The notes under the pieces: model-generated
What the model saw: only the letters and a program-made list of their open reading frames with translations
Told to the model about the DNA's origin: nothing
Database searches by the model: none
Shown here: piece after piece, positions 1-51,064 of the stretch
Position numbering within the stretch: position 1 is the first letter of the stretch
How the letters are laid out: each line of letters opens with the position of its first letter
Assembly (NCBI GenBank): GCA_913063265.1
Contig: CAJXZG010000029.1
Coordinates: 1-51,064, forward strand
DNA from: an uncultured Prolixibacteraceae bacterium
Lineage (GTDB): Bacteria > Bacteroidota > Bacteroidia > Bacteroidales > Prolixibacteraceae
Direction: 5' to 3'
Length of the DNA: 51,064 nt
Made by a program: the position numbers and the translations under genes

Positions 1-924
1 TGGTCGGAATATTTTCAGGATATTGAGGGAGATAAAAAACCTGCTCCAAAATATAACACCCGATTTAAAATGCTTTGGGATGAGCAGTTTCTATATATAC
101 TGGCAGAACTGGAAGAACCTCATGTTTGGGCTTATTATAACAAACGTGATATGATTATTTATCATGAAAATGATTTTGAAGTTTTTATTGATCCAGATGG
201 TGATACGCATAACTATTTCGAATTTGAAATCAATGCACAAAACACTGTAATGGATTTGTTTATGCCAAAACCTTACCGGAATGGTGGAAAATTTGATTTG
301 GGTTGGAATGCAGAAGGATTTCAGAGTTCTGTCCGTGTAAATGGTACATTAAATGATCCTTCGGATATAGATAAAAAATGGACAGTTGAAATGGCAATTC
401 CATTTATAGCCTTAAAGGTAAATGATGAATATTTGGTTCCGATAGACGGAGACCACTGGAAAATAAATTTTTCAAGAGTACAATGGCAAACTGAAATTGT
501 GGACGGGAAATACCAAAAAATAAAAGATACCCAAACCGGACGCTTTTTACACGAAGATAACTGGGTTTGGAGCAAGCAGGGAGTAATCAATATGCATTTG
601 CCCGAGCGATGGGGAATTGCTTCTTTTTCAACCCAAAAAGTGGGTAGCGCCAAAGTTGAATTTGTTTATCACGATGAGGAAATCTTCGGAAAATATTTGT
701 GGTTGGTTTATTACAAGCAGCAGGATTTTAAAAAGAAAAACAACCGGTTCGCATTTACACTTGAGGATATTGGTTTACAAAAAGAGATAATTACTGAAAA
801 CGGGAAAACAATTTTATTATATCTTAAAACTAAAAATAATGGTTTTAAGGTGTTTTTAGAGAATAATATGGGCTTAAAACTTTCTATCAATCAGGATGGA
901 TTATTTCAAAGAACAGAAAAATAA
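1..924 (+). CDS. CBM9-like carbohydrate-binding protein, 5' end outside the window
   Basis: The frame is open from base 1, so the gene begins upstream; the first in-window ATG at 70 is internal. The visible 307 residues read as a family-9-like carbohydrate-binding fold. Near the start is a stretch with FKMLWDEQFLYILAELEEP, followed by HENDFEVFIDPDGDTHNYFE, the usual pattern for this beta-sandwich in Bacteroidota (sugar-degrading enzymes or their accessory proteins). No catalytic domain is visible in the retained part. It stops 6 bp before the next gene on the same strand, a putative secreted glycosidase, so the two are probably co-transcribed in a polysaccharide-degradation operon. The function is inferred from fold pattern and context; the substrate is unknown. 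Confidence 0.75.
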   Translation, partial: WSEYFQDIEGDKKPAPKYNTRFKMLWDEQFLYILAELEEPHVWAYYNKRDMIIYHENDFEVFIDPDGDTHNYFEFEINAQNTVMDLFMPKPYRNGGKFDLGWNAEGFQSSVRVNGTLNDPSDIDKKWTVEMAIPFIALKVNDEYLVPIDGDHWKINFSRVQWQTEIVDGKYQKIKDTQTGRFLHEDNWVWSKQGVINMHLPERWGIASFSTQKVGSAKVEFVYHDEEIFGKYLWLVYYKQQDFKKKNNRFAFTLEDIGLQKEIITENGKTILLYLKTKNNGFKVFLENNMGLKLSINQDGLFQRTEK

Positions 925-930
925 TACCAA

Positions 931-2007
931 ATGAAAAAAAGGGAATTTTTAAAATCGGTGGCAATTGCGGGAGCTGGGCTGGCATTTGCAAAATCATCTG
1001 TAAGTAGTGAAAAATCTTTTCAATCCGGATCGGAAAAACTAAAACACTGGGTTTGGGAACGGCCCAATGAAAAGGAAGAAGACAAAGACCTGGAAAAAAA
1101 GTATGAAGATTTTTACCAGGCAGGAATCCGGGGGATATTTTTCGAAGAAGATAGTGAAAAGCATTTTAAAACTGCTAAAAATGCCGGACTTGAAACACAC
1201 CGCTGGATGTGGACCATGAATCGTGGTGAAAAAGAGTTACTTGATAATCATCCCGAATTATATGCGGTGAGCAGAGAGGGAGAATCATGTGCAACCAATC
1301 CACCCTATGTTAATTATTACCGCTGGCTTTGCCCTTCAAAACCTGAGGTGCTGGAATATCTGAAAACACAGGTTGAAGAAATCGTCAAAAAAGATTATGT
1401 GGATGGAATACATCTGGATTATATCCGATACTGCGATGTAATACTTCCGGTGAATCTATGGGATAATTATAAGATTGAGCAAACAAAAGAACTTCCTGAA
1501 TACGATTTTTGCTATTGTAAAACTTGTCGGGAAGGCTACAAAAAACAAACAGGTATTGATCCCACGGATCTCGAATATCCCGATCAAAGTCCGTCATGGA
1601 GAAAGTTTCGTTACGATAAAATAAACAATGTGGTAAACAATTTGGCGAAAGTAGCACAGCAAAATAAGAAACCTATTACTGCAGCTGTTTTCCCAACTCC
1701 CGAGATTGCAAGACGGATTGTTCGTCAGGACTGGACCAACTGGAATCTTGATGCAGTTTGCCCGATGATTTATCATGGATTTTATAAAGAACAAGTACGA
1801 TGGATCGGGGATGCAGTTGAAGAAGGGATTCATTTTTTAAACGGCAAGTTTCCTTTATATGCCGGACTTTTTCTTCCGGATTTTAATTCGATGGATGAAC
1901 TGGAAGAGGGAATTAAGTTTGCCATTAAAAATGGTGCTTCCGGAGTTTCATTATTTGGGAAAGTAGATAAAAACGTTCTTAATGTTTTACGAAAATTCAA
2001 AGGGTAG
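931..2007 (+). CDS. secreted family-10-like glycosidase (TIM barrel)
   Basis: A 358-residue protein with an N-terminal export signal (KKREFLKSVAIAGAGLAFA) that resembles a twin-arginine signal but has Lys-Arg in place of Arg-Arg. The body matches glycosidase-like TIM-barrel proteins (GHL10/family 10 glycosylhydrolase of Bacteroidota): an early GIRGIFFEED strand, DGIHLDYIRY at about residue 155, and a late strand ending in GASGVSLFGK. The Asp residues in DGIHLDY are the expected active-site region of this group. It follows the CBM9-like gene by 6 bp, so the pair may form one transcriptional unit for breakdown of an unknown glycan. ATG at 931 gives a complete signal peptide. The exact activity cannot be assigned from sequence. 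Confidence 0.75.
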   Translation: MKKREFLKSVAIAGAGLAFAKSSVSSEKSFQSGSEKLKHWVWERPNEKEEDKDLEKKYEDFYQAGIRGIFFEEDSEKHFKTAKNAGLETHRWMWTMNRGEKELLDNHPELYAVSREGESCATNPPYVNYYRWLCPSKPEVLEYLKTQVEEIVKKDYVDGIHLDYIRYCDVILPVNLWDNYKIEQTKELPEYDFCYCKTCREGYKKQTGIDPTDLEYPDQSPSWRKFRYDKINNVVNNLAKVAQQNKKPITAAVFPTPEIARRIVRQDWTNWNLDAVCPMIYHGFYKEQVRWIGDAVEEGIHFLNGKFPLYAGLFLPDFNSMDELEEGIKFAIKNGASGVSLFGKVDKNVLNVLRKFKG

Positions 2008-2351
2008 TGGGTTGAGTTTAAGGTCACTTTTTGATATATCAATTTGGTTTGTATTGTTATTTAAAGCAAATCTGATATTTTTAAATCCTCTGAATTCCGC
2101 TTTTATTAGAGGTTTTGGCAGACTGGAAGAATCAATTCTGAGAAAGATTAGTGCGTTTTGTTAAGCCAATGTTATGGGAATATCCTCCATTTGTTAAGCC
2201 TCGTATTTTTGTTGCCTGTAGATTAAGATTTCATAATTGTCGAAAGTTTTCAACGATTTTTGTTGATTTTACCAAATAAGGTATGTTTATCTTTGTTGCG
2301 TAAAACATTTAAGATGTTTTGACTTTAACCCAAAACAAAAAATTGATAACA
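2008..2351. other. intergenic region with no gene visible
   Basis: These 344 bases lie between the glycosidase and methylglyoxal synthase. The only ORF entering it (1982-2164, 60 codons) overlaps the glycosidase end, resembles no protein I know and has no supporting context. The right part holds the probable promoter of the methylglyoxal synthase gene. No repeat or RNA gene was recognised. Confidence 0.6.
2257..2295 (+). promoter_or_regulatory. probable Bacteroidota-type promoter of mgsA
   Basis: A -7 box TATCTTTG (2288-2295) matches the Bacteroidota consensus TAnnTTTG exactly. A T-rich TTTTTGTTG stretch (2257-2265) sits about 22 bases upstream, where the -33 TTTG-like box is expected. The start codon is 57 bases downstream of the -7 box. 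Assignment is by motif only. Confidence 0.55.
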
Positions 2352-2825
2352 ATGAAAAAGAAAAAAAATATTGCCATTGTTGCACACGACAATCGCAAAA
2401 AAGATATTATAGAATGGGCCAGTTATAACTGGAAAGAATTAATACAACACGATTTAATTTGTACGGGAACAACCGGAAAATTGGTTAAAGAAACTTTAGC
2501 TGAAAAATGTAGTGAAAATGATGCTGTTCCTCCAACGGTTACACGTTTAAAATCGGGCCCGTTGGGTGGCGATCAACAACTGGGTGCGATGATTGTGGAA
2601 GGAGAAGTGGATATATTAATATTTTTCTGGGATCCGATGCAACCTCAACCACATGATGTGGATGTAAAAGCCTTGTTAAGAATTACTGTTTTGTATAACA
2701 TTCCAACAGCTTCCAACAGGGCAACAGCCGACTTCCTTGTATCATCAAGTTTATTTCATAAAGATTACGAACCGGCATTAAAAGATTACAGCGGATATAT
2801 TAAGCGCGATGTGGATATGTCATAA
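2352..2825 (+). CDS. mgsA: methylglyoxal synthase
   Basis: Converts dihydroxyacetone phosphate to methylglyoxal and phosphate, a cytoplasmic glycolytic bypass used when phosphate is short or sugar phosphates accumulate. From the ATG at 2352 the protein is 157 residues, close to the E. coli enzyme (152). Visible signatures are VAHDNRK near the N-terminus, CTGTTG (residues 37-42) for phosphate binding, GPLGGDQQLG with the catalytic Asp at residue 74 (E. coli Asp71), WDPMQPQPHDVDVKALLR with His101 and Asp104, and NIPTASNRATADFL. An in-frame TTG at 2319 would add 11 residues; ATG is preferred because the family starts just before the first beta strand. Followed after 15 bp by palindromic repeat copy 1. 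Confidence 0.95.
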   Translation: MKKKKNIAIVAHDNRKKDIIEWASYNWKELIQHDLICTGTTGKLVKETLAEKCSENDAVPPTVTRLKSGPLGGDQQLGAMIVEGEVDILIFFWDPMQPQPHDVDVKALLRITVLYNIPTASNRATADFLVSSSLFHKDYEPALKDYSGYIKRDVDMS

Positions 2826-2840
2826 AGGCTTTTACCAACA

Positions 2841-2885
2841 ATTCACCCGGTGAATATTTGTTTGAAATTATATTCACCGGGTGAA
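2841..2885. repeat. double-palindrome repeat, copy 1
   Basis: TTCACCCGGTGAA (2842-2854) and TTCACCGGGTGAA (2873-2885) are exact reverse complements, so they form a perfect stem with a loop of about 18 bases. Each half is itself a near palindrome (TTCACC-N-GGTGAA). The same unit recurs at 17621-17667 and 38422-38467. It lies 15 bp after mgsA and may act as a terminator or mRNA-stabilising hairpin, although no clear U-tract follows. Confidence 0.85.
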
Positions 2886-2964
2886 AAAGCAGGAAAAGAG
2901 GTTTCATAAAATTGAGAATTCTCTTGTTACTATTTTTATTATATTCGCGGCCTGAAAATTGTCT

Positions 2965-3004
2965 AACTCAGCAGGTTCCATCACCCTGCGTAAAAATTAA
3001 AAAA
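2965..3004 (+). promoter_or_regulatory. candidate preQ1-I-like riboswitch before the queuosine-precursor transporter
   Basis: Just upstream of the transporter start is a five-pair hairpin GCAGG/CCTGC enclosing TTCCATCAC, followed by GTAAAAATTAAAAAA and then ATG. The conserved preQ1-I elements GGTTC, CACCC and the A-rich tail AAAAAxTAA are all present in the right order. The downstream gene imports queuosine precursors, which fits the ligand. The loop is only 9 nt, shorter than in the textbook examples, and the second (pseudoknot) helix is not obvious, so this is a candidate only. Confidence 0.45.
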
Positions 3005-3709
3005 ATGAACAACGAAATTCTTTTTCTGGCAGAAATGCTAATCAACTTCCTGTTAATTATTCTGGCTTACAGATTATTTGGTAAATGGGGATTGATTATG
3101 TGGATCCCGGTGTCAGTAATAATTGCTAATATTCAGGTAGTACAAACCGTTGAGTTGTTTGGTACAGTGGCAACATTGGGTAATGTGGTGTATGCGACTT
3201 CTTTTCTTGTTACAGATATTTTATCAGAAAACTATGGTAAGGAGGAAGCAAAAAAAGCAGTCTGGATAGGTTTTTTTAGTCTTATTTCGATGACCCTTAT
3301 CATGAACCTGACGCTGCTGTACACTCCTTTGGCAGGAGATGAATTTGCTACCCAAACCAAAGATGCAACCTCCACCATTTTCAGTTTAATGCCAAGAATA
3401 GCAGTAGCAAGTCTGGCAGCTTATCTTATAGCTCAGCGACACGACGTATGGGCATTTCATTTCTGGAAAAAGAGATTTCCGGAATCCAAACATCTATGGA
3501 TCAGAAATAATCTGAGTACCTTGATTTCGCAATTACTCGACAGTGCTGTTTTTGTTTTGATAGCTTTTGTCGGAGTTTTTGAATCAGGGTTACTGTTAGA
3601 AATCTTTATTACAACTTATTTATTTAAATTTATAGTTGCAGCTGCCGATACTCCCTTTGTTTACTGGGGAAAAAGGATTAAAAGTAAAGGAACTTACTGG
3701 TTGAAATAA
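3005..3709 (+). CDS. queuosine precursor transporter (YhhQ/Vut_1 family)
   Basis: A polytopic inner-membrane protein, 234 residues from the ATG at 3005, of the family that imports preQ0/preQ1 for queuosine modification of tRNA. About six hydrophobic helices are visible. Typical motifs are LGNVVYATSFLVTDILSENYGK (VYATxFLxTDIxxExYGKxxA in the family), WIRNNLSTLISQLLDSAVF and the C-terminal AAADTPFVYWGKRI. Another in-frame start at 2912 would add 31 residues of no family character and would run over the preQ1-like element, so it was rejected. It is transcribed in the same direction as mgsA but separated from it by a hairpin repeat. Confidence 0.9.
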   Translation: MNNEILFLAEMLINFLLIILAYRLFGKWGLIMWIPVSVIIANIQVVQTVELFGTVATLGNVVYATSFLVTDILSENYGKEEAKKAVWIGFFSLISMTLIMNLTLLYTPLAGDEFATQTKDATSTIFSLMPRIAVASLAAYLIAQRHDVWAFHFWKKRFPESKHLWIRNNLSTLISQLLDSAVFVLIAFVGVFESGLLLEIFITTYLFKFIVAAADTPFVYWGKRIKSKGTYWLK

Positions 3710-3938
3710 GTAATTCAGATCTGAAATTTTTCTTCATCCTGCAAAAATAAATCTTCGACTTACCTTAATCGAAATCCTCAATTCTGGTTGTTTGGAGAAA
3801 TGGCAGTTATAGCAATAACAGATATTGTTTAAGAAACCATTTTTCCATTTAATTTCAGAAGAATTTTTGGTATTGATTTATTCTTAACTTTAGCTATATT
3901 TACGCTATTAGTGACAGGAATTTAAAACTTGTAAAATC

Positions 3939-4472
3939 ATGAAAACCTTATCTTTTACCCTGATATTGCTTTTATCTGTAACGATGATTTTTTCTCAAAC
4001 AAAAAGTAAAAAGCAATTAAGAAAAGAAGCCAAAGCAAAAAAAATACAATTGGTAAAAGATGGAGTTTATAATAAAACTTTTGTATTTAAAGCATATTCT
4101 GTTGTTCCTAAAAGTGAAAAGACTAAATCTCTGGTAAATGATTTTGGTATGGAAGTTCGTGGTGATTCTATATTTTCATACATGCCCTATTATGGAAAAA
4201 CATATTCAAGAGAAAGACAGGATGCAAGCTTTAATGATAGCCCTATGGGATTTGCCCAACCCATGGAAAGTTATAAAAGGTCAAAAACCAATAAAGGTTA
4301 TGAAGTTCAGGTAGAGGTGAATAACAAAGGCGATATAATTAACCTGGTATTTCATATATCAAAAACGGGTAGTGCAACAGTTGTGGCGTCTAGCTTAAAC
4401 AGGCAGTCTATTTCATACATGGGTGATATTTTTGTTCCGCTTCCTGAAGCTGTTGAAGAAGAAAACAATTAG
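3939..4472 (+). CDS. DUF4251-type exported protein
   Basis: A 177-residue protein with a Sec signal peptide (MKTLSFTLILLLSVTMIFSQ, cleavage near residue 19-20) and then a very basic linker (KSKKQLRKEAKAKK). The body fits DUF4251, a Bacteroidota family of unknown function: a strand with FVFKAYSVVP, then VRGDSIFSYMPYYGKTYS, then GFAQPMESYK, and a closing strand with ATVVASSLNRQSISYMGDI. It is probably periplasmic or outer-membrane attached. It lies 33 bp before the membrane-protein gene at 4506, so it could belong to the same transcription unit as that gene and the propeller lipoprotein; that link is inferred from spacing only. Confidence 0.75.
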   Translation: MKTLSFTLILLLSVTMIFSQTKSKKQLRKEAKAKKIQLVKDGVYNKTFVFKAYSVVPKSEKTKSLVNDFGMEVRGDSIFSYMPYYGKTYSRERQDASFNDSPMGFAQPMESYKRSKTNKGYEVQVEVNNKGDIINLVFHISKTGSATVVASSLNRQSISYMGDIFVPLPEAVEEENN

Positions 4473-4505
4473 ATTTATCGCATATTTTTTGATTTGATTT
4501 CTGGC

Positions 4506-6392
4506 ATGAAGTTTAAGGAATTCAACACTGCAAATATTTATATTCTGATTTCAATTGTCGTTGGGTGGATCATTGTTGCGTTTAAGATAGAACCATTTTT
4601 ACAGTACCATTTTCAACAAATTGGTTTTCTGACTACAAGTAACTTTTTCAAAAGTTTCCTCTCAAAACCCGGAGGTATTGCTGATTATATTTCAATTTTC
4701 CTGTCTCAGTTTTTTGCATTTAACTATTTTGGAAGTTTAATTATTGTAGCCATTGCATCGGTTCAGGGATTAATAATCCTCAATATTTCAAAAAGATTAA
4801 GCAAAATCCCAGCTTTCAGATTCCTGTTTTTTACAATAGTTTTTTTATTTGGAATTTTGGTTTTAAGCGATTACCGATATCCTTATTATGCAAGCATCAG
4901 ATTACTCTTTGCTTTTATTTTTACCTGGTTATATACCATTTTAAATCAAAAGTTTTCAAAGCCCGGTTATTTTCTTTGGCCTGTATTTGCAATTCTGTTG
5001 TTTTATCTGGCAAGTGGAGCAGCATTGATGGTTTTTGCCTTATCAAGTGTTATTGTTTTACTTATCACTCAAAAAGGTACTTTGCAATTTATCGCAACAC
5101 CATTAATCATTATTCTGGCAATTGTAATACCATACCTTGGTTATCTTTTTATTTTTAGTCCTGTCTTGCCTAATCTTTACAGAATTGTTGAAGTAAAGCC
5201 GCCTCAAATGCTGGCTTATTCAGTAAATTACGAATTAGTAATCTATTATCTTATTTTGCCTGCCATTCTATTATCACTAATATTTATTAATAGATGGCAG
5301 AAAAAAGAAATCGTTGTTTTGTCGGGAAAAGCTAAAAGGCCAAAGCACATAAATAAGTTTTATCAAAAGTCAACTTTTATTTTATCGTCACAATTGGTGG
5401 CTGTTTTTTTGATTGGTTTTTTATTGTTTTCAACATCTTTTAACTATGAAAGGAAAAAGTTTGTTTATTTGGAATATTATGCTGAAACAGAGCAATGGGA
5501 AGAGATTGTAGAAAAAGCATATGAATTTGAGAAATATGATTTTAGGGTAAATTTTTATTTGAACCGTGCATATTCGAATTTAGGTTTACTTCCTGAAAAA
5601 TTGTTTGAATACCCGCAGTTGTTGGGATCCAAAGGCCTGTTTTTTGATACATCTTTGCTGAATGGCAGTTTTACCATGCCCTTGAGTGATTTATATTTCG
5701 ACCTGGGATTTATGTCGGAAGCTCTGCACTGGGCATTTGAGGCTCAAACTCTTTTACCCGATAGTCCGAGAATATTAAAACGACTGGTAATGATTTACCT
5801 TGTAAATGAAAATTATCAACTGGCCGATAAATTCCTGAAGGTTCTTAATCAGAATGCGTTACATCGTGGATGGGTTCAAAAATATTCAAAATATATATCT
5901 AATCCAGCTCTTGCTGATAATGATAAAACCATTGCAGAAAAGCGTAAATTTTCACCGCAAAAAAGAGCAATAAGTACTCATCCTTTTGATAATCTCAAAC
6001 TTTTATTTGCAACAAATAAAAAAAACAGGATGGCTTTTGACTATCTGATTGCGCATAGTATTTTAGATATGAATTACGATGATTTTATCAGGTATGTAAA
6101 AGGTTACAGATTTTATGGTATTCAAACTTTACCGGATTCGTGGGCTCAAATGTTATCCATGGATATATTAAGAAATAAATCAATGCCCGATTTTGCCGAT
6201 GGAAATACTGTTTCGCAGGATTGTTTAAACAGATTTACTGAACTGAATCAAATTATAAAACAATATAATGGAGATAAAAATGCAGCTCACGAGGCTATAA
6301 AAAGAAATTTTGAAAAGACATATTGGTATTACTGGATGTATCTGAATCCTGAAATAACAAATGTCTTAAATAATATAACCCGGATTGAATAA
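4506..6392 (+). CDS. large membrane protein with TPR-like C-terminal half (DUF6057-like)
   Basis: 628 residues from the ATG at 4506 (an upstream TTG at 4494 is in frame but weaker). Roughly ten hydrophobic segments fill residues 10-320, including one at 110-120 (FLFFTIVFLFGILVL). The second half (about 325-625) is soluble and helical with TPR-like repeats, for example YFDLGFMSEALHWAFEAQ and LPDSPRILKRLVMIYLV. It resembles the DUF6057 proteins of Bacteroidota; I do not know an experimentally assigned function. Its stop TAA overlaps the next ATG by one base, so it is translationally coupled to the CxxCH propeller lipoprotein. The pair most likely works together at the inner membrane/periplasm. 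Confidence 0.7.
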   Translation: MKFKEFNTANIYILISIVVGWIIVAFKIEPFLQYHFQQIGFLTTSNFFKSFLSKPGGIADYISIFLSQFFAFNYFGSLIIVAIASVQGLIILNISKRLSKIPAFRFLFFTIVFLFGILVLSDYRYPYYASIRLLFAFIFTWLYTILNQKFSKPGYFLWPVFAILLFYLASGAALMVFALSSVIVLLITQKGTLQFIATPLIIILAIVIPYLGYLFIFSPVLPNLYRIVEVKPPQMLAYSVNYELVIYYLILPAILLSLIFINRWQKKEIVVLSGKAKRPKHINKFYQKSTFILSSQLVAVFLIGFLLFSTSFNYERKKFVYLEYYAETEQWEEIVEKAYEFEKYDFRVNFYLNRAYSNLGLLPEKLFEYPQLLGSKGLFFDTSLLNGSFTMPLSDLYFDLGFMSEALHWAFEAQTLLPDSPRILKRLVMIYLVNENYQLADKFLKVLNQNALHRGWVQKYSKYISNPALADNDKTIAEKRKFSPQKRAISTHPFDNLKLLFATNKKNRMAFDYLIAHSILDMNYDDFIRYVKGYRFYGIQTLPDSWAQMLSMDILRNKSMPDFADGNTVSQDCLNRFTELNQIIKQYNGDKNAAHEAIKRNFEKTYWYYWMYLNPEITNVLNNITRIE

Positions 6393-7912
6393 TGAAAGAA
6401 GGTGGAAAAGTTTGGTTGTTGGTTTTAATGGTTGTACTCTTTTCGTGTAACTCAGAAATTGAAGAGTTTAGTGAAATTGAGAGCTTTCCTGATATTTTCC
6501 CTGATTATACAGGAATTAAAATTCCGCCAAATATTGCACCTTTAAATTTTAAAATAAATGAAGAGGGCACTGATTTTGAAGCTCATTTTTATGTCGACAA
6601 GAAAAATCCGGTCGTTGTTCGAAGTGCTTCTCCTGAGATACAAATCAATATTTCGAAATGGCACAAACTTTTGGAGGAGGGAAAAGGTTCAAATCTGTAT
6701 ATCGATGTATTTGTAAAATCTGAGGAAAATGAATGGAAAAAATTCCAAACCATCGAGAATCAAATTTCAGAAGAAGAAATCGACAGCCATTTGGCATATC
6801 GGCTTATAAATACCGGTTATGTATTGTGGAACAATTTGGGAATTTATCAGAGAAATCTTGAAACTTTTGAAGAAAAGCCAATACTTGAGAACAGTTCATT
6901 TGAATACGGTTGTCTGAATTGTCATGCGTTTGCCAACAACAATCCCAACAAAATGATGTTACATGTTCGGGCAATCCATGGCGGAACAATAATTGGTAAT
7001 GAAGGGAAAATTGAAAAAGTAAACACCAAAACAGATTATACCTTAAATGCCGGTGTTTATCCAAGCTGGCATCCTGATGGAAAACATATTGCATACTCTG
7101 TAAACAGTATCGGTCAGTATTTTTGTTCCGGTGATGTACGAATAGAAGTAGCCGACAAATATTCAGATCTTATTGTTTATGATGTTGAGAACAAAGTGGT
7201 ATCTACTTCTCCTAAGGTATCGACAGAAAACAGGGAGAATTTACCGGTTTGGTCACCCGATGGGAAGTATATTTATTACGTGAGTTCTATTCCTGCAAAT
7301 ACAAGAGATGATAGAATTGAAGGAAAGTATAATTTACTTCGTATTGGTTTTGATATTGAAACTTATACCTGGGGTGATATTGATACCATCCTTTCAAGTG
7401 AAATTATGGATAAAAGCATTAGTTTCCCAAAGATCAGTCCACATGGAAAATACCTGATGTTTTGCACCAGTGATAATGGTTATTTTACCATTCATCATCC
7501 CATGACCGATATCAGTTTGTTAGATTTGGAATCAGGAGAAATAAAGGAGTTGGAAATAAACAGTCCTGAAACAGACAGTTATCATAGTTTCTCAAGTGGT
7601 GGTAAATGGTTTGTATTTAGCAGTAAACGTCTTGATGGACTTTTTACCCGGCCATTTTTCTCTTATCTGGATGAAAATGGCAATGCTTCAAAACCATTTG
7701 TTTTGCCACAAAAGAATCCCGGCTTTTATGATACGTTTATTAAGAACTACAATATTCCGGAGTTGATAACAGGAGAAGTGCCGTATTCGCCATTACAAAT
7801 ACGCGAAAAAGTTTTGGAAGATGCAATTCCGTCAAAAATAGATATTGCTGTTGATACGATGTATATGAAGCAACATTTAAATCATGAAGTGGATTATAGT
7901 CCGCACTCTTAA
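6392..7912 (+). CDS. beta-propeller lipoprotein with a CxxCH heme motif
   Basis: 506 residues. A short hydrophobic signal ends in the lipobox LFSC with Cys19, so it should be lipid-anchored. After an N-terminal beta-rich domain comes YGCLNCH (Cys174, Cys177, His178), a c-type heme attachment motif. The C-terminal part is a TolB/PD40-type propeller with at least four blades seen as repeated boxes: PSWHPDGKHIAYS, PVWSPDGKYIYYV, PKISPHGKYLMFC and SFSSGGKWFVFSS. Translation is coupled to the preceding membrane-protein gene by a 1-bp TAATG overlap. It could be an electron carrier or a heme-bearing structural protein; no redox partner is encoded here. The gene ends 5 bp from a convergent glycosyltransferase. 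Confidence 0.75.
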   Translation: MKEGGKVWLLVLMVVLFSCNSEIEEFSEIESFPDIFPDYTGIKIPPNIAPLNFKINEEGTDFEAHFYVDKKNPVVVRSASPEIQINISKWHKLLEEGKGSNLYIDVFVKSEENEWKKFQTIENQISEEEIDSHLAYRLINTGYVLWNNLGIYQRNLETFEEKPILENSSFEYGCLNCHAFANNNPNKMMLHVRAIHGGTIIGNEGKIEKVNTKTDYTLNAGVYPSWHPDGKHIAYSVNSIGQYFCSGDVRIEVADKYSDLIVYDVENKVVSTSPKVSTENRENLPVWSPDGKYIYYVSSIPANTRDDRIEGKYNLLRIGFDIETYTWGDIDTILSSEIMDKSISFPKISPHGKYLMFCTSDNGYFTIHHPMTDISLLDLESGEIKELEINSPETDSYHSFSSGGKWFVFSSKRLDGLFTRPFFSYLDENGNASKPFVLPQKNPGFYDTFIKNYNIPELITGEVPYSPLQIREKVLEDAIPSKIDIAVDTMYMKQHLNHEVDYSPHS

Positions 7913-7916
7913 TAAT

Positions 7917-8696
7917 TTATAGGTTTTGATTGTTTGTGATTTCCTGTTCCCACACTTTGGCAATAGCAATAAAACGGTAAAAAGAATGCAATAATGAATA
8001 AACCAATCCCATTTTTCCATCTCTGAATCCTCCCTTAATCAGATAAAACTTAACAAAAAAGAAAGTCATCCTTAGTAACAATGCGGTTCGGCTAAATCTG
8101 CGACCGGCTTGTTTCATTCGTTTAACATCGTTGCTAGCATAACGATTTAATTTTTCAATTCGTTCATGAATACTCTGGTCGTCTAGATGAATGATTGCCC
8201 GATCCTTATTCTTTTTAGGAATTTTTATGGTATTTCCATCTATTTTGGGAATTGAATGCATGGTTGGTGGCCAGTCACAGGCATCTTTTCTGAAAAAACG
8301 CATAATATAATCGGGGTAACTGGCGTGCATAAAAACTCCGTGTAAAAAGTTTTTTCGCGGAATAAAAATCCCCTCCTCCGGATTTACTTTTTGCAGATGA
8401 GCATTACAATAATTCAATAAACTTTTGGGAGCTATTTCATCTGCATCCAAAAGCAAAACCCATTGGTTTGTAGCTGACTGAATTGCCAGGTTTCGGGCAG
8501 GCTCACATATGCCTATATTTTCGCCACTTTCATCAAAATATACAATTTTGCAATTATACTCCTTTGCAATGGCAATTGTAGTGTCTGTGCTGTGCATATC
8601 ACAAATCACAATTTCGTCAACCTCTTTCACTGAGTCCAGAACTTTCCGAAGATACGTTTCTGCATTGTATGTATTTATAACAACGGAAAAATTCAT
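7917..8696 (-). CDS. family 2 glycosyltransferase, LPS-core WaaE/KdtX type
   Basis: A GT-A fold glycosyltransferase of 259 residues. The start at 8696 (MNFSVVINTYNAE) is the canonical family start; a longer frame to 8789 adds 31 residues without similarity. Signatures are SVVINTYN, VDEIVICDMHSTDTT, NLAIQSATNQWVLLLDADE (metal-binding DxD as DAD) and the downstream YIMRFFRKD and IHERIEKLNRYAS boxes typical of the WaaE-type beta-glucosyltransferases. The C-terminal hydrophobic segment (LLRMTFFFVKFYLIKGG) suggests membrane association. The likely job is adding a sugar to lipopolysaccharide core or another surface glycan. It is convergent with the propeller gene and follows the large glycosidase gene on the same strand after about 140 bp. 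Confidence 0.85.
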   Translation of the reverse strand: MNFSVVINTYNAETYLRKVLDSVKEVDEIVICDMHSTDTTIAIAKEYNCKIVYFDESGENIGICEPARNLAIQSATNQWVLLLDADEIAPKSLLNYCNAHLQKVNPEEGIFIPRKNFLHGVFMHASYPDYIMRFFRKDACDWPPTMHSIPKIDGNTIKIPKKNKDRAIIHLDDQSIHERIEKLNRYASNDVKRMKQAGRRFSRTALLLRMTFFFVKFYLIKGGFRDGKMGLVYSLLHSFYRFIAIAKVWEQEITNNQNL

Positions 8697-8837
8697 GAAA
8701 AATAATTTTCTATTTCTGTAATTTATTTTGTCTAAAACTTTTTCTGCGACGTTTTGTTTCAGTGTAGTTTTGTGAAATATGTATTGCACAGAGTTACAGA
8801 CGGAATGTCAAAGTTACACTAAGTTTAATATATTGAA

Positions 8838-11411
8838 CTAGAATAATCCAATTATTCTTCCATCAGGATAAAGAATTCCGACCACAATATTTGCATCTTT
8901 TTCCATCCCTTCATTGGCATTGTTATGATTACCTTCTTCCCAAACTACATAGGAAAAATCTTTGGCTCCTGCAGTTTCTACAAAACCTATATTGGATTTG
9001 TTTGAAATTGGATCAATAATTTTTTCACCTATCCAGACACCTTTCCGATAAGTATTGTAATAACCGCCCCAAGAAGTCATGTAAATATTGTCTTCATTAT
9101 CAATTCCAAGCTCTGGTTGCATTCTACTATAAACAAACAATTTTCGTCCATTATTTTGCCACACTCCATTTTTTTTTCGTTCTAAAAAATAGCCTTTGCC
9201 GGTTGAGATAAATGCTGTTCCTTCTAAATTGGCAATGATGTGCGGACCTTCGCCGCGCTCATCCATCACATCTTCACTTTTTTCCCAGGTAATTCCACCA
9301 TCCAATGATGTCCGATAAGTTACTTCCACATTTGGACCATGTCGTTGAACAAGATGAATCTGATCGTTTTTATCGATAAAAAAATCGGAATATACATGGT
9401 CGTTTGAGCCCATGTCGTTTTTATCCGGATCTGTTAAATCTGTCCATTCATTTTTTTCTTTCGAAAACATTTTCATTCCGATAAAACTGCCATTATTTCC
9501 ACCCCGATGAATCAGGCAAATATTGTCTTCCGAATCCATTGCCAACTCAGTATCGCGAGTACTTCCCGGAATACTTTTATGCCAATTTTCCCCATCAAAC
9601 CAGGCAAATTCTTTTCCGCAATAAACCGCAGGTAAGCCCTTACTATCCACCACAACATCCGGGTCAGATCGCTCCACGTATTCACATTCACATCCTACTT
9701 CAATTTCATTGCTCCAGGTTTTTGTGCTTGCATCATATTTTTTATACCGAAGTCCGTTGCGATGATAAACCAGATGTATATTTCCATCATTATCCACAGC
9801 CAAATCAGGGAAATGCCCTGTCGCAACAATTTCAGGTTTTGGTGCCCAGGCATGAAAAATCCAATCATCACCATCTTTAGGGGCGTTAATATAGCTTCGT
9901 TCTTTTAATGTTTTTCCCTTTCTGATATCCTCAGAATTTTGCGCATTTATCCACTCTGTTTCAAAAGGGTAGGGGAAGTCGAGATGAATTTCGTCTTTCG
10001 AGACAGTATCCATATAAACGTAGTATTCCACGCCTTCGTTAGCCAGACAAAATGAATTATCTCTCATTACATCCTGACGGGTGGTCATTTGATGGAAAGG
10101 AATGGTTTCAAACCAATCCCAAACTTTATGGACCACATCGTGTTGCTTCTGATGCAAATCATCAAAATTTAGAGTTCCCGTAAAACCTGTTGATGAATTG
10201 CCATTCATGTCGGCAAAATTTAAAGTGGATCCTGAGAACAGAATTGTATAGGTATTTTTCCTTAAATCTTCGTTAGAATATTGTGGGTGCCATTTGTTAC
10301 CAAACCATAATGTTTCCTGCGCATAACAAGGCTTTTGTGTATGATGATTCATCAATAATCCAGAGAATAACTTTAACCGGTCTTTGGTGGTTGGCCCCTG
10401 TAAAGTACTCATGTCGTACCAGTCAAAATTGATAAAAGGATCGCCAAACTGGGTTGCACGTTTTTCGTTATGAACGGTAAGAATATGATTATGAACATCC
10501 ATCTCTTTAATCAATTGCCCAAGCCGATCTAATTCAACCTTATTCATCGAACTCTTGTATTGTTCCGGATATTCGCGCCAGAATGGCTCCGGGCCAGCAA
10601 CGTTTAGAATGATATTAGGATAATGCCCAATGCGAGCCAAAGTGTATTTAATATATAAATCCTGTTCACTTTCTTCCGTGGGCCATTCACCACGGGCACC
10701 AAAGAAACCTGCAAAAGGAAATACGGTAATATCTCTTTGATGAAGGTCGTCCAATATTGCTTCCATTTTTTTATATTCATCAACATTCAAGGGCCAAAGA
10801 GTAGGAATATCCCAACCTTCTCCGCGCGATTTTTCGTAGCGTTTGGTGTAATGACTGGCAATAGAGAGCATATTATAATTATTCTCCTGAAACCAATCTA
10901 GAAACTTAGTTCGCTTATTTCCGTCTTCATTATCAAAAGCGTCATCCCAGTTTTCTGCGAAAAACCTGTCACCTACATGAAAACTGCGAAACAAGGTTTT
11001 GGGCTCATTTCCCTTTCCCAGCCAAAACGGATTAAACCTGTTCTTTTGAACCAATCCAGGATTATTGGAACCAATACACATAAATGCACCTTTATGTTTT
11101 GTTGTATCATCAGAAAAAGTTGCGACATAATCCCAACGACCATGTTCATTGGGAGAAAAACGGAATTTCCAAACTCCGTTTCCATCATAAAATCCATAAT
11201 GTTGAAAGTATTCCCCGTTTTGATGTTTTATCTGAACCGTCAATTCCACATCGCGAAATGGATCGTTATAATTCTTGTTGTTAATTACACTGAATTCAAA
11301 CTTCTGAAAGATTTCAACTTTTTCCAGGTTTTTGTTAGGGTTATGGTGTTGGGCAAAAAGAAAACATGTATTCAATAAAAGAACAGCGATTACTAGAATT
11401 TTGAATTTCAT
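8838..11411 (-). CDS. secreted DUF5060/apiosidase-like glycosidase fused to a beta-propeller
   Basis: 857 residues with a Sec signal (MKFKILVIAVLLLNTCFLFA). Domains in order: a DUF5060 beta-sandwich (about 30-105); a DUF4038/apiosidase-like TIM barrel (about 120-440) beginning NPFWLGKGNEPKTLFRSFHV, with an acid/base candidate in NVAGPEPF and a nucleophile candidate in CYAQETLWF; a small beta domain of the putative collagen-binding type (about 455-530); and a C-terminal repeat region (about 540-857) with DNDGNIHLVYHRNG, DSEDNICLIHRG, DKNDQIHLVQRHG and DNEDNIYMTSWGG, i.e. a sialidase/BNR-like propeller. It probably cleaves or binds a plant or algal polysaccharide outside the cell. It lies about 40 bp after the next glycosidase gene on the same strand, so the two likely share an operon. 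Confidence 0.8.
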   Translation of the reverse strand: MKFKILVIAVLLLNTCFLFAQHHNPNKNLEKVEIFQKFEFSVINNKNYNDPFRDVELTVQIKHQNGEYFQHYGFYDGNGVWKFRFSPNEHGRWDYVATFSDDTTKHKGAFMCIGSNNPGLVQKNRFNPFWLGKGNEPKTLFRSFHVGDRFFAENWDDAFDNEDGNKRTKFLDWFQENNYNMLSIASHYTKRYEKSRGEGWDIPTLWPLNVDEYKKMEAILDDLHQRDITVFPFAGFFGARGEWPTEESEQDLYIKYTLARIGHYPNIILNVAGPEPFWREYPEQYKSSMNKVELDRLGQLIKEMDVHNHILTVHNEKRATQFGDPFINFDWYDMSTLQGPTTKDRLKLFSGLLMNHHTQKPCYAQETLWFGNKWHPQYSNEDLRKNTYTILFSGSTLNFADMNGNSSTGFTGTLNFDDLHQKQHDVVHKVWDWFETIPFHQMTTRQDVMRDNSFCLANEGVEYYVYMDTVSKDEIHLDFPYPFETEWINAQNSEDIRKGKTLKERSYINAPKDGDDWIFHAWAPKPEIVATGHFPDLAVDNDGNIHLVYHRNGLRYKKYDASTKTWSNEIEVGCECEYVERSDPDVVVDSKGLPAVYCGKEFAWFDGENWHKSIPGSTRDTELAMDSEDNICLIHRGGNNGSFIGMKMFSKEKNEWTDLTDPDKNDMGSNDHVYSDFFIDKNDQIHLVQRHGPNVEVTYRTSLDGGITWEKSEDVMDERGEGPHIIANLEGTAFISTGKGYFLERKKNGVWQNNGRKLFVYSRMQPELGIDNEDNIYMTSWGGYYNTYRKGVWIGEKIIDPISNKSNIGFVETAGAKDFSYVVWEEGNHNNANEGMEKDANIVVGILYPDGRIIGLF

Positions 11412-11449
11412 TTTTAAAAGTTTAGAGTTTTGGTTGAGATTTAGTAATG

Positions 11450-13009
11450 CTAAAATTTTAAAACAGGTACAAATTTGCTTTCTTCCATTTTTCCTTCCGG
11501 AATAAATTCCTCATCCAAAGTCAACAAAATCTGATCGCATCTGAACCCATCATCACGGCCAAATAAATGAATGGTATGTGTTCCTTTACTTAATTCAATT
11601 TTTGGAGGTTTGGAACTTTCTTTATGTTTATTTTCCCAAACCCATTGCTTGTGAGGCCTGAAACCGGACATGTTTGTTCCCCCTGCATTTTTCACAAAGT
11701 TATCATCGGCAACTATATGGCAACCATTTGATTCTCCGCCAATTGAATAACCACGCACCCAAATGTTATAAATTCCGGCCTTATTAATTTTTACTTTCCA
11801 AACCAACTCGGGGCCACTGCCATCGCGTGGAGAATGTGGCGCTTTTTCGCAGGTTTCACAGCGGTGGTCAGGGAAGTTGGCAACATAAGCTTCGCCAGAA
11901 AATCCTATTTTTTCTTTTTCAACTTTCCATTCGTGAATTGGCATGTGGTATTCATGCTTACGGCTATATTTTTTCTGAAAGGATTCTGCTTCAAGACAAA
12001 GAATACCATCCTTTTCTTCGTAGTAACCCAATACATTTTTTGGTGGTGGGTTGTATGGCCCAACCAAACCTTTTAATGCTTCCAACCACCAGCGAACTCC
12101 CGGATTTTCAAGCGATCCATCTCCTCCGGGATTGGCATTTGGCCCATTTGGTGCAACACATTGTAACCAGGTTGAAGCCAGCATGTATCCGAAACCTAAA
12201 TCAAAATGTTGCCTGGTAAGTTCAATCTGGTTATTTTTCATTTCTTCTGAATAAACTCCGATGTTGATGTAATTTTCCAGAGGGGGTTTTTTACTGTATT
12301 TTCCCCAGTAGCCGCCGGGGGCATTCGAAGGAGTAGCTTCAGAGTCGATATATGGTTTTCCTTTTACCTGTTTGCTAAAGTGGATGGCCAAATCGGCTTC
12401 TTTGGGTGGAAAATCTTTGTTATTGGTAGCGACAAAAAATGTTGGATCTATAGCTTTTGCAGCTCGTACTAATTCGGCATTATCAAAGCCCGCACCTCTT
12501 TTTGCCATACCTTCGTTATCTACATCAATAAATACATTCCTGAAATTATTTTCACTTAACCAATGTACTGTTTTGGCAATAGCCTTATTGGCCTCGTTTT
12601 GTGTCCATGATTCCCATTTGGCAGTTGAACCACCCCAGTATAAACAACCCACCAAAACTATCATTCCTTTGCTGTCAGCGGCTTTTATTATTTTAGCCAG
12701 GCGGTTAGCATAAATAGGATTTAGACTGGCATCTTCCAAATATCCTTTAAAATTGCCATAACGCGAACCCATTATAAATACACTCACGGTATTTACTCCA
12801 TACGATTTGTATTCATCTAAATGGGCAATTAAATCGTTTGTAGTTTCCTCCGAAATCAATGCGTTCGAGCATCGTAATCCGGTGATTAAAATTTCCTTAT
12901 TATTCAGATAGGTACGGCCGTTGTTTACAGTGAAAATATAATCAGTTGAAAATACATTCTGAGATATAAAAAGTATTAACAAAGTAAAGTAGAGAAATTT
13001 TAGGTTCAT
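11450..13009 (-). CDS. secreted clan GH-A glycosidase with C-terminal carbohydrate-binding domain
   Basis: 519 residues with signal peptide MNLKFLYFTLLILFISQNVFS. The TIM barrel (about 25-335) carries the two clan GH-A glutamates: Glu166 in DVDNEG (acid/base) and Glu224 in YIDSEATP (nucleophile). Residues about 355-505 form a CBM6/CBM35-like beta-sandwich: LCLEAESF, ELVWKVKINKAGIYNIWVRG and FRCDQILLTLDEE, with a Cys-rich CETCEKAP insert. The subfamily is not recognisable from sequence alone. The gene is upstream of, and probably co-transcribed with, the DUF5060 glycosidase. No SusC/SusD pair is nearby, so this is not a classical polysaccharide-utilisation locus. Confidence 0.75.
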   Translation of the reverse strand: MNLKFLYFTLLILFISQNVFSTDYIFTVNNGRTYLNNKEILITGLRCSNALISEETTNDLIAHLDEYKSYGVNTVSVFIMGSRYGNFKGYLEDASLNPIYANRLAKIIKAADSKGMIVLVGCLYWGGSTAKWESWTQNEANKAIAKTVHWLSENNFRNVFIDVDNEGMAKRGAGFDNAELVRAAKAIDPTFFVATNNKDFPPKEADLAIHFSKQVKGKPYIDSEATPSNAPGGYWGKYSKKPPLENYINIGVYSEEMKNNQIELTRQHFDLGFGYMLASTWLQCVAPNGPNANPGGDGSLENPGVRWWLEALKGLVGPYNPPPKNVLGYYEEKDGILCLEAESFQKKYSRKHEYHMPIHEWKVEKEKIGFSGEAYVANFPDHRCETCEKAPHSPRDGSGPELVWKVKINKAGIYNIWVRGYSIGGESNGCHIVADDNFVKNAGGTNMSGFRPHKQWVWENKHKESSKPPKIELSKGTHTIHLFGRDDGFRCDQILLTLDEEFIPEGKMEESKFVPVLKF

Positions 13010-13113
13010 TGAATTCGGTTTAGTTAATAATGTGCAAATTACTTTTTTTGCTTAATCAATCAAAACCAAAAAATTTTAACGTAACTATTTAAATGTATTT
13101 TTTAATCATTGAC

Positions 13114-14652
13114 TTATGCACCCCAGCTTTCACGGTCTAAACTTCTGTAATGAATGGCTTCTGAAAGATGATGAGCATGAACATTTTCTTCACCCTCCAA
13201 ATCGGCAATTGTACGTGAAACTTTTAGTATCCTGTCGTAGGCTCTTGCAGAAAGACCCAGTCTTTCCATTGCATTTCGGATCAGTTCGTTACTTTCTTCA
13301 TCCAGCACCACGTGTTTTTTTATCAGTTTCGAAGTCATTTGTGCATTGGAGTAAATCCCTTTTTGTTCCTCAAATCGTTCTTCCTGAATTTTCCGGGCAG
13401 CCATTACTCGCTGTCGCACATCCTCGCTGGTTTCAGATGAATTCAATTCCGCCAACTCTTTAAAGGGAACCGGAACAACTTCAAGATGAATATCGATGCG
13501 GTCGAGTAGAGGGCCCGAGATTTTATTCAGGTATTTTTGCACAATACCCGGACCACAAACACAATCTTTTGTCGGATGATTGTAATAGCCGCATGGACAT
13601 GGATTCATAGAAGCCGCCAGCATAAAAGAAGCCGGATATTCTACCGTAAATTTTGCCCGTGAAATGGTAATTGTCCTGTCTTCCAGAGGTTGACGCATCA
13701 CTTCCAAAACTGTTCTTTTAAATTCAGGTAGTTCATCAAGGAAAAGAACACCATTGTGTGCCAAGGATATTTCTCCCGGTTGTGGGTAATTTCCTCCTCC
13801 TACCAGGGCTACGTCCGAAATTGTATGGTGTGGACTTCTGAAAGGGCGCAGGGTCATTAATGAAGTTTCTTTGTCAATGTTGCCGGAAACGGAATGGATT
13901 TTAGTAGTTTCCAAAGCTTCTTTTAATGTAAAGGGAGGAAGAATTCCGGGAATTCGTTTGGCTAACATGGTTTTTCCTGCTCCGGGCGGGCCAACCAAAA
14001 TAATGTTATGTCCTCCGGCTGCTGAAATTTCCAAAGCACGTTTTACATTTTCCTGTCCTTTTACATCGGCAAAATCCAAAGCAGCGTTAGTAGCCTGGGC
14101 ATAAAACTCAGCTCTGGTATCTATTGTCGTTTGTTCAATACAATCTTCTCCGTTTAAAAAGTCGATAACCTCGCTAATATTTTCAGCGCCATAAACTTTT
14201 AAAGTATCAACAACAGCAGCCTCGCGAACATTTTGTTTTGGAAGAATAAAACCTTCAAAACCTTCTTTGCGTGCATTTATGGCAATGGGGAGGGCCCCCT
14301 TAATGGGTTGCAAAGTACCATCCAAACTTAATTCCCCCATCAAAACATATTTCGAAAGTTTATCTGAATTTATTTGGTTCGATGCTGCCAGAATACCTGC
14401 TGCAAGCGGCAGATCGTATGCCGATCCTTCTTTTCGAATATCAGCAGGAGCCATGTTAATAATGATTTTGTATCGCGGCCACTTGTAAGCGTTTAGCCTG
14501 AGAGCCGATTCTATTCTTTGCTGACTTTCTTTTACTGCACTGTCGGGCAGGCCAACCAGCATAAATTTAATACCGTTGGTAACATCTACTTCAATGGTTA
14601 TGGTGGTTGCATCAATTCCGAATACTGCGCTTCCGAAGGTTTTGACTAACAT
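13114..14652 (-). CDS. YifB/ComM-type magnesium-chelatase-like AAA+ ATPase
   Basis: 512 residues, the standard length for this family, whose best studied member (ComM) promotes branch migration during natural transformation. The N-terminal Lon-protease-like fold covers about 1-180 (KTFGSAVFGIDATTITIEVDV). Then come Walker A GPPGAGKTMLAKRIPG, Walker B region GVLFLDELPEFKRTVLEVMR, the zinc-binding cysteines in NPCPCGYYNHPTKDCVCGPG and the arginine-rich sensor GPLLDRIDIHLEV. The C-terminal Mg-chelatase domain ends in LSARAYDRILKVSRTIADLEG. It is a single gene between glycosidase genes with no operon partners. Function in DNA recombination is inferred from the family. Confidence 0.95.
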   Translation of the reverse strand: MLVKTFGSAVFGIDATTITIEVDVTNGIKFMLVGLPDSAVKESQQRIESALRLNAYKWPRYKIIINMAPADIRKEGSAYDLPLAAGILAASNQINSDKLSKYVLMGELSLDGTLQPIKGALPIAINARKEGFEGFILPKQNVREAAVVDTLKVYGAENISEVIDFLNGEDCIEQTTIDTRAEFYAQATNAALDFADVKGQENVKRALEISAAGGHNIILVGPPGAGKTMLAKRIPGILPPFTLKEALETTKIHSVSGNIDKETSLMTLRPFRSPHHTISDVALVGGGNYPQPGEISLAHNGVLFLDELPEFKRTVLEVMRQPLEDRTITISRAKFTVEYPASFMLAASMNPCPCGYYNHPTKDCVCGPGIVQKYLNKISGPLLDRIDIHLEVVPVPFKELAELNSSETSEDVRQRVMAARKIQEERFEEQKGIYSNAQMTSKLIKKHVVLDEESNELIRNAMERLGLSARAYDRILKVSRTIADLEGEENVHAHHLSEAIHYRSLDRESWGA

Positions 14653-14761
14653 ATATTTGGGTGTTTATTTGAGAAATTAAATTTATCAAAATAAACTGAA
14701 ATGTAAAACAGTAAACAGAACTTATGATATATTAATCAGCAATTATTTATTAAAGGAAAAA

Positions 14762-16552
14762 CTATTTCACCAAAAATTTACTTGTAAAACTACCTTTAAT
14801 CCCCTTAACCGATAATAAATACATGCCTGAACGTAATCCCCGGATATCAATCTGAGTTGCTTTATTTGGAGATACTTCAACATCAAAAGTTCTGATATTA
14901 CGTCCGGCAATATCCCATATTTCTATTTTAGAGAGACCGCTAATGTTTCTGGCATTTACGTATAATATATCTTTAGCCGGAACAGGGTAGATTTTAAAAG
15001 ATTTTTGATCAGAAAATTCAGTAGTTTGTGTGGTTGCCGATTTGGTCAAAGCATTTAACATCTCACGATCAAGCTGGTAGCCCTGATAGTTTTCATATTC
15101 ACAGTCCTGACGGCCACTATTTAGAATTCCAAAACCACCTGAAAGGTTCCATAATGCCCAGCCCAGGTTGTTTTCTCTGAAAAAAGCCGATAAATCAGTA
15201 AGAAAATCAACAGCTACTTTATGCGGAGTCTGATTATAAACTCCAAATTCCTGAACCATAATCGGGATATTATACAAATTAGCAGTTTCAACAGTTTCCT
15301 TATAGTTTTCGAATGGAGAAAGTTCGTTACCGGCTGATGTTTTTAGTTTTCCGTTTTCATCCAATTTATAGGAAGTTTGTTTTTTACCCCAGGAATTATC
15401 AGATAAATTCAAAGTTAATTCATTTTCCCCTTTTTTAATTGTAATTGAATTGATGGTCATCCAGTCTCCGGCAGTATTCTCAAAAGAAATACGAGTAGCG
15501 TTCGCGGATAAAATTACTGAATAATCTTTATTTGAAATATTCTGATACCCCCATTCGGTTTCCACAATTTTTGTAAAATCATCTCCTAAATCAGGGCCGC
15601 AAACAAACCTTTTTGAAAGGATGGTTTTTGTTCCGGCTTTAATATTTAAGGTCGATTCAATTGAAACCTGATTTACGTTTACAATAATTTCGGTTCCTGT
15701 TTCGAAATTACCTTCAAAAACCAATGGGCTTTTGTATTCGTTTTTCCATGTGCCATAAAGGTAGTTGGAAATCGCAAGCATTGGCCATTGTGGCAGAGAC
15801 CAGTCAGAGGACCCATTTACCCAGCTTGCTTTGTAATGTGTAAGTTGAAAAGGATCATAACTATGGATTGCCTGAGCAATGTTGGGTTTATCTTTCAAAG
15901 ACATAAGCAGACCTCTGCCAAATCCCAATCCATCTATAAAAATTACCCTATTGGGAGTAATGTCATGAATTGCTTTAACAGCCATATTCATCACTCCAAC
16001 ATAAATTTCTTCTTCCACATCGTGAGGTTCATTCACAAGGTTAAAACTCAATCTGTCCGATGAAATTTCCTTGTATCTTTCTGCAAACATTTGCCAATGG
16101 TTTACAAAAGTGTTTTGTGCAGTAGTGTCTGTCCAAAGGTCAAGTTGATGATGAACCGGTAAATTGGCTGTTTCGTTAACACAATATCCGGGAGCACGAT
16201 GCAGGTTAATACAAATATGAACATTGTATTTGTTTCCCCACTCTATTACCTGGTCGATTTTTGCCAGTTGCGATTCAACAAAATAGTTCCAGTTGTTCGT
16301 TAGTGTGTAAGTTCTGTAGTCTAACGGGAGTCGAACAAAATTGAATCCCAGTTCTTCAATAATTATAAATTCTTTTTCAGAAAATCCTTTGTTGCTGTAC
16401 GAAACATCAAATTTACCCAAAAGGTTAAAGCCTTTCTGTTGAGAGCAAAATTCTTTTAAATCTGAAACAGGTTCGCCAGGTTGTGCGAACGAATTTAGGT
16501 TTATACCTAAAATTCCAAAAAGAACCAGCAGTATTATTTTACGTGAATTCAT
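14762..16552 (-). CDS. secreted GH5 family enzyme with internal beta-rich insertion and T9SS sorting domain
   Basis: 596 residues from ATG 16552 (ATG 16561 would add three residues). Signal peptide ends at NSFAQ. The catalytic GH5 barrel has NLVNEPHD (acid/base Glu about 175) and IMVQEFGVYN (nucleophile Glu about 435). Between them, roughly residues 275-405 form an extra beta-rich domain (from EYKSPLVFEGNF to GKKQTSYKLDENGKL), so the two catalytic glutamates are about 260 residues apart, far more than usual. The last 80 residues (KIYPVPAKDILYVNAR to GMYLLSVKG, ending FTSKFLVK) are a type A sorting domain of the type IX secretion system. It likely is an endoglucanase or mannanase on the cell surface; the substrate is not determined. 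Confidence 0.85.
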   Translation of the reverse strand: MNSRKIILLVLFGILGINLNSFAQPGEPVSDLKEFCSQQKGFNLLGKFDVSYSNKGFSEKEFIIIEELGFNFVRLPLDYRTYTLTNNWNYFVESQLAKIDQVIEWGNKYNVHICINLHRAPGYCVNETANLPVHHQLDLWTDTTAQNTFVNHWQMFAERYKEISSDRLSFNLVNEPHDVEEEIYVGVMNMAVKAIHDITPNRVIFIDGLGFGRGLLMSLKDKPNIAQAIHSYDPFQLTHYKASWVNGSSDWSLPQWPMLAISNYLYGTWKNEYKSPLVFEGNFETGTEIIVNVNQVSIESTLNIKAGTKTILSKRFVCGPDLGDDFTKIVETEWGYQNISNKDYSVILSANATRISFENTAGDWMTINSITIKKGENELTLNLSDNSWGKKQTSYKLDENGKLKTSAGNELSPFENYKETVETANLYNIPIMVQEFGVYNQTPHKVAVDFLTDLSAFFRENNLGWALWNLSGGFGILNSGRQDCEYENYQGYQLDREMLNALTKSATTQTTEFSDQKSFKIYPVPAKDILYVNARNISGLSKIEIWDIAGRNIRTFDVEVSPNKATQIDIRGLRSGMYLLSVKGIKGSFTSKFLVK

Positions 16553-16677
16553 TGCGTCCATAATATTGTTGTTTTTTGGTTACTAAATACACAAATATTT
16601 CAATAAGAAATATTTTTTAGGGTTTGTAAAGAAAGGTATAAAGTTAAATACTTTGTTTTAAAAATGCAATTAATTGA

Positions 16678-17607
16678 TTAATAGAGCTTTTTGCGTTTAA
16701 TCAAAAAAGAAAGTAAAACCTCTTTAAAATCCTTGTTAATATCCGCTTCAGCGAGGTCGATTTGATATTGTCCACATTTCACTTTTAAATCTTCGAAATA
16801 TGAATTTACTGTTGAAACGTAATGGTTTTTAACTTCAGAAGGATTGAATTTAACTGTTTGTCCGCTTTCCAAGTCAACAAATTTATGAGGACGGTTGCTG
16901 TATTTAAATTCTCTTTCCAAAGTATGGTCGGTTACATGGAATAGAATAACCTCGTGTTTATTATACCTCAAATGCTGAAGTGCAGAAAAAAGTTCTTCGC
17001 TTTTCTGATTATCCAGCATATCGCTAAAAATAATTACCAAAGAGCGTTTATGAATGTTTTCAGCTATTTCGTGAAGAACATCAGTGGTATTTGTGTTTTT
17101 TCTAAGGTGAGCATTTTCAGGTTTAATTAATTCTGAAAGTTTTCCATACATTAATTCAGCATTTACTGATGAAATTCTGGGGCTGGTATGAAATTCTATT
17201 TTGTCAGAAAACAATGTTAATCCAACGGCATCCCTCTGTTTGCGCATCAGGTAGATAAGAGCCGCAGCTGTATAAACTGAAAAAGCGAGTTTGTTTTGTA
17301 AGTGTTTACTTCCTTTTGAAAAGGGAAAAAGCATTGAAGAAGAAGTATCAATAACCAATTGACAACGAAGATTGGTTTCCTCTTCATACTGTTTAACAAA
17401 CAATTTATCTGTACGTGCAAAAAGTTTCCAGTCGATATGTTTGGTGGATTCTCCCTGGTTGTATAAACGGTGTTCGGCAAATTCGACAGAGAAACCATGA
17501 AAAGGACTCCTGTGTAATCCGGTTATAAATCCTTCAACAACCTCATGTGCAATCAATCCAAGGTTGTCAAACTGGTGGAATTCTTCTATGTCGAAAATGT
17601 TCTTCAT
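16678..17607 (-). CDS. DUF58 domain protein (von Willebrand A-like)
   Basis: 309 residues. The DUF58 signature lies at about 45-75: YNQGESTKHIDWKLFART, followed by a vWA-like fold starting LVIDTSSSMLF (metal-site DxSxS) and IIFSDMLDN. DUF58 proteins are usually encoded beside a MoxR-type AAA+ ATPase and take part in assembly or maturation of other proteins. Here no MoxR gene is adjacent; upstream on the same strand is thioredoxin, with palindromic repeat copy 2 in the gap. The partner ATPase must be elsewhere if the usual pairing holds. Confidence 0.85.
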   Translation of the reverse strand: MKNIFDIEEFHQFDNLGLIAHEVVEGFITGLHRSPFHGFSVEFAEHRLYNQGESTKHIDWKLFARTDKLFVKQYEEETNLRCQLVIDTSSSMLFPFSKGSKHLQNKLAFSVYTAAALIYLMRKQRDAVGLTLFSDKIEFHTSPRISSVNAELMYGKLSELIKPENAHLRKNTNTTDVLHEIAENIHKRSLVIIFSDMLDNQKSEELFSALQHLRYNKHEVILFHVTDHTLEREFKYSNRPHKFVDLESGQTVKFNPSEVKNHYVSTVNSYFEDLKVKCGQYQIDLAEADINKDFKEVLLSFLIKRKKLY

Positions 17608-17620
17608 TCGTCAATAAAAT

Positions 17621-17667
17621 ATTCACCGGGTGACTAATTGTTATAACTCATAGCCACCCGGTGAATG
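17621..17667. repeat. double-palindrome repeat, copy 2
   Basis: Left arm ATTCACCGGGTGACTA (17621-17636) and right arm TAGCCACCCGGTGAAT are reverse complements with one A-C mismatch, which becomes a U-G wobble on the minus strand. It lies about 20 bp after the stop of trxA and 13 bp before DUF58 on the minus strand, so a minus-strand transcript would carry the hairpin. Same TTCACC-N-GGTGAA unit as copies 1 and 3. Confidence 0.85.
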
Positions 17668-17686
17668 AATTGTAAAGAAAACTTTT

Positions 17687-18004
17687 TTACAGGAGTGCAT
17701 CAAGTTTTGCTGTAAACGCTTGTTTTGGTCCTGCACCAACTTGTTTGTCAACTACTTCCCCGTTTTTAACAAATAATACAGTTGGAATATTTCTAATTCC
17801 GTATTTCATTGCTACATTTGGATTTGAGTCAACATCAACTTTTCCTATAACTGCTTTTCCTTCGTATTCCGCAGACATTTCTTCCACAATAGGAGCAATC
17901 ATACGACATGGTCCGCACCATACTGCCCAAAAGTCAATCATTACCGGTTTATCAGAATTTACTACTAATTCTTCGAAGTTCGCATCTGTTATTTCTAAAG
18001 CCAT
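17687..18004 (-). CDS. trxA: thioredoxin
   Basis: 105 residues, the standard thioredoxin length. The active site is FWAVWCGPCRMIAP with Cys-Gly-Pro-Cys at about 31-34, and the cis-proline motif is IRNIPTVLFVKNG. It keeps cytoplasmic protein thiols reduced. It lies downstream of dnaE on the same strand, 52 bp after the dnaE stop. A TAnnTTTG -7 box on the minus strand (18047-18054) lies right after the dnaE stop and suggests its own promoter. Confidence 0.97.
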   Translation of the reverse strand: MALEITDANFEELVVNSDKPVMIDFWAVWCGPCRMIAPIVEEMSAEYEGKAVIGKVDVDSNPNVAMKYGIRNIPTVLFVKNGEVVDKQVGAGPKQAFTAKLDALL

Positions 18005-18046
18005 AATTTTATATTTTTTGTTAATATTAATTCAAAATATTTTGTG

Positions 18047-18054
18047 CAAAATTA
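18047..18054 (-). promoter_or_regulatory. -7 box (TAATTTTG) upstream of trxA
   Basis: CAAAATTA on the plus strand is TAATTTTG on the minus strand, matching TAnnTTTG. It sits 43 bp upstream of the trxA start. No clear -33 TTTG was seen. Confidence 0.4.
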
Positions 18055-18055
18055 G

Positions 18056-21000
18056 CTAATTAATTCTATAGCTAATGTCTAAATCCTCTTCAAACAACCT
18101 TAAAAACTCATCTGTTAAATTAATCTTAGTTGTTCTTGAAAACATTTGAATATTCATATTGTTCTGAGGATCGTAAATGTTGAATTTTAATAGTGTTTTT
18201 CCCTTATTCTTTACTGTCAGATTTTCAATCTGTTCCACTACATTATTATCTAATTTATCGAGAGGTAAATTGAGTGTAATACTTTTTACATGGTTTTTAC
18301 GGACTTCAGAAAGTAATTCAATGTGCGATATTTTATACTCGTAACTGCTTCCGTTATATCGTTGTCTGACACTTCCTTTTACCATTAGGAACAAACCGGT
18401 TTTACAAAACTTATGAAAGTTTACATAATCTTGCCCGAATAAGAAAAATTCCATCGAATCGGTATAATCCGAAAGTGTGAAAGTACTGTATGGATTACCG
18501 TTTTTTGAAGTCCCCTCGCGTGAAGCGGTAACCATTCCACCCAAAGTAATATCTTTTCCCTGGTATTTTTCAATATCATTATTTAAGTCTTTGATAAAAA
18601 TATCGCGCGAACAAAAACTTTGAATTTCCAGTTTATAATCATCCAGCGGATGTGCAGTTAAATAAATTCCAATCAGGTTTTTCTCCTTTTCCAAAAGTAT
18701 CAGTTTAGCCCATTCCTCAACATCGGGAATATTTGGTTTTTTAATGGCCTGGCTTGCTCCCATATCGCCAAATAAACTTTGCTGAGCGCTATTTCTTTCC
18801 AATTGAATCAGGTTACCATATCGAATTATTTTTTCAATAAAAGTAGTGGAGTCATTTTCGTCTTCACCAGCAAAAAAGCTACTTCTTTTTATACCATCCA
18901 GGTTATCGAAAGCACCTGCCATTGCAAGTGCTTCAATATTTTTTTTGTTAACAGCCTGCAAGTTTACATTTTCAACCAAATCAAAAATGGTTTTAAATTC
19001 GCCATGTTTTTCTCTGGCATTTATAATATCTTGAACTGCACCGGCACCTACACCTTTTATGGCACCCATTCCAAAACGGATATCTCCATTTTTATTGGCC
19101 GTAAATTTTATAAAACTTTCATTTATATCAGGCCCTAAAACATTTAACTTCATTCGTTTACATTCGGTCATCAGTTTTGTAATGTCGGTAATATTGTTAA
19201 GGTTCCGGCTAAGGTTGGCGGCCATAAATTCTGCCGGATAGTGGGCTTTTAAATATCCTGTTTGATAGGCGATATGCGCATAACAAACAGAGTGTGATTT
19301 GTTAAAAGCATATGACGCAAAAGCTTCCCAGTCTTTCCATATTTTTTCTATTACCTCATCGGGCTGTTTTCCTTTGTTTTTGCATTCATCAACAAACTGA
19401 AAATTAGCTTTACAACCTTCTACAAATTTAACTTTCAGCTTATTCATAACAGCCATAATTTTTTTACCCATTGCTTTACGCAACGTATCAGAATCTCCGC
19501 GGGTAAATCCTGCCAATAATCTCGAAAGTAACATAACCTGCTCCTGGAATACTGTAATTCCATAGGTGTCGCTCAGGTATTTTTCCATCATTGGCAGATC
19601 ATAATCAACTTTTTGCCTGCCATGTTTTCGGGCAATGTAATCAGGTATGTATTCCATTGGCCCGGGACGATACAATGCATTCATTGCCACCAAATCTTCA
19701 AAACGGTTAGGTTTCAGATCACGAAGGTGTTTTTTCATTCCATCGGATTCAAACTGGAAAATTGCAGTTGTTTCTCCATGACTAAAAAGTTCATATGTTT
19801 TTTCATCGTCCCATGGAATTTTTTCAATATCAATTTCGATACCTTTCGACAGGCGGACATTTTCAATGGTTTCCTTAATAATTGAAAGCGTCTTTAATCC
19901 AAGGAAATCCATTTTCAGCAACCCTATGTCTTCAACAAAACGACCATCATATTGAGTGGTTAAAAGGTTTTCTTCGTCTTTGGTTGGCATTAAAGGGATA
20001 TGCTCATCAAGTGGATCGCGACTTATAAGAATTCCGCAGGCATGTACACCTGATTGTCTAACCGAACCCTCCAGGGTTTCAGCAAATTTTATGGTTTGAG
20101 CAACCAGTGGATTTTCCGATTCCTTTTCTTTTTTCAGTTCAGCACTTTCTTTATATGCTTTTGTGAAGTTCATTTTTGGCGCCTCGGGAACCAGTTTTGC
20201 CAGCCTGTCGGCTTCCGGTAACGGGAGCTTTAAAACACGGGCAACATCACGAATAGCGGATTTTGTTGCCATAGTGCCAAATGTACAAATGTGGGCAACT
20301 TTATCCTGTCCGTATTTTTCGGTTACGTAATCAAGAACCAGTTGTCTTCCGTCATCATCAAAATCGATATCTACATCGGGAAGTGAAATCCGGTCGGGAT
20401 TCAGGAAACGTTCAAAAAGCAAGTCATATTTAATCGGGTCAATATTTGTAATTCCTGTGCAATATGAAACTGCAGCTCCGGCAGCGGAACCACGTCCGGG
20501 GCCTACTAATACGCCCATTTCTTTGGCTTTATTGATAAAATCCTGGGTAATCAGGAAGTAGCCCGGATATCCCATTAACTTTATCGTATTTAACTCAAAA
20601 TCAAGCCTTGAAGTTACGCCTTCTTCCAAAGGATCGCCGTACCTAAGTTTAGCACCTTTGAATGTTAAATGTCTCAGGTAGGCAGCTTCAAGTTTTACCC
20701 GTAAAACCTTCTCATAACCACCCAATCTTTCAAATGCATCGTCACCAAATTCTTTACGCAAAGCCGACTCCGGGTACTTTTCACGAAAACCTTCTTCCGT
20801 TCCAATCTCCTCGGGAATCGGGAAAACAGGCATAATAGGAGCCGAATCAAGTTTGAAATCTTCAATTTTTTTAACTATTTCTGAAGTATTTTTCAGGGCT
20901 TCAGGAATATCAGCAAAAAGATCATTCATCTCTTGTTGAGTCTTAAACCATTCCTGTTTTGTATATCGCATACGGTTTGGATCGTCGATATCTTTCCCAG

Positions 21001-21703
21001 TATTTAAACATATTAGCAGGTCGTGGGCATCGGCGTCTTCCTCGTTTGTAAAATGAACATCGTTGGTGGCAATTATTTTAATACCATACTTTTTTGCCAA
21101 TGGAACTATTTGTTTATTAACTTTCACCTGCCAGTCGTACACATCTTCTCTTTCTCGCTGGGATTCAGCCGGATGGCGCTGTAATTCGAGATAATAATCA
21201 TCGCCAAAAATATTTTTGAACCACTGAATCGACGCTTCAGCTTCTTTCAGGTTGTTGTTCATAATTTTATTTGGAATTTCTCCCCCAAGGCATGACGAAG
21301 AAACCACAAGTCCCTCGCTGTGTTTTTCCAACAGATTTTTGTCGATACGTGGTTTATAATAAAAACCATCGTTATTGGCAATTGATATGAGCTTGACCAG
21401 ATTTTTATAACCGGTTTTATTTTTAGCAAGTAAAATAAGGTGATGTCCGGATCTGTCGATTTTATCTTTTTTGTCGTTTATGGTACGGGCTGCCACGTAT
21501 GTTTCGCAACCCAGAATTGGTTTAATTCCTGCTTTACCGCATGCTGCATGAAACTCTTTTATTCCAAACATGGTTCCGTGATCGGTTAATGCAAGAGCAC
21601 TCATACCGTCGGTTTTTGCTTTATTCACAAGTGCTCCAACGCTTGCTGCACCGTCCAGAATGGAATATTGTGAGTGTACATGTAAATGGGTAAATTGTAT
21701 CAT
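18056..21703 (-). CDS. dnaE: DNA polymerase III alpha subunit
   Basis: 1215 residues, the replicative polymerase. The N-terminal PHP domain has HLHVHSQYSILDGAAS. The polymerase core shows GPGRGSAAGAAVSYCTGITN and PDVDIDFDDDGR, the catalytic-aspartate motif (PDFDVDF in E. coli). A helix-hairpin-helix region (about 880-920) and a C-terminal OB domain with ITLGGMVTASREG follow. The DnaE1 type is expected because no PolC-like exonuclease insertion is present. The ATG at 21703 is directly before the PHP motif. Downstream are trxA and DUF58 on the same strand; upstream is the HIT gene's terminator at 21818-21839. Confidence 0.97.
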   Translation of the reverse strand: MIQFTHLHVHSQYSILDGAASVGALVNKAKTDGMSALALTDHGTMFGIKEFHAACGKAGIKPILGCETYVAARTINDKKDKIDRSGHHLILLAKNKTGYKNLVKLISIANNDGFYYKPRIDKNLLEKHSEGLVVSSSCLGGEIPNKIMNNNLKEAEASIQWFKNIFGDDYYLELQRHPAESQREREDVYDWQVKVNKQIVPLAKKYGIKIIATNDVHFTNEEDADAHDLLICLNTGKDIDDPNRMRYTKQEWFKTQQEMNDLFADIPEALKNTSEIVKKIEDFKLDSAPIMPVFPIPEEIGTEEGFREKYPESALRKEFGDDAFERLGGYEKVLRVKLEAAYLRHLTFKGAKLRYGDPLEEGVTSRLDFELNTIKLMGYPGYFLITQDFINKAKEMGVLVGPGRGSAAGAAVSYCTGITNIDPIKYDLLFERFLNPDRISLPDVDIDFDDDGRQLVLDYVTEKYGQDKVAHICTFGTMATKSAIRDVARVLKLPLPEADRLAKLVPEAPKMNFTKAYKESAELKKEKESENPLVAQTIKFAETLEGSVRQSGVHACGILISRDPLDEHIPLMPTKDEENLLTTQYDGRFVEDIGLLKMDFLGLKTLSIIKETIENVRLSKGIEIDIEKIPWDDEKTYELFSHGETTAIFQFESDGMKKHLRDLKPNRFEDLVAMNALYRPGPMEYIPDYIARKHGRQKVDYDLPMMEKYLSDTYGITVFQEQVMLLSRLLAGFTRGDSDTLRKAMGKKIMAVMNKLKVKFVEGCKANFQFVDECKNKGKQPDEVIEKIWKDWEAFASYAFNKSHSVCYAHIAYQTGYLKAHYPAEFMAANLSRNLNNITDITKLMTECKRMKLNVLGPDINESFIKFTANKNGDIRFGMGAIKGVGAGAVQDIINAREKHGEFKTIFDLVENVNLQAVNKKNIEALAMAGAFDNLDGIKRSSFFAGEDENDSTTFIEKIIRYGNLIQLERNSAQQSLFGDMGASQAIKKPNIPDVEEWAKLILLEKEKNLIGIYLTAHPLDDYKLEIQSFCSRDIFIKDLNNDIEKYQGKDITLGGMVTASREGTSKNGNPYSTFTLSDYTDSMEFFLFGQDYVNFHKFCKTGLFLMVKGSVRQRYNGSSYEYKISHIELLSEVRKNHVKSITLNLPLDKLDNNVVEQIENLTVKNKGKTLLKFNIYDPQNNMNIQMFSRTTKINLTDEFLRLFEEDLDISYRIN

Positions 21704-21817
21704 TCTTGTTTCAATTTTATCTTTTTCTTTAACACCAAAAATGGGTTTTAAAGTTACTTAATTTAAGTCTTCAATTTTGAGGTGTTAATAAATATTAATG
21801 AAAATCAGGGCATAAAA

Positions 21818-21839
21818 AAACCTGGTTGAAACCAGGTTT
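21818..21839 (-). terminator. rho-independent terminator of the greA/HIT unit
   Basis: The arms AAACCTGGTT and AACCAGGTTT flank a two-base loop, and the minus-strand transcript continues into a run of seven T. The hairpin touches the stop codon of the HIT gene. It separates that unit from dnaE. Confidence 0.8.
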
Positions 21840-22237
21840 TACAATTCAATATTTTGAGAAATCAACTTCGCAATTTCCTGAAATTCTTCAGGTGTGAATT
21901 TCTTTTTGTCCGAGAAATTTAACAAATCGGCTTCATTTTGCAAAGGTGCCAAATGAATATGTGCATGTGGTACTTCAAGACCAAGCACCAAAACTCCAAC
22001 CTTTTCGCAGGGAATGGCTTTTTTTATTCCTTTGGCTACTTTTTTTGCAAATATTTGTAATCCGGTATAAGTTTCATCATCCAGATCAAAAAGAGAATCA
22101 ACCTCTTTTTTTGGAATTACCAATGTGTGACCTTTAGTTACCGGGAAAATATCAAGAAACGCAAAATAGTTTTCATCTTCCGCAACTTTGTAAGCAGGAA
22201 TTTCGCCATTTACTATTTTGGTAAAAATACTTGCCAT
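21839..22237 (-). CDS. HIT family protein (histidine triad hydrolase)
   Basis: 132 residues, typical for the small HIT hydrolases that act on nucleoside phosphoramidates or dinucleotides. The active site is PHAHIHLAPL near residue 90, giving HxHxHxx. The N-terminal part has IFTKIVNGEIPAYKV and FLDIFPVTKGHTLVIPKKE, both family hallmarks. The gene begins 4 bp after the greA stop, so the two are co-transcribed, a common arrangement in Bacteroidota. Its substrate in the cell is unknown. Confidence 0.95.
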   Translation of the reverse strand: MASIFTKIVNGEIPAYKVAEDENYFAFLDIFPVTKGHTLVIPKKEVDSLFDLDDETYTGLQIFAKKVAKGIKKAIPCEKVGVLVLGLEVPHAHIHLAPLQNEADLLNFSDKKKFTPEEFQEIAKLISQNIEL

Positions 22238-22241
22238 TTTC

Positions 22242-22715
22242 TTAAATTGAGATTTCGATAATTTCGAATGGAATAACTCCCGACGGAACTTTAATGTCCA
22301 CTACATCACCAACTTTTTTACCCATTAAGCCTTTTGCAATAGGTGTTTTTACTGATATTTTTCCTTGTTTTAAATCGGCTTCACTTTCAGGAACCAGGGT
22401 GTATTTCATTGTGGCATTGTTCTTTTTATTTTTGATTGTTACCACATTTAATATCTGAACCTTAGAAGTTTTTATTTTTGATTCATCCAGAATTCGTGCA
22501 TTTGCAATTTTGCCTTGAAGTTCAGCAATTTTTGCTTCCAACATACCCTGGGCATCTTTCGCAGCATCGTATTCAGCATTTTCTGAAATATCTCCTTTTT
22601 CAATAGCCTCGCCTATTTGTTTAGAAATTGCCGGACGCTCAACATTCATTAAGTGTTCCAACTCTTTTTTAAGTTTTTTTAGTCCTTCTTTTGTTAAATA
22701 TACTACTTGGGACAT
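22242..22715 (-). CDS. greA: transcription elongation factor GreA
   Basis: 157 residues, the usual GreA length. An N-terminal coiled-coil hairpin (about 10-75) with KELEHLMNVERPAISKQIGE and GDISENAEYDAAKDAQ carries the acidic tip residues, followed by a C-terminal FKBP-like domain (KTPIAKGLMGKKVGDVVDI). It induces RNA cleavage in backtracked RNA polymerase. The gene heads a two-gene unit with the HIT protein. A TAAATTTG -7 box at 22793-22800 (minus) lies 78 bp upstream. Confidence 0.97.
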   Translation of the reverse strand: MSQVVYLTKEGLKKLKKELEHLMNVERPAISKQIGEAIEKGDISENAEYDAAKDAQGMLEAKIAELQGKIANARILDESKIKTSKVQILNVVTIKNKKNNATMKYTLVPESEADLKQGKISVKTPIAKGLMGKKVGDVVDIKVPSGVIPFEIIEISI

Positions 22716-22792
22716 GACTTATTCTTCTTTTTTGATGTTACCATATAAAAAAAACAGAAAGAATCCCGAAATTCCGGAACTCTTCCTTTGTG

Positions 22793-22800
22793 CAAATTTA
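22793..22800 (-). promoter_or_regulatory. -7 box (TAAATTTG) upstream of greA
   Basis: CAAATTTA on the plus strand reads TAAATTTG on the minus strand, an exact TAnnTTTG match, 78 bp before greA. It is preceded on that strand by an AT-rich tract without an obvious -33 TTTG. Confidence 0.45.
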
Positions 22801-22865
22801 GATATTTTATTTGAACTAGAAATATCTTTGTTAAAAAATGTTCAAAATGAACGTATTAGATATTA

Positions 22866-23267
22866 CTATTTATATTTTCTGTTTAGAATTTCACTGTAAA
22901 TGACAGCTTTCCTTAAAGAAAAGTCCTCTTTTACCGTAAATCTTTTTTTTATTGATTTTGTTTCAGGTTTTGATTCTTTGGTTATAATATTTCCACCTTC
23001 ATTGTCTGCTTTGAAATCGTATTTTTGTTCGTTTATATATGGTTCGTATTTCTCTTCATATTCTTCCTCCAATTCCTCACTAACAGGAATTGTTTCGGTA
23101 CTGGCTGCTTCAGGAAACACTTCTTCGGTAAACATGTCCCAAATGTCTCCACCTGTTTTTTGTTCATCCGGAGCACCTGGCATTTCCTTTTTTTTCTTTT
23201 TTAACTGACCAATAGCACCTGCAGCTGCAATAATAAGAGTTAATAATATGACTATCAGATCGTCCAT
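22866..23267 (-). CDS. small single-pass membrane protein of unknown function
   Basis: 133 residues. One N-terminal membrane helix (LIVILLTLIIAAAGAIGQ) is followed by a lysine run (KKKKKEM), an acidic middle (SEELEEEYEEKYEPY) and a basic C-terminus (LRKAVIYSEILNRKYK) that resembles short conserved tails of other Bacteroidota hypotheticals. Orientation with the Lys run just after the helix suggests a cytoplasmic C-terminal tail. I do not recognise a function. It starts about 60 bp from the divergent lipoprotein gene. Confidence 0.6.
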   Translation of the reverse strand: MDDLIVILLTLIIAAAGAIGQLKKKKKEMPGAPDEQKTGGDIWDMFTEEVFPEAASTETIPVSEELEEEYEEKYEPYINEQKYDFKADNEGGNIITKESKPETKSIKKRFTVKEDFSLRKAVIYSEILNRKYK

Positions 23268-23274
23268 TACAATT

Positions 23275-23303
23275 TTTGTGATTACAATAAAATTCTACTT
23301 TTG
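23275..23303 (+). promoter_or_regulatory. probable promoter of the Rieske-like lipoprotein
   Basis: A -7 box TACTTTTG (23296-23303) matches TAnnTTTG and TTTG at 23275-23278 fits the -33 box, although the spacing of 17 bp is slightly short. The start codon is 27 bp further on. Confidence 0.5.
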
Positions 23304-23330
23304 TGGTTTTGATATAAAAGTACAAAAAAT

Positions 23331-23762
23331 ATGCAGGAGGTATTTAAAAAAGGGAAGTTTTTGTTTTTGTTGCTTGTAGTCTTTTTAGTTTCAAATTCAT
23401 GCAATAAAATTCAGGATTCGCAGGTACCGGACATCCCCTTCTCATTTACGATAAATTTAACCATTGCCAATGACCTAACAATTCCCGGGAATTCAATGTA
23501 TTTCCCGGCAGGGGGATTTGGTGGAGTAATTGTTTATTGCGAAATGCCTGATGTTTATTATGCTTACGATGCCACATGCACATATGAAATTAATCAAAGC
23601 TGTAAAATACAGAATACAGGAGTGGTTGGTGAGTGTTCGTGTTGTGAATCGAAGTTTTTATTTACCGGAGGTGCATTTCCTGCAAAAGGTCCGGCAGCTG
23701 CTCCTTTACGACAATATAATATATCGCGAATGAATAGTTTTACCCTTCGGGTATATAACTAA
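23331..23762 (+). CDS. Rieske-like lipoprotein lacking the canonical histidine ligands
   Basis: 143 residues. A hydrophobic signal ends with Cys24 (VSNSC), a probable lipid anchor. The rest fits the Rieske fold: GVIVYC, a first box DATCTYE (Cys83), a second box ECSCCESKF (Cys102, Cys104, Cys105) and the closing GPAAAPLRQY that is characteristic of Rieske proteins. In a true Rieske site the first box is CxH and the second CxxH (usually CPCHGS). Here Tyr85 and Cys105 replace the two histidines, while the extra disulfide-type cysteines (Cys91, Cys104) are kept. It is probably exported; redox activity is doubtful or altered. It is a single-gene unit ending at a bidirectional terminator. Confidence 0.7.
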   Translation: MQEVFKKGKFLFLLLVVFLVSNSCNKIQDSQVPDIPFSFTINLTIANDLTIPGNSMYFPAGGFGGVIVYCEMPDVYYAYDATCTYEINQSCKIQNTGVVGECSCCESKFLFTGGAFPAKGPAAAPLRQYNISRMNSFTLRVYN

Positions 23763-23766
23763 CAGC

Positions 23767-23809
23767 AAAAAAAATGGATTTCCTCTTTATGGGAAATCCA
23801 TTTTTTTAT
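23767..23809. terminator. bidirectional terminator between the lipoprotein gene and ahcY
   Basis: ATGGATTTCC and GGAAATCCAT form a 10-bp stem flanked by A8 on the left and T7 on the right, so it can terminate both converging genes. The loop is TCTTTATG-like and short. Confidence 0.9.
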
Positions 23810-23816
23810 CAATATA

Positions 23817-25235
23817 TCAATATCTGTAATGTTCCGGTTTAAACGGACCTTCTTTTGGAACTCCTAAATACGCTGCTTGTTCTTCAGTTAATTCAGTAAG
23901 TTTAACGCCAATTTGTTCGAGATGCAAACGAGCAACTTCTTCATCTAATTTTTTGGAAAGCGTGTAAACGCCTACCTCGTAATCATTTTGCCACAAATCG
24001 ATTTGTGCTAATGACTGGTTTGTAAAGGAGTTACTCATAACAAATGATGGGTGGCCGGTTGCACAACCAAGATTAACCAGTCGTCCTTCAGCCAGAAGGA
24101 AAATACTATGTCCGTCAGGGTATTTATACTTGTCCACCTGTGGTTTTATATTTTCTTTTTCAATTCCCGGCCAAACTTCCAGTTGTGCTACCTGGATTTC
24201 ATTATCGAAATGTCCAATGTTACAAACTATAGCCTGATCATTCATTTTTGACATGTGCTCTGCCGTAATCACATCTTTGTTTCCCGTTGTAGTAACAAAA
24301 ATATTTCCTTCCTTAAGAGCATCTTCCATAGTTGTAACTTTAAATCCTTCCATTGCAGCCTGCAGGGCACAAATAGGATCAATTTCAGTTACAATTACTC
24401 TTGCACCATAACTACGCATAGAATGTGCGCAACCTTTACCAACATCACCGTAACCCGCTACAACCACTACTTTTCCTGCTATCATTACATCTGTGGCACG
24501 TTTAATTCCGTCTGCCAATGACTCTCGGCAACCGTATAGGTTATCGAATTTCGACTTGGTAACAGAATCGTTAACGTTTATTGCAGGAACCAGTAACTCA
24601 CCTTTTTCAAACATTTGATAAAGACGGTGAACTCCTGTTGTGGTTTCTTCCGAAACACCTTTCCATTCTGCAACTGTCCGGTGCCATTTATGATTATCTT
24701 CTTTTAAAGTTTTCTTTAACAATTCAAGAATAACTTTTTCTTCTTCACTTCCGGCATCAACGTCCAAAACAGCTGCATCATTTTCTGCAGCATATCCCTT
24801 ATGTATGAGCAATGTTGCATCTCCGCCGTCGTCTACTATAAGTTGCGGACCTTTACCGTCGGGGAAACTTAATGCCTCTCTTGTACACCACCAATATTCC
24901 TCCAAAGTTTCACCTTTCCATGCAAATACCGGAACTCCTGCTTTAGCAATCGCTGCTGCAGCATGATCCTGAGTTGAGAAGATATTACAGCTACACCAGC
25001 GAACATCAGCTCCCAGTTCAACAAGAGTTTCAATTAGAACTGCAGTTTGAATGGTCATGTGTAAACTACCCATAACACGTACGCCGTCCAATGGTTTTGA
25101 TGGTCCGAATTTTTTCCTTATTGACATCAGACCCGGCATTTCCTTTTCTGCAATTGCTATCTCTTTTCTTCCAAAATCTGCCAATGCAATATCGGCTACT
25201 TTATAATCAACTTTGTTTTCTACTGCTACTGTCAT
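23817..25235 (-). CDS. ahcY: S-adenosylhomocysteine hydrolase
   Basis: 472 residues, the usual size. It splits S-adenosylhomocysteine into adenosine and homocysteine in the methylation cycle. NAD-binding [20 protein letters not shown], the substrate-site block [21 protein letters not shown] and the C-terminal [17 protein letters not shown] are present, and it ends in FKPEHYRY, the standard tail of the family. It is transcribed alone. A TAGTTTTG -7 box lies at 25275-25282 (minus), 40 bp upstream. No SAH riboswitch-like structure was noticed. Confidence 0.97.
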
Positions 25236-25274
25236 ATTTATATTGTACTAAATTCTGTTTCTAAAAAATTTGTG

Positions 25275-25282
25275 CAAAACTA
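25275..25282 (-). promoter_or_regulatory. -7 box (TAGTTTTG) upstream of ahcY
   Basis: CAAAACTA on the plus strand is TAGTTTTG on the minus strand, matching TAnnTTTG, 40 bp before the ahcY start. A clear -33 box was not seen. Confidence 0.5.
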
Positions 25283-25338
25283 ACAAATTCTCAATAAAAT
25301 GGGGTGATAATCAGAAAAATGGGATGGTAATATTATAA

Positions 25339-27522
25339 TTAATTTCCCATATCCGACATGAACTTAATTCTCATCAGCCGGATATCGTCTTCAGAATATT
25401 CATCTTCTCCCAACTCATCTAATGCTTCCTCTATCGAATCTTCCTCAGTTTCGCGGAAATAATCAAAAATTTCTTCCTGGTGGTCTTCATCTAAAACATC
25501 ATTAATATAGTAATCGATATTTAACCTGGTACCCGAATTTACTATTGCTTCAACTTCAGAAATTATGTCTTTTACTGATACGCCTTTTGAATCCGCAATA
25601 TCTTCAAAAGATAATTTCCTGTCAATACTTTGTATAATAAACACTTTTAGCTTCGATTTGTTGGCAACCGTTCTGACTACCATATCGTCAGGCCTTTCAA
25701 TCTCGTTGTCTTCAACGTACGTGGCAATAAGTTTGACAACTTCTTTCCCGTATCTTCTTGCCTTTCCTTGTCCTACACCCTGAATTTTTTGCAACTCTTC
25801 AAGATTGATCGGATATTGAATTGACATGTCTGCAAGAGAAGGTTCCTGGAAAATCACGTATGGAGGTAAATTGTGTTTTTTTGCAATTTTTTTGGTTAAA
25901 TCTTTGAGCATTTTAAAAAGCTGCGGATCGCCACTTGCTCCTCCGGAAGGTGCTCCGGCACTCTCTGCAGCTCCATCTTCCTCTTCGTATTCATGATTTT
26001 TTACCAGCATAAAGCTGACTGGTTTTTTAAGGAATTCATGTCCTTTCTCAGTCATTTTCAGCAAGCCGTAATTTTCTATATCCTTGCTAATAATTCCGGC
26101 TATCATTGCCTGTCTGAAAACTGCATTCCAAAATCTTTCATCATGGTCTTTTCCAATACCAAAACTATTTAAAGTGTAATGTTTAAATGATTTTATTGCT
26201 GCTGTTTTATTACCGATTAGAATATGAGTAATATGGTCGGCTTTGTATTGTTCGTTTACTTCAACAATTGCCTTTAAAGCCAGAACAACTTCATCTTTTG
26301 CTTCAATCTGTTCCTTTGGATTCAGACAATTATCGCAATTTCCACAGTTTTCAGGTTTGTATATTTCTCCAAAATAGTGTAATAAAATTATACGTCGACA
26401 AATGGCAGTTTCTGCATATGAAACGGTATCTAACAATAACTGTTTCCCAATTTCCTGTTCAGCAACCGGTTTGCCGTGCATAAATTTTTCCAGTTTCTGG
26501 ATGTCTTTATAGCTGTAAAATGTAATACACTTCCCTTCGCCTCCATCGCGGCCAGCCCTGCCGGTCTCCTGATAATAACCTTCGAGGCTTTTGGGAATAT
26601 CGTAATGGATAACAAACCTAACATCAGGTTTATCAATTCCCATTCCAAATGCAATTGTTGCAACAATAACGTCAACCTCTTCCAATAAAAATTTGTCCTG
26701 ATTGGCAGATCGGGTTGCTGCATCCATCCCTGCATGATAAGGCAAAACTTTTATTCCGTTAACTGCCAGAGTTTCGGCGATTTCTTCAACTTTTTTTCGA
26801 CTTAAACAATAGATAATTCCTGATTTGCCTTCGTTTTGTTTGATAAATTTGATAATCTGGTTTTCTGTTTTTGTTTTTGGCCGAACTTCGTAATAAAGGT
26901 TTTCGCGATTAAATGAAGCTTTAAAAACCTGAGCATCCAGAATTCCCAGATTTTTTTGAATGTCATGCTGCACTTTTGCAGTTGCTGTAGCAGTTAATGC
27001 AATAATTGGTGACTTGCCAATTTCTTCTACAATTGGTTTTATTCGTCTGTATTCCGGCCTGAAATCATGGCCCCACTCTGAAATACAGTGTGCCTCATCT
27101 ATGGCATAGAAAGATATTTTAACTTTTTTCAAAAAATCAATATTATCTTCCTTTGTAAGTGACTCAGGGGCTACGTATAATAATTTGGTTTTACCCTTTA
27201 GTACATCTGTTTTTACTTCTTGTGCCGCGCTTTTTGAAAGAGATGAATTCAAAAAATGAGCAACGTTGTCTTCAGCATGCATTCCCCGAATTGAATCCAC
27301 CTGATTTTTCATCAAAGCAATTAAAGGTGAAATTACTATGGCAGTACCTTCTAAAAGCAGGGCGGGTAACTGATATATCAGAGATTTACCACCTCCCGTA
27401 GGCATTAGCACAAATGTATTCTTCCCGTCCAGCACGTTTCTGATTGCTTCTTCCTGTTGTCCTTTAAACCGATCGAAGCCAAAATAGTGCTGTAGTTTTT
27501 CTGTTAAAACAAGCTCCTTCAT
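25339..27522 (-). CDS. recQ: RecQ-type ATP-dependent DNA helicase
   Basis: 727 residues. The helicase core has Walker A MPTGGGKSLIYQLPALL (Lys46), the DEAH box YAIDEAHCISEWGHDFRPEYR and motif VI YYQETGRAGRDGG. The RQC zinc-binding domain follows (CRRIILLHYFGEIYKPENCGNCDNC), then an HRDC domain (about 545-625) and an extra C-terminal helical domain (about 630-727) rich in acidic residues, as in other Bacteroidota RecQ proteins. A flexible Gly/Ser/Ala-rich linker (GAAESAGAPSGGASGD) separates RQC from HRDC. It is a monocistronic gene divergent from tatC. Confidence 0.95.
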   Translation of the reverse strand: MKELVLTEKLQHYFGFDRFKGQQEEAIRNVLDGKNTFVLMPTGGGKSLIYQLPALLLEGTAIVISPLIALMKNQVDSIRGMHAEDNVAHFLNSSLSKSAAQEVKTDVLKGKTKLLYVAPESLTKEDNIDFLKKVKISFYAIDEAHCISEWGHDFRPEYRRIKPIVEEIGKSPIIALTATATAKVQHDIQKNLGILDAQVFKASFNRENLYYEVRPKTKTENQIIKFIKQNEGKSGIIYCLSRKKVEEIAETLAVNGIKVLPYHAGMDAATRSANQDKFLLEEVDVIVATIAFGMGIDKPDVRFVIHYDIPKSLEGYYQETGRAGRDGGEGKCITFYSYKDIQKLEKFMHGKPVAEQEIGKQLLLDTVSYAETAICRRIILLHYFGEIYKPENCGNCDNCLNPKEQIEAKDEVVLALKAIVEVNEQYKADHITHILIGNKTAAIKSFKHYTLNSFGIGKDHDERFWNAVFRQAMIAGIISKDIENYGLLKMTEKGHEFLKKPVSFMLVKNHEYEEEDGAAESAGAPSGGASGDPQLFKMLKDLTKKIAKKHNLPPYVIFQEPSLADMSIQYPINLEELQKIQGVGQGKARRYGKEVVKLIATYVEDNEIERPDDMVVRTVANKSKLKVFIIQSIDRKLSFEDIADSKGVSVKDIISEVEAIVNSGTRLNIDYYINDVLDEDHQEEIFDYFRETEEDSIEEALDELGEDEYSEDDIRLMRIKFMSDMGN

Positions 27523-27685
27523 GTTTATTTGAAAATATCCCGATCAATAAATCTCTTAATTACTTAAATCCTAAATTATTTAAAAGTAACCAAAATGACA
27601 ATAAATTGATTCTAATTTTTAGATTTTAATATTTTTTATGGAAAAGAATTAAATAATTCTACAGCATAGGAAACCAATAAGTATA

Positions 27686-27693
27686 TATATTTG
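27686..27693 (+). promoter_or_regulatory. -7 box (TATATTTG) upstream of tatC
   Basis: Exact match to TAnnTTTG, 35 bp before the tatC start. A convincing -33 TTTG was not found at 19-21 bp. Followed by TGC, as in several other promoters of this window. Confidence 0.45.
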
Positions 27694-27728
27694 TGCAGTT
27701 TTTAAAAAAAGCGAAAAAATTGATTTGA

Positions 27729-28595
27729 ATGAGTCAGGAAAGTAACCGCGAAGAACAAACCACTAAAAAGCGGAAAAAAGAAAAAGTGCCACAGGGTGAA
27801 ATGTCCTTTTTAGAACACCTGGAAGAATTGCGCTGGCATATTGTAAGATCGGTTGGAGCAGTAATGGTATTTGCAATTGCGGCATTTATATTAAAGGAAT
27901 TTATATTTGATATGGTGATTTTAAAGCCACGTTTGCCTGAATTCTGGACCAACAGAATGTTTGCCAAACTGGGAGATATCGTTGGAACAGATGCAGTAAA
28001 GATCAATCAGACTGCCCTAAAAATGCAAAGTATAAATATTGCCGGTCAGTTTTCCACACATATATTGGTTTCTATAATTGCCGGATTTATTATGGCATCA
28101 CCATTTGTTTTTTTCGAATTCTGGAGATTTATAAAACCTGCACTTTATGAAAAAGAAAAGAAACATGCCAGTGGTGCTGTTTTTTTTACTTCCATATTAT
28201 TTTTACTGGGAGTATTATTCGGATATTATCTGATTGTGCCGCTTTCCATACATTTTCTTGGGACCTATCAGGTAAGTAGTGATGTGGAAAACATGATTAA
28301 TCTACGTTCTTATATTGGTTCAGTAACATCCATTTCCTTAGCTTCCGGGGTAGTATTTCTTCTGCCTATATTTTCTTACTTTTTGAGTAAAGTAGGATTA
28401 CTAACACCGGAATTTATGAAAAAATACAGAAAACATTCCTATGTAATTATGTTGTTACTGTCTGCAATCATTACTCCTCCTGATATTTTTAGCCAGATTT
28501 TAGTTTGTTTCCCATTGGTATTTTTGTACGAAATTGGAATCATAATTTCGCGTGTTGTCGTTAAAAAACGTGAAAAAGAGTTGGACGAAATATAA
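27729..28595 (+). CDS. tatC: twin-arginine translocase subunit TatC
   Basis: 288 residues, about 40 longer than E. coli TatC. The cytoplasmic N-terminus has the signature MSFLEHLEELRWHIVRS, preceded by a lysine-rich tail. Six membrane helices are visible. A long first periplasmic loop (about 60-110, with PRLPEFWTNRMFAKLGDIVG) is the Bacteroidota-type insertion, and ASPFVFFEFWRFIKPALYEKEK is the conserved second cytoplasmic loop. TatC recognises twin-arginine signal peptides; the glycosidase at 931 has a related KR-type signal. It is followed by lptB after 30 bp, so the two are co-transcribed. Confidence 0.96.
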   Translation: MSQESNREEQTTKKRKKEKVPQGEMSFLEHLEELRWHIVRSVGAVMVFAIAAFILKEFIFDMVILKPRLPEFWTNRMFAKLGDIVGTDAVKINQTALKMQSINIAGQFSTHILVSIIAGFIMASPFVFFEFWRFIKPALYEKEKKHASGAVFFTSILFLLGVLFGYYLIVPLSIHFLGTYQVSSDVENMINLRSYIGSVTSISLASGVVFLLPIFSYFLSKVGLLTPEFMKKYRKHSYVIMLLLSAIITPPDIFSQILVCFPLVFLYEIGIIISRVVVKKREKELDEI

Positions 28596-28625
28596 TTCAT
28601 AAAGTAAATCACGTTATTTGTTAAA

Positions 28626-29348
28626 ATGATTTTACGAGCAGAAAATATTGTAAAGAAATACCGAAAACGTACTGTTGTAAAAGGAGTTAGTTTTGAAGTA
28701 AATCGGGGCGAGATTGTAGGATTGCTTGGTCCGAACGGGGCAGGAAAAACAACATCGTTTTATATGATTGTGGGATTAATCCAACCCCTATCCGGGAAAA
28801 TTTTTCTTGATGAAGAGGAAATTACAAATCAACCGGTTTATAAAAGAGCAAAAAAAGGAATTGGCTACCTTGCCCAGGAAGCATCAGTTTTTAGAAATCT
28901 AAGCATTGAAGATAATATTAAAGCCGTTTTGGAAATGACCAACTATTCAAAACAGTATCAAAAAGAAAAGCTTGAAACTTTAATAGAAGAATTTGGTCTT
29001 CAGCATATCAGGAAAAGTAAAGGAATTCAGCTTTCAGGGGGAGAGCGCAGACGTACCGAAATTGCCAGAGCGCTGGCAATCGATCCTAAATTTGTATTGC
29101 TTGATGAGCCATTTGCCGGAGTTGATCCGATAGCCGTGGAAGATATTCAGCAAATAGTTATGAAATTAAAGGAAAAGAATATCGGGGTTTTAATCACTGA
29201 TCACAATGTACACGAAACTTTGAATATTACCGACAGGTCTTATTTGCTTTTTGAAGGCTCAATATTAAAAGCAGGAACAGCAGAAGAACTTGCTGCAGAT
29301 GAGGTAGTTCGGAGAGTTTATCTGGGTCAGAATTTCGAGTTGCGTTAA
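28626..29348 (+). CDS. lptB: lipopolysaccharide export ABC transporter ATPase LptB
   Basis: 240 residues, a complete ABC ATPase. Walker A is [16 protein letters not shown], the signature motif is [15 protein letters not shown] and Walker B is [13 protein letters not shown], followed by [10 protein letters not shown]. These, with [16 protein letters not shown], are the LptB hallmarks. LptB powers lipopolysaccharide transport with LptF/LptG/LptC, whose genes are not in this window. It lies 30 bp after tatC and is transcribed with it. Confidence 0.95.
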
Positions 29349-29419
29349 TAAAAACAGCAAAAGCCAAAAAAAAATTACATTTGGTTTGCAGATTCAAAAA
29401 ACATCATTTTCTTTGCAGC

Positions 29420-29465
29420 GCTAAAATAAAAAAGCATCTTCTTAAAAGAAAGAGATGATTTTAGC
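29420..29465. repeat. stem-loop between lptB and tRNA-Glu
   Basis: GCTAAAAT (29420-29427) pairs with ATTTTAGC (29458-29465), and inside it CATCT pairs with AGATG around a TCTTAAAAGAA loop. It may be a weak terminator for the tatC-lptB transcript, but it lacks a GC-rich stem and a long U-tract. Confidence 0.4.
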
Positions 29466-29486
29466 ATGAAAAAAATCCCAAAAATA

Positions 29487-29517
29487 TTTGGTGGATATCA
29501 AAAATGAAGTATTTTTG
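29487..29517 (+). promoter_or_regulatory. promoter of the tRNA-Glu gene
   Basis: TTTG (29487-29490) and TATTTTTG (29510-29517) are separated by 19 bp, an exact match to the Bacteroidota consensus TTTG-N19-TAnnTTTG. The tRNA begins 30 bp after the -7 box. Confidence 0.75.
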
Positions 29518-29546
29518 CAGTCCCAAAATTAAGGGAAAGATAGGAA

Positions 29547-29618
29547 GGCCCGTTCGTCTAGGGGTTAGGACGCCAGGTTTTCATCCTGGTAGCAGGGGTT
29601 CGAATCCCCTACGGGCTA
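29547..29618 (+). tRNA. tRNA-Glu (anticodon UUC)
   Basis: A 72-nt cloverleaf. The acceptor arms GGCCCGT and ACGGGCT pair with a G-U at the first position; the anticodon stem CCAGG/CCTGG holds the loop TTTTCAT with anticodon TTC; the T-arm is GGGGTTCGAATCCCC. No CCA is encoded. It is followed 36 bp later by rpsT and may be co-transcribed with it. Confidence 0.97.
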
Positions 29619-29653
29619 CTTTTTTGAACAGATAAAAAATAAGAATTAGTATA

Positions 29654-29905
29654 ATGGCAAATCATAAGTCAGCATTAAAAAGAATACGTCAGGACAAAGC
29701 AAAAAGATTGCACAACAGATATTATGCGAAAACAACCCGTAATGCAATCAAAACTTTACGTAACACTTCTGACAAAGAAGAGGCTACAAAATTGTATCCT
29801 GAAGTGGTTTCTATGATTGATAAACTGGCAAAACGTAATATCATTCATAAAAACAAAGCTTCTAATTTAAAATCTAAATTAGCTGCACAAATCAGTTCAT
29901 TGTAA
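29654..29905 (+). CDS. rpsT: ribosomal protein S20
   Basis: 83 residues, highly basic, beginning [22 protein letters not shown], the standard S20 start. It binds 16S rRNA in the small subunit. The gene follows tRNA-Glu and ends at a strong terminator 25 bp downstream. Confidence 0.97.
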
Positions 29906-29929
29906 GAAATTATTACAGCATATTTGAGA

Positions 29930-29958
29930 AACCTCTCCAATTTTGGAGAGGTTTTTTT
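29930..29958 (+). terminator. rho-independent terminator after rpsT
   Basis: AACCTCTCCAA and TTGGAGAGGTT form an 11-bp stem with a two-base loop, followed by a T-rich run (TTTTTT). Clear intrinsic terminator on the plus strand. Confidence 0.93.
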
Positions 29959-30179
29959 ATGTTTTCAATTTTGATTTTGCCAATTTTGGGTAATTATATG
30001 ATTATTACATGATGGCAAGAAATCTCAATATCTATCTGGTCTTTGATAAAAAATTGACAAAGACAAGGTTTTTGAAGTTTTGAAAATCAAGGATTTTACC
30101 TTTATAAATGACTGTTTTCAAAACAAGAGTAAGGCAGTATTTGGTGATTTCTTGCAAAGATAAATTAACCCAAAAGCAT

Positions 30180-30875
30180 ATGAGCGATTACAAAAAATTG
30201 AACATCAAAGAATGGGCAGTAGAAGACCGGCCTCGTGAGAAAATGTTAAGAAATGGCTCCCGGTCACTTTCAGATGCTGAATTAATGGCAATTCTTATTG
30301 GTTCAGGTAATACAGAAGAAACCGCAGTTGAATTATCAAGGCGAATTTTGTCATCAGCAGATAACAATTTGAATGAACTTGGAAGAAAAGATGTTGAGTC
30401 TCTGATACAGTTTAAGGGAATTGGAGAAGCAAAAGCAATCACAATTGTTGCTGCATTGGAATTGGGTAAACGGCGAAAAGAAGCCGATGTTTTTGCAAAA
30501 AAGAAAATAACCGGAAGTAAAGATGCGGCAGATTATTTTTTACCGCTTTTGGGAGATTTAAATCATGAGGAATTTTGGATATTAATGCTCGACCGCGGAA
30601 ACAAAATCAAGGATAATTTCAGAATCAGTTCGGGCGGAATTTCAGGAACGGTAATAGATGTCCGGTTAATTTTAAAAGCTGCACTCGAAAAACAGGCGAG
30701 CTCGATAATTCTTTGTCATAACCATCCTTCGGGCACCATGCAGGCTTCGGATGCCGATTTAAAAATAACCCGAAAAATTGCAGATGCTGCCAAAATTATG
30801 GATATAACGGTCCTTGATCACATAATTATCGGAAATAACAAATATCTTAGCCTTGCCGATGAAGGAATATTGTAA
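30180..30875 (+). CDS. radC: RadC family JAB-domain protein
   Basis: 231 residues from the ATG at 30180 (MSDYKKLNIKEWAVEDRPREK); an in-frame upstream start at 30108 adds 24 residues with no family character. A helix-hairpin-helix element (QFKGIGEAKAITIVAALELGKR) is followed by the JAB/MPN metalloprotease-like motif ILCHNHPSGTMQASDAD, with the His-x-His and Ser-x-x-Asp-type zinc site. RadC proteins are widespread but their role is still unclear. It is an isolated gene upstream of the surface-glycan operon, 18 bp before the next start, so it may be read with it. Confidence 0.93.
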   Translation: MSDYKKLNIKEWAVEDRPREKMLRNGSRSLSDAELMAILIGSGNTEETAVELSRRILSSADNNLNELGRKDVESLIQFKGIGEAKAITIVAALELGKRRKEADVFAKKKITGSKDAADYFLPLLGDLNHEEFWILMLDRGNKIKDNFRISSGGISGTVIDVRLILKAALEKQASSIILCHNHPSGTMQASDADLKITRKIADAAKIMDITVLDHIIIGNNKYLSLADEGIL

Positions 30876-30893
30876 CAACTGTAATTCTATAAC

Positions 30894-32234
30894 ATGATTC
30901 TGATCTATTCCGATAAAATAACACCAAGGTTAAAATATATAATGGAACTGATATTTAACGGAATACTCATGACAGAAGTTAAATTTTCCCGAAGTCAGGA
31001 TGATTTTCTAAGTTCTGATTTACCCAAAATAAATTACTCCAATCAAAAATTTTCAGACGAAATTTATTTCAAACCTCATCCAATTCTTTTTGAACCCGGA
31101 ATCAGGAAGCAGAATATTGACGTTGTGCCCTTTAAAAATATGAGTTGCTTTTTTCAAACTTCGCCCGATTCGACATTTCCTTTTGATGTTTTTGCTGCTT
31201 CGTTTTTTTTGGTAAGTCGATACGAAGAATACAGTACTGTAGATTTTGACCAATACGGAAGATTTTCGGCAAGCCAAAGTATTTTGCACAAACTGGAAAT
31301 AATTAAAAAACCTGTAGTTGATATTTGGGCACAGTGGTTGGCCGATGAAATCAAAGAAAAATACAAGCAACTAAAGTTTTTTAAAAACAAATTCAGGTAT
31401 ATTTCAACCATCGATATTGATAATGCCTGGGCTTATTTAAACAAAGGTTTTTGGAGAACCTATGCTGCACAGTTAAAATCTGTTTTAACAGGAAATTTTG
31501 ATGAGTTTAAAACCAGACTGGAAGTATTAAATGGCAAAAAGAAAGATCCTTATCATACCTATGAATACCTGAATTCGGTTTTTTCCGGTAACGAAGAGAA
31601 GATAAAATTCTTTTTCCTTATGGGCAATTATGCAAAATTTGATAAAAATATATCGTATAAAAATCACGGTTTGCAAGAATTGATTAAGGGAATTGCAAAA
31701 AATTATGACGTTGGAATTCATCCTTCTTTTGCAGGATTTATAAAAGGGGATCACAATGAAGTAGTTCAGGAAAAGGATCGTCTGGCAACTATTTCAGGAA
31801 GGAAAATAAAAAAAAGCCGGCAACATTATCTCAACCTCAGGTTTCCGAAAACCTACCAAAATCTTTTAAAAGCCGGAATTACGGAAGATTTTACCTTGGG
31901 ATTTTCAGATCAGATTGGATTTAGGGCTGGCACCTGTACTCCATTTTATTTCTACGATTTGGAAAACGAAGTACAAACTAATTTGAAGATTGTTCCGTTT
32001 CAGGTAATGGATGGCACTTTGTTACATTATCAAAAATTTTCACCCGTAAGGGCGATCGATGAGATCGAGCGTTTAATGGAGGAAGTAAAAAATGTGGGTG
32101 GAACTTTTGTAAGTATCTGGCACAACGAAACGGTGAACGATTTGGGAGAGTGGAAAGGCTATCAGGAAGTTTTTGAAAAAACGAACCAACTAGGATTTAA
32201 ATGGGCAAATGAACAGGCAGGTAGTTTATATTAA
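30894..32234 (+). CDS. polysaccharide deacetylase family protein with DUF7033-like N-terminal domain
   Basis: 446 residues. The N-terminal 170 residues (MILIYSDKITPRLKYIMELIF onward) match a domain found before NodB-like deacetylases in Bacteroidota exopolysaccharide loci. The NodB part starts at about 168 with STIDIDNAW (metal-site Asp region), continues to VGIHPSFAG with a His (about 275) and ends GGTFVSIWHNETVND. It probably removes acetyl groups from surface polysaccharide, or is a relative without activity. No signal peptide is visible. It overlaps the next gene by 26 bp and opens the seven-gene operon. Confidence 0.75.
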   Translation: MILIYSDKITPRLKYIMELIFNGILMTEVKFSRSQDDFLSSDLPKINYSNQKFSDEIYFKPHPILFEPGIRKQNIDVVPFKNMSCFFQTSPDSTFPFDVFAASFFLVSRYEEYSTVDFDQYGRFSASQSILHKLEIIKKPVVDIWAQWLADEIKEKYKQLKFFKNKFRYISTIDIDNAWAYLNKGFWRTYAAQLKSVLTGNFDEFKTRLEVLNGKKKDPYHTYEYLNSVFSGNEEKIKFFFLMGNYAKFDKNISYKNHGLQELIKGIAKNYDVGIHPSFAGFIKGDHNEVVQEKDRLATISGRKIKKSRQHYLNLRFPKTYQNLLKAGITEDFTLGFSDQIGFRAGTCTPFYFYDLENEVQTNLKIVPFQVMDGTLLHYQKFSPVRAIDEIERLMEEVKNVGGTFVSIWHNETVNDLGEWKGYQEVFEKTNQLGFKWANEQAGSLY

Positions 32235-33123
32235 ACACCAGGATATTGACGACAAAAAATGGTCGGTTTGTATTGATAAAGCAGACAATAGCAGAATCTA
32301 TGCAAATATCTGGCATCTTGATCGTACAGCCGAAGTATGGGATGCGCTGGTTTTGGGCGATTACGATTATGTAATGCCACTTCCGGTAAGATCAAAATAT
32401 GGACTTAAATACATTTATCAACCCACTTTTTGTCAGCAACTGGGTATCTTTCCAAGTCCGAATAAAAAGATTGCAGAATTGTTTTACCAGGCACTTTATA
32501 AACAACTCCGGTATGTTGAAATACAGGTAAATTCGTCAAATCCAACCCTGCTAAATGACAATCGGTTTAATTTTATTCCCAGAAAAAATTTGCTTCTCGA
32601 TTTGCGATATAACTATAAATCACTTGCCAGAACATATTCTACAAATACAAAACGCAATATTTCAAAAGCAAATAAATACAATTTGCAATATGTTCAGGGA
32701 ATTCGTTTGGAGGATTATCTGGAATTTAAAGAAACAAATCTGACCGGAAACACTTCGGCAAAAAATATTGAAAAGCTTAAAAGTATTATTGCTTACGGCC
32801 AGTATAAAGGGATAGGCGAAATATTTGGAGTTTACAGCCAGGAAAACACTTTATGTGCTGCTGTATATTTTTGCCGATGGAAAAACCGTGTTATATATCT
32901 GAATGCGGTTTCCAACCAGTTAGGAAAAGATTTAAGGGCCATGCATTTTTTGCTCGACAACTTTATTCAGAATAATGCTGAACACAATCTGTTACTTGAT
33001 TTTGAAGGTTCCATGATTCCGGGAGTAGCAAGATTTTATGAAGGATTTGGTGCAGTTTCAGAAAGCTATTTTCAACTTAAATTTAATCGTTTACCTTTGC
33101 CTCTCAGATGGATTAAAAGTTAA
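32209..33123 (+). CDS. FemAB/GNAT-like transferase
   Basis: 304 residues. The architecture is that of FemAB/peptidoglycan-bridge-like acyltransferases: VMPLPVRSKYGLKYIYQPTFCQQLG early, YSTNTKRNISKANKYNLQ in the middle and LLLDFEGSMIPGVARFYEGFGA near the end, the last being the conserved GNAT-type substrate loop. FemAB proteins move an aminoacyl or acyl group to an amino group. It overlaps the preceding deacetylase gene by 26 bp and lies 2 bp before the next. A role in transferring an activated acyl group to a glycan is inferred from the neighbouring ligase and carrier protein. Confidence 0.75.
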   Translation: MNRQVVYIKHQDIDDKKWSVCIDKADNSRIYANIWHLDRTAEVWDALVLGDYDYVMPLPVRSKYGLKYIYQPTFCQQLGIFPSPNKKIAELFYQALYKQLRYVEIQVNSSNPTLLNDNRFNFIPRKNLLLDLRYNYKSLARTYSTNTKRNISKANKYNLQYVQGIRLEDYLEFKETNLTGNTSAKNIEKLKSIIAYGQYKGIGEIFGVYSQENTLCAAVYFCRWKNRVIYLNAVSNQLGKDLRAMHFLLDNFIQNNAEHNLLLDFEGSMIPGVARFYEGFGAVSESYFQLKFNRLPLPLRWIKS

Positions 33124-33125
33124 TA

Positions 33126-34097
33126 ATGAAGAATATTCCACGTTTATTTTCTAACCTGATTGGACAGTTTTATTCGTCCCCAAAATTATTCTCATTATCA
33201 ACTCCTCCTTTTTTGCCATTTTATCATGTAGTAAGTGACGATAAATTAGATCATGTGCGCAATTATCCTTTCCGAAATAGAAAGGAATTTGAGAAAGAAC
33301 TTGACTTTATTCTGAAACATTTTGAACCCGTTTCTTTGGATTTTATTTTGAAAAATCCAGATACAAAAAAGAAAATTTTTCATCTCAGTTTTGATGACGG
33401 GTTAAAAGAGTGCCATGAAATTATTGCACCTATTCTTCTGAGAAAAGGGATACCTGCCTCTTTTTTCATAAATACCAATTTTGCAGATAACAAAGCCTTA
33501 TATTATAAGTATAAAGCCAGTCTTCTGAAAGGGAAATTGATAAGTGAGACAGCTGATATTTCTAAATTCTTATTTAAGCATAAAGTTCAGATAAGCAGCC
33601 TTTTACAATTGGATTATTCAAAAGAACAACTTCTTGATTCTATTGCAGAAGAAATAGGTGTTGATTTTTCAGATTATCTAAAAAAAAACAAACCGTACCT
33701 TTCAAAAACACAAATTCTTGAGCTTCAAAATCAGGGTTTTAGTATTGGGGCACACAGCTTAAATCATCCTGAGTTTTGGTTGATTTCGGAAGATGAGCAA
33801 TATCGTCAAATCAAAGAAAGTGTAGAGTGGGTGCAAAAACATATTCAACCAAAAATTAGTGCATTTGCTTTTCCGTATACAGACTGGAGAGCATCAGCGA
33901 GGATTTTAAAAAGAATTAAATCTGAAAATATTTGTGATGTGACTTTTGGCACGGCAGGTGTAAAATACGATGAGTTTGATTTTCATTTTCAACGATATCC
34001 AATGGAAAAAAATGGGAATTTTGTTGGTCAACTTAAATCAGAATTTGTGTATTTTCAGCTCCGGAAATGGATTGGAAAAGCTACCGTAAAACATTGA
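33126..34097 (+). CDS. NodB-type polysaccharide deacetylase
   Basis: 323 residues. Motif 1 is FHLSFDDGLKECHEII (catalytic Asp-Asp) at about 88 and motif 2 is SIGAHSLNHPEFW (zinc His) at about 210; FAFPYTDWRASA follows. This is a typical carbohydrate esterase 4 fold acting on N-acetylated sugars. No signal peptide is visible, so it may act in the cytoplasm or on the inner-membrane side. The gene ends inside the first codons of the possible upstream start of the ligase (34067). It is the second deacetylase of the operon. Confidence 0.85.
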   Translation: MKNIPRLFSNLIGQFYSSPKLFSLSTPPFLPFYHVVSDDKLDHVRNYPFRNRKEFEKELDFILKHFEPVSLDFILKNPDTKKKIFHLSFDDGLKECHEIIAPILLRKGIPASFFINTNFADNKALYYKYKASLLKGKLISETADISKFLFKHKVQISSLLQLDYSKEQLLDSIAEEIGVDFSDYLKKNKPYLSKTQILELQNQGFSIGAHSLNHPEFWLISEDEQYRQIKESVEWVQKHIQPKISAFAFPYTDWRASARILKRIKSENICDVTFGTAGVKYDEFDFHFQRYPMEKNGNFVGQLKSEFVYFQLRKWIGKATVKH

Positions 34098-34126
34098 ACC
34101 AAAGAATTTTAAAACAGGCTGGAAAC

Positions 34127-35641
34127 ATGACATTTATTCAGGAACTTTATAATACATTCATAAAATACAAAAACAAAAGAGCTTTTTGCATTAACGATAA
34201 AGACTATTCCTACGGCGATTTTTTGGAATATATTAACGGAGCAAGAGAACTTATCGAAAAAAATGTTTCGGGGAAAAATAATCCAATCGGGATTATGTAT
34301 TTTGAATGTATTGAAACTTATGCAACGATTTTTGCAGCATGGTTTAGCGGGAATTATTTTGTGCCTTTAAATCCAAAACATCCTTCGGAAAGAAATAAAA
34401 CAATTATCAATAATGTAGGTATTCAACTTTTGTTTTCAGCACAAGAAGATGTGGATGAATTTGTTCGGGAAGTGGAAGGCCTTAATTTTCAAATAAATTC
34501 GGATTCTAAAACGAAAAACATCAAAGAACCGGTTATATCTTCCGGAGTTCAGTGGATGTATATTCTTACAACATCGGGTAGCACGGGCACGCCAAAACAT
34601 GTCCCGATTTGCCAGGAAAACCTGGGAGCCTATTGTGCCGGTTTTTTGGATCGATTCCCTGAAATGAATGACAAAGTTTGTATGCTGCAAACTTATGATT
34701 TAACTGTCGATGCATCGGTTACTGCATATTTGGTTCCATTAAGTATTGGAGCTTGTGTTTACACTTTACCCGATAGCCCGTTTAAGTTTTTAAGTATTGC
34801 CAAAATGCTGGCCGATAAAAATGTTACCTGGGTAAAATTAACACCTTCAGTTCTTTCGTTTTTGGCTCCACACAAAACTCAACTCGATTTTAAACACCTC
34901 GGGCAGGTTATTCTGGGAGGTGAGGCATTTCCTTTGTCATTGTTAAAAGAGTGGCAACCTGTATTTCCAAATGCAAGAATTGCGAATCATTATGGGCCAA
35001 CTGAAACAACGGTGGGTGTAACTACATATAAAATTGATGATCTGCAAAATATCCGTTCAATGAATGGTGTGGTTTCTATTGGACAGGAGTTTAAAACGGT
35101 TAAAAGTGTTATTATAAAAGAAGATGGCACCGAAGCCGGTTTTGGAGAAAATGGTGAATTATGCATCTCAGGGAAACAGGTGATGCAGGGGTACTTAAAC
35201 GGGAACAATAATTCGTTTATTAATTTTGAGAAAAACAATGAAAGCCGCAGTTATTACCGCACCGGTGATATTGTTCAGAAAGATACGGAGGGTTTTATTT
35301 ATTATATGGGCAGAACCGATGACCAGGTAAAAATTGAAGGGCACAGAATTAATCTGATAGAAATTGAAAATAAAGTAAGGGAGTTACTGCCCGGACATAA
35401 AGTGGCAATGTTGGCCTACGAAAAATTCCCCGGTTTTAAAAGACTATATTTGTTTGTTGAAGGGAGCAATATTGATAAAATGCAACTAAAATCAAGGTTA
35501 ACTCTACATATACCACCCAAAATGATACCCGAAGAAATATTTGTTGTTTCGCAACTTCCATTGTCATCCGGAGGAAAAAAGGATAGAATTTCGCTGGCAA
35601 ATGATTACCTTGCCAACCCATCAAAAAAAAGCCTGAAATAG
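34127..35641 (+). CDS. AMP-forming acyl/amino-acid ligase (adenylation domain)
   Basis: 504 residues from the ATG at 34127 (an upstream ATG at 34067 would overlap the previous gene by 31 bp). All adenylation motifs are present: LTTSGSTGTPKHVP, NHYGPTETTVGV, YRTGDIV, GRTDDQVKIEGHRINLIEIE and SSGGKKDR with the catalytic Lys. The shape is that of a free-standing NRPS-type A domain, as in D-alanine-carrier ligase DltA. It probably activates an amino or carboxylic acid and loads it onto the carrier protein encoded at 36392. Its TAG stop overlaps the next GTG start by one base. The substrate is not predictable by eye. Confidence 0.9.
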   Translation: MTFIQELYNTFIKYKNKRAFCINDKDYSYGDFLEYINGARELIEKNVSGKNNPIGIMYFECIETYATIFAAWFSGNYFVPLNPKHPSERNKTIINNVGIQLLFSAQEDVDEFVREVEGLNFQINSDSKTKNIKEPVISSGVQWMYILTTSGSTGTPKHVPICQENLGAYCAGFLDRFPEMNDKVCMLQTYDLTVDASVTAYLVPLSIGACVYTLPDSPFKFLSIAKMLADKNVTWVKLTPSVLSFLAPHKTQLDFKHLGQVILGGEAFPLSLLKEWQPVFPNARIANHYGPTETTVGVTTYKIDDLQNIRSMNGVVSIGQEFKTVKSVIIKEDGTEAGFGENGELCISGKQVMQGYLNGNNNSFINFEKNNESRSYYRTGDIVQKDTEGFIYYMGRTDDQVKIEGHRINLIEIENKVRELLPGHKVAMLAYEKFPGFKRLYLFVEGSNIDKMQLKSRLTLHIPPKMIPEEIFVVSQLPLSSGGKKDRISLANDYLANPSKKSLK

Positions 35642-36390
35642 TGGATAACATCGAAAAAAATCTTTATGATTTTTACAGAGTTTTAGCTGAAGTAAAAAAT
35701 ATCTCGCTCGTCAAAAAGGAAGATTTTGAGCTTATTCAGGCTAAAAATAATCTCTGGCCGCAATTGATATTTAATTTGAATCAGCAAAAGAATCAAAATG
35801 AAATAATTCCTGAAATTTCGAGGTATTTGGCCGACTACAAATTATCTCCTTCTATAGTGGCCCCGGATGAGTATATTTCAAAAAATCACTCCGAATTATT
35901 AAAAGCCAGTTCTTTGATCCCGGTTAAGGTTTTAATGGGAATGAATACATCAAAAGGAAGTAAGGAAAATATTAAAATGCCGGCAGATTGTGAAATTTGT
36001 GAACTTAAAAATAAAACACAATTGAGCGATTTTTCCATGCTGATTCAAAGAGAATTTTTTTCCTCAAAAAAGGATTTTGGTGAAGAAATTCTACTTGAAT
36101 TAAAGGATAGTGAAGAAGTTACAATGACAGGTCTTTACAAAGATAGCACGCTGGTTTCTTCAATGTTGGTTTTTATTAAAGACAACATTGCCGGACTGTA
36201 TTTTATTGGTACAAAAAAGGAGAACCAGAAAAAAGGATACGCAAGTCTGTTGATTCGATCTGGTTTAAATCAATTATTCAAAACCGGAATAAAAGAAGTA
36301 GTTTTGCATGCCAATCACAATTCTTTTGCTTTGTACCAAAAAATTGGATTTGAAGTTCAAAACAAGTTTATTGTTTATAAAAAAGTATAG
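35641..36390 (+). CDS. GNAT N-acetyltransferase
   Basis: 249 residues starting at GTG 35641, which overlaps the ligase stop by one base. The first 115 residues are of no recognised family; the C-terminal part is a GNAT fold with FIGTKKENQKKGYASLLIRSGL (acetyl-CoA site) and NHNSFALYQKIGFEVQNKF. It moves an acyl group from CoA, or possibly from the carrier protein, to an amine. The very close spacing ties it to the ligase and ACP genes. Confidence 0.8.
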   Translation: MDNIEKNLYDFYRVLAEVKNISLVKKEDFELIQAKNNLWPQLIFNLNQQKNQNEIIPEISRYLADYKLSPSIVAPDEYISKNHSELLKASSLIPVKVLMGMNTSKGSKENIKMPADCEICELKNKTQLSDFSMLIQREFFSSKKDFGEEILLELKDSEEVTMTGLYKDSTLVSSMLVFIKDNIAGLYFIGTKKENQKKGYASLLIRSGLNQLFKTGIKEVVLHANHNSFALYQKIGFEVQNKFIVYKKV

Positions 36391-36391
36391 G

Positions 36392-36631
36392 ATGAGCAGC
36401 GAAGAAATTCTGGAAAAACTAAAAAAGGTATATGCTGAAATATTTAAAGAAGAAATGGCCTTAACACATGAAACTTCTCCCAATGATATTGGTTCCTGGG
36501 ATTCGTTAAACCATGTACTTTTAATTAAAAGAATTGAAGAAGAATTTCAGATAGAAATTGATTTATTTGAGGTAATCGAATTAAAAAATACCGGGGATAT
36601 TGTAAATGCCATTCAGAAAAGATTGGTCTGA
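36392..36631 (+). CDS. acyl carrier protein
   Basis: 79 residues from ATG 36392 (a longer frame from 36308 overlaps the GNAT gene and was rejected). It starts MSSEEILEKLKKVYAEIF and has the phosphopantetheine serine Ser38 in NDIGSWDSLNHVLLI, a standard ACP/PCP motif. It starts directly after the GNAT stop. Its probable role is to carry the acyl or aminoacyl group activated by the upstream AMP ligase. It is distinct from a fatty-acid AcpP by its neighbours. Confidence 0.9.
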   Translation: MSSEEILEKLKKVYAEIFKEEMALTHETSPNDIGSWDSLNHVLLIKRIEEEFQIEIDLFEVIELKNTGDIVNAIQKRLV

Positions 36632-36649
36632 AAAGATAGAAAAATAAAA

Positions 36650-37735
36650 GTGCAAATCAGGGAAATAAAAGTTCGCGAACTGCCGGATTTTATAAAAAGT
36701 GAAGACTATAAAAATCTGGATATAAAACCGATAACGGAGTTGCGGGCCGTTTCGCAATATTTTAATCCCGATGCTGATCCTGAAGATCTGGCCCTGATTT
36801 ACGCCTCGAACGACAACGAATTATTAGGATTTGCCGGACTGTTACCCAAAAAAGCAAACAGCGAAAATATTCAAATTTATTCCAATTCGTGCTGGTGGGC
36901 CAACCAACAGAAAGGCAAGGGTATTGCAGTGCCGTTGTTTTTGCAACTGCTGAAAAGGGCGGACACAAAACTGTTTTTATCTGAATCAACACCCCGGGCA
37001 AAATCGATTATTGAAAAAACAGGATTATTTGGAGAAATAAAGTCTAATAAAGGAATTCGCGGATTTATCCGTTTTTATTTGGCCGATATTATTCAAAATA
37101 AGTATCCAGGTAAAAAGTGGATGCAAATTCCATTTATGGTTCTGGATTTTTTACTGAATTTTGTCCTCGTTCCGTTTAAAAACTATCATCTTTCCAGATT
37201 TAAGAAGAACAGTTTTTCCATCGAAAAAGTAAACGAAGTTGATAAGGAAATTGAAACATTTATCAACAAATATTCTTTGTCGGAATTGGTACAAAAAAAT
37301 GCTGCTCATTTTTCCTGGTTTAAGAAATATGGCTGGCTAAAATTCAAAGACAAAAACTCAACAATTCGATACCCGTTTACCCATGAAGCAAAGAGCTTTG
37401 AGTTGAATTATTATGCATTCAGGGAAAAAGGTGAATTAAAAGCTTTTGTGGCAATTTCGAACCGCGACAACCTTGCAAAAGTTCCTTATGTTTATTTTGA
37501 CAAAAAAAATATTCAAAAGGTGGTAAACACGATTATGGCTTTACTATTGCAAAATAAATATGATTCGTTGGCTATATTTCATAAGGAAATTGTTGAATTT
37601 ATGGGAAAACACAAAATGCCTTTTTATTTTCGCAAAACAGAAACAAAATACTCGGGGACAACAAAAAAGATTGAGCATATTTTTAAACAAAAACCGATAT
37701 TGCAAGACGGAGACGGAGATGTTATTTTTATTTAA
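36650..37735 (+). CDS. GNAT-like protein with central hydrophobic segment
   Basis: 361 residues, GTG start at 36650, 19 bp after the ACP. The first half has a GNAT-like fold (AGLLPKKANSEN, NQQKGKGIAVPLFLQLLKRA, LFLSESTPRAKSIIEKTG). Residues about 157-185 are hydrophobic (MQIPFMVLDFLLNFVLVPF), so the protein is probably membrane-associated. The second half is of unknown type but may be a second acyltransferase-like fold. It closes the operon, 10 bp before upp. It is the strongest candidate for the final transfer step, but this is inference. Confidence 0.65.
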   Translation: MQIREIKVRELPDFIKSEDYKNLDIKPITELRAVSQYFNPDADPEDLALIYASNDNELLGFAGLLPKKANSENIQIYSNSCWWANQQKGKGIAVPLFLQLLKRADTKLFLSESTPRAKSIIEKTGLFGEIKSNKGIRGFIRFYLADIIQNKYPGKKWMQIPFMVLDFLLNFVLVPFKNYHLSRFKKNSFSIEKVNEVDKEIETFINKYSLSELVQKNAAHFSWFKKYGWLKFKDKNSTIRYPFTHEAKSFELNYYAFREKGELKAFVAISNRDNLAKVPYVYFDKKNIQKVVNTIMALLLQNKYDSLAIFHKEIVEFMGKHKMPFYFRKTETKYSGTTKKIEHIFKQKPILQDGDGDVIFI

Positions 37736-37744
37736 TCAGAAATT

Positions 37745-38407
37745 ATGGAAACAAAAGTTTTAGGTGGAAATCATTCAATTCTGGACCAGTACCTGGCAGA
37801 GATTAGAGATATTTCAATTCAAAACGATCCACTTCGTTTTAGAGATAACTTAAACCGGATAGGCGAAATTTTTGCCTACGAAATCAGCAAAGAATTACCT
37901 TTCGAAGTTAACGATGTGCAAACACCACTGGGAGTTGCCACTGTGCCTAAATTGGTTCAACAACCTGTGCTGGCAACCATTTTACGCGCCGGATTGGCAA
38001 TGCACAACGGACTGTTAAGAATTTATGATCGCGCTGAAAATTGTTTTATTTCTGCATTCAGAAAATATACCGATGATGGCGCTTTCGAGATTGAATTTGA
38101 ATATATGGCTTCACCTTCGTTGGATAATAAAATTGTAATACTTTCCGATCCGATGTTGGCCTCCGGTAAATCCATGGAAATTGGTTATCGCGCGCTTTTT
38201 AGCAAAGGCAAACCAAATCATGTGCATATGGTTTCTATTATTGCCAGCAAACAGGGAGTTGATTATGTTACTGATAATATTAAGGATAAAAACGTAACAC
38301 TTTGGCTGGGTGCGGTGGACGATGAAATGACTTCAAAATCATATATCGTTCCCGGTTTGGGCGATGCCGGTGATTTGGCCTATGGCGAAAAAATTGATTC
38401 GAAATAA
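37745..38407 (+). CDS. upp: uracil phosphoribosyltransferase
   Basis: 220 residues. It makes UMP from uracil and PRPP in pyrimidine salvage. PRPP loop IVILSDPMLASGKSMEIGYRAL, the ATILRAGLAMHNGLL block and the C-terminal uracil-binding YIVPGLGDAGDLAYG are present. It follows the operon's last gene by 10 bp and could be read through from it, although its function is unrelated. It ends near palindromic repeat copy 3. Confidence 0.93.
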   Translation: METKVLGGNHSILDQYLAEIRDISIQNDPLRFRDNLNRIGEIFAYEISKELPFEVNDVQTPLGVATVPKLVQQPVLATILRAGLAMHNGLLRIYDRAENCFISAFRKYTDDGAFEIEFEYMASPSLDNKIVILSDPMLASGKSMEIGYRALFSKGKPNHVHMVSIIASKQGVDYVTDNIKDKNVTLWLGAVDDEMTSKSYIVPGLGDAGDLAYGEKIDSK

Positions 38408-38421
38408 TCTTCGTTAAAACT

Positions 38422-38467
38422 ATTCACCCAGTGACTATCTGTTTAAAATTATAATCACCGGGTGAAT
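38422..38467. repeat. double-palindrome repeat, copy 3
   Basis: ATTCACCCAGTGACTAT (38422-38438) pairs with ATAATCACCGGGTGAAT with two A-C type mismatches that become G-U wobbles on the minus strand. It lies between the convergent upp and efflux-adaptor genes, where it can be transcribed from the minus-strand gene. The loop is nearly identical to copy 1 (CTGTTTAAAATTATA-like). Confidence 0.85.
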
Positions 38468-38490
38468 AAAAACAGTTTCAATAATTTAGT

Positions 38491-39807
38491 TTAGTTTGCT
38501 TTAAACAGCTCCTCTTCAGAAACCACCTTGATTAACATGCTGTCTTTAAGCGATTTGTTGATTGCATTAAACGGTGCAGTTACTACTTCATCCCCTTCGG
38601 TCAAACCTTCAAGAATCTGAATACTTGTATTATCCTGTATTCCGGTTTGAACCTCCACTTTTTTTACCCTTTCTCCATTAACTACAAATACAACTTCCTG
38701 TTTTTCTTCACGCTTCACCGCAGTTTGTACTTCCGAGGATTCCCCTAATTCTTCCGTTTTTTCTTCTTTTACCTCCTCAGTACCGCCATCTTTCTTTTTT
38801 ACCCGTGTTGTAACAGCTGAAATTGGAACAGAGATAACATTTTCTCTGGAATCTGTAAGAATATCAACAGTTGCAGACATTCCCGGACGGAAAGGATAAA
38901 GATTTTTGGCTTCGATTAAGTCCTGGTACGACTCACTTAACAACAGCACTTTTACTTCGAAATTAGTAACCTGATCTGCTGTTGCTCCAACCGTGTTTGC
39001 AGAGTTGGCAATTTCGGTAACGATTCCTTTAAATTTTCTGTTTAAATAGGCATCCACTTCAACCAAAGCAGTATCGAATTTTGTAACTTTTACAATATCA
39101 TTTTCATTTACATCTACCCAAACTTCCATTTTGTTGAGGTTGGCAACAATCATCATTTCAGTTCCTGTCATCATACTTGTTCCCACAACACGCTCTCCCT
39201 GTTCAATATTTAATGCTGAGATTGTGCCTGAAATAGGAGCATATATTTTCGTTTTTGTCAATTGTTCCTGGGCTTCAGATACTGTTGCTTCTGCACTTTT
39301 TACAGAATATTCGGCAGCTTTTACTTCCGCTTTTGCTACATTGTATGCTGCTTCCGCAGTTTCAAATTCGGATACCGCAATTGTGTTTTTATCGTAAAGT
39401 TGTTTTGCGCGATCGTACGATAATTTGCGCTCAATCAATTGTGCTTCAGCTTGTGCCTGTCTGGCTTTCGAGGAATTTAATGTTGCTTCGGCACGTTTTA
39501 ATGCCGAGATATACATTTCGGGTTTTATTACACAAAGCAAATCTCCGGCATTTACTTCCTGGCCTTCTTCAACATTTAACTGAATGACCTCCCCCGATAC
39601 ATCGGGACTAATTTTTACCTGAGTTTCGGGTTGAATTTTTCCGTTGGCAGTAATAAACTCGGTTAGGGTTTGACTTTTTACTGTTTCAGTAGCAACGCTG
39701 ATTGTAAATTCTTTTCCAAACCAGCCTTGTTTTTTACCAACTACAAGAACAATGATAGCTATTACTACAAGACCGATTGCAAATGGTAGGATCTTTTTTT
39801 TCTTCAT
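38491..39807 (-). CDS. RND/ABC efflux periplasmic adaptor (HlyD/MacA type), orphan
   Basis: 438 residues from ATG 39807, which directly precedes a basic tail and one membrane helix (ILPFAIGLVVIAIIVLVVG); a start at 39879 would add 24 residues. A lipoyl/hairpin region starts with ASGKIQPETQVKISPDVSG-like sequence (here NGKIQPETQVKISPDVSGEV), followed by a long coiled coil (KRAEATLNSSKARQAQAEAQ) and APISGTISALNIEQGERVV. The late beta-barrel carries a highly charged insert (KKKDGGTEEVKEEKTEELGE). No inner-membrane pump or TolC gene is adjacent, so its partners must be elsewhere. Divergence on both sides marks it as a single unit, downstream of lysC by 84 bp. Confidence 0.85.
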   Translation of the reverse strand: MKKKKILPFAIGLVVIAIIVLVVGKKQGWFGKEFTISVATETVKSQTLTEFITANGKIQPETQVKISPDVSGEVIQLNVEEGQEVNAGDLLCVIKPEMYISALKRAEATLNSSKARQAQAEAQLIERKLSYDRAKQLYDKNTIAVSEFETAEAAYNVAKAEVKAAEYSVKSAEATVSEAQEQLTKTKIYAPISGTISALNIEQGERVVGTSMMTGTEMMIVANLNKMEVWVDVNENDIVKVTKFDTALVEVDAYLNRKFKGIVTEIANSANTVGATADQVTNFEVKVLLLSESYQDLIEAKNLYPFRPGMSATVDILTDSRENVISVPISAVTTRVKKKDGGTEEVKEEKTEELGESSEVQTAVKREEKQEVVFVVNGERVKKVEVQTGIQDNTSIQILEGLTEGDEVVTAPFNAINKSLKDSMLIKVVSEEELFKAN

Positions 39808-39890
39808 ATTGGGCAGAAGTTTTTTTATTAGTAGGTTTAAAAACCTAAAATTACAATAAAAAGGTATTGGGTAAGGCAAAAATCTAATAT

Positions 39891-41141
39891 TTATTGTTTA
39901 ACAAGCATTCTGGCTGTTAAACGGCTGTGCTGTTCTAAATAAATATCCTTTTCTTTTACCAGTTTATCCAGCACTTCTTCGGTGTAGTGTCTTATGGTTA
40001 CCAACATTAAATTAGTGTTGTAAAGCACGGTATAATAAGGTTTTAATTGATCGAAAATTTCTTCCAAATTGGCTTCCGGTGCATCTAAAACCAGGTTCAG
40101 GTCGATAGCAGATTGTTGCATTAAAGTTACCTTAATACGGTTTTCCAAAAGAAAATTTACCACACGATCGATATCTTCAATACTGATAATTGAAAAATCC
40201 CTGACAGAAAGTGTAATTAGAACCTGGTTTTCTTTCAGAATGTATATTGGCGGTAAATCCAGTTTGTGATCGATATCGTGTATTACCGTTCCAGTGCCCA
40301 CGGGATCAACAAAAGATTTTACATACAATGGAATTTCCTTGTTATGCAAAGGTTTCATTGTTTTTGGATGAATTACCTGCGCCCCTGAATGAGTCATTTC
40401 TACCGCTTCGCGATACGACAAAGCATCGATTTTTACTGTATCTTCCATTTTTTTGGGATCCGCACTTAATACCCCCGGTACATCTTTCCAGATAGACACA
40501 CCTTTTGCGTTTAATGTATTTCCGATAATGGCAGCAGTAAAATCCGAACCCTCGCGACCCAGCGAAGTTGTCTGGTTTGTAATGTTGGAGCCTATAAATC
40601 CTTGTGTGATATAAAGCTTGTAATTATCAAAAACAAATACATTTTTCATCAATGATTCTGTTAATTCCCAATCAACGGAAGCATCGCGGTATAAATCGTT
40701 GGTACGAAGACAATTTCTGATGTCAATCCATTGGTTTACCATTCCGATGTAATTCAGGTAATTGCTTACAATTTGGGTAGAAACCAATTCTCCAAAACAT
40801 ATAATTTGATCGTATTCGTAATTATAATCAAAAGAAGGTATTTTTTCCAGCTTTGCTTTTAATTCTTCAAACATCGATAAAACAGCTTTGGGAGTACCGT
40901 TATTTTCAAAAAGTTGGTTTGCAATGGATAAGTGATAGTTTTTAAATTCTTCAAAGATTTCCCATTTTTTTTCACTTTTATTAAAGTAAGCTTTTATCAA
41001 TGTTTCCAGCAAGTTGGTTATTTTACCCATTGCCGAAATAACAACAACCAAATCTCCGGAGTGACCATCAACTATTTTAGCAACATTTTTTACCGAATCA
41101 GCATCTTTAACCGAGGCTCCACCAAATTTATATACGTTCAT
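39891..41141 (-). CDS. lysC: monofunctional aspartate kinase
   Basis: 416 residues. It phosphorylates aspartate, the first step to lysine, threonine and methionine. Kinase motifs are VYKFGGASVKDADSVKNV, SLGREGSDFTAAIIGN and WKDVPGVLSADPKKM; two ACT-type regulatory folds lie at about 290-416 (ISLRDFSIISIEDIDRVV-like, here LITLSVRDFSIISIEDI). No fused homoserine dehydrogenase is present. It is transcribed alone or together with the downstream adaptor. Confidence 0.93.
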   Translation of the reverse strand: MNVYKFGGASVKDADSVKNVAKIVDGHSGDLVVVISAMGKITNLLETLIKAYFNKSEKKWEIFEEFKNYHLSIANQLFENNGTPKAVLSMFEELKAKLEKIPSFDYNYEYDQIICFGELVSTQIVSNYLNYIGMVNQWIDIRNCLRTNDLYRDASVDWELTESLMKNVFVFDNYKLYITQGFIGSNITNQTTSLGREGSDFTAAIIGNTLNAKGVSIWKDVPGVLSADPKKMEDTVKIDALSYREAVEMTHSGAQVIHPKTMKPLHNKEIPLYVKSFVDPVGTGTVIHDIDHKLDLPPIYILKENQVLITLSVRDFSIISIEDIDRVVNFLLENRIKVTLMQQSAIDLNLVLDAPEANLEEIFDQLKPYYTVLYNTNLMLVTIRHYTEEVLDKLVKEKDIYLEQHSRLTARMLVKQ

Positions 41142-41437
41142 GAGTTGTACTTTTCAAAATTTTAGCAAATCTAACCTAATTAATTCATAAAAATGAATCA
41201 ATAACGCGGAGGGCTGACGAGATTATTGAAAGTCAAAATTTTGTCAGGGTTAGCCTTGACACTAAAAATCGTTTGCGTTTCCGTTTCAGCGATGTACATT
41301 TAATTGATTTTCAATCTTCAACACCTGGTGTGTAAAATTCTTTGAATTATTCACACTAAAACTTTCCTTTTCAAAATTTTTAAAAATTCGAATGCTCTGG
41401 AGAAAAAACATTATTTTAGAATTTTATCTGAAAAATT
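41142..41437. other. intergenic region with no gene visible
   Basis: About 296 bases between divergent lysC and the aldo/keto reductase. It must hold both promoters, but no clear TAnnTTTG pair was found. A short TGTCA/TGACA hairpin around a GGGTTAGCC loop is seen near 41250, too weak to call. No lysine riboswitch-like structure was recognised. Confidence 0.5.
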
Positions 41438-42274
41438 ATGATTATGAACATATCATCCAAAGTAAAATTGAACAATGGAGTTGAAATGCCATGGTTTGGA
41501 CTTGGTGTTTTTCGTTCCGAAGAAGGTTCCGAAGTTGAAAATGCGGTACTTACAGCTTTAGAAAACGGCTACCGTCATATCGACACCGCAGCCATTTATA
41601 AAAACGAGCGAGGTGTGGGAAATGCTGTAAAAGAAAGTGGAATAGCAAGAGAAGAAATTTTTATTACTTCAAAAGTTTGGAATACGGATCAGGGTTACAA
41701 CAAAACAATTAAAGCGTTTGAAGGAAGTCTTGAAAGATTACAAATGGATTACCTTGACCTGTATTTGGTACACTGGCCAAAAGGAAAGCGTTCTGTGGAA
41801 TCTTGGAAAGCACTGGAGGAATTATATAAAAAGGGGAAGATCAGGGCAATTGGAGTTAGTAACTTTTTGGTGCCACATCTTGAGGAATTTTTACCTGAAT
41901 GTAAAATAATTCCGGCTGTTAACCAGTATGAATTTCATCCAGAACTTTTACAACCTGAATTACTGGATTATTGTAACAATAAAGGTATTCAGGCAGAAGC
42001 ATGGAGCCCCATTATGAAAGGCAAAGTAGTTGATCTGCCTTTGATGCAGGAGTTGGCTGAAAAATATGGGAAAAATCCTGTTCAAATTGTTTTACGCTGG
42101 GATATTCAAAAAGGGGTGGTTACTATTCCAAAATCAGTAACGCCCGAAAGAATAATATCAAATTCAGATATTTTTGACTTTGAACTTTCTGAAGAAGATA
42201 TAGTAAAAATTGATTCGCTGAATAAAGCGGAGAGTGGAAGAATTGGTTTTCATCCTGATACCATTCCGTTTTAA
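41438..42274 (+). CDS. aldo/keto reductase
   Basis: 278 residues, AKR family. The catalytic tetrad is visible: DTA in YRHIDTAAIYKNERGVG (Asp and Tyr), Lys in TSKVWNTDQG and His in YLVHWPKG. NADPH-binding residues lie in TIPKSVTPERIISN. It resembles AKR5-type diketogluconate or methylglyoxal/aldehyde reductases. It could detoxify methylglyoxal made by MgsA, but this is inference. ATG at 41444 is an alternative start. Confidence 0.9.
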   Translation: MIMNISSKVKLNNGVEMPWFGLGVFRSEEGSEVENAVLTALENGYRHIDTAAIYKNERGVGNAVKESGIAREEIFITSKVWNTDQGYNKTIKAFEGSLERLQMDYLDLYLVHWPKGKRSVESWKALEELYKKGKIRAIGVSNFLVPHLEEFLPECKIIPAVNQYEFHPELLQPELLDYCNNKGIQAEAWSPIMKGKVVDLPLMQELAEKYGKNPVQIVLRWDIQKGVVTIPKSVTPERIISNSDIFDFELSEEDIVKIDSLNKAESGRIGFHPDTIPF

Positions 42275-42359
42275 CCATTTCAAACCAAAACCTTAATTAG
42301 ATATTATTATTTTAAACCGCCCGGATAAAAATTTTAAAACCGGAATACTTTTAATAAAA

Positions 42360-44741
42360 ATGAAAAATCAACTTCTATTATTTCTGCTTTTTAGCTTCTT
42401 TATTGGTACGGCACAAATACAAAAAAACAATAAAAGTTCCTTAACCATCGAAAAAATAATGCAAAATCCTGAAAAATGGATTGGAACTTTGCCGGATGAT
42501 TTTGAGTGGGATTTGCAAAGCAACAAGATTTATTTCGATTGGAATCCTGATCAGGATACCTTGGCATCTTTGCATGAATACACTATAAAGGAGAAGGAAA
42601 TTCGTAGACTTTCGGTGATGGAAAAACAAAAAGTTAACCAGAGGAGTCTTGATTTTGATTCAGAAAAATCTAAGGCAGTTTATACAAGAAATGGAAATAT
42701 CTTTTATTACGATATAGAAAAAGGGATTGAAATACAACTTACCAATTGGCTGGGTTCAGCATCGTCTCCAAAATTTGTAAAAAACAATACCGAAATTTCG
42801 TTTGAACTGAATGATAATTTGTACACCATTAATATTAAAACCGGGCTAATTCAGCAAATCACAAATTTTGTTTCGGGAAAGGAAAAATCGGAATCTAAAT
42901 CAGAAGGGCAGGATTTATTTCTTGAAAACCAGCAAATTGAACTTTTTGATGTTATAAAAGAAAGGGCTGCCCAGGAAAAAGCCCGGGAATACAGAAGAGA
43001 GTTGGAAAAGGTTGAAGAACCAATATATATTTATCTGGATAAAAAACGTTTGATGAGTGCCGCTTTAAGTCCAACCGGGAAATATGTGGTTTATACCACT
43101 TACAAAAGTGCTCAGGGAAAACCAACTTCGGTTACGCATCATGTTACAGAATCGGGATATACCGAAGAACAGCGGGCAAGGGCAAAAGTGGGCAGTCCGG
43201 AATCGAAGATAGAAATGGGAATTTTCGATGTTAAAAACAACAAAATTGTGGACATCAATACTGAAACAATTCCAGGCTTAAGAGACCTTCCGGATTATTT
43301 AGAAGATTATCCTGATAAAATGCCAAAAGATTCTACAGAATTCGAAGACCGGGAATTTAATCTGATGGGCCCTGTTTGGAATGAAATACAGGATTTAGCT
43401 TTGGTTGTGGCACTTTCGCACGATAACAAAGACAGATGGATATTATTGCTTAATCCGAAAACCGGCGAATTGGAAACACTTGATCGTCAGCGAGATGAAG
43501 CATGGATAGGAGGTCCCGGAATTGGTGGCTGGGGATTTTCGACTGGTGATATTGGCTGGATGCCCGATGGGAAATCGGTTTGGTTTCACTCTGAAGAAAC
43601 GGGTTATTCTCAATTGTATGCTGTAAACACAGAGACCAAAGAAAAAAAGGCACTTACAAAAGGAAATTTTGAAATATCAGAAGCCTTTATTTCGAAAGAC
43701 AAAAAGCACTTTTATTTTACGGCCAACAAAGTGCATCCCGGAGTAAAACATTTTTATAAAATGCCGGTATGGGGAGGGGAACTTACACAAATCACTTCGG
43801 TTGACGGAGGAAATATTGTAACGCTTTCGCCCGATGAAAAATACCTGGCCATTCGTTTTTCAACTGCAAATCAACCCTGGGAATTGTATTTACAGGAAAA
43901 TAAGCCGGGAGCACAAGCTGTAAAAGTAACGCACTCAACAACGTCGGAGTTTGAAAAATACAAGTGGCGGGTTCCCGAGTATGTAACCTTTAAAGCTGAA
44001 GACGGAGAGGATGTACATGCCCGTTTGTATCGTCCGGAAAATCCAGAAGAACAAGGCCCGGCGGTGATTTTTGTTCACGGTGCAGGTTATCTGCAAAATG
44101 CACACAAATGGTGGAGTAATTACTTCCGTGAGTACCAGTTTCATAATTTCCTGGCGGATAATGGCTACACTGTTTTGGATATCGATTACCGTGCAAGTGC
44201 CGGTTATGGCCGCGATTGGAGAACCGGAATTTACCGTCATATGGGAGGCAAAGATCTTTCAGACCAGGTTGATGGTGCAAAGTATTTGGTTGAAGAAATA
44301 GATGTTTCGCCAGAAAAAATTGGGGTTTACGGTGGTTCGTATGGTGGTTTCATTACTTTGATGGCTATGTTTAATCACCCCGATATTTTTGCAGCCGGTG
44401 CAGCTTTGCGCTCGGTTACCGACTGGGCACATTACAATCATGGTTACACCTCAAATATTTTAAATACCCCGGTTGAGGATAGCATTGCATTTCGCAGAAG
44501 TTCGCCGATTTATTTTGCCGATGGTTTGGAAGGAGCACTGTTAATGTGCCACGGAATGGTGGATGACAATGTACAATTTCAGGATATTGTGAGAATTACG
44601 CAGCGTTTAATTGAATTGGGAAAAGAAAACTGGGAGCTGGCAGTTTACCCGGTTGAACCTCATGGTTTTAAAGAACCCAGCAGTTGGACTGATGAATATA
44701 AACGGATTTTTAAGTTGTTTGAAGAGAATTTGAAAGATTAA
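42360..44741 (+). CDS. S9 family prolyl oligopeptidase (dipeptidyl peptidase IV-like)
   Basis: 793 residues with signal peptide MKNQLLLFLLFSFFIGTAQI. The N-terminal beta-propeller (about 30-550) has repeats such as FHSEETGYSQLYAVNTETKE and SPDEKYLAIRFS; the C-terminal alpha/beta hydrolase carries GGSYGGF with Ser660, Asp735/736 in HGMVDDNVQF and His768 in VEPHGFK. It cuts dipeptides after proline or similar residues in the periplasm. It is a single-gene unit followed by a known-type Bacteroidota palindrome. Confidence 0.93.
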   Translation: MKNQLLLFLLFSFFIGTAQIQKNNKSSLTIEKIMQNPEKWIGTLPDDFEWDLQSNKIYFDWNPDQDTLASLHEYTIKEKEIRRLSVMEKQKVNQRSLDFDSEKSKAVYTRNGNIFYYDIEKGIEIQLTNWLGSASSPKFVKNNTEISFELNDNLYTINIKTGLIQQITNFVSGKEKSESKSEGQDLFLENQQIELFDVIKERAAQEKAREYRRELEKVEEPIYIYLDKKRLMSAALSPTGKYVVYTTYKSAQGKPTSVTHHVTESGYTEEQRARAKVGSPESKIEMGIFDVKNNKIVDINTETIPGLRDLPDYLEDYPDKMPKDSTEFEDREFNLMGPVWNEIQDLALVVALSHDNKDRWILLLNPKTGELETLDRQRDEAWIGGPGIGGWGFSTGDIGWMPDGKSVWFHSEETGYSQLYAVNTETKEKKALTKGNFEISEAFISKDKKHFYFTANKVHPGVKHFYKMPVWGGELTQITSVDGGNIVTLSPDEKYLAIRFSTANQPWELYLQENKPGAQAVKVTHSTTSEFEKYKWRVPEYVTFKAEDGEDVHARLYRPENPEEQGPAVIFVHGAGYLQNAHKWWSNYFREYQFHNFLADNGYTVLDIDYRASAGYGRDWRTGIYRHMGGKDLSDQVDGAKYLVEEIDVSPEKIGVYGGSYGGFITLMAMFNHPDIFAAGAALRSVTDWAHYNHGYTSNILNTPVEDSIAFRRSSPIYFADGLEGALLMCHGMVDDNVQFQDIVRITQRLIELGKENWELAVYPVEPHGFKEPSSWTDEYKRIFKLFEENLKD

Positions 44742-44766
44742 TCAGAGAAGCAGTTGCAGAGTTGGC

Positions 44767-44825
44767 GTCAGTCTGAGCGGAGTCGAAGACTGTTTTAATG
44801 CCACTTCGACTTCGCTCAGTGTGAC
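44767..44825. repeat. imperfect palindrome with GAGCGxAGTCGAAG core
   Basis: GTCAGTCTGAGCGGAGTCGAAG (44767-44788) pairs with CTTCGACTTCGCTCAGTGTGAC (44804-44825), 19 of 22 positions, around a 15-base loop. The core CTTCGACTTCGCTCAG is a repeat often found in Bacteroidota intergenic regions (recalled, not searched). It lies 26 bp after the S9 peptidase gene. Confidence 0.75.
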
Positions 44826-44950
44826 CATAGAGAGCTGAAATGGGTTTTATAAACAGGTTTATCAAAACAGGTTTTAATCAAATTGTAATGCTTTAAATGA
44901 ACTAATTTCGTTTCCAATGGTTTCAATGAATAAATCAAAAATCTAACATT

Positions 44951-45616
44951 ATGGTTGACAGACTTTCAGATCCCATTGGAAGATTAATGGGACTCAGATA
45001 TAAATCTCACCCCTGGCACGGAGTTTTTATTGGTAAAAATGCACCTGAAGAATTAACAGCTTTTATCGAGGTGGTATCCACAGATACTGTTAAGTACGAA
45101 ATTGATAAAGACAGTGGTTACCTTAGAGTTGACCGCCCCCAAAAGTTTTCAAATATAGTTCCGGCACTTTATGGTTTTATTCCACAAACTTTTTGTGGTG
45201 AAAAAGTAGGAGCTTATTCCAGTGAAAAATCTGGTAAAAAAGGAGTTATTGGAGATGGTGACCCCATTGACATTTGTGTTTTAACAGAAAAAACACTGGC
45301 CCATGGTGATTTGCTGGTAAATGCCATTCCGATTGGCGGATTCAGAATGATTGATGGAAATCAGGCTGATGATAAAATTATAGCAGTGTTAAGAAACGAT
45401 ACCGTTTATGGCCATTTTAGGGATATCTCGGAAGTTCCGGAGATTGTGATTCAGCGACTTGAACACTATTTTTTGACCTATAAAGATATGCCCGGTGAAG
45501 AAAAAGATACTGAAATTGCTGGCACCTATGGTGCAGAAGAAGCACATCAGGTAATCAAACTTTCTGTTGAGGATTATAACCTGAAATTTGATAATTTGGG
45601 AAAATTATTGACTTAA
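44951..45616 (+). CDS. ppa: family I soluble inorganic pyrophosphatase
   Basis: 221 residues. It hydrolyses pyrophosphate released by biosynthetic reactions. The metal-binding signature is GDGDPIDICVLTEK, with further acidic residues in GGFRMIDGNQADDKIIAV. FSNIVPALYGFIPQTF is a family-I hallmark. A single gene followed by the compound hairpin at 45638-45694. Confidence 0.9.
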   Translation: MVDRLSDPIGRLMGLRYKSHPWHGVFIGKNAPEELTAFIEVVSTDTVKYEIDKDSGYLRVDRPQKFSNIVPALYGFIPQTFCGEKVGAYSSEKSGKKGVIGDGDPIDICVLTEKTLAHGDLLVNAIPIGGFRMIDGNQADDKIIAVLRNDTVYGHFRDISEVPEIVIQRLEHYFLTYKDMPGEEKDTEIAGTYGAEEAHQVIKLSVEDYNLKFDNLGKLLT

Positions 45617-45637
45617 ACAGGAGTCAAAATTTCTTTC

Positions 45638-45694
45638 GGGAGTCGGACTTACCAAAGTCCGACATTTTATCTCCGACTTTGGAAAGTCGGAGTC
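45638..45694. repeat. compound hairpin of two GTCGGA-type palindromes
   Basis: GTCGGACTTACCAAAGTCCGAC (45642-45663) and CTCCGACTTTGGAAAGTCGGAG (45671-45692) are two separate hairpins, and the left half of the first also pairs with the right half of the second (18 of 21). The two alternative folds overlap. It separates ppa from the convergent M14 gene. Confidence 0.75.
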
Positions 45695-45711
45695 CTTTAG
45701 TTTTTTTGTAA

Positions 45712-47451
45712 CTAAAAAACCCTCCCAACCGGATATCTTTTAAAAGACTTTTCAGCCCACTCAGTATTATTATAAATGTATGCCAACTGGGCACGATGAT
45801 TTTTTGAAAATTCAGGATCGGTCTTTTGTTTTTCCTCAAACTTTTCTTTAAAATCAGGATGTTCTTCCAGATATTTAATTGCATTTTCTTCAAAACCATA
45901 GGAGGAAAAGTATTCTCTTGAATCCAGAATATTGTCAAAAAAGTTCCATTTAAAAAATGAATCTCGTCCTTTTGGTTCCAGCATTTCAATAAGGTATTTT
46001 ACCTTTTTTTGCCTGGTTGGGATTACAAGATCTCCTGCATAATACCTGATTTTTTGAACTTCACTTCTTGTACTTACTTCCTGGTGGAAAAAATGGCCGT
46101 TATAAGGTTTTTCAGGACTTGAATAATCCACGATATAATCTATTTCCACTTCAATAATTGTATCTTTTGCTAATCTGCTAAATTCAATTCCATTCCATTC
46201 AAGTCGGTTAACAACACCTTTCCATGCTTGTGGCAAAATATAATATTTGGGTTTTTTGATCTTATCCGTAGGTTTATAAACATCGAAATATTTAATACGG
46301 GCAGTATAAGGTTTATTCAGGTCGTATCCAAAACGTTCCAACCCCGAGACAGGACTGATTTGTTTGGCATCCACCTCATATCCTCTAAATTCAATTTCCT
46401 GGTATTGGGTGGTATCCAGTTCAAATTTTATTGAATGTGTTTTTGTTGCAATTGTTTCTTCATTTCCCTTCTTTCTGGAATCAATAATTTCATTTGAATT
46501 TTCAGAAGTGAATCTGGCAAGTACTTCTATAAACTGATAAGCAGATTTTACCCTGTCCGGGTAATCTTTGTAAACATGATTTTCTGTCATCATTCCGTAG
46601 CTATTAAAAAGACTTGCATAACCTGAAGAATAACGGGCACTTTCCTGTGTCATTTTTATGCCGCGTTTTGGATCGGGATACATCCAGCTTACATAAGGTA
46701 TCAATTCATATTCACCCTTTTTCATATTTCCAAAAAGAGATGGCAGCATTTTATTACGCAAAAATTTTTCCTGTGTTGGTGGAAACATATCGGGCTGCGG
46801 TGCAATTAAAGTTACGCTGTATTGATGTTGTGAACCGTTTGTTGTGTGTGTATCCAGAAATACATCGGGATCCCATTGTGCAAAAATCCTGTTAAAGTTT
46901 TTGGCGTTTTCTGAGTCGCATTTTACAAAATCACGGTTTAAATCGTAGTTGCCTGCATTTCCCCTGAAACCGGTTTCGTAAGGTGTTGTTTGTCCCGATC
47001 GGTGATAGGCACTTCGATTTAAAACTCCGCCAATGCTGTAAACAGGAATAATTACAATCACCGTGTTATCCAGTATTTCTGAAAGACCATCTTTATTTCT
47101 TAGTATGTTGTCAGCAAATTTCAGGCTGGCATCAATTCCGCAAGGTTCTCCTGCATGAATTCCATTGTTAATCAGCAGTACCGATTTTCCCTGTTGTTTT
47201 ATTTTTACCGGGTCAAATTCATTTTTATTATTTATAACAAAGGTGTGTAATGGTTTTCCACTATCGGTTAAGCCGTTTTCAAGCAAAGTTGCATTTTCGT
47301 AATTGGCATCTAGAACTTTGAACATTTCTATCACCTCATAATAGGTTGGGGTGTAGTTTTGCTCGTATTTTAAATTGAGAAGTGCAGGTTTTTGAGAATA
47401 AACCGAAAAATAGAAAATTGTTGAAAGTATAAATAAAAGTGAAATTTTCAT
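45712..47451 (-). CDS. M14 family zinc carboxypeptidase
   Basis: 579 residues with signal MKISLLFILSTIFYFSVYS. The zinc ligands are His99 and Glu102 in GIHAGEPCG and His202 in FLDTHTTNG, with the substrate-binding region NYDLNRDF (Arg173). The long C-terminal part (about 330-579) is beta-rich and of no named family. It probably trims C-terminal residues from peptides in the periplasm. Single gene, divergent from ppa's terminator side. Confidence 0.9.
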   Translation of the reverse strand: MKISLLFILSTIFYFSVYSQKPALLNLKYEQNYTPTYYEVIEMFKVLDANYENATLLENGLTDSGKPLHTFVINNKNEFDPVKIKQQGKSVLLINNGIHAGEPCGIDASLKFADNILRNKDGLSEILDNTVIVIIPVYSIGGVLNRSAYHRSGQTTPYETGFRGNAGNYDLNRDFVKCDSENAKNFNRIFAQWDPDVFLDTHTTNGSQHQYSVTLIAPQPDMFPPTQEKFLRNKMLPSLFGNMKKGEYELIPYVSWMYPDPKRGIKMTQESARYSSGYASLFNSYGMMTENHVYKDYPDRVKSAYQFIEVLARFTSENSNEIIDSRKKGNEETIATKTHSIKFELDTTQYQEIEFRGYEVDAKQISPVSGLERFGYDLNKPYTARIKYFDVYKPTDKIKKPKYYILPQAWKGVVNRLEWNGIEFSRLAKDTIIEVEIDYIVDYSSPEKPYNGHFFHQEVSTRSEVQKIRYYAGDLVIPTRQKKVKYLIEMLEPKGRDSFFKWNFFDNILDSREYFSSYGFEENAIKYLEEHPDFKEKFEEKQKTDPEFSKNHRAQLAYIYNNTEWAEKSFKRYPVGRVF

Positions 47452-47497
47452 CTGTAAAATTATTAAAGGCTAATGCCTGTATTGGTTTTATAACTTG

Positions 47498-47517
47498 CAC
47501 CGGGCTTCAGCCCGGTG
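47498..47517. repeat. short GC-rich hairpin (CACCGGGCT/AGCCCGGTG)
   Basis: A 9-bp perfect stem with a two-base loop, between the M14 and folA genes. A second weaker GGCT/AGCC unit follows at 47542-47551. Resembles intergenic GGGCTTTAGCCC-type repeats of Bacteroidota; may act as a terminator for the folA side on the minus strand. Confidence 0.65.
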
Positions 47518-47552
47518 TAAAAATACTAAAAAGCTAAATTGGGCTTTAGCCA

Positions 47553-48065
47553 TTAAGTATTAGTTGGTTTACGTTCTAAATTGATGTTAGAATATTCAAA
47601 TCCGTTTTTTTCATCAAACAAATCTTCCCGTTCTTTTTCTTCCCATTCTTCAAAATCAATTTTAGGAAAAAAAACATCGGCTTCAAACGGTTTGTGTACC
47701 AATGTTAGATAGAGTTTTCCTGCCAACGGATAGAATTGTTTGTAAATCATTCCACCGCCGATTACAAAAGCTTCTTTTTCGTCTTTTACTTTTTCAATGG
47801 CTTCATCAATTGAAAAAACCACTTCGCAACCCGGAAAAACATCGTCTTTTTTATCTGTAATTACAATATGTCGGCGATTTGGTAAAGGCCATTTGGGTAA
47901 TGAAAGCAAGGTGTTTCTTCCCATTATCAGGCTGTGTCCGGTTGTAATACTTTTGAAGCGTTTTAAATCTGTAGGAAGATGGAAAAGTAAATCGTTGTTT
48001 TTTCCAATCGCAAAGTTCTCAGCGATGGCAACAATGATGGAAATATTATTGTGAATCATGTTCAT
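47553..48065 (-). CDS. folA: dihydrofolate reductase
   Basis: 170 residues. NADPH-dependent reduction of dihydrofolate to tetrahydrofolate. Motifs are AIGKNNDLLFHLPTDLKRFK, MGRNTLLSLPKWPLPNRRHIVIT and FVIGGGMIYKQFYPLAGKLYLT. The residue equivalent to the usual Trp in LPWHLP is Phe here (DLLFHLP). It is followed at some distance by thyA on the same strand (upstream in transcription), so the folate/thymidylate genes are neighbours. An alternative ATG at 48059 removes two residues. Confidence 0.93.
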   Translation of the reverse strand: MNMIHNNISIIVAIAENFAIGKNNDLLFHLPTDLKRFKSITTGHSLIMGRNTLLSLPKWPLPNRRHIVITDKKDDVFPGCEVVFSIDEAIEKVKDEKEAFVIGGGMIYKQFYPLAGKLYLTLVHKPFEADVFFPKIDFEEWEEKEREDLFDEKNGFEYSNINLERKPTNT

Positions 48066-48068
48066 TTA

Positions 48069-48190
48069 ATTATCAAAATCCAAATTTCAAATAAGTTCCA
48101 AACTTCAATTTCCAAACCTTCCATAAACCCAGTTTGAGATTTGATATTTGGAAATTGAGATTTTTTTATGATTTGAGCATTGGAATTTGT
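48069..48190. repeat. AT-rich inverted-repeat element between folA and thyA
   Basis: Left arm with ATTTCAAATAAGTTCCAAAC and right arm with GTTTGAGATTTGATATTTGG are roughly inverted. Its right end ATGATTTGAGCATTGGAATTTG (48168-48189) is the reverse complement of a segment at 49138-49157 beyond thyA. Confidence 0.6.
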
Positions 48191-48208
48191 CCATTCGTTT
48201 TATAAATC

Positions 48209-49003
48209 TTAAACTGCTACTGTTCCTTTAATATGCGGGTGCGACTGGTAATCTGTCAGTTCAAAATCTTCAAATTTAAAATCGAAAATGTTTTTAACAT
48301 CCGGATTAATTTTCATTGTCGGCAGCGGATAAGGTTCGCGGGTTAATTGAAGTTTGACCTGTTCAATATGATTGGTATAAATATGCACATCGCCAAAAGT
48401 ATGCACAAATTCACCAGGTTCAAGGTCGGTCACCTGAGCCATCATCATGGTAAGTAAAGCATACGAAGCAATATTAAAAGGTACCCCTAAAAATACGTCG
48501 GCACTACGCTGGTATAATTGGCATGATAATTTTCCATCTGCTACATAAAACTGGAATAAAATATGACAAGGAGGTAAATTCATTTCGTTCAGTGCGCCAA
48601 CATTCCATGCACTTACAATATGTCTTCTTGAGTCGGGATTATTATTTATCGAATCAATAACTCCTGTAATCTGGTCGATATGCTGTCCCCCGGTCGATGG
48701 CCAGTTTCTCCACTGGTAACCGTAAATAGGACCTAAATTTCCGTCTTCATCGGCCCATTCGTTCCAGATTCTTACACCATTATCAGTCAGATATTTTACA
48801 TTGGTATCCCCGGCAAGAAACCAGAGCAACTCGTGAATAATGGATTTAAGGTGTAACTTTTTAGTGGTTACCATTGGAAAACCTTTACTTAAATCAAAAC
48901 GCATTTGGTGTCCAAACATACTTATCGTTCCTGTACCGGTGCGGTCCTCCTTTTTTGCGCCTTTTTCAAGGATGGTTTCCAATAAATCTAAATACTGTTT
49001 CAT
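48209..49003 (-). CDS. thyA: thymidylate synthase
   Basis: 264 residues from ATG 49003, identical in length to E. coli ThyA; an earlier ATG at 49051 adds 16 residues of no family character. Catalytic Cys146 lies in [13 protein letters not shown] and the dUMP/folate region is [23 protein letters not shown]. It makes dTMP from dUMP, yielding dihydrofolate for folA downstream. Both sides carry AT-rich repeat arms. Confidence 0.97.
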
Positions 49004-49089
49004 CGTGTGTGATTTGCTGCAAAAATAGTTTTTTGATTTTTTCTGAATCAATATTCAGACATTTAAATATCCACAAATGTTTAGAGCTT

Positions 49090-49215
49090 TTAAACGGGAA
49101 ATCTTAAATTCCAAATCCCAATTATCAAAATTCAAATAAATTCCAATGCTCAATCATCTAATTAAAACTTTCATAATTATAAAGTTTGAAATTTGATTAT
49201 TGGACTTTATTTGTT
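49090..49215. repeat. AT-rich inverted-repeat element upstream of thyA
   Basis: Contains TTATCAAAATTCAAATAAAT (also seen as TTATCAAAATCC in the element after thyA) and AAATTCCAATGCTCAATCAT (49138-49157), whose reverse complement occurs at 48168-48189. Right arm has AAAGTTTGAAATTTGATTAT. Confidence 0.6.
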
Positions 49216-49234
49216 TTTTGTTTATTGGAGCTTA

Positions 49235-50041
49235 TTATTCTGTTTTTATTCTTTTACCACACTTTTTACAAAAAACAGCATCGTCGTCATGTCTTTCATT
49301 CATGCAATGCTGGCAAACAAAAGTGTTATGTTTTGTAGAAGGATTAATTAATTCTGAAGTTACAATTCCGGTAGGCACTGCAATAATTGCATATCCCATT
49401 ATCATTACAACGCTTGCAAGAAATTGTCCAAGCGAAGTTTCGGGACTAATATCACCATAGCCCACCGTGGTAAGCGTTACAATTGCCCAGTAAATGCTTC
49501 TTGGAATACTTGTAAAACCGTGCTCTTCACCTTCCACCATGTACATTACTGTACCGATAATTACGACAAGAATAATGATAAGGAAAATGAAAACACTGAT
49601 TTTTTCACGGCTAGACCATAAGGCTCTGCCAAGTATTCGTCCGGCATGTGTGTAACGGGTTAGTTTCATTATTCTGAAAACCCTTAATAGACGAAGCATT
49701 CGAATAACTATCAGACTTTGCGAACCAATAATAAACAAACTTAAATAGGTTGGAATTACTGAAAGGAAATCAATGATTCCGTAAAAACTGAAAATATAAC
49801 GGATTGGTTTTTTGACAATATAAATCCGTAAAAGATATTCAACAGTAAAAATTCCGGTGATTACCCACTCTAAGGGTCTAAGAATATTAAAATATTTATC
49901 TGAAATTGATGGAACACTTTCCAGCAAAACCAGAACTACACTTAGTAAAATTACAACAAGCAAAAGCAGATCGAAGAACTTGCCTGCGGGAGTTTCTGCT
50001 TCGAAAATTATTTTGTAAAGTTTTTCTCTGGTTGAATTCAT
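49235..50041 (-). CDS. voltage-gated-type potassium channel with C-terminal zinc ribbon
   Basis: 268 residues. Six membrane helices: S4-like stretch RMLRLLRVFRIMKLTRY with regularly spaced arginines (about 114-130) and the pore helix with TLTTVGYGDISP (residues 189-200), the potassium selectivity filter TVGYGD. The C-terminal 30 residues have CQHC (243, 246) and CKKC (258, 261), a small zinc ribbon. This domain is not part of the standard Kv-type channel core and might sense redox or metal or bind a partner. Single gene between thyA and ald. Confidence 0.92.
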   Translation of the reverse strand: MNSTREKLYKIIFEAETPAGKFFDLLLLVVILLSVVLVLLESVPSISDKYFNILRPLEWVITGIFTVEYLLRIYIVKKPIRYIFSFYGIIDFLSVIPTYLSLFIIGSQSLIVIRMLRLLRVFRIMKLTRYTHAGRILGRALWSSREKISVFIFLIIILVVIIGTVMYMVEGEEHGFTSIPRSIYWAIVTLTTVGYGDISPETSLGQFLASVVMIMGYAIIAVPTGIVTSELINPSTKHNTFVCQHCMNERHDDDAVFCKKCGKRIKTE

Positions 50042-50086
50042 TCAAAATTTGTTTGTCTAAATATACCAAATAGATGCTAAAACAAA

Positions 50087-50116
50087 AAAGCCTTTCGTTA
50101 AACAACGAAAGGCTTT
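50087..50116 (-). terminator. rho-independent terminator of ald
   Basis: AAAGCCTTTCGTT and AACGAAAGGCTTT form a 13-bp stem with a 4-base loop. On the minus strand a T-rich run (TTTTTTGTTTT) follows. It lies 50 bp after the ald stop. Confidence 0.9.
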
Positions 50117-50165
50117 CAAATGGAATTTGTATATCTTCAATATCAGTCTTTTTTTTATAACATAT

Positions 50166-51064
50166 TTATAAAACTGAGTTAACATCAACATAAGGCAGAT
50201 CAAAGGCTTCTGCTACACCTTGGTATACTACTTTTCCGTCAACAACATTTAATCCTTTCTTCAATGGCTCGCTGTCGATACAGGCTTGTTTCCATCCTTT
50301 TTCTGCAATTTGAATTGCATATGGCAGCGTAGCATTGGTAAGTGCAATGGTTGAAGTACGTGGTACCGCACCCGGCATGTTTGCCACACAATAATGCAGA
50401 ACATCATCAATCATAAAAGTTGGATCTGCATGTGTTGTTGCTTTTGTAGTTTCAAAACAACCTCCCTGGTCAACGGCAACATCAACCAAAACAGTTCCCG
50501 GACGCATGGTATTCAGCATGTCACGGGTAACCAAATGTGGAGCTTTTGCTCCCGGAATAAGAACTGCGCCAATAATAACATCGTTGTATTTAACTGCCTC
50601 ACGAATGTTATATTCGTTGCTCATCATTGTTTTAACATTGGCCGGCATAATATCGTCGAGATAACGCAGACGTTTTAACGAAACATCCATAATGGTAACG
50701 TCTGCTCCCAGTCCGGCTGCCATTTTTGCAGCTTCGGTTCCTACAATTCCACCACCAATAATCAGCACATTTGCCGGAGGTACTCCAGGTACTCCTCCAA
50801 GAAGTACGCCAAAGCCACCATAAGTTTTTTCAAGGTATTTAGCACCTTCCTGAACCGACATCCGTCCTGCTACTTCACTCATTGGAATCAGCAAAGGAAG
50901 AGACCGGTCTGGTAATTCTACGGTTTCGTATGCCAAACAAATTGACTTATTTTCAATCATTGCATTGGTTAATTCTTCTCCGGATGCAAAGTGAAAATAG
51001 GTATATAAAATCTGGCCCTTTTTGATTAACTTATATTCAGGTTCAATGGGTTCTTTTACCTTAA
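50166..51064 (-). CDS. ald: alanine dehydrogenase, 5' end outside the window
   Basis: The frame runs to the window edge; the first ATG in the window (50960) is internal, because in-frame [13 protein letters not shown] precedes it. The visible 299 residues hold the Rossmann motif [44 protein letters not shown] and [20 protein letters not shown], all standard for NAD-dependent alanine dehydrogenase (alanine to pyruvate and ammonia). About the first 70 residues are missing. A strong terminator follows. Confidence 0.93.

Follow-up and report, generated by a model that had tools for sequence, protein, structure and literature searches.

Two deacetylase-transferase pairs and an optional carrier-protein donor cassette in a seven-gene operon of an uncultured Prolixibacteraceae bacterium

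The window analysed here is a contig stretch of 51,064 nucleotides from an uncultured Prolixibacteraceae bacterium. It carries seven closely packed genes, followed 9 bp downstream by upp:

DAC1, 30894..32234, + strand: DUF7033 plus CE4-like deacetylase, VimE-related by sequence (446 aa)
FEM, 32209..33123, + strand: FemA/FemX-fold transferase, probably VimA-related (304 aa)
DAC2, 33126..34097, + strand: polysaccharide deacetylase, Polysacc_deac_1 (PF01522; 323 aa)
LIG, 34127..35641, + strand: stand-alone AMP-forming amino-acid-type ligase (inferred start; longest ORF from 34067)
GNAT1, 35641..36390, + strand: GNAT-family protein, Acetyltransf_1 (PF00583), GTG start (249 aa)
ACP, 36392..36631, + strand: carrier protein with Ser38 as attachment site (79 aa)
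GNAT2, 36650..37735, + strand: tandem-GNAT transferase without a named family, GTG start (361 aa)
upp (flank), 37745..38407, + strand: uracil phosphoribosyltransferase

DAC1 and FEM overlap by 26 bp and LIG and GNAT1 by 1 bp. The first ATG of LIG, at 34067, gives a 31-bp overlap with DAC2; relatives start near the residue aligned with Met21, which favours position 34127 as the start and thereby a gap of 29 bp. The tight packing given in the preliminary description was thus reproduced, and its cast of two deacetylases, a FemAB-like transferase, an AMP-ligase, a carrier and two GNAT-like proteins was borne out by profiles and AlphaFold2 models. Neither a glycosyltransferase nor a flippase gene lies within the operon, as that description had held, nor does a sugar-nucleotide gene. 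Flanking genes of the loci, as far as annotated, are mostly of the housekeeping kind (mutS2, gyrB, miaA, upp) and form no polysaccharide cluster. The upp gene also lies 3' of DAC1-FEM in L060-L064 and shares 83% identity with its counterpart at this site in the same-genus genome G420; it is a conserved neighbour outside the mechanism. The operon itself consists of two deacetylase-transferase pairs, DAC1-FEM and DAC2-GNAT2, and a cassette of LIG, GNAT1 and ACP.

DAC1 scored 104.6 bits against PF23019 (cut-off 27) and 157.9 bits (E 3e-46) against the VimE model NF053580, far under its cut-off of 440, and its residues D174, D176, H276, H311 and H410 are invariant across five aligned sequences. 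Judged from sequence, this DUF7033 protein is a distant relative of VimE; no mention of DUF7033 was found in the open-licence literature searched. The AlphaFold2 model of FEM (pLDDT 92.1) has the FemA/FemX fold. Its top Foldseek matches were FemA, Sbb17/Sba18 and FemX, with MprF lower in the list, and TMq values of 0.66 (FemA), 0.70 (FemX, 6snr) and 0.68 (Sbb17) correspond to the double-GNAT FemXAB fold. Sbb17 and Sba18 have reportedly also been solved with streptothrisamine, a precursor of an amino-sugar antibiotic. The best PDB matches were mostly FemA/FemX-type and aminoacyl-tRNA-dependent enzymes, and because the modelled fold resembles aminoacyl-tRNA transferases, FEM may not need a carrier.

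Profile searches with FEM gave no match at E<=1 to PF02388 or to any NCBIfam model, including the PEP-CTERM FemAB family TIGR03019, FEM likewise lacks a PF13480 match, and a PF13480 search of the window's own genome gave none at E<=0.001. Neither FEM nor GNAT2 passed the cut-off of a Pfam family, and sequence searches of solved structures with both returned nothing significant. In comparison with the neighbours of true VimE proteins, FEM aligned over its full length with the adjoining transferase in L051 (hhalign 99.6%, E 1.6e-24) and in L072 (98.5%), sharing a DFEGSM...FGA stretch. Such a FEM-like neighbour is present in two of six true VimE loci; like FEM, these transferases lack an NCBIfam match, and no model names them VimA. 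Taken together, the sequence comparisons suggest that DAC1-FEM is related to VimE-VimA. According to Veith 2020 (PMC7468200), VimA exchange turns Ser into Gly on the type IX secretion system (T9SS) linking sugar, and VimE has been put forward as the enzyme that frees the amine.

The second pair is formed by DAC2, which matched PF01522 at 67 bits, and GNAT2. DAC2 carries the motifs DDG (residues 90-92) and HSLNHP (210-215), of which D90, D91, G92, H210 and H214 are invariant across 11 aligned sequences. GNAT2 was modelled as a tandem GNAT (pLDDT 90.6), and its Foldseek matches comprised NMT, an LPG synthase domain, FemX and GNAT tandem enzymes. Profile comparison lent no support to FEM and GNAT2 being one family (probability 0.2%).

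LIG-GNAT1-ACP is an optional donor cassette. LIG, whose longest ORF has 524 aa, is a stand-alone protein in which AMP-binding alone passed its cut-off, with no multidomain synthetase or condensation domain. It scored 291.6 bits against the amino-acid adenylation model TIGR01733, just under the cut-off of 317.4, and 207-214 bits against DltA models (TIGR01734, 207.5; cut-off 559.85). In an alignment with the A domain of fuscachelin FscH, D215 falls on the A4 Asp, the residue that binds the alpha-amino group in NRPS A domains. A visual reading of the binding-pocket code at the GrsA positions gave no fit to any amino acid known to us, and we therefore claim no substrate. GNAT1 matched PF00583 at 33.7 bits (cut-off 20.7). 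ACP barely passed PF00550 (PP-binding; 20.9 bits, cut-off 20.8) and reached up to 33.8 bits against acyl carrier protein models and 16.5 bits against DltC (cut-off 68). Its Ser38, whose loss in relatives would have spoken against the preliminary interpretation, is kept in all six aligned carriers.

The search of relatives that had been suggested recovered the order FEM-DAC2-LIG-(GNAT1)-ACP-GNAT2 in Bacteroidales and in one Flavobacteriaceae MAG, GNAT1 not always being present. Because this order recurs in divergent genomes, chance is ruled out. Neighbourhoods were counted with all ORFs at 39 GNAT2 loci, which cover the GNAT2-bearing genomes of the order sample (31) other than G373 and G402. 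Here and in the trees below, L084, L088, L089 and L090 were dropped because they duplicate the contigs of L019, L045, L042 and L014. DAC2 lies near GNAT2 in 30 of the 39. A recognised donor was present in 18 (LIG 15, KASIII 2, FkbH 1), a tally in which the ligase share is inflated, since L074-L091 were found through LIG. All 18 have a carrier, as does one other locus. DAC2-GNAT2 adjoins a carrier with three kinds of donor across genomes: a DltA-like ligase, a FabH-like KASIII and FkbH. No donor was seen in the remaining 21, some of them cut by contig ends, so that some GNAT2s may do without a carrier. The 15 ligase loci contain ACP without exception, DAC2 and FEM in 12 each, and GNAT1 in 13; GNAT1 was seen only with LIG across the 39 loci, and in L019 the two are fused (759-aa ORF). 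The preliminary description had named homologues always sitting in NRPS or lipid clusters as evidence against it. None of the mapped GNAT2 loci showed an NRPS context. Two of the 15 ligase loci, L080 and L087 (Flavobacteriales), lack DAC2 and carry the cassette directly after glsA/glsB-like glycine-lipid genes, recognised by PF19576 and PF13444 in L080 and by homology in L087; a lipid setting is thus not universal.

In G420 the cassette is absent from the same site. Identity between the window and G420 is 57% for DAC1, 63% for FEM, 58% for DAC2 and 83% for upp, but only 28% for GNAT2. Compared with the ligase-bearing L074, GNAT2 is 45% identical, though FEM and DAC2 reach just 41% and 40%. In a GNAT2 tree of 38 rows, in which L015 and L046, cut at contig ends, counted as 'no ligase', 14 of 15 ligase-linked rows fell on one side of a branch (support 95/97), and the ligase label required 3 changes compared with 12.0 when shuffled (0/500 shuffles as low). 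With two rows added and L015 and L046 unlabelled, the figures were 15 of 16 (support 94/90) and 4 changes compared with 12.4 (0/500). An 'any carrier' label required 5 changes on this enlarged tree, no fewer than the ligase label. Exceptions were the ligase-linked L019, which groups with non-ligase GNAT2s, the ligase-linked L048, which groups with KASIII-linked ones, and the FkbH-linked L038, found among non-ligase rows. GNAT2 types thus largely sort by presence of the ligase cassette.

The deacetylase, FemAB-like protein, AMP ligase and ACP had been described as the kit of exosortase A/PEP-CTERM exopolysaccharide loci. The activities are similar, but the resemblance proved to be analogy only: the whole assembly (94% complete) has no match to exosortase PF09721, an absence already reported for the operon; LIG scored 138.6 bits against the XrtA-associated ligase model TIGR03098 (cut-off 592.35); and neither FEM nor DAC2 hits an NCBIfam model that bears this system's name. 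Membership was ruled out by the exosortase, ligase and FemAB models. A link between VimA and PEP-CTERM is already discussed by Veith 2020 (PMC7468200). The Wbp/Vim pathway for T9SS linking sugars in P. gingivalis and T. forsythia, treated in that paper, is closer, with a paired CE4-type deacetylase and FemAB/GNAT-like amino-acid transferase. The window's genome likewise has PorU (1266.7 bits, G000:C16) and many CTD cargo proteins, with 127 TIGR04183 matches representing T9SS tails. In contrast to Wbp/Vim, DAC1 stays under the VimE cut-off, and the operon adds a second deacetylase, a tandem GNAT, a DltA-like ligase and a carrier. For these bacteria, PorU is the more plausible sortase partner.

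Co-distribution was assessed across 198 genomes from the order to which the window belongs (182 PorU-positive, 16 PorU-negative). DAC1 occurred in 147/182 PorU-positive and 1/16 PorU-negative genomes (Fisher p 2e-9), and FEM, at E<=1e-20, in 145/182 and 0/16 (p 1e-10); these p values overstate independence, as genomes in the order and phylum samples are akin, and presence sets were intersected by hand. The two genes lie at most 2.5 kb apart in 76 of 125 order genomes with both positions listed. GNAT2 was assessed in the order sample because only 4/247 phylum genomes matched, one weakly; it occurred in 31/198, all PorU-positive (31/182 vs 0/16, p 0.06), without a significant link. Phylum-wide, the DUF7033-PorU link is weaker (63/179 PorU-positive vs 9/68 PorU-negative genomes), and within the window's class DUF7033 occurs in 7 of the 13 genomes of that sample that lack PorU. 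The sortase search scored no more than three (order) or two (phylum) candidates per genome, and 171/182 and 164/179 PorU matches were over the cut-off; with this candidate limit and the sub-cut-off matches, PorU calls err both ways.

From gene order, folds, family relations, catalytic motifs and the optional cassette, together with GNAT2 sorting and co-distribution with PorU, we infer the substrates, donors, acyl group, pairing of enzymes with amines and T9SS target as follows. DAC1 would take the acetyl group off an amino sugar, and FEM would attach an amino acid, probably supplied by aminoacyl-tRNA, to the amine so exposed. A second amine would be uncovered by DAC2. LIG is predicted to activate an amino acid as adenylate and then load the 4'-phosphopantetheine of ACP; GNAT1 may modify the carrier-bound aminoacyl group or help loading, perhaps by N-acylation; and GNAT2 would move the ACP-bound group onto this second amine. 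The outcome would be an amino sugar with two substituents in a glycan of the cell surface, most likely the sugar of LPS that receives T9SS cargo from PorU. That a sugar undergoes carrier-dependent N-acylation is the firmest part of this scheme and seems reasonably probable. The reading as a whole, a Vim-type operon for sugar modification that carries an additional, exchangeable carrier-protein module for carrier-thioester N-acylation, is, in our estimate, an even bet, and the T9SS linking sugar as target is a more tentative proposal that falls somewhat below that. Were GNAT1 to cap the amino group, the latter could not itself act as the PorU nucleophile, which counts against this explanation. 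So do the distance of DAC1 from the VimE cut-off, the small share of true VimE loci with a FEM-like neighbour, the weaker phylum-wide link, the lack of a significant GNAT2-PorU link, the GNAT2 loci without a donor, the exceptions in the GNAT2 tree, the glycine-lipid neighbours of L080 and L087 and the lack of sugar-nucleotide, glycosyltransferase and flippase genes in the operon. The earlier idea of N-deacetylation followed by carrier-bound transfer stands insofar as it fits the donor variety and the sorting of GNAT2 with the cassette; its single kit gave way to two pairs.

Alternatively, the operon could serve to attach acylamido groups to O-antigen or to a different surface polysaccharide, unrelated to T9SS anchoring, and PorU co-occurrence in the order would reflect phylogenetic inheritance. 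We consider this doubtful. A precedent exists in ACP-dependent N-acylation of UDP-Qui2NAc4N, proposed for Flavobacterium psychrophilum O-antigen (PMC6519341), where a dedicated carrier likewise supplies the acyl group of an amino sugar; however, the acyltransferase there is PglD-like, the acyl chain is KAS-made, and the word deacetylase is absent from that paper. The variety of donors (LIG, KASIII, FkbH) resembles O-antigen diversity, and DUF7033 is found in PorU-negative genomes of the phylum, whereas FEM and DAC1 appear akin to the Vim pair and are nearly absent from PorU-negative genomes of the order, and the annotated flanks are mostly housekeeping rather than polysaccharide genes.

Two further readings are considerably less probable. 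LIG-GNAT1-ACP-GNAT2 might make an amino-acid lipid such as serylglycine (flavolipin-type), with the deacetylases as passengers. This improbable reading draws on the glsA/glsB-like neighbours in L080 and L087 and on N-myristoyltransferases among the best GNAT2 fold matches, but the other 13 ligase loci have no nearby glsA/glsB homologue, DAC2 lies near GNAT2 in the window and in most ligase loci (12/15), and GNAT2 also occurs with DAC2 without any ligase. Marginally less credible still, ligase and carrier might feed FEM in a single Vim-type transfer that draws on aminoacyl-ACP in place of aminoacyl-tRNA; GNAT2 would then have its role elsewhere. FEM's presence in 12/15 ligase loci, adjoining the cassette in L045 and L080, would fit. 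Yet FEM remains 63% identical to that of the cassette-free G420 whereas GNAT2 changes, FEM occurs in 156/198 order genomes and the close LIG type (>800 bits) in 4/198, and FEM's fold matches are largely tRNA-dependent enzymes.

We know of no worked-out T9SS linking-sugar synthesis outside the studied mouth species, and the operon offers concrete enzymes for this question. It adds DUF7033 to the circle of Vim deacetylases and brings forward GNAT2 as an uncharacterised tandem-GNAT family, the type of which mostly tracks an exchangeable donor cassette. Should this view of the operon be correct, genome sequences would reveal how numerous Bacteroidota carry out the chemistry of anchoring. A bolder and rather unlikely extension of the T9SS proposal is that, in Bacteroidota, T9SS linking sugars are assembled with carrier-protein donor cassettes that can replace one another, the donor (amino-acid ligase, FkbH glyceryl route or KASIII) beside DAC2/GNAT2 determining the group on the anchoring sugar. 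If true, sugars that anchor proteins would be made by a modular, NRPS-like route. It would also provide a candidate for alanine's way onto the linker deoxyhexose of Prevotella intermedia, a route stated as unknown in the P. intermedia paper.

No description of a gene cluster of this kind was found in the open-licence literature searched. With Dlt D-alanylation it shares a DltA-like ligase; in contrast to Dlt, LIG and ACP do not reach the DltA and DltC cut-offs, the predicted transfer takes place in the cytoplasm and forms an N-linkage, and homologues of the MBOAT and SGNH genes of L079 are absent among the window's ORFs (phmmer). In L079 itself, a related LIG-GNAT-ACP triple occurs with these MBOAT and SGNH genes, and in L082 a LIG-GNAT pair does so.

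Seven tightly packed open reading frames occupy the + strand at 30894-37735, with the spacing described for them in the preliminary description. In order, they encode a deacetylase (DAC1), a FemA/FemX-fold transferase (FEM), a second deacetylase (DAC2), an AMP-forming ligase (LIG), a GNAT-type protein (GNAT1), a carrier protein (ACP), and another GNAT-type protein (GNAT2). The upstream border is a gene ending at 30875 that we take, from its sequence, to be radC; other upstream genes, likewise named from sequence, are presumably rpsT, lptB, and tatC. Downstream, the operon is bordered by the following gene:

Start 37745, + strand: upp, downstream border of the operon, with Pfam support on its homologue in locus L061

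Just as it comes after the operon in the window, upp follows DAC1-FEM in loci L060-L064, among which a MacB-like permease beyond upp was confirmed only in L061.

DAC1 carries DUF7033 and matches the model of the deacetylase VimE with an E-value of 3e-46 and 158 bits (cut-off 440). Both CE4 motifs are present in DAC2, a deacetylase of the ordinary kind in this family. LIG is a stand-alone adenylating enzyme of the amino-acid type, closest to NRPS A domains and DltA; its A4 Asp aligned with the equivalent residue in an A domain of solved structure. In NRPS A domains this Asp binds the alpha-amino group, which favours an alpha-amino acid as the substrate. The ACP retains its serine, and GNAT1 is a GNAT-family protein. 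No Pfam family scored above cut-off for FEM or GNAT2, and the predicted structures of both were confident (FEM, pLDDT 92.1 from 14 sequences; GNAT2, pLDDT 90.6 from 13 sequences). The best solved-structure matches of the FEM model were FemA, Sbb17/Sba18, and FemX, with MprF-type domains lower, and the GNAT2 model is a tandem GNAT matching myristoyltransferases, lysyl-PG synthase domains, FemX, and tandem acetyltransferases at TM scores of about 0.5 or below. Profile comparison of FEM with GNAT2 detected no relation between them.

A natural replacement was found at the same site of a genome from the same genus (G420), which reads lptB, an rpsT-sized ORF, radC, DAC1, FEM, DAC2, GNAT2, and upp, with LIG, GNAT1, and ACP absent. 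Identity to the window there was 57% for DAC1, 63% for FEM, 58% for DAC2, 83% for upp, 79% for radC, and 28% for GNAT2. The reverse was observed in L074, a MAG of Prolixibacteraceae that carries both LIG and ACP at an upp-flanked site; identities there were 41% for FEM, 40% for DAC2, and 45% for GNAT2. In a tree of 38 GNAT2 proteins, 14 of the 15 ligase-linked rows fell on one side of a branch with support 95/97; after addition of L048 and L025 (40 rows), 15 of 16 grouped together (support 94/90). The ligase side of the larger tree also held L021, both of the KASIII-linked rows, and L026 and L040, for which no donor was seen, and the other side comprised 17 rows without ligase (including the FkbH-linked L038), two cut rows, and L019. 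Mapping the ligase label onto this tree required four changes versus 12.4 after shuffling, with none of 500 shuffles as low. This sorting of GNAT2 type with the LIG-GNAT1-ACP cassette is our best evidence that GNAT2 would use the product of LIG and ACP, L019 being an exception.

The neighbours of GNAT2 were surveyed in 39 loci, after four duplicate contigs had been dropped and with the window itself excluded. DAC2 was present in 30, FEM in 22, DAC1 in 12, KASIII in two, FkbH in one, and LIG in 15, a share that is inflated because a subset of loci was retrieved via LIG. Among these 15, DAC2 occurred in 12, GNAT1 in 13, and ACP in all. A carrier was found in 19 of the 39, namely all 18 donor loci and L021, from genome G053, in which DAC2-LIG-GNAT1 lies on a separate contig (L049); the remaining 20, some of them cut, had neither donor nor carrier. 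Since LIG, KASIII, and FkbH occur in different loci, DAC2-GNAT2 is found with several carrier-charging routes, a pattern that would follow from GNAT2 taking its group from the carrier. FkbH proteins produce glyceryl-ACP, and the FkbH protein scored above its model cut-off (296.5 vs 146.65). It adjoins DAC2-GNAT2 together with a carrier in L038 (3338-7288), an arrangement that suggests a glyceryl group. A different route to the acyl donor is seen in L041 (6870-11771), where the neighbours of DAC2-GNAT2 are a FabH-like synthase, an ACP, and a radical SAM protein of the B12-binding type.

LIG and GNAT1 are fused into a single 759-aa ORF in L019. In L079, MBOAT and SGNH genes come after a related LIG-GNAT-ACP triple; L082 has LIG-GNAT with the same two genes and no ACP called, and an MBOAT gene accompanies more distant ligases in L067, L068, L070, L083, and L086. 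The triple therefore looks like a donor module that is portable. The Dlt-like LIG-GNAT-(ACP)-MBOAT-SGNH clusters come from MAGs of Sphingobacteriales and Flavipsychrobacter, and other genomes, one of them an Ignavibacteria MAG, hold looser ligase/MBOAT relatives; not every one of these loci had its carrier and SGNH genes called. In six genomes (L054-L059), LIG-(ACP)-GNAT-AAC(3)-like genes lie upstream of DAC1-FEM, with PF02522 seen in L054 and assigned by homology in the others, and the carrier called in L054 and L056 only.

Exchange of VimA in Veith 2020 (PMC7468200) shows that this protein decides between Ser and Gly on the linking sugar of type IX secretion (T9SS), and VimE is proposed there to free the amine. 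In a sample of 198 genomes of the order, six had a gene scoring above the VimE cut-off; in two of these six loci (L051 and L072), a neighbour aligned with the FEM profile over most of its length (99.6% and 98.5%). Within this sample, the VimE model matched 148 genomes and FEM 156, of which 145 at E<=1e-20. Both positions were listed for 125 genomes, and in 76 of these no more than 2.5 kb separated DAC1 from FEM. With at most three sortase candidates scored per genome for PorU calls, 16 genomes were PorU-negative, and among them DAC1/VimE occurred in one only (G087), strong FEM in none, and weak FEM in two. G087 (L050) has a true VimE of 692 bits, yet no PorU match, possibly owing to a missing stretch. 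Across the phylum (n=247, at most two candidates scored), DUF7033 was present in 63 of 179 PorU-positive versus 9 of 68 PorU-negative genomes (p 0.0005), and in 7 of 13 PorU-negative genomes of the window's class. By this co-distribution with PorU, the T9SS link is strong within the order and weak beyond it.

The comparisons show relations, motifs, folds, gene order, and swapping. In the most likely mechanism, whose substrates and target are all inferred, DAC1 and then FEM would exchange one N-acetyl of an amino sugar for an amino acid, and DAC2 would expose a second amine. LIG would charge an amino acid onto ACP, GNAT1 would alter it there, and GNAT2 would move the ACP-bound group to the amine exposed by DAC2. 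Decoration of O-antigen by the operon is a close second: for F. psychrophilum, a sugar of the O-antigen is proposed to be N-acylated in an ACP-dependent way (PMC6519341). We also retain a lipid as the cassette product, because in two Flavobacteriales genomes (L080, 8235-13484; L087, 1619-6648) the cassette comes immediately after glsA/glsB-like glycine-lipid genes.

Each of three elements, namely the Vim pair, Dlt-like ligases, and sugar acylation fed by a carrier, is already known; a search of open-licence papers found no union of these three with a tandem-GNAT transferase that is exchanged along with the donor cassette. The authors describing the alanyl linker of P. intermedia know of no route to it, which makes the case testable.

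A 599-aa ORF elsewhere in the window (14762-16561, - strand) is likely a T9SS cargo protein, since its C-terminus matches the T9SS tail model TIGR04183 at 42.7 bits. Near the cassette of genome G007, a GFO/IDH/MocA oxidoreductase lies beyond mutS2 (L014, 15179-16174, - strand); WbpB is a member of this broad family, and the protein may or may not be a sugar-nucleotide enzyme.
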